This document shows positions 1-43,795 of a stretch of DNA of 43,795 nt, in pieces; within the stretch, counting starts at the first letter, position 1, and each line of letters starts with the position of its first letter. The notes under the pieces were generated by a model, which did no database searches, was not told the origin of the DNA, and was given only the letters and a program-made list of their open reading frames with translations. Made by a program: the position numbers and the translations under genes. This DNA is from Desulfovibrio sp. Its GTDB lineage: Bacteria; Desulfobacterota; Desulfovibrionia; Desulfovibrionales; Desulfovibrionaceae. The DNA lies in contig JAISRC010000081.1 of assembly GCA_031273845.1 (NCBI GenBank), positions 1 through 43,795 on the forward strand. Direction: 5' to 3'.

Positions 1-832
1 ACGTGGCCCATCCACCTAACTCGGCCTTGCCAACACTAAACGCACCAGTAATCGGACGCATCTTGTCTGGCTCAAAACTTCCCGCCTCCCGCGAAAGCCC
101 GGTAGTCCAATTTCGGAAAAACAGGTCGCCGTCCGCCGGAAGGAACATCCCCAAGGGATCGGCGGCAGCCGTCCGGAACTTGCCGAGGTTGGCCGCAATG
201 GTTTCAGCATTGGCGTTATAGGGCAGCACCATCCCCTCAAACCCGCCTGCAAAATACTTCTCCGCGAACTGCGGCCAGTCGGAAAACGGGATGTAATCGC
301 CGTTCGGCCACGCGCAAAACGGGGGCAGCACTGTGGAACAGTGGTACTCCGGGGCACCTATTTTGCGATAAAAGTAAGCATCAACTTCGGCTAACCGAGC
401 CTCAAGCGTGGACAGCCGCGCGTCAACATACGCCTTCATCGGGGCACCCTGATTGCGCCAGTATGCTTCGTTCGTCACCGGCTTCGGGCCGGCGCCTCCC
501 GGCCCCGATGCCAGCAGCGCCTGATACATCTGCGCATCATCGCCGATGCACAACGCGCCCGCATAGTAATTGATGTCGTCGGACCAGGGCATGATGCCCC
601 ATCGCCGCAAGGTGAGCAGCGTGCTTGTGCCGAGCCGCCCGAGAGCGTCAAGCAACTGAGTGTTATCATACTTGTCCAGCGTCATGTCCGCGCCTTCGAC
701 CACGCCCGCAAGCTCTTCCTGTACGGCATTAAGCCATTTGTCCGTCACCTGCGTGGGCGGGATCGGGACAAGAGGATCGCCCTCAGTAAATTTGTGATCC
801 GCTGTCGCGCCGGGTCCGTCTATCCTGTGCAT
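1..832 (-). CDS. Phage tail fibre protein, N-terminal part (gene runs off the left edge)
   Basis: An open frame starts at the ATG at 830-832 and stays open to the window edge (about 277 codons), so only the N-terminal part is visible. A purine-rich AGGAGAG ribosome-binding site precedes the ATG. The protein begins MHRIDGPGATADHKF and soon reads VTDKWLNAVQEEL, a layout known from tail-fibre or tail-collar N-termini of phages of this group that attach the fibre to the baseplate. It follows the gp48-like baseplate gene by 18 bases, the usual place for the fibre gene in Mu and P2. It should act in host recognition at the tail tip. The receptor-binding C-terminus lies outside the window. The assignment is by position and N-terminal style, not by a catalytic motif. 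Confidence 0.7.
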   Translation of the reverse strand, partial: MHRIDGPGATADHKFTEGDPLVPIPPTQVTDKWLNAVQEELAGVVEGADMTLDKYDNTQLLDALGRLGTSTLLTLRRWGIMPWSDDINYYAGALCIGDDAQMYQALLASGPGGAGPKPVTNEAYWRNQGAPMKAYVDARLSTLEARLAEVDAYFYRKIGAPEYHCSTVLPPFCAWPNGDYIPFSDWPQFAEKYFAGGFEGMVLPYNANAETIAANLGKFRTAAADPLGMFLPADGDLFFRNWTTGLSREAGSFEPDKMRPITGAFSVGKAELGGWAT

Positions 833-850
833 AACTCTCTCCTGTCCTGA

Positions 851-1540
851 TTATTGATATGCGAAATGTAATACCGTGTGTGCCGGAGCCGCGCGCCGGA
901 AAACACACTCGAAAAAATCATCGCCCCATTGCCGTAAATAATCGCCCGCAACATTGCGCCCGGCCCGGAAGGGCCTGCCTATATCGCCGTTCAGTCGTTC
1001 GACGTTGGCCCAAGACCAGTTCGTCAACGCATCTCCTGCATGCGATACTGCCGTAAACGGCTCGTAATGCACTATGTCCAGATATGTGCCGTATATCTTC
1101 ACATGCACGATCCAGACAAATTGCCAGTCGCCGTTAGATAGTATCTCGCCCGCCTTTGATCCGGCCACAAAAGGCCGAAATTCTTGTATATCAATGTCGT
1201 AGCCGAACACCTGAGCAAGCCAATAGTAATACTCCTTGCTGATGCCCGCCCGCTCTTTAAGCGCGATTGCCAGTTGCACAACGCGCATGTCGTAATCAAT
1301 AGGCCCGACAAAACAGGGATTAGGCAGGCCGTAGACCCGCTCATAATCCTGCATCCATCCGTAATCGGCAAAAGGCGTCAGTCCGCGCAAGACCTCCAGG
1401 GCGGCGTCCCGCGCCCTGTCCAGGGTAAGGCCGTCCGCCGTGCAGCTCACGGCTATAAGATCCGCCTGCGTATCATAGCTGACCGGCGGGAGCAGGGCGC
1501 GGAGCAGGCCGCCGTGCGGGGATGCGGGCAGCGATCTCAT
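851..1540 (-). CDS. Mu gp48-like tail/baseplate protein (DUF2313, YmfQ family)
   Basis: 229 residues, close to the usual length of the Mu gp48 / P2 gpI-type baseplate family (DUF2313). The N-terminal part contains LLPPVSYD and LDRARDAALEVLRGLTPF. The middle has the family-like LPNPCFVG and RVVQLAIALKERAGISKEYYYWLAQ, where the protein describes the wedge contact. The C-terminal half has a repeated theme (FRPFVAGSKAGEIL, then YEPFTAVSHAGDAL). The start overlaps the end of the gpJ gene by four bases, which indicates translational coupling. It is a structural component of the baseplate wedge and belongs to the late operon with gpW, gpJ and the fibre. Confidence 0.85.
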   Translation of the reverse strand: MRSLPASPHGGLLRALLPPVSYDTQADLIAVSCTADGLTLDRARDAALEVLRGLTPFADYGWMQDYERVYGLPNPCFVGPIDYDMRVVQLAIALKERAGISKEYYYWLAQVFGYDIDIQEFRPFVAGSKAGEILSNGDWQFVWIVHVKIYGTYLDIVHYEPFTAVSHAGDALTNWSWANVERLNGDIGRPFRAGRNVAGDYLRQWGDDFFECVFRRAAPAHTVLHFAYQ

Positions 1541-2625
1541 AAGGTCCCCAGGGCGACATCACCCAGGCGCGGCCAGTACACGGCCTGCGGCGCGACATTG
1601 GCGGCCGGCGCGGTCAGGGATACGTCCCCGATGCCCGGCACGCCCAGGATGATCGCCGCAAGTTTGGCGGCGACAACGCCGTCACCGGGCGCGAGGCCGT
1701 CAAAATACAGGGCAAGCTCGGCGCGGGCGCTCCCGGTCAGAGCCGGCAACAACAGCCCGGCGTAAGGATCGACACGCACCAGGGCGGACACATCCACAGT
1801 GACGGGCACCGGGGCAAGCACAAGCGCGTCCGGGCAGGCCACCGGCCGGCGCATGTCGATATGCGACTGGACGGCGGTGACAAGCTCATCGGACGGCAGA
1901 CCGTCGCCGCCTGTGATCACGACATCAACCGTGCCGGGGCCGCGCCGGAGGGGATAACAGCGCGCAAAAGCCACGCCGGGGACCTCAAGCGCCCACAGCT
2001 CATAATCCGTGGCCCGGCCGCCGCCGGGCGGATTGCGCATGTAGTACAGGAGCCGGGCGAGCAACTCGGCGTTGCTCTCAACATCGGACCCGCCGCGCAG
2101 GGTCAGGGCCGCGTCACTCATCACGCCCGCGGGCGGGCTTTGCAGGGTCACGGGCAGATCGTCATAATCCGGCATGGCGCCGGGCAGAGCCGCCGAGCAA
2201 GGCAGGCTGATGCCGCCTTCCGGCACCGGGCCGCCCGGCCAGGGCGCGGTTGTGACAAAGCGCGTTTCCGTCTCCGTTCCGTCGGTGCCCAATTCCCGCA
2301 GGACTGCCGACAGCCCGGCCGGGAATTGGCTAATGTTGGCCTGGGCAAGCGTTAACTGCAGCGTTCCGGCCGCCTTTGTCGCCGGCTTGCGCGTTATGCC
2401 GCGCAGGGCCGCATGCTGCTCAAGGTATTCCGGGTCCGCCGTATCGGGCAGGATCTGGCGGGCGATCCAGATCTGATGATGATACAGCCCGTCAACGGCG
2501 CCGGCCGTGGCCGAGGCGCGCACAAAATGATCGCTGTCGGCATCGGCATGGGCGGTATCGTCGAGATTTTTAACGTCCCGCAGATAGGCTGCGCGGATGT
2601 CCTCAAAAGACGGGATGCTGTACAT
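1537..2625 (-). CDS. Baseplate wedge protein J (Mu gp47 / P2 gpJ family)
   Basis: 362 residues, matching the Baseplate_J family. The N-terminus (MYSIPSFEDIRAAYLRD) resembles other gpJ/gp47 proteins. The middle has AALRGITRKPATKAAG and an extended beta-rich part with LRGGSDVESNAELLARLL and YELWALEVPGVAFARCYP. The LPSDELVTAVQSHIDMRRP segment near residue 260 is the typical hinge before the C-terminal domain. gpJ forms the baseplate wedge of contractile tails together with gpW (gp25) and gpI (gp48), which flank it here. The start lies directly after the gp25 gene; a partial Shine-Dalgarno sequence (AAGG) is visible. Confidence 0.92.
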   Translation of the reverse strand: MYSIPSFEDIRAAYLRDVKNLDDTAHADADSDHFVRASATAGAVDGLYHHQIWIARQILPDTADPEYLEQHAALRGITRKPATKAAGTLQLTLAQANISQFPAGLSAVLRELGTDGTETETRFVTTAPWPGGPVPEGGISLPCSAALPGAMPDYDDLPVTLQSPPAGVMSDAALTLRGGSDVESNAELLARLLYYMRNPPGGGRATDYELWALEVPGVAFARCYPLRRGPGTVDVVITGGDGLPSDELVTAVQSHIDMRRPVACPDALVLAPVPVTVDVSALVRVDPYAGLLLPALTGSARAELALYFDGLAPGDGVVAAKLAAIILGVPGIGDVSLTAPAANVAPQAVYWPRLGDVALGTL

Positions 2626-2991
2626 CTATCCGACCTTAATTTGATAGGAGTACGATTCCCGGTTGCCCAGGTTGTCCTCGACCTCAATCAACAACAGACA
2701 GCGCCCCGCGCCGCTCTGGTCCTTTTCGGGGCTGTACGTCTGCACATGCACGCTCCGCGCCCGCTTGTCCCGCACAAGGGGATCAAGGGCGCTTTGCGCG
2801 TATTGCCGGGCAAGCACGCGGATGCGGTCCAGGTCCTTGTTGCGCTGCAATTCGTGCAGGCGCGATCCCACCGTCGGATCAGCCCACCATGAGCCGAGGG
2901 GGGTCATGAGGCGGATGTACACGGCATTGGCAAGGGTGGAGATACGCTTGCCGGTGTAATCGCCGACGGCGGGATCAAGTTCCGCATCCAT
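2626..2991 (-). CDS. gp25/gpW-like baseplate protein (Mu gp46)
   Basis: 121 residues of the GPW_gp25 family. The signature is visible as DYTGKRISTLANAVYIRLMTPLGSWWADPTVGS and RIRVLARQYAQSALDPLVRD, in pieces typical of the family. It forms the core of the baseplate wedge with gpJ. The ATG lies two bases after the stop of the tail-sheath gene, and no convincing Shine-Dalgarno sequence is present, unlike most genes of this operon. In Mu the gene before gp46 is gp45 (the spike, gpV-like), not the sheath, so the 5' neighbour is unexpected; see findings. Confidence 0.9.
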   Translation of the reverse strand: MDAELDPAVGDYTGKRISTLANAVYIRLMTPLGSWWADPTVGSRLHELQRNKDLDRIRVLARQYAQSALDPLVRDKRARSVHVQTYSPEKDQSGAGRCLLLIEVEDNLGNRESYSYQIKVG

Positions 2992-2993
2992 AA

Positions 2994-4424
2994 TTACAGC
3001 AGCAGGTCTATCCGGCCGGCAAAGACATGCAGACCGTTGACGACATCGCAGGGGATCGCCGCGTTCAGGCGGTTCGGGTCCTGGCTGTCACGTTCCACCA
3101 CAAGGCCGGGCAGGTTGGCCTTCACTTCCTCCACGATTTCCAGATCTTCCAGTTTCAGGAGCACGTCGATCAGTTCCGATCTTACCTTCGGGGCCGTGCG
3201 CGCGGACAGCTTCTCCCGCGGGAAACGCAGGGAAATGCGCTCCCTGCACGCCTTGCGGACGTAATCCAGAGTGCGGATCGTGGTAATGTCGAGCAGGGAG
3301 ATATCCTCTATGCCCTGCGGGTCCAGGGTATAGGTGGAGATGGCCCGGACGATCTGCACCTTGTCGCCGGGGCCGACTTCCAGAGGCGTGATGCCGCCGT
3401 AAAGGGCGGTCTCCTGCTCCGTGCGCCCGAGGCGCCTTTCGAGCGGCGGCACGGCGATGCCGTTGAGTTCCAGGGTATTCAGGGGCCGGGCGGGGTCTTC
3501 TTCGGACGATATAACCGCGCCGTAAGCCGCGGCCACTTCGCAGGGCAGTGACGGCGTGCCGGGGAGCAAGGCTATCGTCGTCCGGCCGGCGTTGACGGAA
3601 GACGCGAGAGTCGTCGCCTGGGCCAAGGTGCCCGTGAGGGCGGTTGCGCCGACGGCGCCGCGTTGTTCCAGGGCGTGTCCCGTGGCGTCCAGATGATCGC
3701 GGAACGCTTCCAGGCTTTCGGCGTCCGTGTAGGGGATAATGATAACCTGATGCCCGGCCGCGAAGATTGAGGCAAAGGCGTCGGCAAGATCGGGATTGAC
3801 CTGTCCGCCGCTCATGGGCGTCAGGGCCGCCGTCTGGCCTTCCGTGGTATTTTCCAGGCGCAGCGGGATCAGGTTGCCGTCGATCCCCTTGTGCCTGGCC
3901 GTCAAAACCAGCGTATCCAATGCCTCCGCGTCGACGGAGGCCGTCACCGGAGACAGTTGCGCGGCATTGATCAGATGGATAAACGCCGCCGCGGTGTCGG
4001 CTGCCGTCCAGGTACGCAGCACGGCCACGCGGTATGCCTCGGCGCCGATGTACAGGGTAATCACGCCGCTCTTTGAGGCCGCGCCCGCAAAAGCCACGCT
4101 CCCGGCCGCGGCAAGGCCCGCCTGCGCATCGGCCACAGTTACCAGAGTCAGGCGTATATAAGGATAAGCCTTGATGGCGGCCCGGCACATGAGATGCCCG
4201 AGGCTGCCCGGCCCGGCATAGAGTCGCGCTTCCAGGTCCGAGTATACCTCTGTCGGAGTATGCACGGGCAGTTCCCCGGCGTCCGTTTTACCCGCGATTA
4301 TGCACACGCGCTGTACGTTGGACGGCAAGGTCCGCACGGCAAGGCGCGTGTTAAACTCAAAGTATTTCCCCGGCTTGCGGATGCTTGCCGGGAGAGTGTC
4401 AAAGCTCACATGCGGACTGGCCAC
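2994..4424 (-). CDS. Contractile tail sheath protein (Mu gpL family)
   Basis: 476 residues, close to the length of Mu gpL. The start is GTG at 4422-4424, six bases after AAGGAGG. Sheath features are MASPHVSFDTLPASIRKPGKYFEF at the N-terminus (in the usual sheath style), the central GHQVIIIPYTDAESL (subtilisin-like fold region), SEEDPARPLNTLELNGIA, and the C-terminal LDYVRKACRERISLRFPREKL. The protein polymerises around the tail tube and contracts on infection. It overlaps the preceding DUF2635 gene by 26 bases. The tail tube gene that normally follows a sheath gene is absent; the next gene is gp25. Confidence 0.93.
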   Translation of the reverse strand: MASPHVSFDTLPASIRKPGKYFEFNTRLAVRTLPSNVQRVCIIAGKTDAGELPVHTPTEVYSDLEARLYAGPGSLGHLMCRAAIKAYPYIRLTLVTVADAQAGLAAAGSVAFAGAASKSGVITLYIGAEAYRVAVLRTWTAADTAAAFIHLINAAQLSPVTASVDAEALDTLVLTARHKGIDGNLIPLRLENTTEGQTAALTPMSGGQVNPDLADAFASIFAAGHQVIIIPYTDAESLEAFRDHLDATGHALEQRGAVGATALTGTLAQATTLASSVNAGRTTIALLPGTPSLPCEVAAAYGAVISSEEDPARPLNTLELNGIAVPPLERRLGRTEQETALYGGITPLEVGPGDKVQIVRAISTYTLDPQGIEDISLLDITTIRTLDYVRKACRERISLRFPREKLSARTAPKVRSELIDVLLKLEDLEIVEEVKANLPGLVVERDSQDPNRLNAAIPCDVVNGLHVFAGRIDLLL

Positions 4425-4602
4425 TGCCGGCCTCCTTGGATGTTGTAATGTTGGTAAGGATCAGGTCCCCCTCCGCTATGCGCCGGCGGTAATAGGCGCA
4501 GTCGGGGACGCGGATGCGCCGGCGGCCCTGGATATAGCCGCCCGCGCCCCATTGCTTGGGGACTCGGACTCCCGGCCGGGCCATGACGGTAAGCGTTTTC
4601 AT
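4399..4602 (-). CDS. Small tail-operon protein, Mu gp38-like (DUF2635)
   Basis: 67 residues, starting MKTLTVMARPGVRVPKQWG, which matches the style of DUF2635 proteins such as Mu gp38, encoded just before the sheath in Mu-like phages. The middle RRRIRVPDCAYYRRRIAEGDLI is typical: a basic strand, then a proline/aromatic turn. Its precise role is unknown; by position it is a tail assembly or accessory protein. The gene overlaps both neighbours, four bases with the gp37-like gene and 26 bases with the sheath gene, as expected for a tightly packed late operon. Confidence 0.75.
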   Translation of the reverse strand: MKTLTVMARPGVRVPKQWGAGGYIQGRRRIRVPDCAYYRRRIAEGDLILTNITTSKEAGSGQSACEL

Positions 4603-5309
4603 GAGTGTGCCTCCGCGCCTTGCAGTGTCAGCATATCCTGCATATCCGGCTCATCATCGTCGCCGGCCGGCGGTTTGAGGTAATATGATATGCCGACACC
4701 CTGGAACGGGGCCAAGTGAGGCAGGGGCGCCAGCGTTGTGCCGTCCGGATGGGGAGCATGGGCGGGCCTTTTGCCGGTATTTGCTTCTTCTTCATCGGCT
4801 GCGGCAGCCGCGCCGCCGCTCAGATCGTCGTACCGCGGCAAGCGCCCGTCCTTGCGGACTTCCAGGGGATAGACCGTATGCCATTCCTGCGCGTATATGG
4901 ATAATCCGTTGCCGCGCAGCTTGCCGTTGTAAAGGCTGGTGGTCCGGCCCGGCCGAAGCTCCTTGATCGGCAGGCCGAAATCCTGTTGCAGCAACAAGGC
5001 GCGTATGTCGGCCAGCATCTGATAGGTGCCGACGTTGACGCCGCCGCGCCGGGAAGCCGCCTCGTTTTCCAGGGCGCGCGCGCCTGCCATGACCAAAAAA
5101 GTCGCCGGGACGTGCCAGACCTCGCGGGTTGTGCCCGTGGGCCTGGGTTCGCCTTCGCCCTTCAGCGCGACCCACACGGCCGGGAAACTCCGCACTACCT
5201 CGGCAAGCTCCGAATCAAACTGCCCGCCGTAGGTTGCAACCGTGCGCAGGTAGGCCGGCTTGGCCTCGGCTATGCGCTTTTTGATCGCGTATTCTATAGA
5301 TGCGATCAT
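4599..5309 (-). CDS. Mu gp37-like protein (DUF1834)
   Basis: 236 residues resembling DUF1834 (Mu gp37). The N-terminus is MIASIEYAIKKRIAEAKPAY, and there are family-like segments FPAVWVALKGEGEP, GTYQMLADIRALLLQQDFGL and YAQEWHTVYPL. The C-terminal third is unusually long and low in complexity (acidic and alanine-rich, AAAADEEEANTGKRP), followed by GVGISYYLKPP; this tail may be phage-specific. By synteny it is a late structural protein between the head-tail connector genes and the sheath, probably at the tail terminator position. Start and stop overlap neighbours by four bases. Confidence 0.8.
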   Translation of the reverse strand: MIASIEYAIKKRIAEAKPAYLRTVATYGGQFDSELAEVVRSFPAVWVALKGEGEPRPTGTTREVWHVPATFLVMAGARALENEAASRRGGVNVGTYQMLADIRALLLQQDFGLPIKELRPGRTTSLYNGKLRGNGLSIYAQEWHTVYPLEVRKDGRLPRYDDLSGGAAAAADEEEANTGKRPAHAPHPDGTTLAPLPHLAPFQGVGISYYLKPPAGDDDEPDMQDMLTLQGAEAHS

Positions 5310-5803
5310 TCGTCATCTCCGCTTGTGCCGTTGGACGCCCAATCGCGGGTACCGGGGCTTATGCTTACGTCGCCGCTGCCGGCGGGTTCTTCCTCTTCAC
5401 CTTCCGGCAACGTAATCAGGAGGCTTGCCTTGCCGGCGGCGATATCCTTGAGCCAGCAGATCGCCCATTTGTAACGCTCAACAATCGGGTCAGTCTCCAC
5501 CGTGCCCGCCCCGGTAAGGCGGTAGCGGGCGATGTCACATACCGCGCTTACCAGTGCGGAGGGCAGGCCGGCGCCGTCGGGCAGGGCGGGACGGGCAAAG
5601 ACGGGGTAGCGGGCGGCGAGGTAGCTCGCCGCTTCGCCGGATGCCCGTTCCAGGGCGCTGTTCAAGATTTCCGCGCGGGCGTCCGCTTCTTCTTCAGGCG
5701 TCATGTCTTCGCCGTCCCGCGCATAGGCGTGGGGCCGGGTCAGTTCGTCAACTTCAAGGTGCCCGAAGGCCAGAAGCATATCCGCGGGACTCGCCAGGAG
5801 CAT
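5306..5803 (-). CDS. Mu gp36-like head-tail connector protein (DUF1320)
   Basis: 165 residues of the DUF1320 family (Mu gp36). It is largely alpha-helical, with MLLAFGHLEVDELTRPHAYA near the start, ILNSALERASGEAASYLAARYP in the middle and LVSAVCDIARYRLTGAG before a segment ending RYKWAICWLKDIAAGKASL. These are the hallmark helices of gp36-like connectors, which bridge the portal vertex and the tail. The gene follows the gp35-like gene directly and overlaps the gp37-like gene by four bases. Confidence 0.85.
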   Translation of the reverse strand: MLLASPADMLLAFGHLEVDELTRPHAYARDGEDMTPEEEADARAEILNSALERASGEAASYLAARYPVFARPALPDGAGLPSALVSAVCDIARYRLTGAGTVETDPIVERYKWAICWLKDIAAGKASLLITLPEGEEEEPAGSGDVSISPGTRDWASNGTSGDDE

Positions 5804-6097
5804 TTACTTGTCCTTTTTCTTGCCTTTTTTGGCCGAGGTTTCGGCTTCTTCCAAGGCGACCTTGCCTTCTTCGCCCCCTGTCGGGGCCTGCCCTTGATCG
5901 GTCCCATTGTCTGTCTTGGACGGGGTGTTTACAGGCGCGGGATTTTCCACCTTTTCCACCACGAGCTGAGGATCTTTTTGCAAAATCCTAAGCTGTTCGG
6001 GCGTAAAGGCATCGTCGCGCCAGATGAAGGGCGTCGGTCCGTGATGCACCCCGGCCCGGTAATGGCCGGTTGCGCGCTTGCTGTGTATGCGGATCAT
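5804..6097 (-). CDS. Small acidic/basic late protein at the Mu gp35 position
   Basis: 97 residues starting MIRIHSKRATGHYRAG at the ATG at 6095-6097; the upstream in-frame extension overlaps the capsid gene and is rejected. The N-terminal half reads FIWRDDAFTPEQLRILQKDP, a short helical element seen in phage FluMu-type gp35 proteins. The C-terminal half is low in complexity, rich in Pro/Thr/Asp and then Glu, and ends in a lysine run (SAKKGKKKDK). It lies between the major capsid gene and gp36, as in Mu. Function unknown; probably a head-completion or decoration accessory. Confidence 0.65.
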   Translation of the reverse strand: MIRIHSKRATGHYRAGVHHGPTPFIWRDDAFTPEQLRILQKDPQLVVEKVENPAPVNTPSKTDNGTDQGQAPTGGEEGKVALEEAETSAKKGKKKDK

Positions 6098-6114
6098 GGC
6101 GTAGCTCCGGGTAA

Positions 6115-7038
6115 TCAGTTGAGCCAGGGCGTCACGATGACTTTGACGATGCCGGCGTTGGGGTTGTCGGCGCCGTTGGCCTTGCGCGACACTACGACAA
6201 CCTCCTGCGCGGCTGTGCGCAGGGACGTGGGCACGACAAGATGCGTTGGACGGATGCCCAAAGGCAGATTGCCGTCGGCCCGCAACGAGCACATGGCGTC
6301 GTAAACGGTATTGAAATTGGCTTCCGTCAGGGGCAGCGTGCTCTTTTGCGCCAACTGCCAGAACGAAAACCCGACGTTGCAGCGATAGCGGATGCCGTAG
6401 CGGTACTGGTCCGTCATGAAGACGGCCTCATCCTTGGTCTCCGTGAGGGCGTCCAGTTCCGGCGTTGTGCGCTGCTGGAAGATCAGCGGACGGAGGGCGC
6501 GGCCGTTATCCATGAGATACCAGCCCGCCCCCTGTTCGGCGTTCTCGCCCGCGACAACGGACAGATTGCTCACCGTTGTCGCATCCCCTGTGCCGTCGAC
6601 ATTGGGGTAGACCGGGTGATCGGTGTCAAAAAAGTTCTGCCCGTCATAGCAAAGCGTTTCCGCGCCGGCTTTCAGCAGGCTGAAGCACTGCTGATCCGGG
6701 AAGACCTTCGCCGCGCGGCCCATTTCCGCAAACAGCGGCTTATAGATGCCGAGTTCGTCGTCTTCGATGGCCGTGCGCGGGATGCCGACGGTTGCCTCGT
6801 ATTTCTTGTTGATGATCTGATAGCCCTGCTCTTTGATGCTCTTGATCGTGCGCTCGCCGATCCACTCAATCAGCGAGGGAAACTGACCGAGCCAGCCGTA
6901 GGTGTTGCTGGCCGTGGAACTGGACACGAGCGTGGCGATGCTTGCGTAATCGCTCGGGGTCTCCGTAAAGACCCGCTGAAACTCGCCCCTGAATCCCGTG
7001 CGCAGGGCGGCGAGCAGGGCGTTGGTTACGACTGCCAT
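6115..7038 (-). CDS. Major capsid protein (Mu gpT family)
   Basis: 307 residues, the size of Mu gpT (about 305). The family pattern is visible: LLAALRTGFRGEFQRVF at the N-terminus, SNTYGWLGQFPSLIEW, KKYEATVGIPRTAIEDDELG and DTDHPVYPNVDG, then a C-terminal domain with YRYGIRYRCNVGFSFWQLA and LVVPTSLRTAAQEVV. This is the HK97-fold head shell protein. It is encoded directly downstream of the protease/scaffold gene, whose stop codon it overlaps, so stoichiometry and maturation are coupled as in Mu. Confidence 0.95.
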   Translation of the reverse strand: MAVVTNALLAALRTGFRGEFQRVFTETPSDYASIATLVSSSTASNTYGWLGQFPSLIEWIGERTIKSIKEQGYQIINKKYEATVGIPRTAIEDDELGIYKPLFAEMGRAAKVFPDQQCFSLLKAGAETLCYDGQNFFDTDHPVYPNVDGTGDATTVSNLSVVAGENAEQGAGWYLMDNGRALRPLIFQQRTTPELDALTETKDEAVFMTDQYRYGIRYRCNVGFSFWQLAQKSTLPLTEANFNTVYDAMCSLRADGNLPLGIRPTHLVVPTSLRTAAQEVVVVSRKANGADNPNAGIVKVIVTPWLN

Positions 7039-7610
7039 TATGCGGTCTCCTTCATTTTGGCATACTCCCCGTGGGATATGCCGAGTTGATCGGCGGCGTA
7101 TTTTTCCTCACTGGACAGGGCCGCGTTTCCCGTGCCCGCGCCCGGAGCGTCTTTGCCCGGCGCCTTGTCCGTCTGCATGTTGTTCAGGGCCGCGAGGGGT
7201 TTTGCGCCGTCCAGATAGATTTTCAGGGCGGCCTGGTCCTTTTTGCCGAGGTCCCGCGCCCAAGATTCAAGACTTTTGGGCAGGCGGCCGTCGGCCAGGG
7301 CGGCTTTGACCGCCGCGTCGATTTCCGCGCCGCTCTGCGCCTGCCGTTGCCCGGCAAGTTCATCTTTCAGGGCCGCGATCTCATGCTGCAAGGCGACAAG
7401 GGCGCTCAGGGGCGCGGAGGCGTCGCCGCCCGCGCTGAGGGCGTCCTTTGCCTTTGCCTCGGCTTTGAGGGCTTCGGCCCGTTTGTCCGCTTCGGCTTTG
7501 GCCGCGGCCAGGGCCGTTTTTTGCGCGTCGATGGCCTTGCACACCGCTTCTGCGTCCGCCGTATCCGGCAGACCGAGCAGCGCGCGCAGGCGCGCCAGAA
7601 ACTGATCCAT
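7038..7610 (-). CDS. Internal in-frame scaffold protein (Mu gpZ equivalent)
   Basis: Inside the protease gene an ATG at 7608-7610 (MDQFLARLRALLGLP) is preceded by a strong ribosome-binding site, GGAGG, six bases upstream. Starting here would give a 190-residue protein made only of the scaffold part: a helical N-terminus, an Ala/Lys-rich coiled coil, and the C-terminal EEKYAADQLGISHGEYAKM segment. In Mu the scaffold protein Z is made from the 3' part of gene I by internal initiation, so this matches a known arrangement. That the start is used is inferred from the RBS quality and the domain boundary. Confidence 0.7.
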   Translation of the reverse strand: MDQFLARLRALLGLPDTADAEAVCKAIDAQKTALAAAKAEADKRAEALKAEAKAKDALSAGGDASAPLSALVALQHEIAALKDELAGQRQAQSGAEIDAAVKAALADGRLPKSLESWARDLGKKDQAALKIYLDGAKPLAALNNMQTDKAPGKDAPGAGTGNAALSSEEKYAADQLGISHGEYAKMKETA

Positions 7611-8201
7611 GTTATCCTCCGCTTGAGGCTCGTTGATGTTGTACCACCGGCTTGCGGCCACGCTCATCATCCCGTCCAGGGCGGGGGTGTTGGTCAGGCC
7701 CGCGTGCAGCAGGCGCGTGATCTCCCCCGTCTTGCGATCATAGGTAAAAGCCGGGGATATATACCTGTACTCGCCGGCCGTGATGTGGTGCCGCGCCCGC
7801 TCCGTCCAAGTGACCTGCGCGTACAGGCCGGCGCCCGGCCTGTAGACGTAGCTCTTGATCCAGCCGGCAGCCGGGGCGGGTTGCCCGTTTTTGGCCGCCA
7901 GAAAAGTCTGATGCTCGTAATCCACAACCAGGGGCACGGCGCGGGCGCTCAAATCGGCCAGCAGCCGCCGGGCTATGCCCTCATCCATGCGCCACGTTTT
8001 GCAGGTCGTGCCCTCGGTGTTGCCCGGCCGCCCGTCCCCCGCGGCAAAATCGCCGTCGGGAAACAACTGGACGTTGTATTCCGCATCCAGAGTCGCGGCG
8101 GTCAGGGCGACGGAGAGAGAGGCAAAACCTGTAATGCGCTTCATGCGGCCGGTATAACCGGCGCGCAGGGGCAGGAAAGGTTGAGGGGCATCAGTCGGCA
8201 A
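7038..8201 (-). CDS. Head maturation protease/scaffold fusion (Mu gpI family)
   Basis: 387 residues from a TTG at 8201 (GGAG six bases upstream), or about 368 from the ATG at 8144 (MKRITGFASLSV), which matches typical gpI starts but lacks a clear RBS. The N-terminal half is the Mu gpI protease domain: VPLVVDYEHQTFLA carries the conserved DYEH motif, then AGWIKSYVYRPGAGLYAQV, YRYISPAFTYD and LTNTPALDGM. The C-terminal half is an Ala/Lys/Glu-rich coiled-coil scaffold (ALAAAKAEADKRAEALKAEA). The protease releases the scaffold during prohead maturation. The gene is followed at once by the capsid gene, as in Mu (I-Z-T). Confidence 0.9.
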   Translation of the reverse strand: MPTDAPQPFLPLRAGYTGRMKRITGFASLSVALTAATLDAEYNVQLFPDGDFAAGDGRPGNTEGTTCKTWRMDEGIARRLLADLSARAVPLVVDYEHQTFLAAKNGQPAPAAGWIKSYVYRPGAGLYAQVTWTERARHHITAGEYRYISPAFTYDRKTGEITRLLHAGLTNTPALDGMMSVAASRWYNINEPQAEDNMDQFLARLRALLGLPDTADAEAVCKAIDAQKTALAAAKAEADKRAEALKAEAKAKDALSAGGDASAPLSALVALQHEIAALKDELAGQRQAQSGAEIDAAVKAALADGRLPKSLESWARDLGKKDQAALKIYLDGAKPLAALNNMQTDKAPGKDAPGAGTGNAALSSEEKYAADQLGISHGEYAKMKETA

Positions 8202-8328
8202 GGATCACTCCGGGCATGTCGGAGGCGGCGGGCGGAAGCAAAACGCATATGGCGTTAAAACCGCGTTAAACATGCGTTAATTTTTCAGTAACGGGGTTGC
8301 CCGGAACAACGGCGCACACAGGGACAAA
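8202..8328. promoter_or_regulatory. Non-coding gap between G and I with three GCGTTAA iterons (candidate central gyrase site)
   Basis: This 127-base gap breaks an otherwise packed late operon. It contains GCGTTAA at 8252-8258, 8263-8269 and 8274-8280, exactly 11 bases apart. In Mu the strong gyrase site (SGS) sits at the genome centre between genes G and I, which are the two genes flanking this gap. It lies about 19.5 kb from the presumed left end. The SGS role is inferred from position; the iterons could instead bind a regulator. Confidence 0.35.
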
Positions 8329-8832
8329 TCAGGCCCGCAAAAGGCGATTTATGGCGTTCACCAGAACGTCCGCAATTTCCTCTTTGTCTTCGGCGTTCAT
8401 TCCCCCCTGCTCGTCCACGGGCAGGATGGGCCGGGCGGGGATGTTCCCCCAGGGTATGGGACCGCCGCGCCGGGTCCGGCCGAACTGCCCCTGTCGCGCC
8501 CCGAAGTGCATGGTTGTGGCGTAAATCTTGTTGGTGCCGACGGACACGGTGTCGCCGGAAACGGAGGCGTTAAAGCTTGCGGCAAGGTCTCCTTTGACCT
8601 GCAATATCTTGCCGCTGTGCCCGGCGGCTTCCCTGCGGGCCAGGGTAACGGGGGAAAGCTCGGCCCAGGGCGCGCCCGTCACCGGGTCTGATTCCTCCTG
8701 GAAGCCTCTTTCAACGGCAGCGGACAGGACTCCTCCCAGGCCGTGCAGCACGGAAGGCAGGGCGCTGTTGAAACCGCGCAGACCCTCTATGGCGCTTTTC
8801 ATCTCTGTATCGTTGACTTCTATCGTGTACAT
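8329..8832 (-). CDS. Mu gpG-like virion morphogenesis/tail completion protein
   Basis: 167 residues of the phage_tail_S / gpG family. Typical features are the N-terminal helical part LRGFNSALPSVLHGLGGVL, then the segment DPVTGAPWAELSPVTLARR with KILQVKGDLAASFNASVSGDTVSVG, IYATTMHFGARQGQ and the C-terminal IPARPILPVD. These are the usual signature positions of the P2 gpS / Mu gpG group, which completes the tail or the head-tail interface. The start is ATG with only a weak RBS; it lies 112 bases after gpF, the gap being filled by a tRNA-like sequence. Confidence 0.88.
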   Translation of the reverse strand: MYTIEVNDTEMKSAIEGLRGFNSALPSVLHGLGGVLSAAVERGFQEESDPVTGAPWAELSPVTLARREAAGHSGKILQVKGDLAASFNASVSGDTVSVGTNKIYATTMHFGARQGQFGRTRRGGPIPWGNIPARPILPVDEQGGMNAEDKEEIADVLVNAINRLLRA

Positions 8833-8850
8833 AGTTATTCTCAGTTAAAC

Positions 8851-8942
8851 TCTGCGGGTGTACCCCGACAGGTAAGGGGCACTCGGCGGTCTTGCATTCG
8901 GGCCGCCCCTTGGCATGCGGGTTCGAGTCCCGCCCCTGCAGA
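8851..8942 (+). tRNA. tRNA-like cloverleaf between phage genes F and G (non-canonical, possibly a tRNA pseudogene)
   Basis: The plus strand, opposite to the late genes, folds as a four-arm cloverleaf. The acceptor-like helix is 8851-8858 with 8935-8942. The D-like arm is CCCC/GGGG at 8863-8866 and 8876-8879, with loop GACAGGTAA. A 7-bp arm is at 8885-8891 with 8901-8907, with a 9-base loop TTGCATTCG. The T arm is perfect: GCGGG, loop TTCGAGT, CCCGC, at 8917-8933. The T loop is a clear tRNA hallmark. The anticodon arm is abnormal (7 bp, 9-base loop), five bases separate the D and anticodon arms, and no CCA is encoded, so I do not assign an amino acid. It ends two bases before the gpF stop codon. 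Confidence 0.5.
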
Positions 8943-8944
8943 GA

Positions 8945-10264
8945 TCAGCGTATCCTGATATAGTCCGCGGCCCTTCTGTATATTTCCCTGTCAGTAGTGT
9001 AAGCGTTTACAACGGCGTCCAGGCGCGGCGCATACCGTGTGATCTTTTTTTGAGCCGGCATTTCCGCGGGTATCGTTATGCATCGGTTAGGGTTACTGTC
9101 AGGATACAGATAGACAACGCTGTTATGCCGTATATCCCACAAGACGGCCTCGGGCTGCGACAGCATGCGCGGTAGCGCAAGCAGTTGGCTGCGGGTCAGA
9201 GCGATGCCGAGGCGATGATGTCGCTCTCTATCCGCGTGCAACAGTTGTTTTTCCGGCAACACCAGTATCGTCGCCGGCTCAAAGCCTTTCTCCCGCACAA
9301 AATCCACTATATCCCGATCCACAAGGCCCACGGCCAGACTGCCCCTGCCCGCCGTGCGGTTGTCCAGCATCCGGGCCGCATCCCGTGCAAATTGCTCCTG
9401 CCGTAAGGGGCTGTTGTTGATGCTCTGTACAACCTCCGCATAGAGCTTCGGGTCCTCCACGCGGGACAGCCTGCGCGCCAGTTCCATGTCCGTCCCGAAG
9501 GCGGCCGCGCCGGGGTTGTAAGAAAATCCGGCATCAGTATAGACCTCAAGTCCCCCAGGCGTGCGGACACCGCTCACCGTGCGATCTTCCACAAGGCCGG
9601 TGTCCCGGTTGACGGTTTCCACCGTCTTTTCCAACATCCGCCCTTCGCTGTTTTGGACTTCCCGCCCTTCGCGCTCCATCGCACGGCGCGACAACGCCCG
9701 CGTCCGGCAACGGCAGCCCCATCCGTTGGGCGGATACCACACGTCCCAAAAAGGATCGTCATAAGGATAGACCGCGCCGTCATTGGCCGCATGAGCCGGG
9801 CGGGTCCGCTGATCCAGTACGGCGACATATTGCCAGTACGGGCGGTTTTCGGCGTCGGCGAGCTGCTCCTTGTAGCGCCCGGCCATGTATGCGCCCTGGA
9901 CGTTCTGGCGGTAGATAAGCTCAAGCCGGGCCGGGCTGCCCTGGCGTACCTTGCGCGCCCTGCCGTCAGGATCGACGTCAAAACGCGGCCCCCACCAGCC
10001 CTTTTTCTGCAAGATCGGCGTTAATTCCTTTACAAACCAGTCCCGCGTTTTCCCTTCTTGTAACGCTGTGCTCAGCGCCACGCGGATATCCCGCAACACA
10101 TCCATGCGGGCCACGGACGCGACGGTAAAGGCGCGGGCGTGGGCATCCTGCCACATATCGCGCCAATCAAAGGTTGTCGCGTACCCCTTGCTCTGGAAGT
10201 AGGCGACGGCATCGCGCGGGGCCATGCCGAAAGCGGCGGCCAAAGAAAAAGGCTTGTCGGCCAT
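8945..10264 (-). CDS. Head morphogenesis protein gpF (MuF) with C-terminal extension domain
   Basis: 439 residues from the ATG at 10262-10264 (MADKPFSLAAAFG), which overlaps the portal stop by one base; the longer upstream start is rejected. The N-terminal 240 residues form a MuF domain: RLELIYRQNVQGAYMAGRY, YWQYVAVLDQRTRPAHAANDGAVYPYDDPFW and the Cys-containing WYPPNGWGCRCRTRALS motif, each typical of Mu gpF. The protein is needed for head assembly and probably enters with the DNA. After about residue 300 comes a separate globular region (DFVREKGFEPATILVLPEKQL, HHRLGIALTRSQLLALP, ITRYAPRLDAVVNAY) that resembles the RelE/colicin-like (PBECR-type) nuclease tails fused to MuF proteins. The nuclease idea is an inference. 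Confidence 0.92.
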   Translation of the reverse strand: MADKPFSLAAAFGMAPRDAVAYFQSKGYATTFDWRDMWQDAHARAFTVASVARMDVLRDIRVALSTALQEGKTRDWFVKELTPILQKKGWWGPRFDVDPDGRARKVRQGSPARLELIYRQNVQGAYMAGRYKEQLADAENRPYWQYVAVLDQRTRPAHAANDGAVYPYDDPFWDVWYPPNGWGCRCRTRALSRRAMEREGREVQNSEGRMLEKTVETVNRDTGLVEDRTVSGVRTPGGLEVYTDAGFSYNPGAAAFGTDMELARRLSRVEDPKLYAEVVQSINNSPLRQEQFARDAARMLDNRTAGRGSLAVGLVDRDIVDFVREKGFEPATILVLPEKQLLHADRERHHRLGIALTRSQLLALPRMLSQPEAVLWDIRHNSVVYLYPDSNPNRCITIPAEMPAQKKITRYAPRLDAVVNAYTTDREIYRRAADYIRIR

Positions 10265-11940
10265 TATTCGCGCGCCTCGGTGACGCGGCCCCAAAGCTCA
10301 CTGACGAAAATCACGCGGGCCATGTGCTCTTGCAGGGCGTCCGCGTCCAGGGCGGGATAGAGGGCGGCGAGGCGGGCCATGAGCCGGTCCGGGGGCAGAC
10401 CGTCCCGCACCTCGGCCATGAGCGGCGCCAGCATGGTTTCCATCAAATTCTGCAATTCCGGCGCCACGGCGTCCAGGGCGGCGTCAAGATCCCGTTGCGC
10501 GGCGTTCTGCCGATCCGTGCCCGGCGGCTGCATGCCCGGCCGTGCGCCCAGGGCGACGGCGCCGGCCGCATCAAATTTCGCCCCGGCCTTGTCCTTATCC
10601 TTCTCCGGCTTGTCTTTTCCCGCCTTATCCCCGCCCGGATCGTCCTCGCTCTTTTCCGGCGCGGAATAGGCGGGCTTCAGGATTTCCTCATCGTCTTCCG
10701 GCATGGGGATGCGGGTTTTTTCGTGCGCCCAGGCGGCGGGTATGCGCATGACCGGCACCAGCTTGGGTATGGCGTCGGCCAGTTTTTGCAGATCCTCGGT
10801 TTCCGAAGCGTCAAAGCGGAACCACGGCGCAAGCCGGGGATCGTCCAGTCCGGCGTTGATTATGGCAAGGGGCAGGAGCAGTTGCCGGGAAAGCGTCCCG
10901 GCGATCTGGACGGCATCGGACACCAGCAGATCGTGCCGGACCTCCTCGTGGACGTTGCCCAGGGCGTTGGTGCTGGTCTTGCCGTCCGCCTGCGTGGTCA
11001 AAGTCCCGCCGAGCACGGCCTTGCTCATGCCGCGTTCGCAGTGCTCGATCATGGCCGTAAAAGGTTTTTCGGAAGCCCGCACCGCTTCCTTGAACTCCAC
11101 GGTCATGCCGTCGGGAATGATGCCGGCGGCATCCCGGCCCAGGGCGCGCAGGCCGTTCAACAGGTCTTTCTTTTCCTTTTCCGATGCGCTGATCGGGTAG
11201 GTCCCCAGGCGCAAAGGCAGGCCGTGTATTTCAAGGAACTCCGCAAAGCCGTTGCGGGCGTATGCTTTCAGCAGGAACGCCGCCATCAGCACCCGAAACA
11301 GGCCATAGCGGGCAAACCAGCCGCTTTTGCTTTTGTGCCTGTGGATGATCCAGCCCAGGGGCAAGAGCGGCTCGCCTTCCTGCGCTCCCCCGCGCAGGCG
11401 CAATTCGCGCTCCTCTCTCGACAACATAAACCAGTGCTGCGGGCGGAAATGCAGGGCGGCCGGGGCATGGAACTTGCCGTCGTAGCCCCACTCTATTTCA
11501 AGGGCCGAAAAACCGTGGCCTACGGCATCGGCCATGTCAAAGATGGTGTCCTCAAAGTCGGGGATGCCGTCGAACAGGGCGCGCACGATCTCCGCGTAGC
11601 CCTCGGCCTTTTTGCGGTCCTTGCCGTCCGGGGTGACGGCCGGCAGTATCTCCCAGTCCAGGGACAAGAGGGCGCGGCGCCGCTTGGAAAGCTCGGTAAA
11701 GATATGTTCGTCGGCGTCTTCCACATCGGAAAAAAGCCGATGCTGCTGCACAATGTCCCCGTTGTCGGCATCGTCCAGAATGCCGCGCAACTTCTTGGGC
11801 GTTAAGCCCTTGGTCAGATTCGTGAAACTCTCCGTTTCCAGTCCGGCCAGCTTCACACTCTGCATATCCGCGCCGCCGGACCCGCGCATGAAGGCCCCGG
11901 CCGCCGCCCTGATCCGCTCTATCAAACTCGGTTCTTTCAT
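10264..11940 (-). CDS. Portal protein (Mu gp29, DUF935)
   Basis: 558 residues, slightly longer than Mu gp29. DUF935 hallmarks: LTPKKLRGILDDADNGDIVQQHRLFSDVEDADEHIFTELSKRR (given here as one family region, residues about 45-90), FDTIFDMADAVGHGF with the ALEIEW motif, and GGTLTTQADGKTSTNALGNVHEEVR near residue 320. The portal forms the dodecameric DNA entry ring on which head assembly and packaging begin. The C-terminal 130 residues are a charged, lysine-rich linker (DKAGKDKPEKDKDKAGA) followed by a helical tail. The RBS GAGGA precedes the ATG. It sits between terminase and gpF, as in Mu. Confidence 0.94.
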   Translation of the reverse strand: MKEPSLIERIRAAAGAFMRGSGGADMQSVKLAGLETESFTNLTKGLTPKKLRGILDDADNGDIVQQHRLFSDVEDADEHIFTELSKRRRALLSLDWEILPAVTPDGKDRKKAEGYAEIVRALFDGIPDFEDTIFDMADAVGHGFSALEIEWGYDGKFHAPAALHFRPQHWFMLSREERELRLRGGAQEGEPLLPLGWIIHRHKSKSGWFARYGLFRVLMAAFLLKAYARNGFAEFLEIHGLPLRLGTYPISASEKEKKDLLNGLRALGRDAAGIIPDGMTVEFKEAVRASEKPFTAMIEHCERGMSKAVLGGTLTTQADGKTSTNALGNVHEEVRHDLLVSDAVQIAGTLSRQLLLPLAIINAGLDDPRLAPWFRFDASETEDLQKLADAIPKLVPVMRIPAAWAHEKTRIPMPEDDEEILKPAYSAPEKSEDDPGGDKAGKDKPEKDKDKAGAKFDAAGAVALGARPGMQPPGTDRQNAAQRDLDAALDAVAPELQNLMETMLAPLMAEVRDGLPPDRLMARLAALYPALDADALQEHMARVIFVSELWGRVTEARE

Positions 11941-11947
11941 AGTGTCC

Positions 11948-13588
11948 TCAGTTCCAGCGCGCGGGGCGCCAGTCGCCCGTAGGCGCCACGGTCATGATGG
12001 AGTCCTCGCTGATCGTGTAAAAGCCTTTGACAGCTATCTCCCACAGTTGATGCAGGGCATCCGGGCCGTCGTCATGATCGGCCATCGGGAAATGCCGCAA
12101 CTGGTCGATCAGGGTCTTTTGCGTATGATGCACCCGTATCCGGGCCGCCGCCATATAAGGTTGCAGCGTCTCAATCCGTAACTGTTTGTCCGTATGCACC
12201 TTGATCGCCCGCACGGGCAGGGCCACACCCTGCATAAGCCCTTTCTGCATCAGGACGTCGGCAAAAAATTCCTGAAACTGCACGGCTTCCACTGCCCATA
12301 TCAGGCAATTATATTGCCTGTGCAGGGCTATGGCGTCCTGTATGATGCCGTCCGGGTGGCGTTTTTTGATCAGCGCCTCCACAACGTCCAGAGTCATCGT
12401 CTCCCGGTTGTAACCGCCGATCAGCAGAGCCGACGGGTCGCGCCCCGCGCCCTGCTTGCCCATCGACGGGTCGATACTCCCGAAAAACAACCACTTGGGA
12501 TCGCGCTCAATCCAGAAATGGATGCAGTTCGCAAAGGGAGCGGCGTCCCCGGCCAGAGGATCGTTCTGCTGCTCGGAGTCAAAGGCGTTGTGATCCTCGG
12601 CGCGCAGGAGCATCAGGCGGTAGAGGTTACGCATGCCCGGCCAGGACACCACGGCCCCGGCGTCCATATCGGCCTTGCGGGCCATGTACAATTTCAGGGC
12701 CGCTTGCGGCCCTTCGGCGGCGTAGACGGCCTCCCACTGGTCCCACAGGGTCATGTCCCGCGGCCACTCAATCAGTGCGCGGAAGCGGAGCGCCCGCCAG
12801 CCGGGCTTGTTGAGCGTCCGGGCCAGCACGGAATCGTAGTGCAGGATCGTCCCCACATAGATGATGTCCAGGCTGCCGTCCGGCGGGCCGAGGTTGAGTA
12901 CCGTCTTTTGCAGCCAGCTTTGCAGTTTGTCCCGTTGTTCAGGCGAGACAACATTTTCATCGTTTTCCAGATCGTCAAGGATAACCAGATCCGGGCGGCG
13001 CGGGCCGTGGCGCAGGCCGCGCATTTTCTTTCCCGCGCCCAGGGCCTGCAATTTGACGTTGGACGGCGTGAGAGCCGTCCAGACGTTCCAGACCCGGCCC
13101 TGGCCGCAATGCTCCGCAAAATCGTTCTGCAGGCGCGGGTTGGCCTCAAGTTCGGCTTTTGCCGCTTCCAGTAACGCGGCGGCCTGCTCCTTGGTGTCGG
13201 CTATCAGCAAGAGGTAATGTCTCCTGCCCGTAACAACGCACCAGAGCAGGAAAAACAGGCCGACAAAGGTGCTCTTGGCTTCGCCGCGCGGGGCGGCGAC
13301 GGCGAGGTGCCCGCCCTCCGGCGCGTCGATCATTTCCGGCAAGGCGGCGTCCAGGGCCGTGTGCAGCACGGAGTCCCCGGCCCCCTCGGTGACGTAATGC
13401 GGGAAGTACAGGCGCCGGAAAAACGGGAAATCGTTATGTACCCGCGCCCGGCGCTCCCGGCACGCCCCAGGATCAACCGGGAAGGCCGAGCAGCCGGCCT
13501 CGATCTGGCGGCGCAAGGACTCGGCAAAGGCCGCAAGTTCAGCCAAAAAGTCTTTTTTGTTCAGTTTGGCGTCGAGCCGGCGTGACAT
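11948..13588 (-). CDS. Large terminase subunit (Mu gp28 family)
   Basis: 546 residues from ATG 13588 (the stop and start overlap as TGATG), or one codon more from a GTG. The ATPase Walker-A-like stretch is in APRGEAKSTFVGLFFLLW (about residue 100). The Walker B-like region is DLVILDDLENDENV. The nuclease domain starts around WLFFGSIDPSMGKQGAGRDPSALLIGG, with the acidic metal-binding residues typical of gp17/gp28 terminases, and continues with AVEAVQFQEFFADVL. It translocates DNA into the prohead and cuts headful-style. It lies between the small terminase-like protein and the portal. Confidence 0.95.
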   Translation of the reverse strand: MSRRLDAKLNKKDFLAELAAFAESLRRQIEAGCSAFPVDPGACRERRARVHNDFPFFRRLYFPHYVTEGAGDSVLHTALDAALPEMIDAPEGGHLAVAAPRGEAKSTFVGLFFLLWCVVTGRRHYLLLIADTKEQAAALLEAAKAELEANPRLQNDFAEHCGQGRVWNVWTALTPSNVKLQALGAGKKMRGLRHGPRRPDLVILDDLENDENVVSPEQRDKLQSWLQKTVLNLGPPDGSLDIIYVGTILHYDSVLARTLNKPGWRALRFRALIEWPRDMTLWDQWEAVYAAEGPQAALKLYMARKADMDAGAVVSWPGMRNLYRLMLLRAEDHNAFDSEQQNDPLAGDAAPFANCIHFWIERDPKWLFFGSIDPSMGKQGAGRDPSALLIGGYNRETMTLDVVEALIKKRHPDGIIQDAIALHRQYNCLIWAVEAVQFQEFFADVLMQKGLMQGVALPVRAIKVHTDKQLRIETLQPYMAAARIRVHHTQKTLIDQLRHFPMADHDDGPDALHQLWEIAVKGFYTISEDSIMTVAPTGDWRPARWN

Positions 13589-14097
13589 CACGCGCCTCGC
13601 TTGCCGAAATGTTGCGAAAGCAAGTGTCCGAAGGGTTCGACGATCTCTAAAAAGGCCGGGGCATGGGCGGGGAACGAATCACGCACGAACGCGCCGAGCA
13701 GGGAAAGGACTTCCAGAGCTACGGCCAGCTCGTTTGTTTCCGGTAATACACGTTTTGACGCGGCGACGGTCTTGTTGAAGGAATCGGCCAGGGACGCCAG
13801 CATGGATACCTTGGCCGCTGCGTCGTAAGCGTCCCCGGCGATACTCTCCATGAGCGTTTTGTGCTGCACGATATAATCGGCCAGCATCTGTCGGGCAACG
13901 GATTCCACTCCTTCCCCGGCGAGCAGGGAGGCGGCGCGCAGTTTGTCCCAGTCGTCGCCTTCGGCCAGGGCCTTGCGCTTCCAGCGCGCGGCCGTGCCCG
14001 GCGCGACGCCGGTACGGATCGCCGCCTGCTCCAACCCCAGGCGGTCAAAGACATAGGCGCTCCGCAGGGCGGCGCGCACGGCGTCCTTGTGAGCCAT
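13588..14097 (-). CDS. Small terminase-like DNA-binding protein (Mu gp27, DUF1804)
   Basis: 169 residues with an N-terminal helix-turn-helix (YVFDRLGLEQAAIRTGVAPGTAARWKRKALA, residues about 14-45) followed by helical oligomerisation regions (LLAGEGVESVARQMLADYIVQHKTLME and the C-terminal LLGAFVRDSFPAHAPAFLEIVEPFG). This matches DUF1804, Mu gp27, encoded directly before the large terminase. It probably recognises the phage end for packaging. Start ATG 14097; its stop overlaps the large terminase start. Confidence 0.87.
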   Translation of the reverse strand: MAHKDAVRAALRSAYVFDRLGLEQAAIRTGVAPGTAARWKRKALAEGDDWDKLRAASLLAGEGVESVARQMLADYIVQHKTLMESIAGDAYDAAAKVSMLASLADSFNKTVAASKRVLPETNELAVALEVLSLLGAFVRDSFPAHAPAFLEIVEPFGHLLSQHFGKRGA

Positions 14098-14102
14098 GAT
14101 AT

Positions 14103-14300
14103 TTACGCGCCCATCAGGGACTTGATGTAGGCGACGGTCAGGGACACGATGCCCCCGGACAGCCCGCCGGCAACGGCGCCGGAGACGGTCGCCCCGCGCT
14201 GTATGCTCTTGAGTTCCGCGGACACCTTGTCCATTTTGCCGTCTATGCGTTGCAACAATTCCCTGTCGGACAACGGTTGTCCGGGTTCAGTCTTTTTCAT
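14103..14300 (-). CDS. Small membrane-anchored late protein (function unknown)
   Basis: 65 residues from ATG 14300 (MKKTEPGQPLSDRELL), preceded by GAGG six bases upstream; an in-frame ATG at 14312 is less well supported. The N-terminal half is charged and helical (LLQRIDGKMDKVSAELKSI). The C-terminal 30 residues form one hydrophobic segment with small residues (GAVAGGLSGGIVSLTVAYI). The layout, amphipathic helix plus one membrane span, resembles small haemolysin XhlA-like or DUF2730 proteins at this place in Mu-like phages. It lies between holin and small terminase. Function not determined; a lysis accessory role is a guess. Confidence 0.6.
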   Translation of the reverse strand: MKKTEPGQPLSDRELLQRIDGKMDKVSAELKSIQRGATVSGAVAGGLSGGIVSLTVAYIKSLMGA

Positions 14301-14625
14301 TGCGATCCTCATTTGCGGATACCGATCCCGCGCCGGGACCGGGCATGTGTTTGATGCCTATGATGATCCGGCCCACAAAGGCATCAAGTATCGCGCCGCC
14401 GGAATAGCCGGACACGCCGACAACGGCGGCCTGCACGGATGATGTAAGGGAGGTTTCGGCGATTGCCAGATGCACGATCACGCCCGCAAAGGCCGACACG
14501 ACAAGACAGCCGGCAAGCTGGCGCAGGCTCTTGATGCCGTAGCGCCCCACGCGGGCGAAGCCCCCGAACACTCCCAACAAAAAGGCGGGCAGGATGCCCT
14601 CTATAAGACTACGCAGATTATCCAT
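14287..14625 (-). CDS. Phage holin (LydA/superfamily III type)
   Basis: 112 residues from ATG 14625 (MDNLRSLIEGILPAFLLG). Three hydrophobic segments are visible: ILPAFLLGVFGGFARVG, LRQLAGCLVVSAFAGVIVHLAI and VQAAVVGVSGYSGGAILDAFV. The last contains the GVSGYSGG motif typical of LydA-type holins. The C-terminus is polar (SVSANEDRNEKD). Holins form membrane lesions that let the lysozyme out. The gene sits with the lysozyme, spanins and terminase; its 3' end overlaps the next small gene by 14 bases. Upstream lies a palindromic repeat element that separates it from Rz1. Confidence 0.8.
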   Translation of the reverse strand: MDNLRSLIEGILPAFLLGVFGGFARVGRYGIKSLRQLAGCLVVSAFAGVIVHLAIAETSLTSSVQAAVVGVSGYSGGAILDAFVGRIIIGIKHMPGPGAGSVSANEDRNEKD

Positions 14626-14652
14626 CACTGGTTCCCGCCTTTGTCGCTTTCC

Positions 14653-14787
14653 TCTCAAAGCAATTTGATTTTGAGACGCCCCTGCCGGCGTTTAACGGCG
14701 AAAGCAAGTTTCGCCTACGCCTGCGGGGCGGGCGGCGGCGCTTCGCGCTTACGCCGCCTGAGCATTTTCAACTTTGGAATGCTCTAA
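14653..14787. repeat. Palindromic intergenic repeat element inside the prophage lysis region
   Basis: 135 bases between the Rz1 and holin genes consisting almost entirely of hairpins. These are TCTCAAA/TTTGAGA at 14653-14676, GGCGAAA/TTTCGCC further in, a GGCGGC.../...GCCGCC stem, and a terminal GAGCATT/AATGCTC hairpin at 14760-14784. The outer motif (GAGCATTTTCAACTTT) recurs at 28604-28838 and 40689-40817 in chromosomal DNA. The Rz1 stop codon lies inside the element. See findings. Confidence 0.7.
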
Positions 14788-15050
14788 TCGGCCAACGCGG
14801 CCAGGGCTTCCCTGTCCTTGGACATTTCAGCGCCCCATGCCATGAGCCGGGCCGTCCACTGTGCGAGGCGGCGCGCCGTCAACGGCTCGGGCGGCCTGGG
14901 CATCGGCTTGGGCTGATACAGCGCCGGAGGAGGCGCGAGGCGGATTACCTGCGGCACGGTCACTATCTCCGGTCTGGCTGTGGAGCACGCGCAAAGGGCG
15001 AATAAGAGCATCGGGCAAAGGAGCGTCAATATCGCATAACGGATGATCAT
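14784..15050 (-). CDS. Outer-membrane spanin lipoprotein (Rz1-like)
   Basis: 88 residues nested in another frame inside and beyond the Rz gene, the classic Rz/Rz1 arrangement. A signal peptide (MIIRYAILTLLCPMLLFALC) ends in a lipobox-like LCAC, after which the mature protein begins CSTARPEIVTVPQV. It is followed by the proline-rich APPPALYQPKPMPRPPEP typical of o-spanins. It should be lipidated and sit in the outer membrane, pairing with Rz to fuse the membranes during lysis. The C-terminal helix (LTARRLAQWTARLMAWGAEM) is longer than in minimal Rz1 proteins. The stop lies inside a palindromic repeat element, so the natural C-terminus may have been altered. Confidence 0.78.
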   Translation of the reverse strand: MIIRYAILTLLCPMLLFALCACSTARPEIVTVPQVIRLAPPPALYQPKPMPRPPEPLTARRLAQWTARLMAWGAEMSKDREALAALAD

Positions 15051-15321
15051 TTCCGGCTCCTGCTATGGCTGTGGCCGCGTCACGCGCGGCGGCGTTGAGG
15101 TCGGAGAGTTGCCGGTCACGGCGGGCCAGCACATCGGCCTGTAGCGCGTACTCCCGTTGTATTGCGTCCAGGGCGGCATCTTTGGCCGCAACGGCATCGG
15201 ACAGACGGGCATTTTCCGTCTGCGCGGCCTGATACTTCGCGTTCGCCGTGCCATAGAGCAGATACAGAGCACCGCAGCCGAGCAGAGCTACAGCGAGGGC
15301 TATGGCGAGGGCCTTGGTCAT
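14827..15321 (-). CDS. Inner-membrane spanin (Rz-like)
   Basis: 164 residues from ATG 15321, which overlaps the lysozyme stop as ATGA. The N-terminal membrane anchor (MTKALAIALAVALLGCGALY) is followed by a long coiled coil (AKYQAAQTENARLSDAVAAKD, AIQREYALQADVLARRDRQL) and a periplasmic part with DHPLCDIDAPLPDALIRPLRVL, typical of Rz i-spanins that include a conserved Cys near the C-terminus. It spans the periplasm to reach Rz1. The C-terminal about 45 residues are Ala/Arg-rich because they overlap the Rz1 frame. Confidence 0.82.
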   Translation of the reverse strand: MTKALAIALAVALLGCGALYLLYGTANAKYQAAQTENARLSDAVAAKDAALDAIQREYALQADVLARRDRQLSDLNAAARDAATAIAGAGNDHPLCDIDAPLPDALIRPLRVLHSQTGDSDRAAGNPPRASSGAVSAQADAQAARAVDGAPPRTVDGPAHGMGR

Positions 15322-15806
15322 ATGGATGCCCATTTCCCTGTGGTCATTTGCCTGGACAATTCCACCGCCCGGCCTTTGACCTGCTTGGCCCATTTGCTTT
15401 CCAGCATTCCCGCGCCGGCTGAGGCGTATTGCCCTGCCTTGATCATGCCCAAGGTGTTCTTAAAGCCCAAAAGCCCGGACAGCCCCATGTTAAATGCCAT
15501 GTTCAGCAGCACGGCATAACGGGGCGCATCAAGGTCTTTCGCCCAGGGAAGTTTCAGGTCGAGCTGCTCGGCGTAGCGTTGCACGTCGATACTCAGCAGG
15601 CGATCCGCCTGATCATCCGTGAGCTGGGAGGATGCGGCAATGCCGGGTACGGGGTTTGCGTCAAGGTTGTGGCCGTAGCCGATTGTCAACGCCCCCGCCG
15701 GGCAGCGGTAGGCGATATGCCGCCCGTCAAGGTTGCGTTTGGCGCCTTCGTGGCGTTTCAGTTGCGCCAGAAACTTGCGCCCGTCGTCAGAGTTGAGGTC
15801 AAGCAC
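15318..15806 (-). CDS. Endolysin, T4-type lysozyme (GH24)
   Basis: 162 residues starting at GTG 15806, six bases after AGGAGG. It has the GH24 catalytic arrangement: KRHEGAKRNL with the catalytic Glu near residue 19, YRCPAGALTIGYGHNLD with the downstream Thr and Gly-Tyr-Gly-His, and the C-terminal helical domain with AVLLNMAFNMGLSGLLGFKNTL. No signal peptide or N-terminal anchor is seen, so export relies on the holin. It is the first gene after a rho-independent terminator and so probably the first gene of the late transcript. Confidence 0.92.
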   Translation of the reverse strand: MLDLNSDDGRKFLAQLKRHEGAKRNLDGRHIAYRCPAGALTIGYGHNLDANPVPGIAASSQLTDDQADRLLSIDVQRYAEQLDLKLPWAKDLDAPRYAVLLNMAFNMGLSGLLGFKNTLGMIKAGQYASAGAGMLESKWAKQVKGRAVELSRQMTTGKWASI

Positions 15807-15836
15807 GGAGATCCTCCTTTGTATAAGGAGGGCGAG

Positions 15837-15874
15837 AAAAAGCCCTCGCGCAGAGATTTACTCCGGGCGAGGGC
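15837..15874 (-). terminator. Rho-independent terminator after the Mor-like gene
   Basis: Read on the minus strand, GCCCTCGC (15874-15867) pairs with GCGAGGGC (15849-15842) and is followed by TTTTT (15841-15837). It lies 26 bases beyond the Mor-family stop codon and upstream of the lysozyme RBS, so it separates the middle transcript from the late transcript. Confidence 0.8.
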
Positions 15875-15899
15875 GCGGGAAAGGTTGAGGGGGGTCAGT

Positions 15900-16385
15900 C
15901 TATCCGAACAGTCTGCATTGTTGAAGTTGCGTCTTCCGGCCGCAGGCCGGAGCATCCCATTCGTCGGCTGTGGTCTTGTTCACGATGTCCCACAGCACGC
16001 GATCAGCGAGACGGTAACGGACTGCGAAGTCGAAAACAATATCCCGCCCGGTTTCGCCCTGGGCGCGGCGGGCGTCGAACTCCCGCACAATGACCATGTT
16101 GCGGACGCGGCGCAGGGCGTCCTTGCAGTTGGGGATGTAGAGTTTCGTCCCGCCGTAGCGCGCGGTCAGCTTGTCCGCGGCGGCGTCGCCCACCACGTCC
16201 GCCAGCAACTGGTATCGCAACTCGCCTATTTTGTTGCGGCGATGCGCCACGGGGAAAGTTGTCCCGCCGAGCTTTGTGACCAACGCCAAGGTTTTGTCTA
16301 TGCCGATTATATCGGCTAACTCGCGCGCCTGATCGGGCAGCAGGTGCTCGTATTCCCGCAAGGTTTCCGTGTCATGGTTAATCAC
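15900..16385 (-). CDS. Mor-family middle/late transcription activator
   Basis: 161 residues starting at GTG 16385 seven bases after AAGGAGG, overlapping the upstream gene by four bases. The N-terminal dimerisation part (ELADIIGIDKTLALVTKLGGTTFPV) contains the GGT/FPV element of Mor/C proteins. The C-terminal DNA-binding part includes ALRRVRNMVIVREFDA and the HTH-like YRLADRVLWDIVNKTTA. Mor activates middle transcription in Mu; only one Mor/C-type gene is visible here, so it may act directly on the late promoter upstream of the lysozyme. A terminator follows at 15837-15874. Confidence 0.87.
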   Translation of the reverse strand: MINHDTETLREYEHLLPDQARELADIIGIDKTLALVTKLGGTTFPVAHRRNKIGELRYQLLADVVGDAAADKLTARYGGTKLYIPNCKDALRRVRNMVIVREFDARRAQGETGRDIVFDFAVRYRLADRVLWDIVNKTTADEWDAPACGRKTQLQQCRLFG

Positions 16386-16846
16386 GCCTGCGCCTCCTTT
16401 TTAACGCGAGTTTCCGCTTTTTTAATCAGCGCCACGAGCACGGCGTTAAGCTGTTCACGGGTAAGCCATTCCAGCCGCTCCACGTTCCACATGCGCAGCC
16501 CTATGCCGTGGGCATAATCCCATGTCAGGCCCATATCCACAATCAGGGCGTTGATTTTCGAGAGCAGAGGCGCATGCTCTCGCGGCGCTTTGCCGCAGCC
16601 CCGCCGGGGCCTTGCTTTCTGCCGCGGCGGTTGCCCCTCCCAACCCAAGGCGCGGAACTCGGCAACCAGAGCGGAGAGAGCGCCCTCGCTCATGCGGCCG
16701 GCGCTCGGCTCACGGGTAGAGGGATCGAGGCAGTTCCGCCCACCCATGCGGAATACTATGTCACGGTAGACGTAATCGGGCAGGCCAAGGTCTTTCTTGG
16801 CAATATGGACCTGGGCAAGCAGGGCATTGCGAGACGGCATTGTCAT
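16382..16846 (-). CDS. Mu gp16-like protein (DUF1018)
   Basis: 154 residues of the gp16/DUF1018 family, a regulatory-region protein found next to Mor in Mu-like phages. The N-terminus NALLAQVHIAKKDLGLPDYVYRDIV with FRMGG is the family signature. The middle is basic and proline-rich (PPRQKARPRRGCGKAPRE), and the C-terminal half (LLSKINALIVDMGLTWDYAHGI, RLEWLTREQLNAVLVALIKKAE) completes the domain. The biochemical function is unknown. RBS AGGAGA precedes ATG 16846. The gene is coupled to mor by a four-base overlap. Confidence 0.85.
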   Translation of the reverse strand: MTMPSRNALLAQVHIAKKDLGLPDYVYRDIVFRMGGRNCLDPSTREPSAGRMSEGALSALVAEFRALGWEGQPPRQKARPRRGCGKAPREHAPLLSKINALIVDMGLTWDYAHGIGLRMWNVERLEWLTREQLNAVLVALIKKAETRVKKEAQA

Positions 16847-16872
16847 GGCGTTATCTCCTGTGAGTCGTCAGT

Positions 16873-17079
16873 TTATGCATTGATTCCGGCGGGCAGCGAT
16901 GCCTTGACATCCGCGGGGATGGTCTGCCCGCACAGGCGGTAGGCGTCGACCTCAACATCTTCGGCGACGGCGTAGCCTCGGCGCTTTGTCCAACACCTGG
17001 GGCAGCGGTAATTGTTTGTGGGGCGGCCGCAGTCGGCGCAACGGCGGGGCGGGGGGAGGTATCTAGGGTCACGTGTCAT
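16873..17079 (-). CDS. Small zinc-ribbon protein (function unknown)
   Basis: 68 residues from ATG 17079 (AGAGG seven bases upstream); an in-frame ATG at 17097 has no RBS. It contains a compact four-cysteine zinc ribbon, CADCG and CPRCW, near residues 13-30. The rest (AYRLCGQTIPADVKASLPAG) is not recognised. It heads the gp16-mor transcription unit and is divergent from the nuclease gene on the plus strand. It may be a DNA-, RNA- or protein-binding accessory; no specific role can be assigned. Confidence 0.6.
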   Translation of the reverse strand: MTRDPRYLPPPRRCADCGRPTNNYRCPRCWTKRRGYAVAEDVEVDAYRLCGQTIPADVKASLPAGINA

Positions 17080-17118
17080 GTCTTGCCTCTCTTGCATTGA
17101 TTATGCTATGCGCCGTGC

Positions 17119-17625
17119 ATGCGTATAATAATTGCACTGTGCCTGATGCTGTTTCTGCTTGCTTATCCCGCCTGTGCCTGGGAGGCCCGCGTCGTGAGTG
17201 TCGCCGACGGCGACACGATCACTGTGGAGCCGGAGCGGGGCGGGGATCGCGTCAAGATCAGGCTGCACGGCATTGACGCGCCGGAGCGCAAGCAGCCCTA
17301 TGGACAGTCCGCGCGCGGTTTTGTCCACAATGTTTCGCTGTATAAACGTGTCGAAATCGACACAAAGGTGAAGGACAGATACGGGCGTACCGTGGCCGTA
17401 GTCACGGTTCCGGGCGGCGTGTTGCAGGAGATGCTGCTTGACGCCGGGCTGGCCTGGGTATACCCGCAATACTGTAAGGATACGTTTTGCGGCGCATGGG
17501 AGCGTAAGCAGTCCGTTGCCCGCAAGGCGCGCAAGGGCTTGTGGGCGGACCCTGATCCCGTCCCGCCGTGGGAATGGCGGCGGGCAAAGAAAAATAACCA
17601 ACAACAGCGTATCGCGGAGGAATGA
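17119..17625 (+). CDS. Secreted thermonuclease-family nuclease (SNase-like)
   Basis: 168 residues with an N-terminal signal peptide (MRIIIALCLMLFLLAYPACA, cleavage near CAWEA). The SNase/TNase fold signature is clear: ARVVSVADGDTITVE, IRLHGIDAPERKQPYG, with the catalytic Arg and Glu of the family, and KVKDRYGRTVAVV with the second catalytic Arg. It should degrade DNA and RNA in a Ca2+-dependent manner outside the cytoplasm. It is on the plus strand against the flow of the late and middle genes and is coupled to the next gene, so it looks like a moron: a cargo gene expressed from the lysogen. Close homologues are common in plasmids and phages. Confidence 0.88.
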   Translation: MRIIIALCLMLFLLAYPACAWEARVVSVADGDTITVEPERGGDRVKIRLHGIDAPERKQPYGQSARGFVHNVSLYKRVEIDTKVKDRYGRTVAVVTVPGGVLQEMLLDAGLAWVYPQYCKDTFCGAWERKQSVARKARKGLWADPDPVPPWEWRRAKKNNQQQRIAEE

Positions 17626-17626
17626 C

Positions 17627-18136
17627 ATGAAAAAATTTCTAATGTGTTTGTCAGCGTTGTTTTTATGCCTTTTTATCGTTGCAGATAGCGCATACGCAAA
17701 AGATTTCGGCATAACGTGGCAAGATTTTATTACAGTGTGGAACAAGCGCAAACTGGATGATGTACCGCTACTTGACATTAAGAAATCGCAAAATGTAGGT
17801 GGCAACATTACTATACAAGCCGGAAAATTTTTTGTTACATTAGTTTGTGAAAATAATAAAATAAAGCAGTTGGGAATAGCGCAAACTCTATCGGACGATA
17901 GCACAGCTATAATGGATGCACTATTTGCATATGCGTATGCAGTTGGGCTGTTGGTTGATTTTAACAGCGAAAAGACAAAGTATGCTTTTAAAGATTTAGG
18001 CTTATTTGAAATGGCGAACAGAGATGATATTGGTAGATATAATAGAAAATTGCTGTTGGAAATTGATAACATGAACTTTGGTGTTATTGTGCAAGGAAAG
18101 ATTATCATGTTTACCCTACAATATAGTACAGGGTAA
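17627..18136 (+). CDS. AT-rich secreted protein of unknown function paired with the nuclease
   Basis: 169 residues; the ATG at 17627 follows the nuclease stop by one base, with GGAGG seven bases upstream. A signal peptide is evident (KKFLMCLSALFLCLFIVADSAYA). The mature part is soluble, with DFGITWQDFITVWNKRKLDD, AGKFFVTLVCENNKIKQLGIAQ and FNSEKTKYAFKDLGLF; I do not recognise a family. Base composition is strikingly AT-rich with AAA/ATA codons, unlike the GC-rich neighbours, which suggests recent transfer. A strong terminator follows. Its place in an operon with a secreted nuclease suggests a partner or inhibitor; this is only inference. Confidence 0.75.
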   Translation: MKKFLMCLSALFLCLFIVADSAYAKDFGITWQDFITVWNKRKLDDVPLLDIKKSQNVGGNITIQAGKFFVTLVCENNKIKQLGIAQTLSDDSTAIMDALFAYAYAVGLLVDFNSEKTKYAFKDLGLFEMANRDDIGRYNRKLLLEIDNMNFGVIVQGKIIMFTLQYSTG

Positions 18137-18163
18137 ACTAGGTTTAGAGGAATTGCACAGAGG

Positions 18164-18190
18164 AAGCCCCGCCCCTGCGGGGCTTTTTTT
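18164..18190 (+). terminator. Rho-independent terminator of the nuclease operon
   Basis: AAGCCCCGC (18164-18172), loop CCCT, GCGGGGCTT (18177-18185) and then a run of T to 18190. It ends the plus-strand nuclease/AT-rich gene pair and insulates it from the C4/Rha unit. Confidence 0.92.
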
Positions 18191-18196
18191 GCGCCC

Positions 18197-18225
18197 TTGA
18201 CATTTTTTAAGGGCAAGGTTAGCGT
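18197..18225 (+). promoter_or_regulatory. Candidate promoter of the C4-rha leader transcript
   Basis: A perfect -35 box TTGACA lies at 18197-18202. Seventeen bases on is TAGCGT, a poor -10 match. It is the only convincing -35 between the upstream terminator and the C4 RNA, and it is placed so that one transcript would carry target 1, C4, target 2 and rha, as in P1. The weak -10 keeps confidence low. Confidence 0.35.
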
Positions 18226-18237
18226 GGCCTTGTCGGT

Positions 18238-18255
18238 GCTGAAAACACCAACTGG
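18238..18255 (+). promoter_or_regulatory. Upstream target site of the C4 antisense RNA
   Basis: GCTGAAAACACCAACTGG is complementary to 17 of 18 bases of CCAGTTGCTGTTTTCAGC at 18377-18394 inside the C4 RNA. In phage P1 the C4 RNA pairs with a similar upstream target in its own leader, and in P4 the CI RNA (seqB) pairs with seqA. The site lies before C4 in the same transcript. Confidence 0.7.
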
Positions 18256-18323
18256 CGGCCGCGCCAACCCGAAAGCATTGGCTTTCTTTTTGCCCTTCGA
18301 CCGAGGGGGAAATTCTGTCTTTG

Positions 18324-18404
18324 CTTGCCGGGCGTGGGTGAAATAGAATACCCGTGAGGGGAAATAGCCCGCAGCTCCAGTTGCTGTTTTCAGCGCCCGG
18401 CAGG
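18324..18404 (+). ncRNA. C4-type antisense RNA
   Basis: A multi-branched fold closed by an 11-bp stem: CTTGCCGGGCG (18324-18334) with CGCCCGGCAGG (18394-18404), one G-U pair. Inside are GGGT/ACCC (18336-18339 with 18350-18353), a small GGG/CCC hairpin in the segment GAGGGGAAATAGCCC, and a single-stranded-like antisense region CCAGTTGCTGTTTTCAGC. The conserved block GTGGGTGAAATAGAATACCC followed by GTGAGGGGAAATAGCC is what I recall of the phage C4 antisense RNA family (P1/P7 C4). Its antisense region is complementary to sites at 18238-18255 and 18433-18450. It should repress the downstream rha gene by pairing with its leader. Confidence 0.85.
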
Positions 18405-18432
18405 CTCCGTTGTGGAGCTTGTCAAAACCGGC

Positions 18433-18452
18433 CCTGAAAAGGCCAACTGGAG
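18433..18452 (+). promoter_or_regulatory. Downstream C4 target overlapping the rha ribosome-binding site
   Basis: CCTGAAAAGGCCAACTGG (18433-18450) matches the complement of the C4 antisense segment in two blocks, CTGAAAA and CAACTGG, with a mismatched centre. The last bases lead directly into TGGAG (18448-18452), the Shine-Dalgarno sequence of rha eight bases before its ATG. Pairing by C4 would hide the RBS. Confidence 0.65.
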
Positions 18453-18459
18453 TTATACC

Positions 18460-19101
18460 ATGAATAGCCTTACTTCCCCTGTTTCCATCGTTTCCGGCAA
18501 CAATACCATCACTCACACATTGAACGGTCAGCCTGCGGTATCCAGCAAGGATATCGCCCTGCGTTTTCAGAAGAAGCACAAGGACATTTTGCGGGACATT
18601 GAACGGATTCGCCTTACTGTCCCAAAGGCTTTTCATGGGCGCAATTTTGCGCCCATGATCACGGAAGTCGAAATAGGCAAAGGAGCAACCCGTCAAGATC
18701 CGGCTTTCCTCCTTACCCGTGACGCCTTCAGCCTTTTGGCAATGGGGTTCACCGGCAAGGCGGCAATCCTCTGGAAACTCAAGTATATCGAAGCATTCAA
18801 CGCCCTTGAGCGGGCAGCTCTGGAAAATCTGAGCGGACAGGTTATTGAGGCCCGCCGCCGGATCTCCGAGGTGGAGGCCGGCGCGGAGCAGGCCCGACGG
18901 GCGGCCCGCGCCGAGGGCGCGCGGATTGCCTACCGCCTCACGCCGGCAAGACGCCGCCGCATGCACCGGGCGGTCTATTGGCGCAACAGGGGCCTGGGCA
19001 TCCAGAGCGTTGCAAAACTGCTCGACATGCACGGCAGGGAAGCCGCAAGCCTTCTGAAAGCCGCCGCGTTGATCGGCCTTACGGAACAAGGGGCCGCGTA
19101 A
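18460..19101 (+). CDS. Rha-family phage regulatory protein
   Basis: 213 residues from ATG 18460 (GGAG RBS). The pRha domain covers about residues 20-110: TLNGQPAVSSKDIALRFQKKH, DILRDIERI, FLLTRDAFSLLAMGFTGKAA and LWKLKYIEAFNALE are hallmark segments. The C-terminal half is a helical extension (VIEARRRISEVEAGAEQARRA) ending in a helix-turn-helix-like segment (GIQSVAKLLDMHGREAASLLKAA). Rha proteins act in phage regulation or antirepression in P22-, P4- and phi80-like phages. Here the gene is preceded by a C4 antisense RNA leader, the same logic as P1 ant. Placing it inside a Mu-like prophage adds a second, RNA-based control unit beside the CI-type repressor. Confidence 0.88.
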   Translation: MNSLTSPVSIVSGNNTITHTLNGQPAVSSKDIALRFQKKHKDILRDIERIRLTVPKAFHGRNFAPMITEVEIGKGATRQDPAFLLTRDAFSLLAMGFTGKAAILWKLKYIEAFNALERAALENLSGQVIEARRRISEVEAGAEQARRAARAEGARIAYRLTPARRRRMHRAVYWRNRGLGIQSVAKLLDMHGREAASLLKAAALIGLTEQGAA

Positions 19102-19102
19102 C

Positions 19103-19306
19103 ATGGAGATACACGACACGGGCAATCCTCTTGACCGGATCGACCGGACCCGGCAAGTCCTGGACTTCCTGATCCAGACAACGTGTTGGAGCGATCCGGC
19201 GGACCATGCGGAGTTGCCGCCCGACGCCCTTTGCGGGCTGGCGCAGATACTCTCGGTTTGCCGGGATGCCCTGGAAAAAGCCCAGGCCGACTTGTCCCGC
19301 AGATAG
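19103..19306 (+). CDS. Small phage protein co-transcribed with rha (unknown)
   Basis: 67 residues; the ATG lies one base after the rha stop. It is acidic and helical: HDTGNPLDRIDRTRQVLDFL, then PPDALCGLAQILSVCRDALE and KAQADLSRR. No known motif is recognised. The tight spacing and GC-rich third positions in line with phage codon use support a real gene that is translated with rha. It faces the minus-strand gene ending at 19320. Confidence 0.6.
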   Translation: MEIHDTGNPLDRIDRTRQVLDFLIQTTCWSDPADHAELPPDALCGLAQILSVCRDALEKAQADLSRR

Positions 19307-19319
19307 CCCATAACGCCCC

Positions 19320-19802
19320 TCATCCTCGCCCGGCATGGTTTGCGCCTTGCCGGGCGCTTGTATTTCTGTGTCTGAGCGGCTCCACCTCATCCACCGGCAC
19401 GGCGATAAAGCCGGCCGCCACGGTCATGGCAAAAACGTAAAAGCGCCCGTCAAAACCGCGCCAGGGGGGGCTTGCGGTCCAGGACAATTCCCGGCGCGGC
19501 AGGCCGTCATGCCAGAATTTGACGCTTACGCGGCTGCTGCGCGGCAGATCAGGCAATTTGTCCGGCAACACTGCTGCGGCCTCGCCGAAGGCATGCGCGG
19601 CCAGCAAGTCCGCCAGCCGGGTCCGGTCAAAAAACAGCGGCTTTCCTTCCGGCGTGTCGATCCAGCGCCGGCCGAGGCGTACCCGGTAAAGCCCTTCTTC
19701 CCCGCCGTACAGTTCGGCGGGAGAGAGTTCCAGCTTGCGGCGACATGTGTCGATTCTGACACTGATTGAACCGCAAAATTCGCGTTTGTCGGTGGGCATC
19801 AC
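19320..19802 (-). CDS. Hypothetical prophage protein (last gene of the early operon)
   Basis: About 160 residues; starts at 19802 or 19799 (ATGATG), overlapping the upstream gene by four bases. No family is recognised. Visible features are a basic, Cys-containing N-terminus (CGSISVRIDTCRRKLELSPAEL), a central domain with YRVRLGRRWIDTPEGKPLFFD and FGEAAAVLPDKLPDLP, and a hydrophobic stretch FDGRFYVFAMTVAAGFIAVP. A GCCCGGCA/TGCCGGGC hairpin (19328-19355) lies in its 3' end and may stop transcription from the convergent rha unit. The last 20 residues are poorly structured. Confidence 0.6.
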   Translation of the reverse strand: MMPTDKREFCGSISVRIDTCRRKLELSPAELYGGEEGLYRVRLGRRWIDTPEGKPLFFDRTRLADLLAAHAFGEAAAVLPDKLPDLPRSSRVSVKFWHDGLPRRELSWTASPPWRGFDGRFYVFAMTVAAGFIAVPVDEVEPLRHRNTSARQGANHAGRG

Positions 19803-20017
19803 AAAGATTCCCTGCGCAAAGAGTGGTGCGTTGTTTTAATGATATTCATGTTTATCAGGCCGCACACTGTCTCCAATGGGACGCGGAACGCTTCCATTAC
19901 TTGACCAATTGTGCTCCCGGCCAGCAGCATATCAAGCATGGCCTGTCGTTCTTCAGCGGGCATGCTCATTGCCTGCGCCCGCCACTGCTGCATGATTTTA
20001 GCGCCTCTTGCCTGCAT
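19799..20017 (-). CDS. Small helical early protein (unknown)
   Basis: 72 residues, MQARGAKIMQQWRAQAMSM then PAEERQAMLDMLLAGSTIGQ and VMEAFRVPLETVCGLINMNI. The second half looks like a helix-turn-helix that responds to a repeated question of small regulatory proteins (TIGQVMEAFRVPLETV), so DNA binding is possible but unproven. It is coupled with the next gene by the ATGA overlap. No membrane segment is visible. Confidence 0.6.
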   Translation of the reverse strand: MQARGAKIMQQWRAQAMSMPAEERQAMLDMLLAGSTIGQVMEAFRVPLETVCGLINMNIIKTTHHSLRRESL

Positions 20018-20073
20018 ACAGAGTTCTCCATATTATTGGCTGCTCATCAGTACCGGGCAACCACGCCCGGCAG

Positions 20074-20091
20074 ACCGCCCTGCAGGGCGGT
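20074..20091. terminator. Perfect GC-rich palindrome between HU and the small helical gene (possible terminator)
   Basis: ACCGCCC-TGCA-GGGCGGT is a perfect 7-bp stem with a four-base loop in the 81-base gap downstream of the HU gene. No clear T-run follows on either strand (TTTCGCTTTC on plus), so it may attenuate rather than fully terminate, or protect the mRNA end. Confidence 0.4.
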
Positions 20092-20098
20092 TTCGCTT

Positions 20099-20383
20099 TC
20101 AACCCTTCAACGTATCTTTCAGGGCCTTGCCCGCGCTGAACTTGACGGCGTTGTGGGCCGGAATTTTCAGGGCCGCGCCGGTTTGCGGGTTGCGGCCTTC
20201 ACGGGCGGCGCGTTTTACCGCTTTGAGCGATCCCAACCCCAACAGGGAAACGCCCTGTCCGTCTTTGAGCAACCCCAGGCTTACCGCGCCGGCGGCGGTC
20301 AGTACCCGCCCAATGAGCGCAGGGCTGGCTTTGTTTTCGTCCAATTCCACCTCAACAGCCCGAATAAATTCTGCCTTGGTCAT
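20099..20383 (-). CDS. HU/IHF-family DNA-binding protein
   Basis: 94 residues of the bacterial HU family. The N-terminal helices are MTKAEFIRAVEVELDENKAS and IGRVLTAAGAVSLGLLKDG, then the beta-arm region GVSLLGLGSLKAVKRAAREGRNPQTGAALKIPAHNAVKFSAGKAL, which contains the GRNPQTG arm-tip sequence with its intercalating Pro. It bends DNA. Mu transposition uses host HU and IHF for transpososome assembly, so a phage-borne HU in the early operon may serve transposition or replication. It follows the CPLC-containing gene on the same strand. Confidence 0.93.
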   Translation of the reverse strand: MTKAEFIRAVEVELDENKASPALIGRVLTAAGAVSLGLLKDGQGVSLLGLGSLKAVKRAAREGRNPQTGAALKIPAHNAVKFSAGKALKDTLKG

Positions 20384-20430
20384 GTGTGTTCTCCAAGTTA
20401 AAGGGTTATATTTTACCTATGAAGGAATCC

Positions 20431-20874
20431 TTATGCTTTGGCATCCTCAAGGACACTTTCAAGGTTTTCAAGGTCTGTGACGGCGTTCTCCATTTCGGAC
20501 AGGACTTCCGCCATACGTTCACCGCGCTCGCTGTCCTGCAAGGAAACAGGCATGTTGTCGTAAGCTGCCTGTCCGGCGCGGTAGCCTTCCTCGTAAAATT
20601 CGTCCCGCATTTTCTGCCATGCCTTGCCGCATAGAGGGCAGGCATCACTGCTCTCTATGTCGTACAGCCTGACCTGCTTCACGGCCCTGTCATCGCCCAC
20701 CCAGCCGTCGAAACGACAGGCGCGGATAAACATGGCGTAGACGTTGTCATCGCTGTTGCTCTCCAACGCCTCCATGATGTCCCGTACAAACAACTCTCCC
20801 TTTGTTTTATCCACAAGAAGGCCGCCGTCCGCCGGTAAAATCCGGACAAATCTATTGCCTGTCATTTTCAGCAC
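20431..20874 (-). CDS. Hypothetical early protein with a CxxC pair
   Basis: About 147 residues from GTG 20874, or 144 from ATG 20865 (MTGNRFVRIL); the RBS does not decide. It contains LFVRDIMEALESNSDDNVYAMF, then RLYDIESSDACPLCGKAWQK (one CxxC pair, possibly metal-binding) and a long C-terminal helix with YEEGYRAGQAAYDN and RMAEVLSEMENAVTDLENLE, likely a coiled coil. It is not recognised as a known family. It lies between the DUF3164 and HU genes in the early operon and overlaps the former by seven bases. Confidence 0.65.
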   Translation of the reverse strand: MLKMTGNRFVRILPADGGLLVDKTKGELFVRDIMEALESNSDDNVYAMFIRACRFDGWVGDDRAVKQVRLYDIESSDACPLCGKAWQKMRDEFYEEGYRAGQAAYDNMPVSLQDSERGERMAEVLSEMENAVTDLENLESVLEDAKA

Positions 20875-21488
20875 TCGCCGACAGGCTGCCAGTCGCCGCC
20901 CTCATCCTGACGGTAGGCCCTGATATGCGCCTTGCTGCTGACAACCTTCAGGCTCTCGCCGATGGCGTGCATGGCCCTGATCCAGCGCTCGTCGTTGATC
21001 GCCAGTTGCCGCAGCCCAAGCACGGCGCTTGTGCTGATCCGACCGGCGCTGTTCGGCCGGAATGCCCGATCAATGAGTGTCCGGATCTCCGGGGTCGCGT
21101 TCTTCACCCAGTCCGTAAGGCACTGGTCGATCAACTCTTTGGCGGCAGCCAATCCTTCGTCGAACACCATATAGTCCGATACTTGCCGGATAATTTTGCA
21201 TTTGCCGTCATAGCTGTAGACGGTGACGTTCCCTTTTTTACCGCCCAAGTCAGCGCCGAAACGCTCTGCGGAAATCTGCAAAAAAGCCTCAAGATCGTCA
21301 CTGCATTGCTTTTTTACTGCGCGTGTCTGCTCTGCCAGTGTCATATAGCGCGCTGTCACTTCCTTCACGAGCGTATCACGCATCTTGTCAATTTCTTTGA
21401 CAAGGCTTTCGGGCACATCCTGCCCACGAGCATTCCGCATATATCTTTCTATTTGTGCCGGTATCATATTTTCCACTGCCGCGCTCAT
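20868..21488 (-). CDS. DUF3164-family phage protein
   Basis: 206 residues of DUF3164, a family found in the early or semi-essential region of Mu-like phages. Typical segments are the N-terminal coiled coil (VPESLVKEIDKMRDTLVKEVTARYMTLAEQ), GADLGGKKGNVTVYSYDGKCKI and the C-terminal ALNDERWIRAMHAI-like region (here QLAINDERWIRAMHAIGESL). Its function is unknown; proximity to transposase, HU and the small regulator suggests a role in replication-transposition or host takeover. Start ATG 21488 is coupled with the preceding gene. Confidence 0.82.
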   Translation of the reverse strand: MSAAVENMIPAQIERYMRNARGQDVPESLVKEIDKMRDTLVKEVTARYMTLAEQTRAVKKQCSDDLEAFLQISAERFGADLGGKKGNVTVYSYDGKCKIIRQVSDYMVFDEGLAAAKELIDQCLTDWVKNATPEIRTLIDRAFRPNSAGRISTSAVLGLRQLAINDERWIRAMHAIGESLKVVSSKAHIRAYRQDEGGDWQPVGEC

Positions 21489-21697
21489 GCTGTCGCCTCC
21501 ATTCTGTTTTGTGCCTGAAATTCCTTCAGGATGTCGTTGCTGATGTTGTCCATTTCTTCCAGGCCGCGGACACGTTCAATGTCGTATTCAATGTCTTTCA
21601 GGACATTGCCCAGAAAGATTTCCAGATCGCCGTTGTCCCGCCGTTTGAGTTCCTTCAGTCTATTTACAGACTGTTGTAAACTTCTCGCTATGCTCAT
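21485..21697 (-). CDS. Small coiled-coil early protein
   Basis: 70 residues from ATG 21697 (MSIARSLQQSVNRLKELKRR), with AAGGAGG at the right distance; the longer upstream frame overlaps another gene and is rejected. It is helical and acidic (IFLGNVLKDIEYDIERVRGLEE), probably coiled coil. No known domain. It overlaps the DUF3164 start by four bases, so translation is coupled. Confidence 0.68.
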   Translation of the reverse strand: MSIARSLQQSVNRLKELKRRDNGDLEIFLGNVLKDIEYDIERVRGLEEMDNISNDILKEFQAQNRMEATA

Positions 21698-21708
21698 ATG
21701 CGCCTCCT

Positions 21709-22023
21709 TTATTGCTGTTTTTCCGGCCGCAGGGGGCATTTGCGGCACTCCCGCCACAAGCGCAGGGCGGCGGGGCTTGATGTGGGGATACGGCCGCCGT
21801 TTGCCGTGCATTCCTCATCCGTCACAAAGCGGTCCAATGCCTTGCACAGCCGCTCGCCCTGCCCGTATGCGGCCAGGACGCGGGCGGCCATGCGCCGCAT
21901 GTCGCCGGGGTACTTGCCGGACATGATCAGGCTGATCGCTGTGCGGGACACACCGAGTCGGCGGGCCGCTTCGGCGCGGCTGCCGGCCTTGACGGCCGCG
22001 GTCAGTATTTCAATCCAGTCCAT
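21709..22023 (-). CDS. Small HTH regulator (phage Cro/Ner-like)
   Basis: 104 residues from ATG 22023 (MDWIEILTAAVKAGSRAEAA). The helix-turn-helix AARRLGVSRTAISLIMSGKYPG is typical of XRE/Cro-like DNA-binding proteins. The second half has RLCKALDRFVTDEECTANGG and a C-terminal CRKCPLRPEKQQ pair that could bind metal. It sits in the early operon and may tune early or middle transcription. Its 5' end overlaps the lipoprotein gene by 14 bases. Confidence 0.68.
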   Translation of the reverse strand: MDWIEILTAAVKAGSRAEAARRLGVSRTAISLIMSGKYPGDMRRMAARVLAAYGQGERLCKALDRFVTDEECTANGGRIPTSSPAALRLWRECRKCPLRPEKQQ

Positions 22024-22261
22024 GCGTTGCCTCCGGCTTGGGGACAAAGGCCATGCCGCCGCCGTTGCTTCTGTACCCCTGGACGATCCAACCGTGGTCC
22101 AGTTCCAGAACATACAGCCCGTGATTCCTTTGCCATACAGCCCCTTTAACGGGCAGTGACGGCGGATCGGGGACGTAGCCGGCCGAATCGTCGATTTCGC
22201 AGGCAGCGCAAGTCAGGAGGGCAACCGCCGCGCAAAGCGGTAAGATGGTTCTCATTATCAT
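22010..22261 (-). CDS. Small prophage lipoprotein (unknown)
   Basis: 83 residues starting MIMRTILPLCAAVALLTCAAC at ATG 22261, with AAGGAG eight bases upstream. The hydrophobic segment and the cysteine at the end of LLTCAAC look like a lipoprotein signal. The mature domain (SLPVKGAVWQRNHGLYVLEL, then DHGWIVQGYRSNGGGMAFVP) is short and beta-rich. An envelope lipoprotein in the early operon could act in superinfection exclusion; this is inference only. It is coupled to the winged-helix gene by ATGA. Confidence 0.62.
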   Translation of the reverse strand: MIMRTILPLCAAVALLTCAACEIDDSAGYVPDPPSLPVKGAVWQRNHGLYVLELDHGWIVQGYRSNGGGMAFVPKPEATHGLD

Positions 22262-22854
22262 CGCAGGCACTCCTTCAGCGTGCGGACGTAGTACCGTTCG
22301 TCGGTATTGACATCTGTGACGATGTATGTCGCCCGGTTCCATGCCGGGGCCTCCGGGCCGGTGTCGCGGTCCCTGCGCAGGCGGTAGCGCCGCACTCCGC
22401 AGGCTGTGCGGCAGGTCAGATAGCCCGCCCTGGTCAGGGCCGTAAGCCAGGATCGCAGGTTGTCTGCGGCCTGTTGCTCCTCGCCGGTGCAGAGCAGGCT
22501 CAACATATCGTCCAGGCTTACAAAGTCGCCTGTGCGGAGCACATACCAGGCACGGCTCCGCAGGGTATTGCCTTTGCGGGAGCTTGCCCTGTCAGAGCAG
22601 GGGCCGGGGCCTAGCTTTACGTCTTTTTCCAGGGCATCGCGGCCGGCAGACGTAATTTCGTGCACGCCTTCGCGCGAGGTCACATAGCCGCGCTTTCTGA
22701 GCCGGACGATGCAACTATGTACCTCACGGCAGACGCAATGCGCCGAGAGCTGCCGCGTCAACTTCGGCCCGTCGGCGAGGGCTTCAAGGATGTTTCGGGC
22801 GCGGAGCACGTCATTTATCCTTGACGCCCTTGCGAGCGCGCTGAGTCCAGTCAT
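22258..22854 (-). CDS. Winged-helix DNA-binding protein of the early region
   Basis: 198 residues from ATG 22854; overlap with the MuB gene is 44 bases, so a later start is also possible. The first 80 residues form a winged helix: VLRARNILEALADGPKLTRQ, CVCREVHSCIVRLRKRGYVTS. The second half repeats the pattern (DNLRSWLTALTRAGYLTCRT then GVRRYRLRRDRDTG), so this may be a tandem winged-helix protein. Such proteins follow MuB in several Mu-like phages. It may regulate early genes or assist replication. Confidence 0.7.
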   Translation of the reverse strand: MTGLSALARASRINDVLRARNILEALADGPKLTRQLSAHCVCREVHSCIVRLRKRGYVTSREGVHEITSAGRDALEKDVKLGPGPCSDRASSRKGNTLRSRAWYVLRTGDFVSLDDMLSLLCTGEEQQAADNLRSWLTALTRAGYLTCRTACGVRRYRLRRDRDTGPEAPAWNRATYIVTDVNTDERYYVRTLKECLR

Positions 22855-23545
22855 AAGACAGCGGGATGTCTTTCATATCCGGCACATCCACAACGGAGTC
22901 CCCGTTTACCTTGGCCGCAAGTTCTATGGCCGGGATAATGTTCAGGACCTCACGCATGCGCCCGCCGGACAGTCTATGCACTTCAGCCGTCAGGGCAGGG
23001 GTTATTTCCACCTCGGACAGATTTTTGCAGGCCAAGGCCACGTCTTCCAGGGAGATCGGTTCAAACTCGACAACCTGCGCCACTCGGCTGTGTATCTGTT
23101 TGTGCCGCGCAATATTTTGCAGGATTCTCTCCATCCCTACCAACACCACTGTAACTTCTGCGCGATCCGATATGTCCCTGATTTTTTCAAGCACGGCGGC
23201 GTTGTCGTGCAGCGTAAATTCCGCTTCATCAATCACCAGCGGTTTTTGCTCCTCCACTATCCTTTCAAGGAGGCGTTCAAAAAGCTGTTGTGCCGTACCG
23301 CGCGCGTCGACATGCAACACCTTCGCGAGCTCCACTAAAAAATATTTCGGCGTCCAATCCACATTGGCCCGCAAAAAGGCCGCCCGTACCTCAGCCGCCC
23401 AATGCGCGACGATATGACTCTTGCCCCGCCCCGGCGCGCCGTATACCAGCATCATTCCGGCTTCACGCGCGCCGCGCATCTCCATCTTCTCTATGCGGGA
23501 GGTGAAGAGCCTGTAGTTTTGCGTAGTGATAAACATCTTCCTCAT
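22811..23545 (-). CDS. MuB-like AAA+ transposition ATPase
   Basis: 244 residues. The Walker A motif VYGAPGRGKSHIV lies near residue 34; Walker B is EQKPLVIDEAEFTL near residue 98; sensor-type VTVVLVGMERILQNIARH follows. The C-terminal helical part (VHRLSGGRMREVLNIIPAIELAAK) fits the AAA lid. It belongs to the AAA_22 / MuB / TniB-like group. MuB loads on target DNA and stimulates MuA while giving target immunity. It lacks the long N-terminal HTH of Mu MuB (312 aa), as many MuB homologues do. It overlaps muA by four bases. Confidence 0.92.
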   Translation of the reverse strand: MRKMFITTQNYRLFTSRIEKMEMRGAREAGMMLVYGAPGRGKSHIVAHWAAEVRAAFLRANVDWTPKYFLVELAKVLHVDARGTAQQLFERLLERIVEEQKPLVIDEAEFTLHDNAAVLEKIRDISDRAEVTVVLVGMERILQNIARHKQIHSRVAQVVEFEPISLEDVALACKNLSEVEITPALTAEVHRLSGGRMREVLNIIPAIELAAKVNGDSVVDVPDMKDIPLSYDWTQRARKGVKDK

Positions 23546-25725
23546 TGTTCATCCCCTTTGATGTCGGCATCTGCCGCATCTGGTTTGTAGGCAATGCCCT
23601 GTACTTCGTATAATTCACGAAATTCTGCGTATTGCTGTGACTGTGCATAGTCTTTCAGCCATATCTTGTCGTTTTCGCCCTGATGCGCGGGATTTCTCAT
23701 GAGCCAATCATACTTTTGGTAATAGTCGCCGAACTTCGGGCGACTCGGAATCTCCGGCACCGTATCGTCAACGCGGCGGGCGTTGCTGATAAAGTCAGGA
23801 ATGGTGACGGAATCGGCTACGGTCAAAATTGCCGGGCCTTCTTGCGGCAACTCCAGGCGGGCGGAGGGGGCGATGCGCTGCGCCTTGGCTTCGAGTCTTT
23901 CAAGCGCTTTTTTGTCCCGCTTTGCGCGCGCCTCTTCGATTTTGCACGGCGGGAAATAGGGGATCACGTTGCCGTCGATTTCCGCTATGCAGATTCTTGG
24001 ACCGTGCGGAACGTAAACGTATATTTTACTGCTATCCCAAACATCGTAACGGACTTCGACGCGCGCACGATGAAAATCAGTAAGTTCACGGGCGTAATAC
24101 GAATGCCCATAGAACTGTATCATTGCATTTTTTACCATACGCATTTCTGACGGCATAAAGAGATCCGTCCGCATCGTCTCGGGCACAAGACGCGGCTCCC
24201 ATTCACCGGACTGCGCGAACCTTTGCCACAGCTCGTTAGGACTCATGTGACGATGTTTACCTTTGTCTTCATCAAATATTTTCGGCAGGGAGCGATGCGG
24301 GGAATTGTTGTATTCTTCAACGGTGAACAATATAACCTGCTTAAAATCTTCCCATGTGGGCATGAGATTGATGCGCCTCTCTTTCTGATATTCCTTGATC
24401 TGTGCGCGAGTGATTTTGAACACCTTTTTCTGCGCATCCGTGTCCATATCCTTGTGCGTACTTGTAGGCAGACGTTTTGACGCCGCTGTGTTGATCGTTT
24501 GGATCGCCCTCTCCATAAGACCCTTGCCCTGCGGACGACCGGGTATGGAGTGAGCCTCCGTTATTCCCAGGCGTGCCAATATGCCCGTGGCAGGTGATTC
24601 CAGCATGTCGTTGCGGTACCCGGGGCCGTTGTCCGTGTAAAACATGGCGGGGATGCCCGTATTGACGCAGGCGATCCGTAAGGCGTCCAACACAGTGTAT
24701 GCGTTTTCGGCAAGGTTGGCCGAGATGCCGACGCATTTCCGCGTGGCAACGTCGATTATGCAGGTAATTTCAGGCTTAAATGGATTACCGTGGTAAGGAT
24801 GCCGTATTTCGGCGTCAAATGTTGTGCCGTCCGCCGTGTATACGTCTCCGGGGGATAAATCCTTTGTGCTGCGTATCCTGTACGGCAGGAGCTTCAATAG
24901 GGCGTTGCCTGTCCGCCTGCCCCGTTCCAGATCGACAGGCGACCATTTTTTCAGCCAGTGTCGCACTACGCCGATTTTCGGTACATTTTCTGCACCTTTT
25001 ATGCGTAGTTCAACGCAAAAGTCCCTGTATGCCAGATCAACGGAGGGCTTTTGGGGGCGCTGGTAGTGGCGCAGGAAGGCTTCTCCCCATGCGGGCATAG
25101 ACAGATCAGGCCGGCGCTCCGCAGGCGCAAGCCCGTTCGTTCCGCCCTTTTCATAGTAGGCAAACCATCTAAAAAGTGTTCTGCTGGATGGAATACTGCT
25201 CTGCACTTCGCGCGGGCGCGCATTCGCTTTCATGAGCAGCTTGCGGACCTTCGGCGCGAGCGTGCCGTTTTTCGCGCCTTCGACAATCTGATTGAGGGCC
25301 TTCACTTTGCCCACAATTTCCACCATAGGGCTGATTTCACGCAGCAAGGCGAGGCGGGCTTCGGCTATTTCCCTTTCTCTTTTTGTGCAAGCGGACAGAT
25401 CAGAGTGATCATGCACTGCATCAACCGCGGCAGGCGGGGCAGGTGCGGCAAGCGCGGCGGGAGGAACGGCCGGCACCGACACGGCGGGGAGCGCGCTGTC
25501 CGGAAGGGCGGGCAGATGCTCCCGCGGCTGCCTGAACAACGCGGTTGCTAAGGCTGCTTTTGTGGTCTGCGGCATAGAAGAGAGTATCCACTCTTTCCCG
25601 CCGCCCCGCCCTCCGCGGGGCCGCGATTTCCAGCCTTCGCGCTCGGCACGCCGTAGGATTGATGATATGTGCGCGCCGAATAAATTCGATAGTTCTTGCG
25701 TGGTTAGCGCATCGCCGGTTTTCAT
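23542..25725 (-). CDS. MuA-like DDE transposase
   Basis: 727 residues, longer than Mu MuA (663). The N-terminal Mu DNA-binding HTH is seen in ALTTQELSNLFGAHISSILRRAEREGWKSRP. The middle has the RLFRWFAYYEKGGTNGLAP-type DNA-binding helices. The DDE core: first Asp in VYTADGTTFDAEI near residue 297, second in MFYTDNGPGYRND near residue 361, and the Glu in GRPQGKGLMERAIQT near residue 403. The Mu C-terminal region follows with the basic KIEEARAKRDKKALERLEAKAQ. It cuts and joins phage ends for integration and replicative transposition. The gene is large and intact. Confidence 0.95.
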   Translation of the reverse strand: MKTGDALTTQELSNLFGAHISSILRRAEREGWKSRPRGGRGGGKEWILSSMPQTTKAALATALFRQPREHLPALPDSALPAVSVPAVPPAALAAPAPPAAVDAVHDHSDLSACTKREREIAEARLALLREISPMVEIVGKVKALNQIVEGAKNGTLAPKVRKLLMKANARPREVQSSIPSSRTLFRWFAYYEKGGTNGLAPAERRPDLSMPAWGEAFLRHYQRPQKPSVDLAYRDFCVELRIKGAENVPKIGVVRHWLKKWSPVDLERGRRTGNALLKLLPYRIRSTKDLSPGDVYTADGTTFDAEIRHPYHGNPFKPEITCIIDVATRKCVGISANLAENAYTVLDALRIACVNTGIPAMFYTDNGPGYRNDMLESPATGILARLGITEAHSIPGRPQGKGLMERAIQTINTAASKRLPTSTHKDMDTDAQKKVFKITRAQIKEYQKERRINLMPTWEDFKQVILFTVEEYNNSPHRSLPKIFDEDKGKHRHMSPNELWQRFAQSGEWEPRLVPETMRTDLFMPSEMRMVKNAMIQFYGHSYYARELTDFHRARVEVRYDVWDSSKIYVYVPHGPRICIAEIDGNVIPYFPPCKIEEARAKRDKKALERLEAKAQRIAPSARLELPQEGPAILTVADSVTIPDFISNARRVDDTVPEIPSRPKFGDYYQKYDWLMRNPAHQGENDKIWLKDYAQSQQYAEFRELYEVQGIAYKPDAADADIKGDEQ

Positions 25726-25979
25726 CTTTCTGTTTCCCCGCGTTGTACGGCGTGAGGATCGTATAGATATTTTTCCGGTACACCAATGTCGCGCAAAGCA
25801 GTTAATACAGTAATACTATGATGCACTCCGTGGATTGCGCGATGTATATTGGCGCCTGAACAGCCGATTTTTCTGCCAAGAGATTCACAAGTATAACCAC
25901 GCAACCCCATCTCATGTAGTATCAAATGGCTGACTTTCGCACGTTTCGTACTAAGCATTTTTCGCATCGCGGGTGTCAT
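25722..25979 (-). CDS. Small HTH protein before the transposase (Ner-like position)
   Basis: 85 residues, MTPAMRKMLSTKRAKVSHLIL then ESLGRKIGCSGANIHRAIHGVHH, a helix-turn-helix. It sits at the place of Mu ner, directly upstream of muA, and overlaps muA by four bases. Ner represses the early promoter in Mu. Sequence identity to Ner is not claimed. The codons are less GC-rich than in the late genes. Confidence 0.7.
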   Translation of the reverse strand: MTPAMRKMLSTKRAKVSHLILHEMGLRGYTCESLGRKIGCSGANIHRAIHGVHHSITVLTALRDIGVPEKYLYDPHAVQRGETER

Positions 25980-26419
25980 AATCTTCCCTCAATAACCCTC
26001 TTTTTAACGCGCAATTCGCGCATTTGTTTGCACGTCCTACCGTATTCCAACACCTCCATATCTTCCTTGGATACGGCGGTAAGACCAAGAACCTTCAGTA
26101 TCGGGCGTATGGGACCGGCATTGCCGGCGGCCAAACAAAAGCACATAATTGCGTCCAAGCTTGGAGCATGACCACGCTCAGACGGCTGCAACCATTTATT
26201 CAACGTATCAATATTGATGGTTTTGGCGCCGCCGGCGCTAAGAGGCACGGCCTCACGCCGAGCAACTGTGTTGATAGCGTCAACCAGTAGCTTTCGCCCC
26301 TGTTCGTCGTTTCCAGCAACCCTGTGCATCTCGGCCCGGATCGATGGCATAAGCCCGGCCAGACCAACGGGGATGTCCGGATTGCTCGGAAGCAGATCCA
26401 TCAGGGACGCTTGGCGCAT
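25976..26419 (-). CDS. Early-operon DNA-binding-like protein (unknown)
   Basis: 147 residues. It begins MRQASLMDLLPSNPDIPVGL, then has AEMHRVAGNDEQGRKLLVDAIN and TINIDTLNKWLQPSERGHAP, which look like helices with a recognition-like element, followed by LDAIMCFCLAAGNAGPIRPI and a C-terminal helix with EDMEVLEYGRTCKQMRELRV. The pattern (Lys-Trp-Leu-x-Pro-Ser-Glu-Arg-Gly-His, then Leu-Asp-Ala-Ile) recalls regulatory proteins with a phage CII-like or CI-like helical domain that use a sliding context. Overlap with the next gene is four bases. Not assigned further. Confidence 0.65.
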   Translation of the reverse strand: MRQASLMDLLPSNPDIPVGLAGLMPSIRAEMHRVAGNDEQGRKLLVDAINTVARREAVPLSAGGAKTINIDTLNKWLQPSERGHAPSLDAIMCFCLAAGNAGPIRPILKVLGLTAVSKEDMEVLEYGRTCKQMRELRVKKRVIEGRL

Positions 26420-26422
26420 AAT

Positions 26423-26623
26423 CTAAGCCTTCTCTTCCTTCGGGCACTCGGCTTTTTCGTGGTAGCCCCTGTCGCAAAGGCCACGGTGACGAAGTTCAGC
26501 GCGCAGTTCTCCGACATCGCCATACGGGCCTCGCCAATAGCGTCCGTTGTTGGCGTCCCATATAGCATTGCGCAGGTCATTTTCGGTCCAGTCAAAATAG
26601 TAGGGGTTATAGGCTTGGCTCAT
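26423..26623 (-). CDS. First gene of the early operon, small protein (unknown)
   Basis: 66 residues from ATG 26623 preceded by GGAGG. The sequence is rich in aromatic residues: MSQAYNPYYFDWTENDLRNA, then NNGRYWRGPYGDVGELRAEL and CDRGYHEKAECP. Two cysteines are near the C-terminus. It is the promoter-proximal gene, so it would be made first on induction. No family is recognised; small early proteins in Mu include Kil-like host-takeover factors, but no such motif is visible. Confidence 0.65.
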   Translation of the reverse strand: MSQAYNPYYFDWTENDLRNAIWDANNGRYWRGPYGDVGELRAELRHRGLCDRGYHEKAECPKEEKA

Positions 26624-26756
26624 AAACGCCTCCGTCCATTTTGGTTTCGTCGTTTCTCATCGCAGTCCATAAAAAGGTTGTGCAGCGGGCTTGACCCTCC
26701 GGCACCCACCGGGTAAGTTGATGTCTTGATGATTTTTTTAATCTGCCTTCACGTCC

Positions 26757-26785
26757 CTTATGCGTGAGATTTTATGCCTTGTCAA
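26757..26785 (-). promoter_or_regulatory. Early promoter of the prophage
   Basis: On the minus strand TTGACA (26785-26780) is followed after 17 bases by CATAAG (26762-26757). The -35 is perfect and the -10 matches four of six. It points into the early operon whose first ATG is at 26623. The adjacent repressor-binding candidates support its role as the lytic promoter. Confidence 0.6.
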
Positions 26786-26794
26786 CATATTTTG

Positions 26795-26885
26795 ACGCAA
26801 AACTTAAAAAAAGTGGAAAATGCCTAAAATTTTACGAAATCAATACGTTAATATTTTGCGCTTGCATACCTTCAACGCAAAACTT
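26795..26885. promoter_or_regulatory. Candidate repressor operator region with repeated CGCAAAA motifs
   Basis: ACGCAAAACTT occurs at 26795-26805 and again at 26875-26885 in the same orientation, and TTTTGCG (its inverted core) lies at 26854-26860. The motifs lie between the early promoter (-) and the repressor gene (+), where Mu carries its O1-O3 operators. The surrounding DNA is AT-rich, as in the Mu operator region. Binding by the 26900-27691 repressor is inferred. Apart from these motifs and the promoter, I see nothing in 26624-26899. Confidence 0.5.
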
Positions 26886-26899
26886 TCACTCGAGAACTT

Positions 26900-27691
26900 G
26901 TGCAGGCCATGAAGACTATCTCAGAGCGCATCCTCGCCGTAAGAGGGAAGATGAAGCAAGCCGATTTTGCTACAAAAATCGGCATCAATCCCAATACATT
27001 AAGGAGCTATGAGAGCGCGAGAGCTATTCCAAATCATGACGTCTTGCAAAAGGTCTGCGTCAATTTTTCAGTAAACCCAGAATGGCTATTGATGGGGACT
27101 GGCCCTATATTCACCACGGACAAGGTTGCCATATCCCGTGCTACAGCGGGAAACCTGCGCGCCGGTGACCCCATAGCGTACTATGAAGCGGTGCAGCCTG
27201 AAGACAGAACGGCTGGAAAAAAGTCTTTTATATCAACAACAAGTCACACCGGCATCGAAACTGTGGCCACAGACACACATGAACTAGTTCTTATCCCTCT
27301 GGCCGAATCAGTTGTAAGCGCCGGACATGGCAGTCTGGAAGTTACAGACCAGCACAAACAATATGCGTTTCGTTATGATTTTCTAAAAAGAAAAGGGAAT
27401 ATCAATACTATGGTATTGATGCGTGTTGCAGGTGACAGCATGTCCCCCGCAATCGACAACGGCGACCTTGTTTTAATTGACCAAAGCCAGAAACAGCTTG
27501 CTTCTGATAAGATTTTTGCGCTGGCTATTGAAGATTTAGTTTACCTGAAGACAATAAATGCTATTCCCGGTAAGATAATTTTATCGAGCTTCAATCCTGT
27601 GTACCCGCCTTTCGAGGTGGATACCAGAGAGCAGTTGTCAGACTTGGTAACGATTATAGGCCGGGCGATATGGATCTGTCGGGAATTGTGA
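26900..27691 (+). CDS. CI/LexA-type prophage repressor (HTH + S24 domain)
   Basis: 263 residues from GTG 26900, or 260 from ATG 26909 (MKTISERILAVRGKM); both RBSs are weak. An XRE-type HTH is at the N-terminus: QADFATKIGINPNTLRSYES, followed by VCVNFSVNPEWLLMGTGP. The C-terminal half is a LexA/CI S24 peptidase-like domain with MRVAGDSMSPAIDNGDLVLID, where GDSM carries the nucleophile Ser; the catalytic Lys should lie in the following FALAIEDLVYLKTINA segment. Mu's own repressor lacks this domain, so this phage may be induced by RecA-driven cleavage, as in lambdoid phages. It diverges from the early operon. Confidence 0.9.
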   Translation: MQAMKTISERILAVRGKMKQADFATKIGINPNTLRSYESARAIPNHDVLQKVCVNFSVNPEWLLMGTGPIFTTDKVAISRATAGNLRAGDPIAYYEAVQPEDRTAGKKSFISTTSHTGIETVATDTHELVLIPLAESVVSAGHGSLEVTDQHKQYAFRYDFLKRKGNINTMVLMRVAGDSMSPAIDNGDLVLIDQSQKQLASDKIFALAIEDLVYLKTINAIPGKIILSSFNPVYPPFEVDTREQLSDLVTIIGRAIWICREL

Positions 27692-27734
27692 CGGAGGCCG
27701 GAGTGAGCGTTAAAAAATGATCGGCAGGCGGGGA

Positions 27735-27809
27735 AACCCTATCAATTTCCCGCCATTTTAGTGCCAAAGATCGTGCAAAATTCTATCATTCTCCTATCAT
27801 TTAATGACA
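27735..27809. mobile_element. Presumed immunity-side (Mu left) end of the prophage
   Basis: Repeated CTATCA motifs occur here: CTATCAATTT near 27739, CTATCATT at 27783-27790 and again at 27794-27801. Read inward on the minus strand, the outermost point could be TGTCATTAAATGATAG starting at 27809, which has the 5'-TG of Mu-type ends. Such clustered repeats next to the repressor gene match MuA binding sites L1-L3 in layout. The exact end and the 5-bp target duplication cannot be fixed because the other end lies outside the window. Confidence 0.45.
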
Positions 27810-28027
27810 AATCTGATCAAAATTCTTGCGCTGCTCAAATAGCCTCGAAAACCTTCCCCCGTGCCGACTTCCGGGCAAAATGCCAAACCTGTTTCAACTG
27901 ACAAAGTGATCCCCTCCCCGGTAAAGGATGCGCGGCAAGCCGCCCGGTCCCTTGTGGATGGGGCAGGCCGAATTGAGCCTTGGCCGTTTTGGGCAATGGC
28001 CGCAACGGTTTCCGGTTGCGACACTCA
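27810..28027. other. Flanking DNA between prophage end and tRNA scar, no recognised gene
   Basis: About 220 bases without a convincing gene. Short open frames exist on both strands (for example a 44-codon minus frame beginning ATG 28028), but all lack an RBS or a recognised product. It may be leftover of an integrated element whose arm-type repeats begin at 28028. Confidence 0.4.
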
Positions 28028-28049
28028 TTTTGCTACCCTATTGCTACCC
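28028..28049 (-). repeat. Paired GGGTAGCA repeats, copy 1 (inverted relative to copy 2)
   Basis: On the minus strand GGGTAGCA occurs twice, 11 bases apart, followed by AAAA. The 22-base unit is repeated exactly, in inverted orientation, at 28212-28233 on the other side of the tRNA gene. Paired direct repeats on both sides of a tRNA core look like the arm-type binding sites of a tyrosine recombinase. Confidence 0.7.
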
Positions 28050-28058
28050 TGATTTGAG

Positions 28059-28102
28059 CAAAAAGTGAGGGGTTTATGTGCCTCTGATACACATAAACCC
28101 CT
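28059..28102 (-). terminator. tRNA-Thr terminator, 13-bp perfect hairpin
   Basis: On the minus strand AGGGGTTTATGTG (28102-28090) pairs perfectly with CACATAAACCCCT (28080-28068) across a 9-base loop and is followed by CACTTTTTG. It lies 8 bases beyond the encoded CCA of the tRNA. Confidence 0.85.
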
Positions 28103-28110
28103 GATTTTTC

Positions 28111-28186
28111 TGGAGCCGACTGTCAGAATTGAACTGACGACCTGCTGATTACGAATCAGCTGCTCTACCATCTGAGCTAAGTCGGC
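28111..28186 (-). tRNA. tRNA-Thr (anticodon CGU, reads ACG)
   Basis: Standard 76-base tRNA with encoded CCA (TGG at 28111-28113). The acceptor stem is GCCGACT with AGTCGGC, then TA and a D arm GCTC.../...GAGC containing GATGGTA. The anticodon stem is GCTGA/TCAGC with loop TTCGTAA, giving anticodon CGT. The T arm is GTCAG, loop TTCAATT, CTGAC. All arms pair. A perfect hairpin terminator follows. The 5' half is partly duplicated at 28312-28413, and paired GGGTAGCA repeats flank it on both sides, which suggests it has served as an integration site. Confidence 0.97.
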
Positions 28187-28211
28187 GTGGTTGGCTGTGA
28201 ATTTCGCGTTT

Positions 28212-28233
28212 GGGTAGCAATAGGGTAGCAAAA
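28212..28233 (+). repeat. Paired GGGTAGCA repeats, copy 2
   Basis: GGGTAGCA twice, 11 bases apart, followed by AAAA; exact inverted counterpart of 28028-28049. It lies just upstream of the tRNA-Thr 5' end. A degenerate third version (GGACAGCAATAGGCCGGCAA) is at 28381-28400 next to the partial tRNA copy. Confidence 0.7.
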
Positions 28234-28311
28234 AGTAAAATCCGGCCATACCCTGTATAGGGTAATATACTGATTTTACATAATTAAAACTACCAAAATC
28301 CTCCTGTGCAG

Positions 28312-28413
28312 TGCTGATTACGAATCATCTGCTCTACTATCTGAGCCATGTCGGCGTGGGCGGCTATAAATTTGGCGTTCGGACAGCAATAGGCCGGCAA
28401 AAAGTAAAATCCA
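28312..28413. repeat. Decayed direct duplicate of the tRNA-Thr 5' half and its flank
   Basis: TGCTGATTACGAATCA and the following roughly 100 bases repeat 28143-28250 with scattered changes. The copy includes the anticodon arm, D arm and acceptor 5' strand of the tRNA (complement), then GTCGGCGTGG, a degraded arm repeat and AAAAAGTAAAATCC. The T arm and 3' half are absent, so the copy cannot be a functional tRNA. It looks like the att half left by site-specific integration into the tRNA gene. I see no gene in the rest of 28234-28603. Confidence 0.75.
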
Positions 28414-28424
28414 CCCATACGCTG

Positions 28425-28456
28425 ATATACAGATTTCCATGCGGAAATCTGTATAT
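28425..28456. repeat. Perfect 14-bp hairpin with four-base loop
   Basis: ATATACAGATTTCC, loop ATGC, GGAAATCTGTATAT. It follows the decayed tRNA copy. There is no T-run for a terminator on either strand. It could be a recombination or replication signal or a remnant of the old mobile element. Confidence 0.6.
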
Positions 28457-28603
28457 GCAACTGGACAGCGCAAGTCAAGCCGCTAACGGGCAGCTACCAG
28501 GGCAATCGAATGAAATCAAGCTCATAAAGGCTTGGCCGCCAAGGCTGAGGTGAGAAAGACATCATCCCAGCCCGCGCGCTTACGCCGGACTCGCATACTA
28601 TTT

Positions 28604-28838
28604 TTAGAGCATTTCAAACTTGAGAATACCCTGAAAGGCAAGGATTGCCGCGCGGCTTCGCCGCTCGCACTGACAACTCTCTATGCAACGATAACTCACC
28701 GGCATTCATGACAACTTTCTGTCATTCCGAGGGCCGCTTGCGGTCCGTGGGAATCCATGCCTTTTGCCTTCAAAATTTTCCCCGCGTTTTTCTGCTCCTG
28801 CACGACCATAGAGCATTTTCAACTTTGAAATGCTCTAA
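28604..28838. repeat. MITE-like element bounded by inverted TTAGAGCATTT repeats
   Basis: TTAGAGCATTTCAAACTT (28604-28621) and AACTTTGAAATGCTCTAA (28821-28838) are inverted repeats with one mismatch. The right end is itself a hairpin (TAGAGCATTT with AAATGCTCTA, 28809-28837). The interior holds further GC-rich short palindromes (GCCGCGCGGCTTCGCCGC type) and GTCATTCCGAGGGCCGC, with no open frame of note. It shares its ends with the elements at 14653-14787 and 40689-40817. Confidence 0.65.
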
Positions 28839-28859
28839 AGTCTAAGCTTCATTTCATGA

Positions 28860-29099
28860 TCAAGCGCCCCATCTGTCGTAGTGGCCGCCGTGGGCACCAG
28901 CCGGCTTGTGCAACAACCAAGTCACGTCGTTGATATAATCGGGTACTTTCTCGCGCTGAACCAGCAGGCTGAATGGTTTTTCCGGATCGTCGTCCACGTT
29001 CCCGGCCTGGACGCTCTCGGCCCCAATCTCAGCCTTGAAGGGTTCCTCGCCGTAGCCGGATATGGAAAGAGACCGACACGGTATCTCAATGCCGGATCG
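28860..29099 (-). pseudogene. Orphan coding remnant after GDP-fucose synthase
   Basis: On the minus strand, in the same frame as and directly after the GDP-fucose synthase stop codon, an open frame of about 78 codons runs to a TGA at 28862-28860. It has protein-like content (SISGYGEEPFKAEIGAESVQ, PEKPFSLLVQREKVPDYIND, VTWLLHKPAGAHGG, ending HYDRWGA) but no ATG or RBS of its own. It looks like the C-terminal part of a broken gene, or a downstream gene whose start was lost. I do not recognise the family. A MITE-like element lies directly beyond it. Confidence 0.45.
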
Positions 29100-30038
29100 T
29101 CAGTTTCGCAACTCTTCCTGTTGCAGGAACCAAGCGTAAGTGTCGGCTAATCCTTGCTCAAGGCTGATGGAAGGCCGCCAGCCCAGAGCCGTGATGCGGC
29201 TTGTGTCGAGCAGCTTGCGCGGCGTGCCGTCCGGCTTCGCTGGGTCACAGACTATGTCCCCGGCGTAGCCGACCGTCCGGGCCACCGCGCGGGCCAGTTC
29301 CATGATGGTCAGATCGTTGCCGCAGCCGACGTTAATGTGCTCCCCGGACTCGTAATTTCGCATGATGAAAAGTATGGCCGAGGCCAGATCGTCCACATGC
29401 AGGAACTCGCGCCGCGCCGTGCCCGTTCCCCAGATGACCACGGAAGGCGCGCCGCGCCGCCCGGCCTCGTGAAAACGGCGGATCATCGCGGGCAGCACAT
29501 GGCTGTTTTCCGGATGAAAATTGTCGCCCGGCCCGTAAAGATTGGTGGGCATGACGCTGACGGCGTTGAACCCATACTGGGCACGGTATGCGGCACACAT
29601 CTTCAGACCGGCAATTTTGGCCAGGGCATAGCATTCGTTGGTCGGCTCCAAAGGACCGGAAAGCAGATATTCTTCGCGTATGGGCTGAGGGCAGAACTTC
29701 GGATAAATGCAGGAAGATCCGGGGAAAAGAAATTTTTTGCAGCCGTGCCGGCGCGCGGCGTCAATGACGTTGCACTGGACCAGCAAATTTTCGCGGATGA
29801 AGTCGGCCGGATAGGTGCTGTTGGCGTGTATGCCCCCGACCTTGGCCGCCGCGAGAAAGACGTATTCCGGACGTTCGGCGGCAAAAAAAGCCTCCACCGC
29901 CTCCCGGTCGCACAGGTCGAGCTCGGCGCGGGTGCGCAGCACAAGATTTTCATACCCTTGGGCGGCAAGGGCGCGGGTAAGGGCCGAACCTACCAGCCCG
30001 CGATGGCCGGCAACATAAATCCGTGCGTTCCTTTCCAT
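29100..30038 (-). CDS. fcl: GDP-L-fucose synthase (GDP-4-keto-6-deoxymannose epimerase/reductase)
   Basis: 312 residues from ATG 30038 (GAGAGG RBS); the longer upstream start is rejected. It is an extended SDR: the NAD(P)-binding glycine motif [18 protein letters not shown], then [20 protein letters not shown] and the catalytic Tyr-x3-Lys in [35 protein letters not shown] is a strong family motif. It makes GDP-L-fucose from GDP-4-keto-6-deoxy-D-mannose for cell-surface glycans. The usual partner gmd is not in the window; it may be elsewhere. It diverges from the HesB-like gene. Confidence 0.95.
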
Positions 30039-30176
30039 ACAGAACCTCTCCCGCGGGCGCACGATCTTCAGCGCGCGCCGGCAACTTGTGCATTGACAAA
30101 GCCGTTCCCCGCCATTACCTCTTGTCGATAACGCAGTATTCAACCGTGGCCGCACGGCCGCTCAACGGAGCACAAT

Positions 30177-30491
30177 ATGTTCGAACTCACCATACCGGCC
30201 CGCGAAGAACTGGACGCCTACTTTACCGGCAAGGACAAAAGCCCCATCCGCGTTTTCCTCTCGCCCGGCGGCTGCTCCGGCCCCCGTCTGGCTCTGGCCC
30301 TAGACGACGCCGGCGAAACAGACACCGTCTTCGACGCCGAAGGCTATTCCTTCTGCATAAACAGCGACCTATACAGCGCCGCCAAAAACGTCAAGGTGGA
30401 CTTTTCCGGGATGGGTTTCATGGTCGAATCCGAACTGGAAACAGACGGGGGCGGTTGCTCCTCCGGGTGCGCCTCCTGCTGCGGTCACTGA
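30177..30491 (+). CDS. HesB/IscA-like Fe-S protein with Cys-rich tail
   Basis: 104 residues, ATG with GGAG seven bases upstream. It has the A-type carrier fold: MFELTIPAREELDAYF, IRVFLSPGGCSGPRLALALDD with the family's first conserved Cys near residue 33, then VKVDFSGMGFMVESELE. The end is a cluster GGGCSSGCASCCGH instead of the classical CGCG of IscA. A-type carriers bind or transfer Fe-S clusters. The altered tail matches the HesB-like group found in anaerobes, so its client may be special. It precedes prmA on the same strand by 34 bases. Confidence 0.85.
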   Translation: MFELTIPAREELDAYFTGKDKSPIRVFLSPGGCSGPRLALALDDAGETDTVFDAEGYSFCINSDLYSAAKNVKVDFSGMGFMVESELETDGGGCSSGCASCCGH

Positions 30492-30525
30492 CCGGTCCGC
30501 CCTTGATTTCCGCCCGACGGCCGAT

Positions 30526-31464
30526 ATGGGATTCCTGACCAGGCTGGACATAGGCCTGCCCGCCGGGAGCACGGAAGACGACGGGGACCTGCTCGCCGCC
30601 GTCCTTTCCCGGCATCTTGCCCACGGATGGGAAGAAGGGCCCGAAGACGCAGCCGTGCGTTGCACGGCATACCTTCGTACCCCCGAAGCATGCGCCGCTC
30701 TGGAAAAAGACCTGAGCGCCCTGTTGCCCTCCGCTCGCATTACCCGTGGCAGGATCGAAGAACAAAACTGGGCCGAGGCCTGGAAGGAATTCTTCACGCC
30801 TGTGGAATGCGGCAGACATTTCTTGGTGCTTGCCCCTTGGATGAAAGAAGAAAAAAAGGCGACACAGCGCATCCCCGTCGTCATAGAGCCGAAAACGGCC
30901 TTCGGTACCGGGCATCATGCCAGCACAGCCCTGTGTCTGGAAGCCCTTTCCGATCTTTTTGAGCGCGGCCGCATCCGGCCGGGAGCGCGTTTTCTCGACC
31001 TAGGCACGGGTTCCGGCATTCTGGGCATAGCGGCCGCCAAACTCGGCCTGCGCGGCGACGGCCTGGACACGGACCCCGAAGCCGTGGAAAGCGCCTTGGA
31101 AAACCGCTCCGGCAACGACCTTGCCCCGGAAACCCTACGTCTGCGTTTGGGAGACCTTGATCTGGCCGAAGGCGGCTATGACCTGATCCTGGCCAATATC
31201 CTGGCCGAGTCGCTCACGGACATGGCCCCGCGCATGGGCGGACTTGCAACGGACGCCGGCGCGAAACCCCTGCTCGTGCTCTCCGGCATCTTGGACATGC
31301 AGGCGGACAGTGTGGTCGCCGCCTACGAAGCCGAGGGGTTCCCCGAAGCCCGCCGTCTCGCGCGCGGAGAATGGACAGCCCTGATTTTTGACGGCACGTC
31401 GCATGCAAACTCGTTTGAATGCGGGACGTCGAACTCCCTTTCTGTCGAAAGAGGCCTGCTATGA
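30526..31464 (+). CDS. prmA: Ribosomal protein L11 methyltransferase
   Basis: 312 residues. The substrate domain is followed by WAEAWKEFFTPVECGRHFLV and the PrmA signature FGTGHHASTALCLEAL. The SAM-binding motif I is FLDLGTGSGILGIAAAKLGL (near residue 160), and motif IV is YDLILANILAESL with the NIL core. It trimethylates ribosomal protein L11. The last 22 residues after LIFDG (TSHANSFECGTSNSLSVERG) are outside the usual family end and contain a small repeat-like palindrome in the DNA. No clear RBS is seen at ATG 30526; translation may be coupled to the HesB-like gene 34 bases upstream. Confidence 0.93.
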   Translation: MGFLTRLDIGLPAGSTEDDGDLLAAVLSRHLAHGWEEGPEDAAVRCTAYLRTPEACAALEKDLSALLPSARITRGRIEEQNWAEAWKEFFTPVECGRHFLVLAPWMKEEKKATQRIPVVIEPKTAFGTGHHASTALCLEALSDLFERGRIRPGARFLDLGTGSGILGIAAAKLGLRGDGLDTDPEAVESALENRSGNDLAPETLRLRLGDLDLAEGGYDLILANILAESLTDMAPRMGGLATDAGAKPLLVLSGILDMQADSVVAAYEAEGFPEARRLARGEWTALIFDGTSHANSFECGTSNSLSVERGLL

Positions 31465-31526
31465 GCCTGCGTGCGCGGACCATAGAGGAACGGAATCGGC
31501 GGTCGGGGCCGGTTGTGGATTGAACC

Positions 31527-32267
31527 ATGACTGACGCCGCGCGCAAACCCGTAGCCGCCGTGCAGCCTTCCCGGCCTCGGCGGAAGCCGCGCGCCGAAGC
31601 CCTGATGCGCCTCTACGACGCCATGTCCGGACACTTCGGCCCTTGTCGTTGGTGGCCGGGCGACACGCCCTTTGAAATCGCCGTAGGCGCGATCCTTACC
31701 CAGAGCACGGCTTGGCGCAACGTGGAAAAGGCCGTCGCCCGGCTCAGGGAAGGCGGCGCTCTGCACCCGGAAGCCATGTGCGCTTTGGCGGACGCGGAAC
31801 TGGCGGACCTGATCCGCTCTTCCGGATTCTACCGCATGAAGGCTGCACGCCTGCGGGGCCTGCTGGATTTCCTGCGCTCCCGCGAAGGATGGGCACGGAG
31901 CCGGGACAAAGCCGGCCTGGATTTTCTGCGCGGCGACGATCCCGCCGCCCTGCGGGCCGAGCTGCTTGCCGTGCGCGGCATTGGGCCGGAAACGGCGGAC
32001 TCGGTCTTGCTTTATGCCCTGGGCATGCCGTCCTTTGTCGTCGACGCGTACACCCGCCGCATTTTCAACAGGCACGGTTTTTTCCCCGACGATATGCCTT
32101 ATGACGAGATCCGGGAATTTTTCATGGATGCGCTCCCGCCGGACACCGTCCTGTACAACGAATATCATGCCCTCATCGTGCGCACGGGAAATGTCTTTTG
32201 CAAAAAAAACAAACCTTTGTGCCGACAATGCCCTTTGGGGGGCTTTCTGGACCATGACGTCGAATGA
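31527..32267 (+). CDS. Endonuclease III-like HhH-GPD DNA repair glycosylase with altered key residues
   Basis: 246 residues. The HhH-GPD region is clear: PFEIAVGAILTQSTAWRNVEKA, LAVRGIGPETADSVLLYALG and FVVDAYTRRIFNRHGF. The helix-hairpin-helix reads GIGPETADS, where endonuclease III has GVGRKTAN, so the catalytic Lys is replaced by Glu; the conserved Asp (VVDAY) is kept. The C-terminal 4Fe-4S motif shows three cysteines (FCKKNKPLC, RQC) and then runs out (PLGGFLDHDVE) without the usual fourth. It is probably a base-excision glycosylase of the MagIII-like type rather than a bifunctional AP lyase. Overlaps the next gene by 14 bases. Confidence 0.85.
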   Translation: MTDAARKPVAAVQPSRPRRKPRAEALMRLYDAMSGHFGPCRWWPGDTPFEIAVGAILTQSTAWRNVEKAVARLREGGALHPEAMCALADAELADLIRSSGFYRMKAARLRGLLDFLRSREGWARSRDKAGLDFLRGDDPAALRAELLAVRGIGPETADSVLLYALGMPSFVVDAYTRRIFNRHGFFPDDMPYDEIREFFMDALPPDTVLYNEYHALIVRTGNVFCKKNKPLCRQCPLGGFLDHDVE

Positions 32268-33405
32268 TTACCCCGCTCCCGGTTGCTCCTTTTCTGTTCT
32301 TCTGGTCGCCTGCGCGGTCTTTGCGCTTTGCGCGGGCGCCTTTCCCGGCCGGGCGGCGACCGCTCCGAAAAGCCTGGAGCAGCTTGAGAAAGATCTTGCC
32401 GTGGAACAGAAATTCGCGCAGGAGCGCAAACAGAGCCTGCAACGCATGACCGCCGAGGAACGCAAGCTCAACGCGGACCTCGCTACGGCGGAAAAACGCA
32501 TTCTGACGCTGGAAGGCAGTCTGGCCGCCGAACGGGGCAAACTGCTGGAACTGGGCACGGCGGGTGAGAATGCCCGTCTGGAATACGAAAAACTGCTGGA
32601 CGAACAGAAGAAAACCGAGGCCGCTCTGGCCCGGACCCTGCGCCTGCTTTGGGAAATCAACGAGCGCAACGCGGCCGGGGGCGAGACTTCGGGCATGGAG
32701 AAGGCAGACGACGAGCGCGATTTCGCATGGTCCAAAGAACTTTACGCCGCCCTTGAAAAATACCGCAAGGAACTGGATGCGCGGGAAAGCAGGCTGGCTG
32801 GCGTCATCGGCAGACGGGACAAGCTTTCCGGAGAAATGCAACGCAGACTGGCGGCCGTCAACGCGGAAAAGGGCCGGCTGCTTAAGGCGCGTCTGGCCTA
32901 TGACAAAGGTCTGGCAGATATCCGGCGCAGACGCGGCAACGCCGAAAGCGAACTCAACGCGGCCCTCAAACTGATAAACAGCCTGAATTTTGAAATTTCC
33001 CGGCGCTCCGGCGGAAACCTGACCGCCATGAAAGGCAGACTGCCCAGACCGATCAACGGCAACGTCAAGGTCGGCTACCGCCCCGAAGCCGAGCCGGCCT
33101 CGCGCGGGCTGGGTTTTTCGGCGGCGGACAACGCCGAGGTGCGGGCGGTGGCCGGGGGCAAGGTGGTACACAACGACGTTCTGCGCGGCTTCGGCACGGT
33201 ACTCATCGTGCAGCACGGCGAAGACTATTATACGCTCTATGCCTTCCTCGGCAGTTGCCCCCTGAAGGTCGGACAGGAAGTGCGGGAACGGCAGAAAGTC
33301 GGCACAGCCGGTTATTATCCCGCGATAAAGGGACCCGGCCTGTATTTTGAATTGCGTTTCAAGCAAAAAGCCATTAATCCGGAGCCGTGGCTCGCATCGT
33401 CATGA
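32254..33405 (+). CDS. EnvC-like murein hydrolase activator (coiled coil + degenerate LytM)
   Basis: 383 residues from ATG 32254, overlapping the glycosylase stop; the longer upstream reading is a shadow. The signal peptide is VLLVACAVFALCAGAFPGRA. Two coiled coils follow (KSLEQLEKDLAVEQKFAQ, then KYRKELDARESRLAGVIGRR). The C-terminal LytM/M23 domain is EVRAVAGGKVVHNDVLRGFG, VLIVQHGEDYYTLYAFLG, GPGLYFELRFK. The zinc HxH of active M23 enzymes is replaced by YFE, so it should not cut peptidoglycan. It should activate an amidase at division sites, as EnvC does. It precedes ctpA and the divergent deacetylase, the usual envC neighbours in proteobacteria. Confidence 0.88.
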   Translation: MTSNDYPAPGCSFSVLLVACAVFALCAGAFPGRAATAPKSLEQLEKDLAVEQKFAQERKQSLQRMTAEERKLNADLATAEKRILTLEGSLAAERGKLLELGTAGENARLEYEKLLDEQKKTEAALARTLRLLWEINERNAAGGETSGMEKADDERDFAWSKELYAALEKYRKELDARESRLAGVIGRRDKLSGEMQRRLAAVNAEKGRLLKARLAYDKGLADIRRRRGNAESELNAALKLINSLNFEISRRSGGNLTAMKGRLPRPINGNVKVGYRPEAEPASRGLGFSAADNAEVRAVAGGKVVHNDVLRGFGTVLIVQHGEDYYTLYAFLGSCPLKVGQEVRERQKVGTAGYYPAIKGPGLYFELRFKQKAINPEPWLASS

Positions 33406-33446
33406 GCGGATTGAAACATCACAATTTCCACAGGAGGACAGACGCC

Positions 33447-34847
33447 ATGCGCCTTGCAACGGATCGCGCATTCATGCGGTACTTTTCCGGAACACACGTA
33501 GCCCGCGCCCGCCGCGTACCGGGCAATGCAGTGATCCGTCCCCTGCTCGCCCTGTGTATGCTCATTCTTCTGGCCGGTCCGGCTTGCAGCGCCTCCGGCG
33601 GCTCAGGCGGGGATGCAGCGACGGGCAAATACGGCGACCTCAAGCGTTTCACCAGGGCCTACGATCTGGTGCGCAACAGCTATGTGCGCGAGGTCAACAA
33701 CGAAGAATTGATGAACGGGGCCATCAAGGGCATGCTGGAGTCGCTGGACCCGCATTCCACTTTCCTGGGCAAGGAAGACTTCAAGGAAATGCAGGAGGCC
33801 ACCACAGGCGAATTTTTCGGCATAGGCATAGAAATATCCACGGAAAACAACCAGCTTATCGTCGTTTCGCCCATTGAGGACACGCCGGCGGACAAGGCCG
33901 GGCTGAAGGCGGGAGACACCATTCTCTCCGTTGACGGGCACCCGACTCAGGACATGACCGCCCAGGAGGCCGTGTCCAAAATCCGCGGACCCAAAGGTGA
34001 GCCTGTGGAACTGCTCATCATGCACAAGAACGCAAAGACGCCGGAAAGCGTTACGATAGTGCGCGACGCCATCCCCCTGATCAGCGTCAAAACGCGCTTT
34101 CTTGACGACGACGGCTTTCTTTGGGTACGCCTGACCCGCTTCAACGACCGTACCACCAACGAACTGCAGGAAGCTCTGCGCACCCAGAGCCGGAAAGCGG
34201 CGATCAAAGGCGTGGTGCTTGATCTGCGCAACAATCCGGGCGGGCTGTTCAAGCAGTCTGTGACCGTGACCGACATTTTTCTCAAGAGCGGCGGTATCGT
34301 CAGCATGCGCGGGCGCGGCGGCCAGGTGCTGGAAACGCACGAGGCTAAAAATACCTCCACGGATATTGAATGCCCCTTGGTGGTGCTGGTGAACCAGGGT
34401 ACGGCCTCGGCCTCGGAAATCGTCGCCGGCGCCCTGCAGGATCACAACCGGGCCGTAATCGTGGGCGAACGCACCTTCGGCAAGGGATCGGTGCAGAAAA
34501 TCGAACCCTTGGGCGACGGCACAGCCGTCAAAATGACCATAGCCCGCTACTACACGCCCAGCGGGCGCTCCATACAGGCCGACGGCATAGCCCCGGACCT
34601 TGAGATACCCTTTGAGCCGCAACGGGAGAAGGAAGAGAAACCAATACGCTTTTTCGGCACACGCGAAAAAGACCTCTCCCGGCACCTGGAGAACAACAGC
34701 AAAAAGGCGGCGGAAGAGGAACTGAAAAACCGGCCCAAACTCCTGGAAGACGACACCAAGGCCCTGCTGGACAAGGATAACCAGTTGCGTATGGCGTTGC
34801 AGCTCGTCCGCAATCTGCCCAAAATCTCCGAAGTCCACGGCCGCTGA
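33447..34847 (+). CDS. C-terminal processing protease (S41, CtpA-type)
   Basis: 466 residues from ATG 33447 with AGGAGG nine bases upstream; the longer 33387 start is rejected. The N-terminal membrane anchor/signal is VIRPLLALCMLILLAGPACS. The PDZ domain is ENNQLIVVSPIEDTPADKAG, DTILSVDGHPTQDMTAQEAV. The catalytic Ser and Lys lie in NQGTASASEIVAGAL and VGERTFGKGSVQKIEPLG, the S41 dyad. The C-terminal tail is highly charged (EKDLSRHLENNSKKAAEEEL). CTPs degrade or mature periplasmic substrates, often envelope hydrolases. It lies 41 bases after the EnvC-like gene, so both envelope functions are co-expressed. Confidence 0.93.
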   Translation: MRLATDRAFMRYFSGTHVARARRVPGNAVIRPLLALCMLILLAGPACSASGGSGGDAATGKYGDLKRFTRAYDLVRNSYVREVNNEELMNGAIKGMLESLDPHSTFLGKEDFKEMQEATTGEFFGIGIEISTENNQLIVVSPIEDTPADKAGLKAGDTILSVDGHPTQDMTAQEAVSKIRGPKGEPVELLIMHKNAKTPESVTIVRDAIPLISVKTRFLDDDGFLWVRLTRFNDRTTNELQEALRTQSRKAAIKGVVLDLRNNPGGLFKQSVTVTDIFLKSGGIVSMRGRGGQVLETHEAKNTSTDIECPLVVLVNQGTASASEIVAGALQDHNRAVIVGERTFGKGSVQKIEPLGDGTAVKMTIARYYTPSGRSIQADGIAPDLEIPFEPQREKEEKPIRFFGTREKDLSRHLENNSKKAAEEELKNRPKLLEDDTKALLDKDNQLRMALQLVRNLPKISEVHGR

Positions 34848-34867
34848 AGGCCGGCTGATACCTAAAC

Positions 34868-36148
34868 ATGGCCGCACCCGCCGAAAAAAGCGGCAAGGGG
34901 GGAAAGTCCCCCGGAAAAAAGGCCCGAAAAAAGACAAGCCGTAAAAAAAAAGGATCGCATGCGCCCGTGATCCTGGCCTTTCTCGCGGGTTTGCTGTTTG
35001 CCGGGTCAGGGGTTCTGCTGTTTAACCGTTTCTATTTCCGGGACGCGGCCGATCCGTCTGCCTTCCTGTCCCGGCTTCCCGCCGCCGTTGCGCCTGAAAC
35101 TCCCTCCGCGCAACAAGGCCCTGCCGAACGAAAAATTTCGGCTGTGCCTGCAAGCGCGGGGAAAACAACGGGCGCGGCGGAACCTTGGGCCGCCCCCGCC
35201 CGGAACGCCGCGCGCGGAAGCGCTCCGGAACATCAGGCAGTCACGGGACAGACCAAACTCCCCCGCGGTCTGAGAATCCCGTCCGACGAACCGGAGATCC
35301 CTCGCCGGCGACTCGGCCCGGCAAGTCCGTCCACGGCTGAACTGGATGCGGAAAAGTCCGTGGCGGCGGCCCTTGCGGATCTGCAGAGCCTGCCCTTTGA
35401 AGAAGCGGGTACGCTTGATTCCGCGCCCCCCCCTCTCCTGCGGCAACCGGCCGCGCCGGATGCCGCGGGCGGGCGGTTGTGCAAAGCTGAAGCGCGCCTG
35501 TGCATAGTGATGGACGATTTGGGCGCGAAACGCCTCCCCACTCAATCCCTGCTGGCTCTGGACTACCCGGTGACCCTGGCCTTCTGGCCGCACGGACCTT
35601 TTACGCGCGAGGGCGCGGAAGCCGCCGCCGCCGCCGGGCGCGAAGTGCTCATCCATCAGCCCATGGAACCTTTGGGCTATCCCGGCGTCCGACCCGGCCC
35701 CAACGTGCTCCTGACCGGCATGGACCCCGACAGGATACGCGCCGTCCTGACCTCTTCCCTGGCTGCCGTGCCTCATGCCTCGGGGCTCAACAATCACATG
35801 GGCTCGCGTTTTACCCGGTCAGCCGCGGGTGTGGACAGCGTCATTGAATTTCTGCGCGCACACAAGCTTTTCATGCTGGACAGCGTGACCCATCCCGACT
35901 CCGTCTTTGCCGCGGAGGGCCGGCGCCTGGGTCTGGAGCATTACCGCCGCGATGTCTTTCTGGATGTGGTGCATTCGCGCGCCGCCGTTATGGAGGCGCT
36001 GCGCAAGGCGGAAAGTCTTGCCCTGCGCAACGGGCGGGCCGTGGCCATAGGGCATCCCCTGCCGGAAACCATGGATGCGCTTAAAGAATTTGAACGAACG
36101 CGCGACAAAAAGATCCGCATCGTGCGCCTGCGCGACCTGAATCGCTGA
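34868..36148 (+). CDS. Divergent polysaccharide deacetylase family protein (YibQ-like)
   Basis: 426 residues. The N-terminus is cytoplasmic and lysine-rich (KSGKGGKSPGKKARKKTSRK), then one membrane segment (VILAFLAGLLFAGSGVLLF) and a long Pro/Ala-rich linker to about residue 190. The catalytic-like domain begins LCIVMDDLGAKRLPTQSLLA and has LAFWPHGPF, EVLIHQPMEPLGYPGVRPG, GLNNHMGSRFTRS and AIGHPLPETMDAL, the signature of the divergent deacetylase family (DUF610). The paired Asp of MDD and the NHMGS histidine could bind metal. It follows envC and ctpA, as in many proteobacteria, and should act on the cell envelope. Its substrate is unknown. Confidence 0.9.
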   Translation: MAAPAEKSGKGGKSPGKKARKKTSRKKKGSHAPVILAFLAGLLFAGSGVLLFNRFYFRDAADPSAFLSRLPAAVAPETPSAQQGPAERKISAVPASAGKTTGAAEPWAAPARNAARGSAPEHQAVTGQTKLPRGLRIPSDEPEIPRRRLGPASPSTAELDAEKSVAAALADLQSLPFEEAGTLDSAPPPLLRQPAAPDAAGGRLCKAEARLCIVMDDLGAKRLPTQSLLALDYPVTLAFWPHGPFTREGAEAAAAAGREVLIHQPMEPLGYPGVRPGPNVLLTGMDPDRIRAVLTSSLAAVPHASGLNNHMGSRFTRSAAGVDSVIEFLRAHKLFMLDSVTHPDSVFAAEGRRLGLEHYRRDVFLDVVHSRAAVMEALRKAESLALRNGRAVAIGHPLPETMDALKEFERTRDKKIRIVRLRDLNR

Positions 36149-36166
36149 AATGTCCGGGGAGAGGAT

Positions 36167-36955
36167 TCAGCGCAACGGCACCTTGTGCGTTTCCAGAGCC
36201 GCGCCCAGTTCCGTCACGGCTTCCCGCCTGTCCCGTTTGTCCAGATTGCGCAGGTTCCAGCGCAATTCCCGCGTTCCGGCGTCCGAACGCAGCCGAAAGA
36301 TGATCGTGTTCCTGTCTTCCAGGCGCGCTTCCTCGACCTCATCATATTTCACCAGCAGAGGGGTTGCGAAAAAAGCCGGGCTGAACACGAAATACTCTTC
36401 ATGCAGGCTCAGGGCCGGATTTTTGGACGCCCGGGAAACGCAGTAGACGCAGGCCGCGGCCAGTCCCGAACAGATCAGCGTGTAATCCAGGGCATGCAGC
36501 AACATGAAGGATACGAGCGCTGCCACGGCAAAAATCGCGGCCGGCACCCGCGATGCGGTCAGGTAGGGCGAGCGGCAGATGAAAAAAGCCCCCGATCGGG
36601 CGGCACCGGGCGGCGCGGGCCTGAAGTCCGCGTATTTTACTCTGTTGTAGGAGAGAGCGCAGCCTATCAGATAGATCAGACTGGTCGGCATTATGAAAAA
36701 GGCGGCCAGAGCGGCCGGGATCAGGCCGAAGCCGCGTCCTGAGGCGATTAGAGCTAGGGAAAAGGCCTGAAGGACCAAAAGCCCGAAAAAGAACGGGCGT
36801 ATGGCCAGCACTGCCTGGATGAAGTCTTCCGCCGTTGCCCGCTCGGCCGCGGGGAGGGTGGAAATATCCATGGAGGTAACGCTGGCGAACACCAGCCAGC
36901 CCAATGCCAGATTGAAAAGCAGTCCGACCCATGCGGCCGGATGTATGTTGCGCAT
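36167..36955 (-). CDS. Multi-pass membrane protein of unknown function
   Basis: 262 residues from ATG 36955 (MRNIHPAAWVGLLFNLALGW). Membrane segments are visible as WVGLLFNLALGWLVFA, FFFGLLVLQAFSLALIASG, GLIPAALAAFFIMPTSLIYL and IFAVAALVSFMLLHALDYTL, with LICSGLAAACVYCVS. The C-terminal 90 residues are soluble and include EEYFVFSPAFFATPLLVKYD and a charged stretch RSDAGTRELRWNLRNLDKRD, which looks like a PH-like domain (bPH type). It converges with the deacetylase gene. No function assigned. Confidence 0.7.
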   Translation of the reverse strand: MRNIHPAAWVGLLFNLALGWLVFASVTSMDISTLPAAERATAEDFIQAVLAIRPFFFGLLVLQAFSLALIASGRGFGLIPAALAAFFIMPTSLIYLIGCALSYNRVKYADFRPAPPGAARSGAFFICRSPYLTASRVPAAIFAVAALVSFMLLHALDYTLICSGLAAACVYCVSRASKNPALSLHEEYFVFSPAFFATPLLVKYDEVEEARLEDRNTIIFRLRSDAGTRELRWNLRNLDKRDRREAVTELGAALETHKVPLR

Positions 36956-37051
36956 GCCCGATGTGTACACAGGCGGGCGCGGGCCGTCAAGCCGCGCCCG
37001 AGGTCGGCATCCGCCACGCTTCCTGTCGGGCTGTGTTCGGACCCGCCGCGT

Positions 37052-37082
37052 TTGTCATTCTTCGCTTCGTTCAGAATGACAA
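37052..37082. repeat. Short palindromic repeat (GTCATTCT/AGAATGAC)
   Basis: TTGTCATTCT (37052-37061) and AGAATGACAA (37073-37082) form a perfect 10-bp stem with an 11-base loop. The unit resembles the widespread intergenic repeat type GTCATTC...GAATGAC, and a related piece, GTCATTCCGAGGGCC, lies at about 28720. The 259-base gap 36956-37214 holds this and no gene that I can support. Confidence 0.6.
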
Positions 37083-37214
37083 GAAAGTTGCGCTTCGCGG
37101 AGCCTGCTCAGAGGGCTTCCAAAGGGTTCAGGATGACATGCGGCAACGGTTGCAGGCTCCCCCCGGCCGAACTTCGGAACGGCAAGGTACGGCGGATCAC
37201 GGGCGGGGGGACGG

Positions 37215-38327
37215 TCAGGAAATCAGGGCGATCTCTCTGCCAGTGACGGAACTGTCGTATCCGGGGAGCGCGGCCAGTTCCCGGCGCAATCTGCCCGATT
37301 GAACAAGGTCGAGCAGAGCAGCCGCGACCGGATGCTTTTCCAGGTCGGCGGGGATGATCAGGTCGCAACGGGTGACGGCCAAGGGCAGGAAATCCAGTCC
37401 GAAGGAGTCGGCCACCGCCCGCGGGCCGAGAGCCGCATCGGCCGCGCTGCAGACGACATGGCAGGCCCCTTCCCCGTGCGAACGGACTTCGCGCCTATAG
37501 CCGTTCACCATGGAGGCAGGCACGCCGGCCGCGGCCAGATGTCGGTCCAGCAGGCGGCGCAGGGCCGCGCCCGGTTCTCTGTTGACGAAACGGATGTCGG
37601 GCCGTGTCAGGTCCTCCACGGAACGGATGCCCAAAGGATTGTTCCGGGCCGGCATCAACCCTTCTTCCAGGTATGCGAAAGCCAGCACCCGGCACGGCAC
37701 AACGGACCCGCCCGGTCCGGGGCGCAGGGCTTCCACATTCGCTTCGCCTTCGCCTTCATTGTGGAAATGACTGGACGCCGCATGGGCGTATCCTCCGGCC
37801 AGCAAGTCCAGCGCACGGCGGCTGGAGGCGAATACGCAACGTATCTGCCCCATGGGCAGGACCCGGCGCAGGAGATCGTTCAGCAACTCCAGGGCCGGAT
37901 CGCAACCGGCAAGCAGCAGGCTTTCTTCCAGAACACGAGACGATGCCAGCAGACGGGCGCGGTTCGGCCCGGTCAACAGCCCATCCGCCGCCCGCAGGGC
38001 GAAAGGCGCGGGGGAAGGCAGGGCAAGCCCTACCAGCCTGTTCCTCACTCTGCCCATGGCAAGGCGGGCGTCCGCCGGCGGATCGCCGTCCGGCAGGCAC
38101 ACCTCTTGGTCGCTTTCCTCCCGGATTGAAAACAAATCTTCCACCGCGCAGTCGAAAACCCTAGCCAGACGCAAGGCCGAAAGCGTATTGGGCAGATATC
38201 TGCCTTTTTCCATATCAACAACGGCCTGCCGCTTCACCCGGATCTTTTGCGCAAGCTCCTCCTGCGACCAGCCTCGGCGCAGGCGGTACACTTTCAGATT
38301 GCAATGTATTTCAGGCGGTTCAGGCAT
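37215..38327 (-). CDS. HTH regulator fused to a substrate-binding-like domain, divergent from modABC
   Basis: 370 residues. An XRE-type HTH lies at the N-terminus (LRRGWSQEELAQKIRVKRQAVVDMEKG). From about residue 110 a PBP-type domain follows: LLLAGCDPALELLNDLLRR, MGQIRCVFASSRRALDLLAGGYAHAA, then RFVNREPGAALRRLLDRHLA and HVVCSAADAALGPRAVADSFGLDFLPL, which is the layout of the molybdate/PBP-like ligand domain fused to DNA-binding regulators in Moco-related clusters. The helix-turn-helix plus PBP architecture, placed divergently to modABC with 203 bases between, suggests a molybdate- or cofactor-responsive regulator of uptake. ModE itself is not visible. This function is inferred. Confidence 0.85.
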   Translation of the reverse strand: MPEPPEIHCNLKVYRLRRGWSQEELAQKIRVKRQAVVDMEKGRYLPNTLSALRLARVFDCAVEDLFSIREESDQEVCLPDGDPPADARLAMGRVRNRLVGLALPSPAPFALRAADGLLTGPNRARLLASSRVLEESLLLAGCDPALELLNDLLRRVLPMGQIRCVFASSRRALDLLAGGYAHAASSHFHNEGEGEANVEALRPGPGGSVVPCRVLAFAYLEEGLMPARNNPLGIRSVEDLTRPDIRFVNREPGAALRRLLDRHLAAAGVPASMVNGYRREVRSHGEGACHVVCSAADAALGPRAVADSFGLDFLPLAVTRCDLIIPADLEKHPVAAALLDLVQSGRLRRELAALPGYDSSVTGREIALIS

Positions 38328-38392
38328 AAAAAACTCCAGCGGGAAACTTCGCGCCGGCGCAGTTCACGCTACGTTTATTACGGCGACAACGG

Positions 38393-38457
38393 CTCCGTGC
38401 ACTGCTCGGGAGAGTGCGCGTCCGCGCAATTTGTGCTTGACTTCTTTTAGCACGGAG
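38393..38457 (+). promoter_or_regulatory. Structured leader upstream of modA
   Basis: CTCCGTGC (38393-38400) pairs exactly with GCACGGAG (38450-38457). Inside is a TGCGCG/CGCGCA hairpin near 38415-38428. Downstream lies a 10-base palindrome TGTTTAAACA (38500-38509), just before the modA RBS. This may be a leader RNA element or a set of regulator sites. A molybdenum-cofactor-type riboswitch was considered but I cannot match its consensus. Confidence 0.35.
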
Positions 38458-38530
38458 ATTACCGAAAATGCAATTGTAGTTTTTATAAGGCAAATGTATT
38501 GTTTAAACAGCAACCTTGAAGGAGAGCAGC

Positions 38531-39328
38531 ATGGAACGCATTCGGCGCTTTTTCGCGCATCTTGTGCCGGCACTTCTTGTCCTGGCCTGTCCGGTCGTGG
38601 CCGCGCCCGCCCCCGCCGGCGCCGCGGAGCCGGAGATCGTCGTCTTCGCGGCGGCCTCCACCACCAACGCAATCGACGACATCGCCGCGTTGTACGCCCA
38701 AAAGGGCTTGGGCAGCGTCAAGGCCTCTTTTGCTTCCTCTTCCACCCTGGCCAAGCAGATCGAACAGGGCGCGCCGGCCGACGTCTTTCTGTCCGCCAAC
38801 ACGCAGTGGGCCGATTATCTGGATCAGAAGGGGCTTCTGGAAAAAGGCAGCCGAAGCGATCTGCTGCGTAACCGCATTGCCCTGATCGTGCCTAAGGACA
38901 GCAAGATCGGGACCATTGAGATCCGGCAGGGCTTTTCGCTGCTGCCGGCGCTGGGCAAGGACGGCCGTCTGTCCGTCGGCGACCCGGCGCATGTGCCTGT
39001 GGGTATGTACGGCAAAGAAGCGCTGATGAAACTGGGTGCATGGGACGAGATTAAGGACCGCATTGCCCCGGCTAAGGATGTTCGGGCGGGATTGGCCTTG
39101 GTGGAGCAGGGCGAGGCGCCGCTCGGCCTGGTTTATGAAAGCGATGCGGTTGCTTCGGATAAGGTGCGTGTTGTCGGGATTTTCCCGGCCGGCAGCCATA
39201 CGGAAGTTGTGTATCCCGTTGCCGCCGTTGCCGGGCAAAAGGTCGGCCCGGCCCGGAAATTTATTGAATTTCTGAAAACTCCGGAAGCGCTGGCCGTCTT
39301 TCAGAAATACGGATTTGCCGGCGTCTGA
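38531..39328 (+). CDS. modA: Molybdate-binding periplasmic protein
   Basis: 265 residues from ATG 38531, with AAGGAGA at 38519-38525; the longer TTG start is rejected. The signal peptide is FFAHLVPALLVLACPVVAAP. The mature domain begins PEIVVFAAASTTNAIDDIAALY, with the oxyanion-binding SSSTLAKQIEQGAPADVFLSAN segment, IALIVPKDSKIG, VPVGMYGKEALMKLG and the ligand-closing ALVEQGEAPLGLVYESDAVA. These are ModA hallmarks (Ser-Ser and Tyr contacts). It delivers molybdate (or tungstate) to ModBC. Its stop overlaps the modB start by one base. Confidence 0.95.
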   Translation: MERIRRFFAHLVPALLVLACPVVAAPAPAGAAEPEIVVFAAASTTNAIDDIAALYAQKGLGSVKASFASSSTLAKQIEQGAPADVFLSANTQWADYLDQKGLLEKGSRSDLLRNRIALIVPKDSKIGTIEIRQGFSLLPALGKDGRLSVGDPAHVPVGMYGKEALMKLGAWDEIKDRIAPAKDVRAGLALVEQGEAPLGLVYESDAVASDKVRVVGIFPAGSHTEVVYPVAAVAGQKVGPARKFIEFLKTPEALAVFQKYGFAGV

Positions 39329-40026
39329 TGGAGTGGCTCAGACTGAGTCCGGTCGAGTGGGACGCCATGCGGTTGAGTCTGCGCGTTGCCGTTTGGGCGG
39401 TCCTGCTCAGTCTGCCGCTGGGCATTGCCGTGGCTTGGGTCTTGTCGCGCCTGGATTTTCCAGGCCGGAGGCTGCTTGACGGGTGCATACATCTGCCTCT
39501 GGTTCTGCCTCCGGTGGTTACGGGCTATTTCCTGTTGCTGGCCTTCGGCCGCAATGGCTTCATCGGGAGTTTCCTATACGCGCATTTTGATTTCACACTG
39601 GCTTTCAGGTGGACCGGGGCCGTTCTGGCTTCGGCCGTCATGGCCTTTCCGCTCATGGTTCGGGCCATCCGCCTTTCCCTGGACAATGTGGACCGGGGTG
39701 TTGAGGCGGCCGCCCGAACCCTGGGGGCAGGTCCTGTGCGGGTTTTTTTCACCGTGACCATGCCTCTTGCCGTGCCGGGCGTCATTACCGGGGCGGTTTT
39801 GGCCTTTGCCCGCAGCTTGGGCGAATTCGGAGCTACTATTATGTTCGTGTCCAACATACCGGGCCAAACGCAAACCCTGCCTTTGGCCCTGTATACTCTC
39901 ACCCAGGTGCCGGGCGGCGAAAGCGGCGCCATGCGCCTGTGCATTATTGCCGTCATCATTGCCATGGTCGCCCTCGTGAGTTCGGAACTTCTGAGCAGGC
40001 GGCACGCGACCGCCCTAGATGGGTAG
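39328..40026 (+). CDS. modB: Molybdate ABC permease
   Basis: 232 residues, ATG 39328 sharing a base with the modA stop. Five or six membrane segments are visible (MRLSLRVAVWAVLLSLPLGI, GCIHLPLVLPPVVTGYFLLL, WTGAVLASAVMAFPLMVRAI). The EAA loop is EAAARTLGAGPVRVFFTVTMPLAVPGV, followed by LAFARSLGEFGATIMFVSN, a ModB signature. It forms the membrane channel for molybdate with ModC. The C-terminus is followed after six bases by modC. Confidence 0.95.
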   Translation: MEWLRLSPVEWDAMRLSLRVAVWAVLLSLPLGIAVAWVLSRLDFPGRRLLDGCIHLPLVLPPVVTGYFLLLAFGRNGFIGSFLYAHFDFTLAFRWTGAVLASAVMAFPLMVRAIRLSLDNVDRGVEAAARTLGAGPVRVFFTVTMPLAVPGVITGAVLAFARSLGEFGATIMFVSNIPGQTQTLPLALYTLTQVPGGESGAMRLCIIAVIIAMVALVSSELLSRRHATALDG

Positions 40027-40032
40027 GATTCC

Positions 40033-40683
40033 GTGCGGGTGCGGGTCAAACGCACGCAGGGGCGGTTCCTTGTGGATGTGGACTTTACGGGCGCATCGTC
40101 CGGGGTAACGGCATTGTACGGCCCGTCCGGGGCCGGCAAAAGCTCGGTAATCGGCATGATCGCCGGTCTGGCGCGTCCGGATTCCGGCCGCATCGCCATC
40201 GGGGACAGGGCATTGTTTGATTCCGGGCGCGGCATAGATCTGCCGCCGGAAAAGCGGCGCGTCGGCTGCGTATTTCAGGACGGGCGTCTGTTCCCGCACC
40301 TCAGCGTGCGCTCCAACCTGACTTACGGCATGAAGCTGATCAGCCCGGCGGAGCGCAAGATTCCTCTGGATCAGGTGATAGACCTGCTGGGCATCGGACA
40401 TTTGCTGGACCGCAATCCCAAGCATTTGTCGGGTGGCGAGAAACAGCGTGCGGCCATCGGCCGGGCCTTGCTCATCAGTCCGTCCGCCCTGTTGATGGAC
40501 GAGCCTCTGGCCTCGCTGGACCCGGCCCGCAAGGACGAACTCATCCCTTACATAGCCTGTGTCGGGCGGGAATTTTCCATACCTGTTCTTTATGTCAGCC
40601 ATTCTCTGCAGGAAATCCGCCGGCTGACGGACCGCATTGTATTTTTGCGCGACGGCCGGGTGGAACAGGTTGCGGAGTGTTGA
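40033..40683 (+). CDS. modC: Molybdate ABC ATPase, short form without TOBE domain
   Basis: 216 residues from GTG 40033 (AGGA five bases upstream). The ABC motifs are complete: Walker A LYGPSGAGKSSVIGM, Q-loop VFQDGRLFPHLSV, signature LSGGEKQRAAIGRALL, Walker B ALLMDEPLASLDPARK and switch His VLYVSHSLQEIRRL. It powers molybdate import by ModB. Typical ModC proteins are about 350 residues with a C-terminal TOBE (molybdate-binding) domain; here the protein ends right after the ATPase at EQVAEC, so that regulatory part is missing. A palindromic repeat follows five bases after the stop. Confidence 0.93.
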   Translation: MRVRVKRTQGRFLVDVDFTGASSGVTALYGPSGAGKSSVIGMIAGLARPDSGRIAIGDRALFDSGRGIDLPPEKRRVGCVFQDGRLFPHLSVRSNLTYGMKLISPAERKIPLDQVIDLLGIGHLLDRNPKHLSGGEKQRAAIGRALLISPSALLMDEPLASLDPARKDELIPYIACVGREFSIPVLYVSHSLQEIRRLTDRIVFLRDGRVEQVAEC

Positions 40684-40688
40684 CGGCG

Positions 40689-40817
40689 TTAGAGCATTTT
40701 GACTTTGAAATTGTATAAACCGACCTACGCGGGTTTGCCTGCAAACCCGCGTAGCGAGATTGGAGCAGGCGGGCTTTACCCGCCGCAAGCGACAATCTCA
40801 AGCGTAAAATGCTCTAA
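40689..40817. repeat. MITE-like palindromic element downstream of modC
   Basis: The outer ends are perfect 12-bp inverted repeats, TTAGAGCATTTT (40689-40700) and AAAATGCTCTAA (40806-40817). Inside is a perfect 14-bp hairpin CTACGCGGGTTTGC/GCAAACCCGCGTAG (40725-40754) and an AGATTG/CAATCT stem enclosing GGCGGG/CCCGCC. It lies between modC and the convergent DUF1847 gene, so it could also help end transcription. It shares its ends with 14653-14787 and 28604-28838. Confidence 0.8.
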
Positions 40818-40829
40818 GCTGTATGCCTT

Positions 40830-41507
40830 TCACCGTTTTTTGAAGCGGGAGTACATGCCGTTTGCCGTATACAGCGCCGCGACCGGATTATGCCCGAGCA
40901 CCCTGTCTTTGACGATCATGACGGTTGTCGGAGCTTCCGAATGGCGTAGAAACAGGCTGTCATGCCCGACGCAAAGCCCGATTACGATATTGAAGTCCGT
41001 TTTTTGTTCGGCCAGTTTTTTTGCCTGCATGACGGGGTTGCACATGGATTCGTGCCCGCAGCCGCCGTTGAGTTTCTTTTTTTCCGGAACGCCGACGGCA
41101 GTTTTATCAACAGCCCCGATTTTACATCCCGCCGTATAGTTTTCCACGCCTTCCCGTTTCAGAATAGCTGAAAAAACGGATGTTTCCGGCATAAGCCCCA
41201 CGCAGGAAGCAATGCCTATTTTCCGGTATTTCATGCGGTGTATAAATTCAATGGTTTCTTCCACGCGCGTCAATTTGCCGTACGAATCCGCTTCCAATAC
41301 GGCGGATTCGTATGCGATGCGCAGCAGCTCCGGGTCGTCGGCATAGGATTGCAGCGCGTCCCGGAGGAGTACCGCATCAGTATTTTTCGTAAGACAGAAT
41401 GCGGGATATTTTGCCTCATCCCGCGTTCTGCAGCTTAACACTCTACAATCCGCGCAGGTCTTCCCCGAGGGCATGCGTTTCTCCCGCATTGCAAATTCAT
41501 GGGTCAT
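40830..41507 (-). CDS. DUF1847 Cys-rich metal-binding-like protein
   Basis: 225 residues from ATG 41507 (GGGAG nine bases upstream); longer frames are not supported. Near residue 18 is CADCRVLSCRTRDEAKYPAFC, a cysteine cluster; later YRKIGIASCVGLMPETSVFS, GCKIGAVDKTAVGVP, NGGCGHESMCNPVMQA and IVIGLCVGHDSLFLRHSEAP. The pattern of conserved Cys/His (CVG, HESMCNP, CVGHD) fits DUF1847, a family of anaerobes that likely binds metal or a cofactor. It is divergent from the ABC transporter and convergent with modC. No function is established. Confidence 0.85.
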   Translation of the reverse strand: MTHEFAMREKRMPSGKTCADCRVLSCRTRDEAKYPAFCLTKNTDAVLLRDALQSYADDPELLRIAYESAVLEADSYGKLTRVEETIEFIHRMKYRKIGIASCVGLMPETSVFSAILKREGVENYTAGCKIGAVDKTAVGVPEKKKLNGGCGHESMCNPVMQAKKLAEQKTDFNIVIGLCVGHDSLFLRHSEAPTTVMIVKDRVLGHNPVAALYTANGMYSRFKKR

Positions 41508-41786
41508 CCATCTTCTCCCTGCGAAACAGTTTAATTTTGAAACGCCCCGCTTATAATATAAAATATTATTTTCAAATAAGTATATGCAAAAAGTCAATAC
41601 GACAGATTGTTTATTTTTTCCATCTGTTCCGCTTGATGTGCCGCAACCCCATATACGCGCTCCGAATATCGGTATGCCGAATCGGTATTTCTCATGAAGG
41701 CGGCGGAAGCCTATCCTGTCCGCATCCTGCCCGAGCCCTGCAGATTTCCGCACGGCAATCCGGAATACAATTTCAGGAGCGCACTG
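41508..41786. promoter_or_regulatory. AT-rich divergent intergenic region between DUF1847 and the ABC transporter
   Basis: 279 bases without a supported gene. It holds a TATAAT-type segment at about 41554 (CTTATAATATAAAATATT), AATAAG and a direct repeat ATCGGTAT-GCCGA-ATCGGTAT around 41670-41690. The strong AT-richness against GC-rich neighbours suggests promoters for both directions. A short sequence near 41521-41555 (AAACAGTTTAATTTTGAAAC) resembles the end of the palindromic element family. Confidence 0.4.
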
Positions 41787-42737
41787 ATGCGTCTTGCCGT
41801 AACATTGTCCCCTTTTTTCTCCCTCCTCGCGGCAATCGCTCTGGAGGTCCGGCTGCCCGACAGCCCGAAACATCCGCCCGTGGACCATCCGTATTTTCTC
41901 TACGCCCTCTGCATCGCCGCCGCGGCCTTGTGCCTCGCAGGCGTTGCCTGCCGTTTCCGTAAGGGTTTCCGGGAGGTGTTCAGACATAAGGCGGCTTTCT
42001 ATGCCGCGACGTTTCTCTTTTTCAATGTCCTGAACATACTCACCAACAAATTCTGCCTGTTACCGCCTATTTTTTTCCCCACGCCGGACCGCATACTCAG
42101 CGTCCTGGTGGAAGATGCCGTCTACCTGCTGGTGGACTGCCTGGGCTCATCGGCCGTGCTTCTTTTTACCGGATTTTTCAGCGGAGCCGCCGCTGGCCTG
42201 ATCACCGGCATAGCGGTCGGATTCAGCAAAACTGTCGGGTACTGGGTGAATCCTCTGATCCGCATTCTCGGCCCCATTCCCCCCACAGCCTGGATTCCCA
42301 TTGTGCTGGTCGCTTTTCCCACGACCTTCGCGGGCGGCGTCTTTCTTATAGCCCTGTCGGTCTGGTTTCCCACCGCCGTTATGACCTCCAGCGGGATTCT
42401 GAACGTGCAGAACGCCTATTTTGAAGTATCCAGCACACTGGGCGCGAGCCGCTGCTTTCAGATTTTCCGGGTAGGCATCCCGGCGGCCATGCCTTTCGTC
42501 TTCATAGGCCTGTTCACCGGTACCTGTTCCTCCTTCATTACCCTGATGACCGCGGAGATGGTCGGGGTTAAAAACGGGATCGGCTGGTACATCAACTGGC
42601 AACGGGAAATGTTGTCGTACGCCAACGTTTACGCGGGACTGATCATCATCGCGGTGAGTTTCTATATCCTGATCACGCTGCTCTTCAAGCTTCGGGACCA
42701 TGTTCTGGTGTGGCAGAAAGGAGTCATCAAGTGGTAG
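41787..42737 (+). CDS. ABC transporter permease (nitrate/sulfonate/taurine type)
   Basis: 316 residues from ATG 41787, with AGGAG seven bases upstream. Membrane segments include LSPFFSLLAAIALEV, YALCIAAAALCLAGVAC, FYAATFLFFNVLNIL, AVLLFTGFFSGAAAGLITGI and IIIAVSFYILITLLF. The permease core has LIRILGPIPPTAWIPIVLVA and the EAA-like STLGASRCFQIFRVGIPAAM, typical of NrtB/SsuC/TauC. It is longer than the usual 250-270 residues because of extra N-terminal membrane segments. It is coupled to the following ATPase by an overlap. No substrate-binding protein is in the window, so the substrate is open. Confidence 0.88.
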   Translation: MRLAVTLSPFFSLLAAIALEVRLPDSPKHPPVDHPYFLYALCIAAAALCLAGVACRFRKGFREVFRHKAAFYAATFLFFNVLNILTNKFCLLPPIFFPTPDRILSVLVEDAVYLLVDCLGSSAVLLFTGFFSGAAAGLITGIAVGFSKTVGYWVNPLIRILGPIPPTAWIPIVLVAFPTTFAGGVFLIALSVWFPTAVMTSSGILNVQNAYFEVSSTLGASRCFQIFRVGIPAAMPFVFIGLFTGTCSSFITLMTAEMVGVKNGIGWYINWQREMLSYANVYAGLIIIAVSFYILITLLFKLRDHVLVWQKGVIKW

Positions 42738-43573
42738 GGTTGCCGGGCCTTTCCCTGCCTTCCGTTGCCCCGCCGCCGAATCCGGAGGAAACCCTTTACG
42801 GCGTGATCCGGATTGAGAATGTGGTCAAATCATTTATCCATCCCGATGGAGCCGGGATTATGGCCTTGAACGGCATTACCTTCACGGTGGCCGCCGGGGA
42901 ATTCATTTCCCTGATAGGGCCGTCGGGCTGCGGCAAATCAACCTTACTGCGCCTGATTGCCGGCCTGGATACGGCGGATTCGGGCACTCTGGAACTTGAC
43001 GGTGCGGCGATTGCGGGGCCTGATTCAGAGCGGGGTCTTGTTTTCCAGAACCCGCTCCTTTTTCCTTGGCTGAACCTGCACGACAATGTCGCTTTTGGTC
43101 TGAAGGCCAGAAAGGTTTATCGGGAACAGAAGGACGATGTGGAAACTTTTCTGCATCTGGTCGGGCTGGAAAAATTCGGCAAAGCCTACCCTCATCAGTT
43201 GTCGGGCGGCATGGCCCAACGCGCTTCCCTGGCCAGAGCCATGATCAACCAACCGCGCGTGCTCCTGCTGGATGAACCGCTCGGCGCGCTGGACGCTTTC
43301 ACCCGCATGAACATGCAGGATGAAATACTGCGCATCCGGCAGGAAAAGCGCATTACCATGATCATGGTGACCCATGATGTGGACGAAGCCGTCTACCTGT
43401 CCGACAGGGTGGTGGTGATGTCGCCGGGACCGGCCAAAATTGAGACTATTCTGGATGTGCCCTTTTCCCGGCCGAGGGCGAGGAGCAATCCGGATTTTCT
43501 GGAATTGCGCAGCAGTATATTGAAAATACTCAACTATGGTGGCCAGATAAAGGAACCCGCCTATTCTATTTGA
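42731..43573 (+). CDS. ABC transporter ATPase (nitrate/sulfonate/taurine type)
   Basis: 280 residues from GTG 42731, seven bases after AAAGGAG, overlapping the permease end by seven bases. After a short Pro-rich leader (LPSVAPPPNPEETLYGV) the ATPase shows Walker A LIGPSGCGKSTLLRL, Q-loop VFQNPLLFPWLNL, signature LSGGMAQRASLARAM, Walker B VLLLDEPLGALDAFTRM and the switch His in IMVTHDVDEAVYLSDRV. This matches SsuB/TauB/NrtD-type ATPases. With the permease it forms an importer; the binding protein and possibly a regulator should be sought beyond the right edge. Confidence 0.93.
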   Translation: MVGLPGLSLPSVAPPPNPEETLYGVIRIENVVKSFIHPDGAGIMALNGITFTVAAGEFISLIGPSGCGKSTLLRLIAGLDTADSGTLELDGAAIAGPDSERGLVFQNPLLFPWLNLHDNVAFGLKARKVYREQKDDVETFLHLVGLEKFGKAYPHQLSGGMAQRASLARAMINQPRVLLLDEPLGALDAFTRMNMQDEILRIRQEKRITMIMVTHDVDEAVYLSDRVVVMSPGPAKIETILDVPFSRPRARSNPDFLELRSSILKILNYGGQIKEPAYSI

Positions 43574-43715
43574 TCGACCGACGGGAACACAGGCCGGAAT
43601 CCGCCGTGCTTTGCCGTTCCGAGGCGCGGCCGAGAGCCTGTAACCGTTGCCGGCGGCGGAAGACGGCATCCGGGACATTCTAGGAGTTTGTCGGACTTTA
43701 AGCATGTATTTTCTG

Positions 43716-43786
43716 TAACATACTGATATTTTTATATATAGCAAATCCGATCAATGAAAGCCGTATATAATAATTTCAGTATGTTA
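43716..43786. repeat. Inverted repeat in AT-rich DNA near the right edge
   Basis: TAACATACTGA (43716-43726) is repeated inverted as TCAGTATGTTA (43776-43786), separated by an AT-rich spacer of about 49 bases with short TATATA runs. No gene is supported in 43574-43795. It may be an operator pair or the end of a small element continuing beyond the window. Confidence 0.5.
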
Positions 43787-43795
43787 TAAATATTT

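Follow-up and report, generated by a model that had tools for sequence, protein, structure and literature searches.

How is an rha gene controlled in a prophage that already encodes a repressor protein, and does an RNA in its leader take part? This question is raised by a window of 43,795 nucleotides (the whole stretch of DNA analysed here) from Desulfovibrio sp., contig JAISRC010000081.1 of assembly GCA_031273845.1. The window is a Mu-like prophage, in which transposition proteins A and B, the late activator, terminase, portal, head protease, tail sheath and baseplate are all encoded on the minus strand, and the rha locus lies on the plus strand between the early and late genes. An earlier note, made from the sequence alone, had described a Mu-like prophage with a CI/LexA-type repressor, and the present analysis bore this out (Table 1). 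The repressor is presumed to be the protein layer of immunity, against which Rha could act, and the hypothesis is that a protein layer and an RNA layer together give dual immunity or cross-talk. The product of rha matched the Pfam family Rha/Phage_pRha with an E-value of 9e-22 (77.9 bits; cut-off 29.9) and phrog_518 with 9.5e-27, and in this prophage it would function as an antirepressor. Two further features were observed in the vicinity. The early region of the prophage contains a type II hammerhead ribozyme (20034-20098, minus strand, 76.1 bits, E 2.6e-14). Just 5' of the rha locus lies an AT-rich plus-strand island (17119-18136) with an SNase-like ORF (17119-17625) and an unknown ORF (17438-18136); it ends in the terminator-like hairpin at 18171 and looks like cargo.

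Table 1. Features of the rha leader and its protein context; positions are those of the window.
Feature	Position	Strand	Remark
Intrinsic-terminator-like hairpin GCCCCTGCGGGGC TTTTTTT	18171-18190	+	Divides the rha locus from the plus-strand ORF 5' of it
Perfect -35 hexamer TTGACA	18197-18202	+	About 40 nt 5' of target 1
Upstream target (target 1): a1 GTGCTGAAAACA, b1 CAACTGG	18236-18255	+	Complements RNA linker and hairpin-2 loop
Terminator-like hairpin GAAAGC-ATTG-GCTTTC-TTTTT	18271-18291	+	Between target 1 and antisense RNA
sRNA-Xcc1-type antisense RNA, branched	18326-18410	+	RF02221 match; covariation in 19 relatives
Closing stem P1 of antisense RNA	18326-18335 with 18393-18402	+	
Hairpin 1 of antisense RNA		+	Conserved core AATANAANACC...GGGGAA
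Hairpin 2 of antisense RNA	18371-18387	+	
Antisense block b' CTCCAGTTG	18375-18383	+	Hairpin-2 loop plus edges
Antisense block a' TTTTCAGC	18387-18394	+	Linker from hairpin 2 to 3' strand of stem P1
Downstream target: a2 CTGAAAA (18434-18440), b2 CAACTGGAG (18444-18452)	18434-18452	+	
rha, Phage_pRha / Rha-like antirepressor-type regulator, 213 aa	18460-19101	+	Pfam PF09669, phrog_518
CI/LexA-type repressor (HTH and Peptidase_S24)	26900-27691	+	phrog_4 9e-43, Peptidase_S24 1e-18

The 280-nt rha leader folds far better than its shuffled versions (z -5.4). Within it, the reverse complement of 18377-18394 recurs in 17 of 18 positions at 18238-18255 and in 14 of 18 at 18433-18450, the downstream match consisting of two blocks, CTGAAAA and CAACTGGAG, with three bases between them. 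Searching the whole window on both strands, these two sites were the best matches to the segment apart from the segment itself, which confirms the pairing that the earlier note had claimed between this segment, an upstream site and two downstream blocks running into the rha ribosome-binding site. The duplex energies, which the note had asked for, were -41.9 kcal/mol with the upstream and -32.6 kcal/mol with the downstream target, so that the a2-b2 pairing is the weaker of the two, and none of 1000 dinucleotide shuffles of either target equalled these values. The block b2 includes the rha Shine-Dalgarno sequence GGAG, located 7 nt 5' of the ATG at 18460. When the whole assembly was scanned with the pattern CTGAAAANNNCAACTGG, matches without mismatch were found at only three places, all in the rha locus; elsewhere in the genome, the search for trans targets returned 0 sites at 0 mismatches, 1 at one and 12 at two, matching the reversed-pattern control. 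A promoter at the TTGACA hexamer is only a guess, since the promoter scan gave no full match and no confident -10 box near it.

The segment that pairs with both sites belongs to a branched RNA, as the earlier note had proposed, and the branched fold and the a/b topology of C4 were both found; the assignment to the C4 family was not upheld. The Rfam C4 model (RF01695) returned nothing at E<=10 on 18100-18520, to the letter the outcome that the note had counted against its claim, and the control search on phage P1 gave 68.8 bits; membership of the C4 family was therefore rejected. The models c4-a1b1 (RF03163) and isrK (RF01394), tried for the upstream arm, likewise matched P1 and found nothing in the window at E<=10. 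Instead, the RNA matched sRNA-Xcc1 (RF02221) over its full length (model positions 1-87) with 52.8 bits and an E-value of 9.2e-9, which is 0.2 bits below the gathering cut-off of 53. Conversely, phage P1 C4 was matched neither by RF02221 nor by a model built here from RF02221 relatives. The sRNA-Xcc1 and C4 scaffolds therefore differ. Rfam places C4 and c4-a1b1 in one clan and sRNA-Xcc1 in none. The training set of our R1 model includes the window, and RF02221 serves as the independent test for the window. In 19 relatives, 92.9% of the stem cells were paired, compared with 81.0% in shuffles, and the stem covariation score was 0.363 compared with 0.149, a value reached by none of 500 shuffles. 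Relatives that share the layout of flanking targets matched RF02221 and no other Rfam family, and a search for DNA relatives of the leader itself among phage and plasmid records found none. The window RNA is therefore placed with sRNA-Xcc1, though its RF02221 score lies just under the cut-off. The functional claim of C4 logic survives this reassignment, since that logic is displayed by sRNA-Xcc1 at the level of the whole family.

This family-wide behaviour was assessed with RF02221 searches of 395 genomes of the window's phylum and 398 genomes of a group including Proteobacteria, together with prophage contigs found by the core motif, rha relatives, named phages and one plasmid. The model matched in 58 of the 398 sampled genomes of the group including Proteobacteria and in 92 of 288 Desulfovibrionaceae-level relatives; members were found partly by core motif and partly by Rfam, and these prevalences hold for the sampled genomes and this model. 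Each RNA was scored by its hairpin-2 loop and linker against its flanks, taken as 140 nt on the upstream and 70 nt on the downstream side. Over 77 dereplicated RNAs, the mean two-block score was 25.6 upstream and 21.7 downstream on the RNA's own flanks and 18.2 and 16.2 on the flanks of the others, and none of 10000 permutations reached the observed own-flank means. The window's own downstream flank scored 31.2, with all 76 other flanks lower (maximum 21.6), and an independent single-block test gave the same outcome. The sites share a common layout of block a, a spacer usually of 2-7 nt and block b, and they lie at about -50 to -130 upstream and at or just 5' of a start codon downstream. The median distance from the downstream site to the start codon was 7 nt, a value that is conditional, since ORFs were chosen near the predicted site; about 19 of the 77 members had no ORF of the required kind close 3' of the site. 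Separately, one genome (G927, L288-L291) contains runs in which two or three sRNA-Xcc1-type RNAs follow one another in tandem at distances of about 110-430 nt; mostly, only the last RNA of a run combines strong targets on both flanks with an ORF downstream. These runs are reminiscent of the five-RNA sRNA-Xcc1 array of Xylella (PMC12189769), and the additional copies could be leftover or stacked immunity RNAs.

The genes that follow the family members are mostly phage antirepressors wherever a domain is recognised. Among 59 next genes, Rha was found in 14, KilA-N in 10, Bro-N in 9, P22_AR_C in 6, AntA in 3 and SymE in 2, counts in which domains may co-occur in one protein, and many of these genes match PHROG anti-repressor families. 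An antirepressor is annotated directly 3' of the RNA in phages Aaphi23, Rac-SA53, Pmp3, IFTN1, P27 and ST2-8624; the corresponding gene is a KilA-N gene in Acinetobacter phage 4316 and hypothetical in Mcat15 and the N. vulgaris plasmid. In the Stx-converting phages P27 and ST2-8624 (L177, L287), the family member lies 5' of an AntA/AntB antirepressor, and of 5426 complete E. coli genomes, 181 contain a copy that is at least 90% identical. Other successors were also seen. Small unknown proteins of about 70 aa, with no recognised antirepressor, follow the RNA in Desulfovibrionaceae prophages (L031, L032, L291). At four loci (L033, L041, L042, L277), the next ORF resembles, by eye, the N-terminus of a CI-type HTH repressor rather than an antirepressor, and the ribosome-binding region is less clearly inside the site. 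Moreover, six SymE genes in three genomes have the RNA just upstream (L210, L212, L216). At five of these genes, the start of symE is directly adjoined by a two-block site of fair strength or, at the least, by a strong b2, and the sixth (L210 12258) has a weak downstream site. This adjacency agrees with the published placement of sRNA-Xcc1 upstream of symE in Xanthomonas integrons (PMC12444791).

Antisense and target segments were also found to change in concert. In 42 locus pairs with downstream proteins of 60% identity or more and with differing antisense segments, the RNA's own downstream pairing exceeded cross-pairing in both directions in 39, and the own upstream pairing did so in 28, the 42 pairs not being mutually independent. 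The near-identical loci L101 and L108 differ in all three segments together. Among loci related to the window, block a is a constant CTGAAAA and block b varies, being CAACTGG in the window, CCTCGG in a member of the same genus (L279), CCCATGG in L062 and CACAAGG in L003, and each b is matched at both flanks. Heteroimmune variants of a C4-type system would be expected to look like this, and P1 and P7 differ in a like manner (PMC5320573). These data bear on two other explanations. In principle, local duplication and inversion, or chance, might have produced three related segments within 220 nt that have no regulatory role. The shuffles and the permutations over 77 loci speak against this, as do the concerted three-way changes in related loci and the fixed position at start codons, and we regard it as so improbable that it can be set aside. 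The second explanation follows the literature, in which sRNA-Xcc1 and its Xylella relatives are read as trans-acting, virulence-linked sRNAs with predicted bacterial and plant targets (PMC2996969, PMC12189769), and would make the neighbouring matches incidental. However, the loop and linker vary from member to member and track their own two flanking sites each time, the published targets are predictions, and full matches in this genome occur at the rha locus only; a role primarily in host-gene regulation is thus very unlikely.

On this evidence, the rha leader is very probably a C4-type RNA switch built on an sRNA-Xcc1 scaffold, in which an antisense RNA would block ribosome entry on rha. A single transcript would begin 5' of target 1 and would carry, in order, a1-b1, a terminator-like hairpin, the branched RNA of about 85 nt, the target a2-b2 at the ribosome-binding site of rha, and finally rha itself. 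Processing would free the branched RNA, or it would accumulate as a discrete RNA; the hairpin-2 loop (b') and the linker (a') would then pair with b2 and a2, and ribosome entry would be prevented. If the a2-b2 pairing blocks rha in this way, the lysogen would make Rha only while the antisense RNA is in short supply or titrated away. A separate RNA would not strictly be needed, because the minimum-energy fold of the unprocessed leader already pairs 18371-18394 with the rha ribosome-binding site directly, in cis.

That fold also suits a purely cis-acting leader switch, in which a1-b1, the branched segment and a2-b2 are alternative partners (sequestrator and anti-sequestrator) and no free RNA is formed. 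The terminator-like hairpin that separates target 1 from the RNA would also fit an attenuator, and at the Gifsy IsrK locus the long transcript is itself translationally inactive (PMC4825925). Against such a switch, relatives of the RNA accumulate as discrete molecules with ends that fit the covariance model: Xanthomonas sRNA-Xcc1 is 88 nt long with ends mapped by RACE (PMC2996969), and that of E. coli O157 EDL933 is 89 nt long, represented by 40293 reads in one data set and 25609 in another, with hardly any ribosome footprints (PMC5331693). All seven Xylella members were detected as transcripts (PMC12189769). Furthermore, conservation and covariation are seen in the closing stem and in hairpin 1, neither of which a simple sequestering pair would require, and P1 C4, which has the same topology, is a processed trans-acting RNA (PMC5320573). 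A switch acting in cis alone is therefore considered unlikely, and the published data on other members support a discrete RNA of about 88-89 nt, as would be expected of the C4-type switch proposed for rha.

The upstream arm would have its own part in this C4-type switch. A terminator-like hairpin occurs within 100 nt 5' of the RNA in 42 of 77 members, where 7.0 were expected from shuffles in this laxer search, and a strict terminator search (loop of at most 9) gave 24 of 68 with 5.5 expected. Phage P1 has an equivalent hairpin after b1, in a stretch that the Rfam isrK model matches weakly. In Salmonella Gifsy-1, IsrK, a short RNA that ends at a terminator, switches on translation of the antirepressor transcript made by read-through, and the authors of that work liken the IsrK locus to seqA/CI of P4 (PMC4825925). 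Because of the hairpin, its P1 equivalent and the IsrK precedent, target 1 is likely a decoy or feedback element rather than a second regulated gene. With its own terminator, the a1-b1 arm may be a natural decoy that, as a short RNA, soaks up the antisense RNA as in Gifsy IsrK; alternatively, antisense RNA bound to a1-b1 may cause early termination, as in P4 CI/seqA.

The class of mechanism is already known; what is new, as far as the searched literature shows, is the recognition of sRNA-Xcc1 as a C4-type family, and priority is not certain. No link between sRNA-Xcc1 and C4 was found in the searched papers that name sRNA-Xcc1, and an earlier link may exist. We consider it probable that sRNA-Xcc1 represents a second, structurally distinct C4-type family, that is, a cassette of a1-b1, terminator, RNA and a2-b2 that phages, islands and integrons carry before antirepressors and SymE-type toxins. 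The founding RNA of the Xanthomonas integron would accordingly be a repressor of the neighbouring symE and not primarily a trans-acting virulence or plant-targeting RNA. If this is true, a family named for Xanthomonas, deemed virulence-linked and lately suggested to act on plant mRNAs serves mainly as a device of phage immunity. Since the predicted target of each RNA sits in its own flanks, it would become possible to predict and test directly which targets hundreds of unassigned sRNAs have and into which heteroimmunity groups the prophages fall. In addition, a use of the same cassette as the RNA half of a toxin module is suggested by the SymE cases.

C4-type control is known mainly from P1/P7, P4 and enterobacterial relatives. 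With sRNA-Xcc1, the window RNA shares the closing stem, the hairpin 1 core, hairpin 2 and the full-length model match; Rfam and the literature found assign no phage-immunity role to that family, whereas its members are read here as C4-type regulators of neighbouring genes. With C4 of P1 and P7, judged from the annotated sites and sequence of P1, it shares the three-way junction, b' in the hairpin-2 loop and a' in the following linker. The a-then-b targets on both sides, b2 at the ribosome-binding site and the antirepressor gene downstream are also common to both, as is the hairpin after b1 (CCGCAG...TTGCGGTATTTTT in P1). However, C4 has a short UUCG hairpin as its hairpin 1, which in the window is longer and contains a conserved internal motif; the spacing between a2 and b2 is 22 nt in P1 and 3 nt in the window; and icd precedes ant in P1, whereas rha follows directly here. 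The logic of P1 C4 and P4 CI that the earlier note had seen in this leader thus holds for the two flanking two-block targets and the P1-like topology, but not for the scaffold of the RNA. The IsrK/STnc1160/orf45-anrP locus of Gifsy-1 offers a similar arrangement of short terminated leader RNA, read-through transcript, complementary downstream segment and downstream antirepressor gene (PMC4825925). There the short leader RNA activates translation via orf45; no such small ORF is established in the window, and an activator role is only suggested. Finally, the CI RNA of P4 pairs, with seqA and seqC, with one site 5' and one site 3' of itself, as the window RNA does (PMC4825925), but it causes premature transcription termination of the replication genes, whereas the downstream site of the window lies on a ribosome-binding site.
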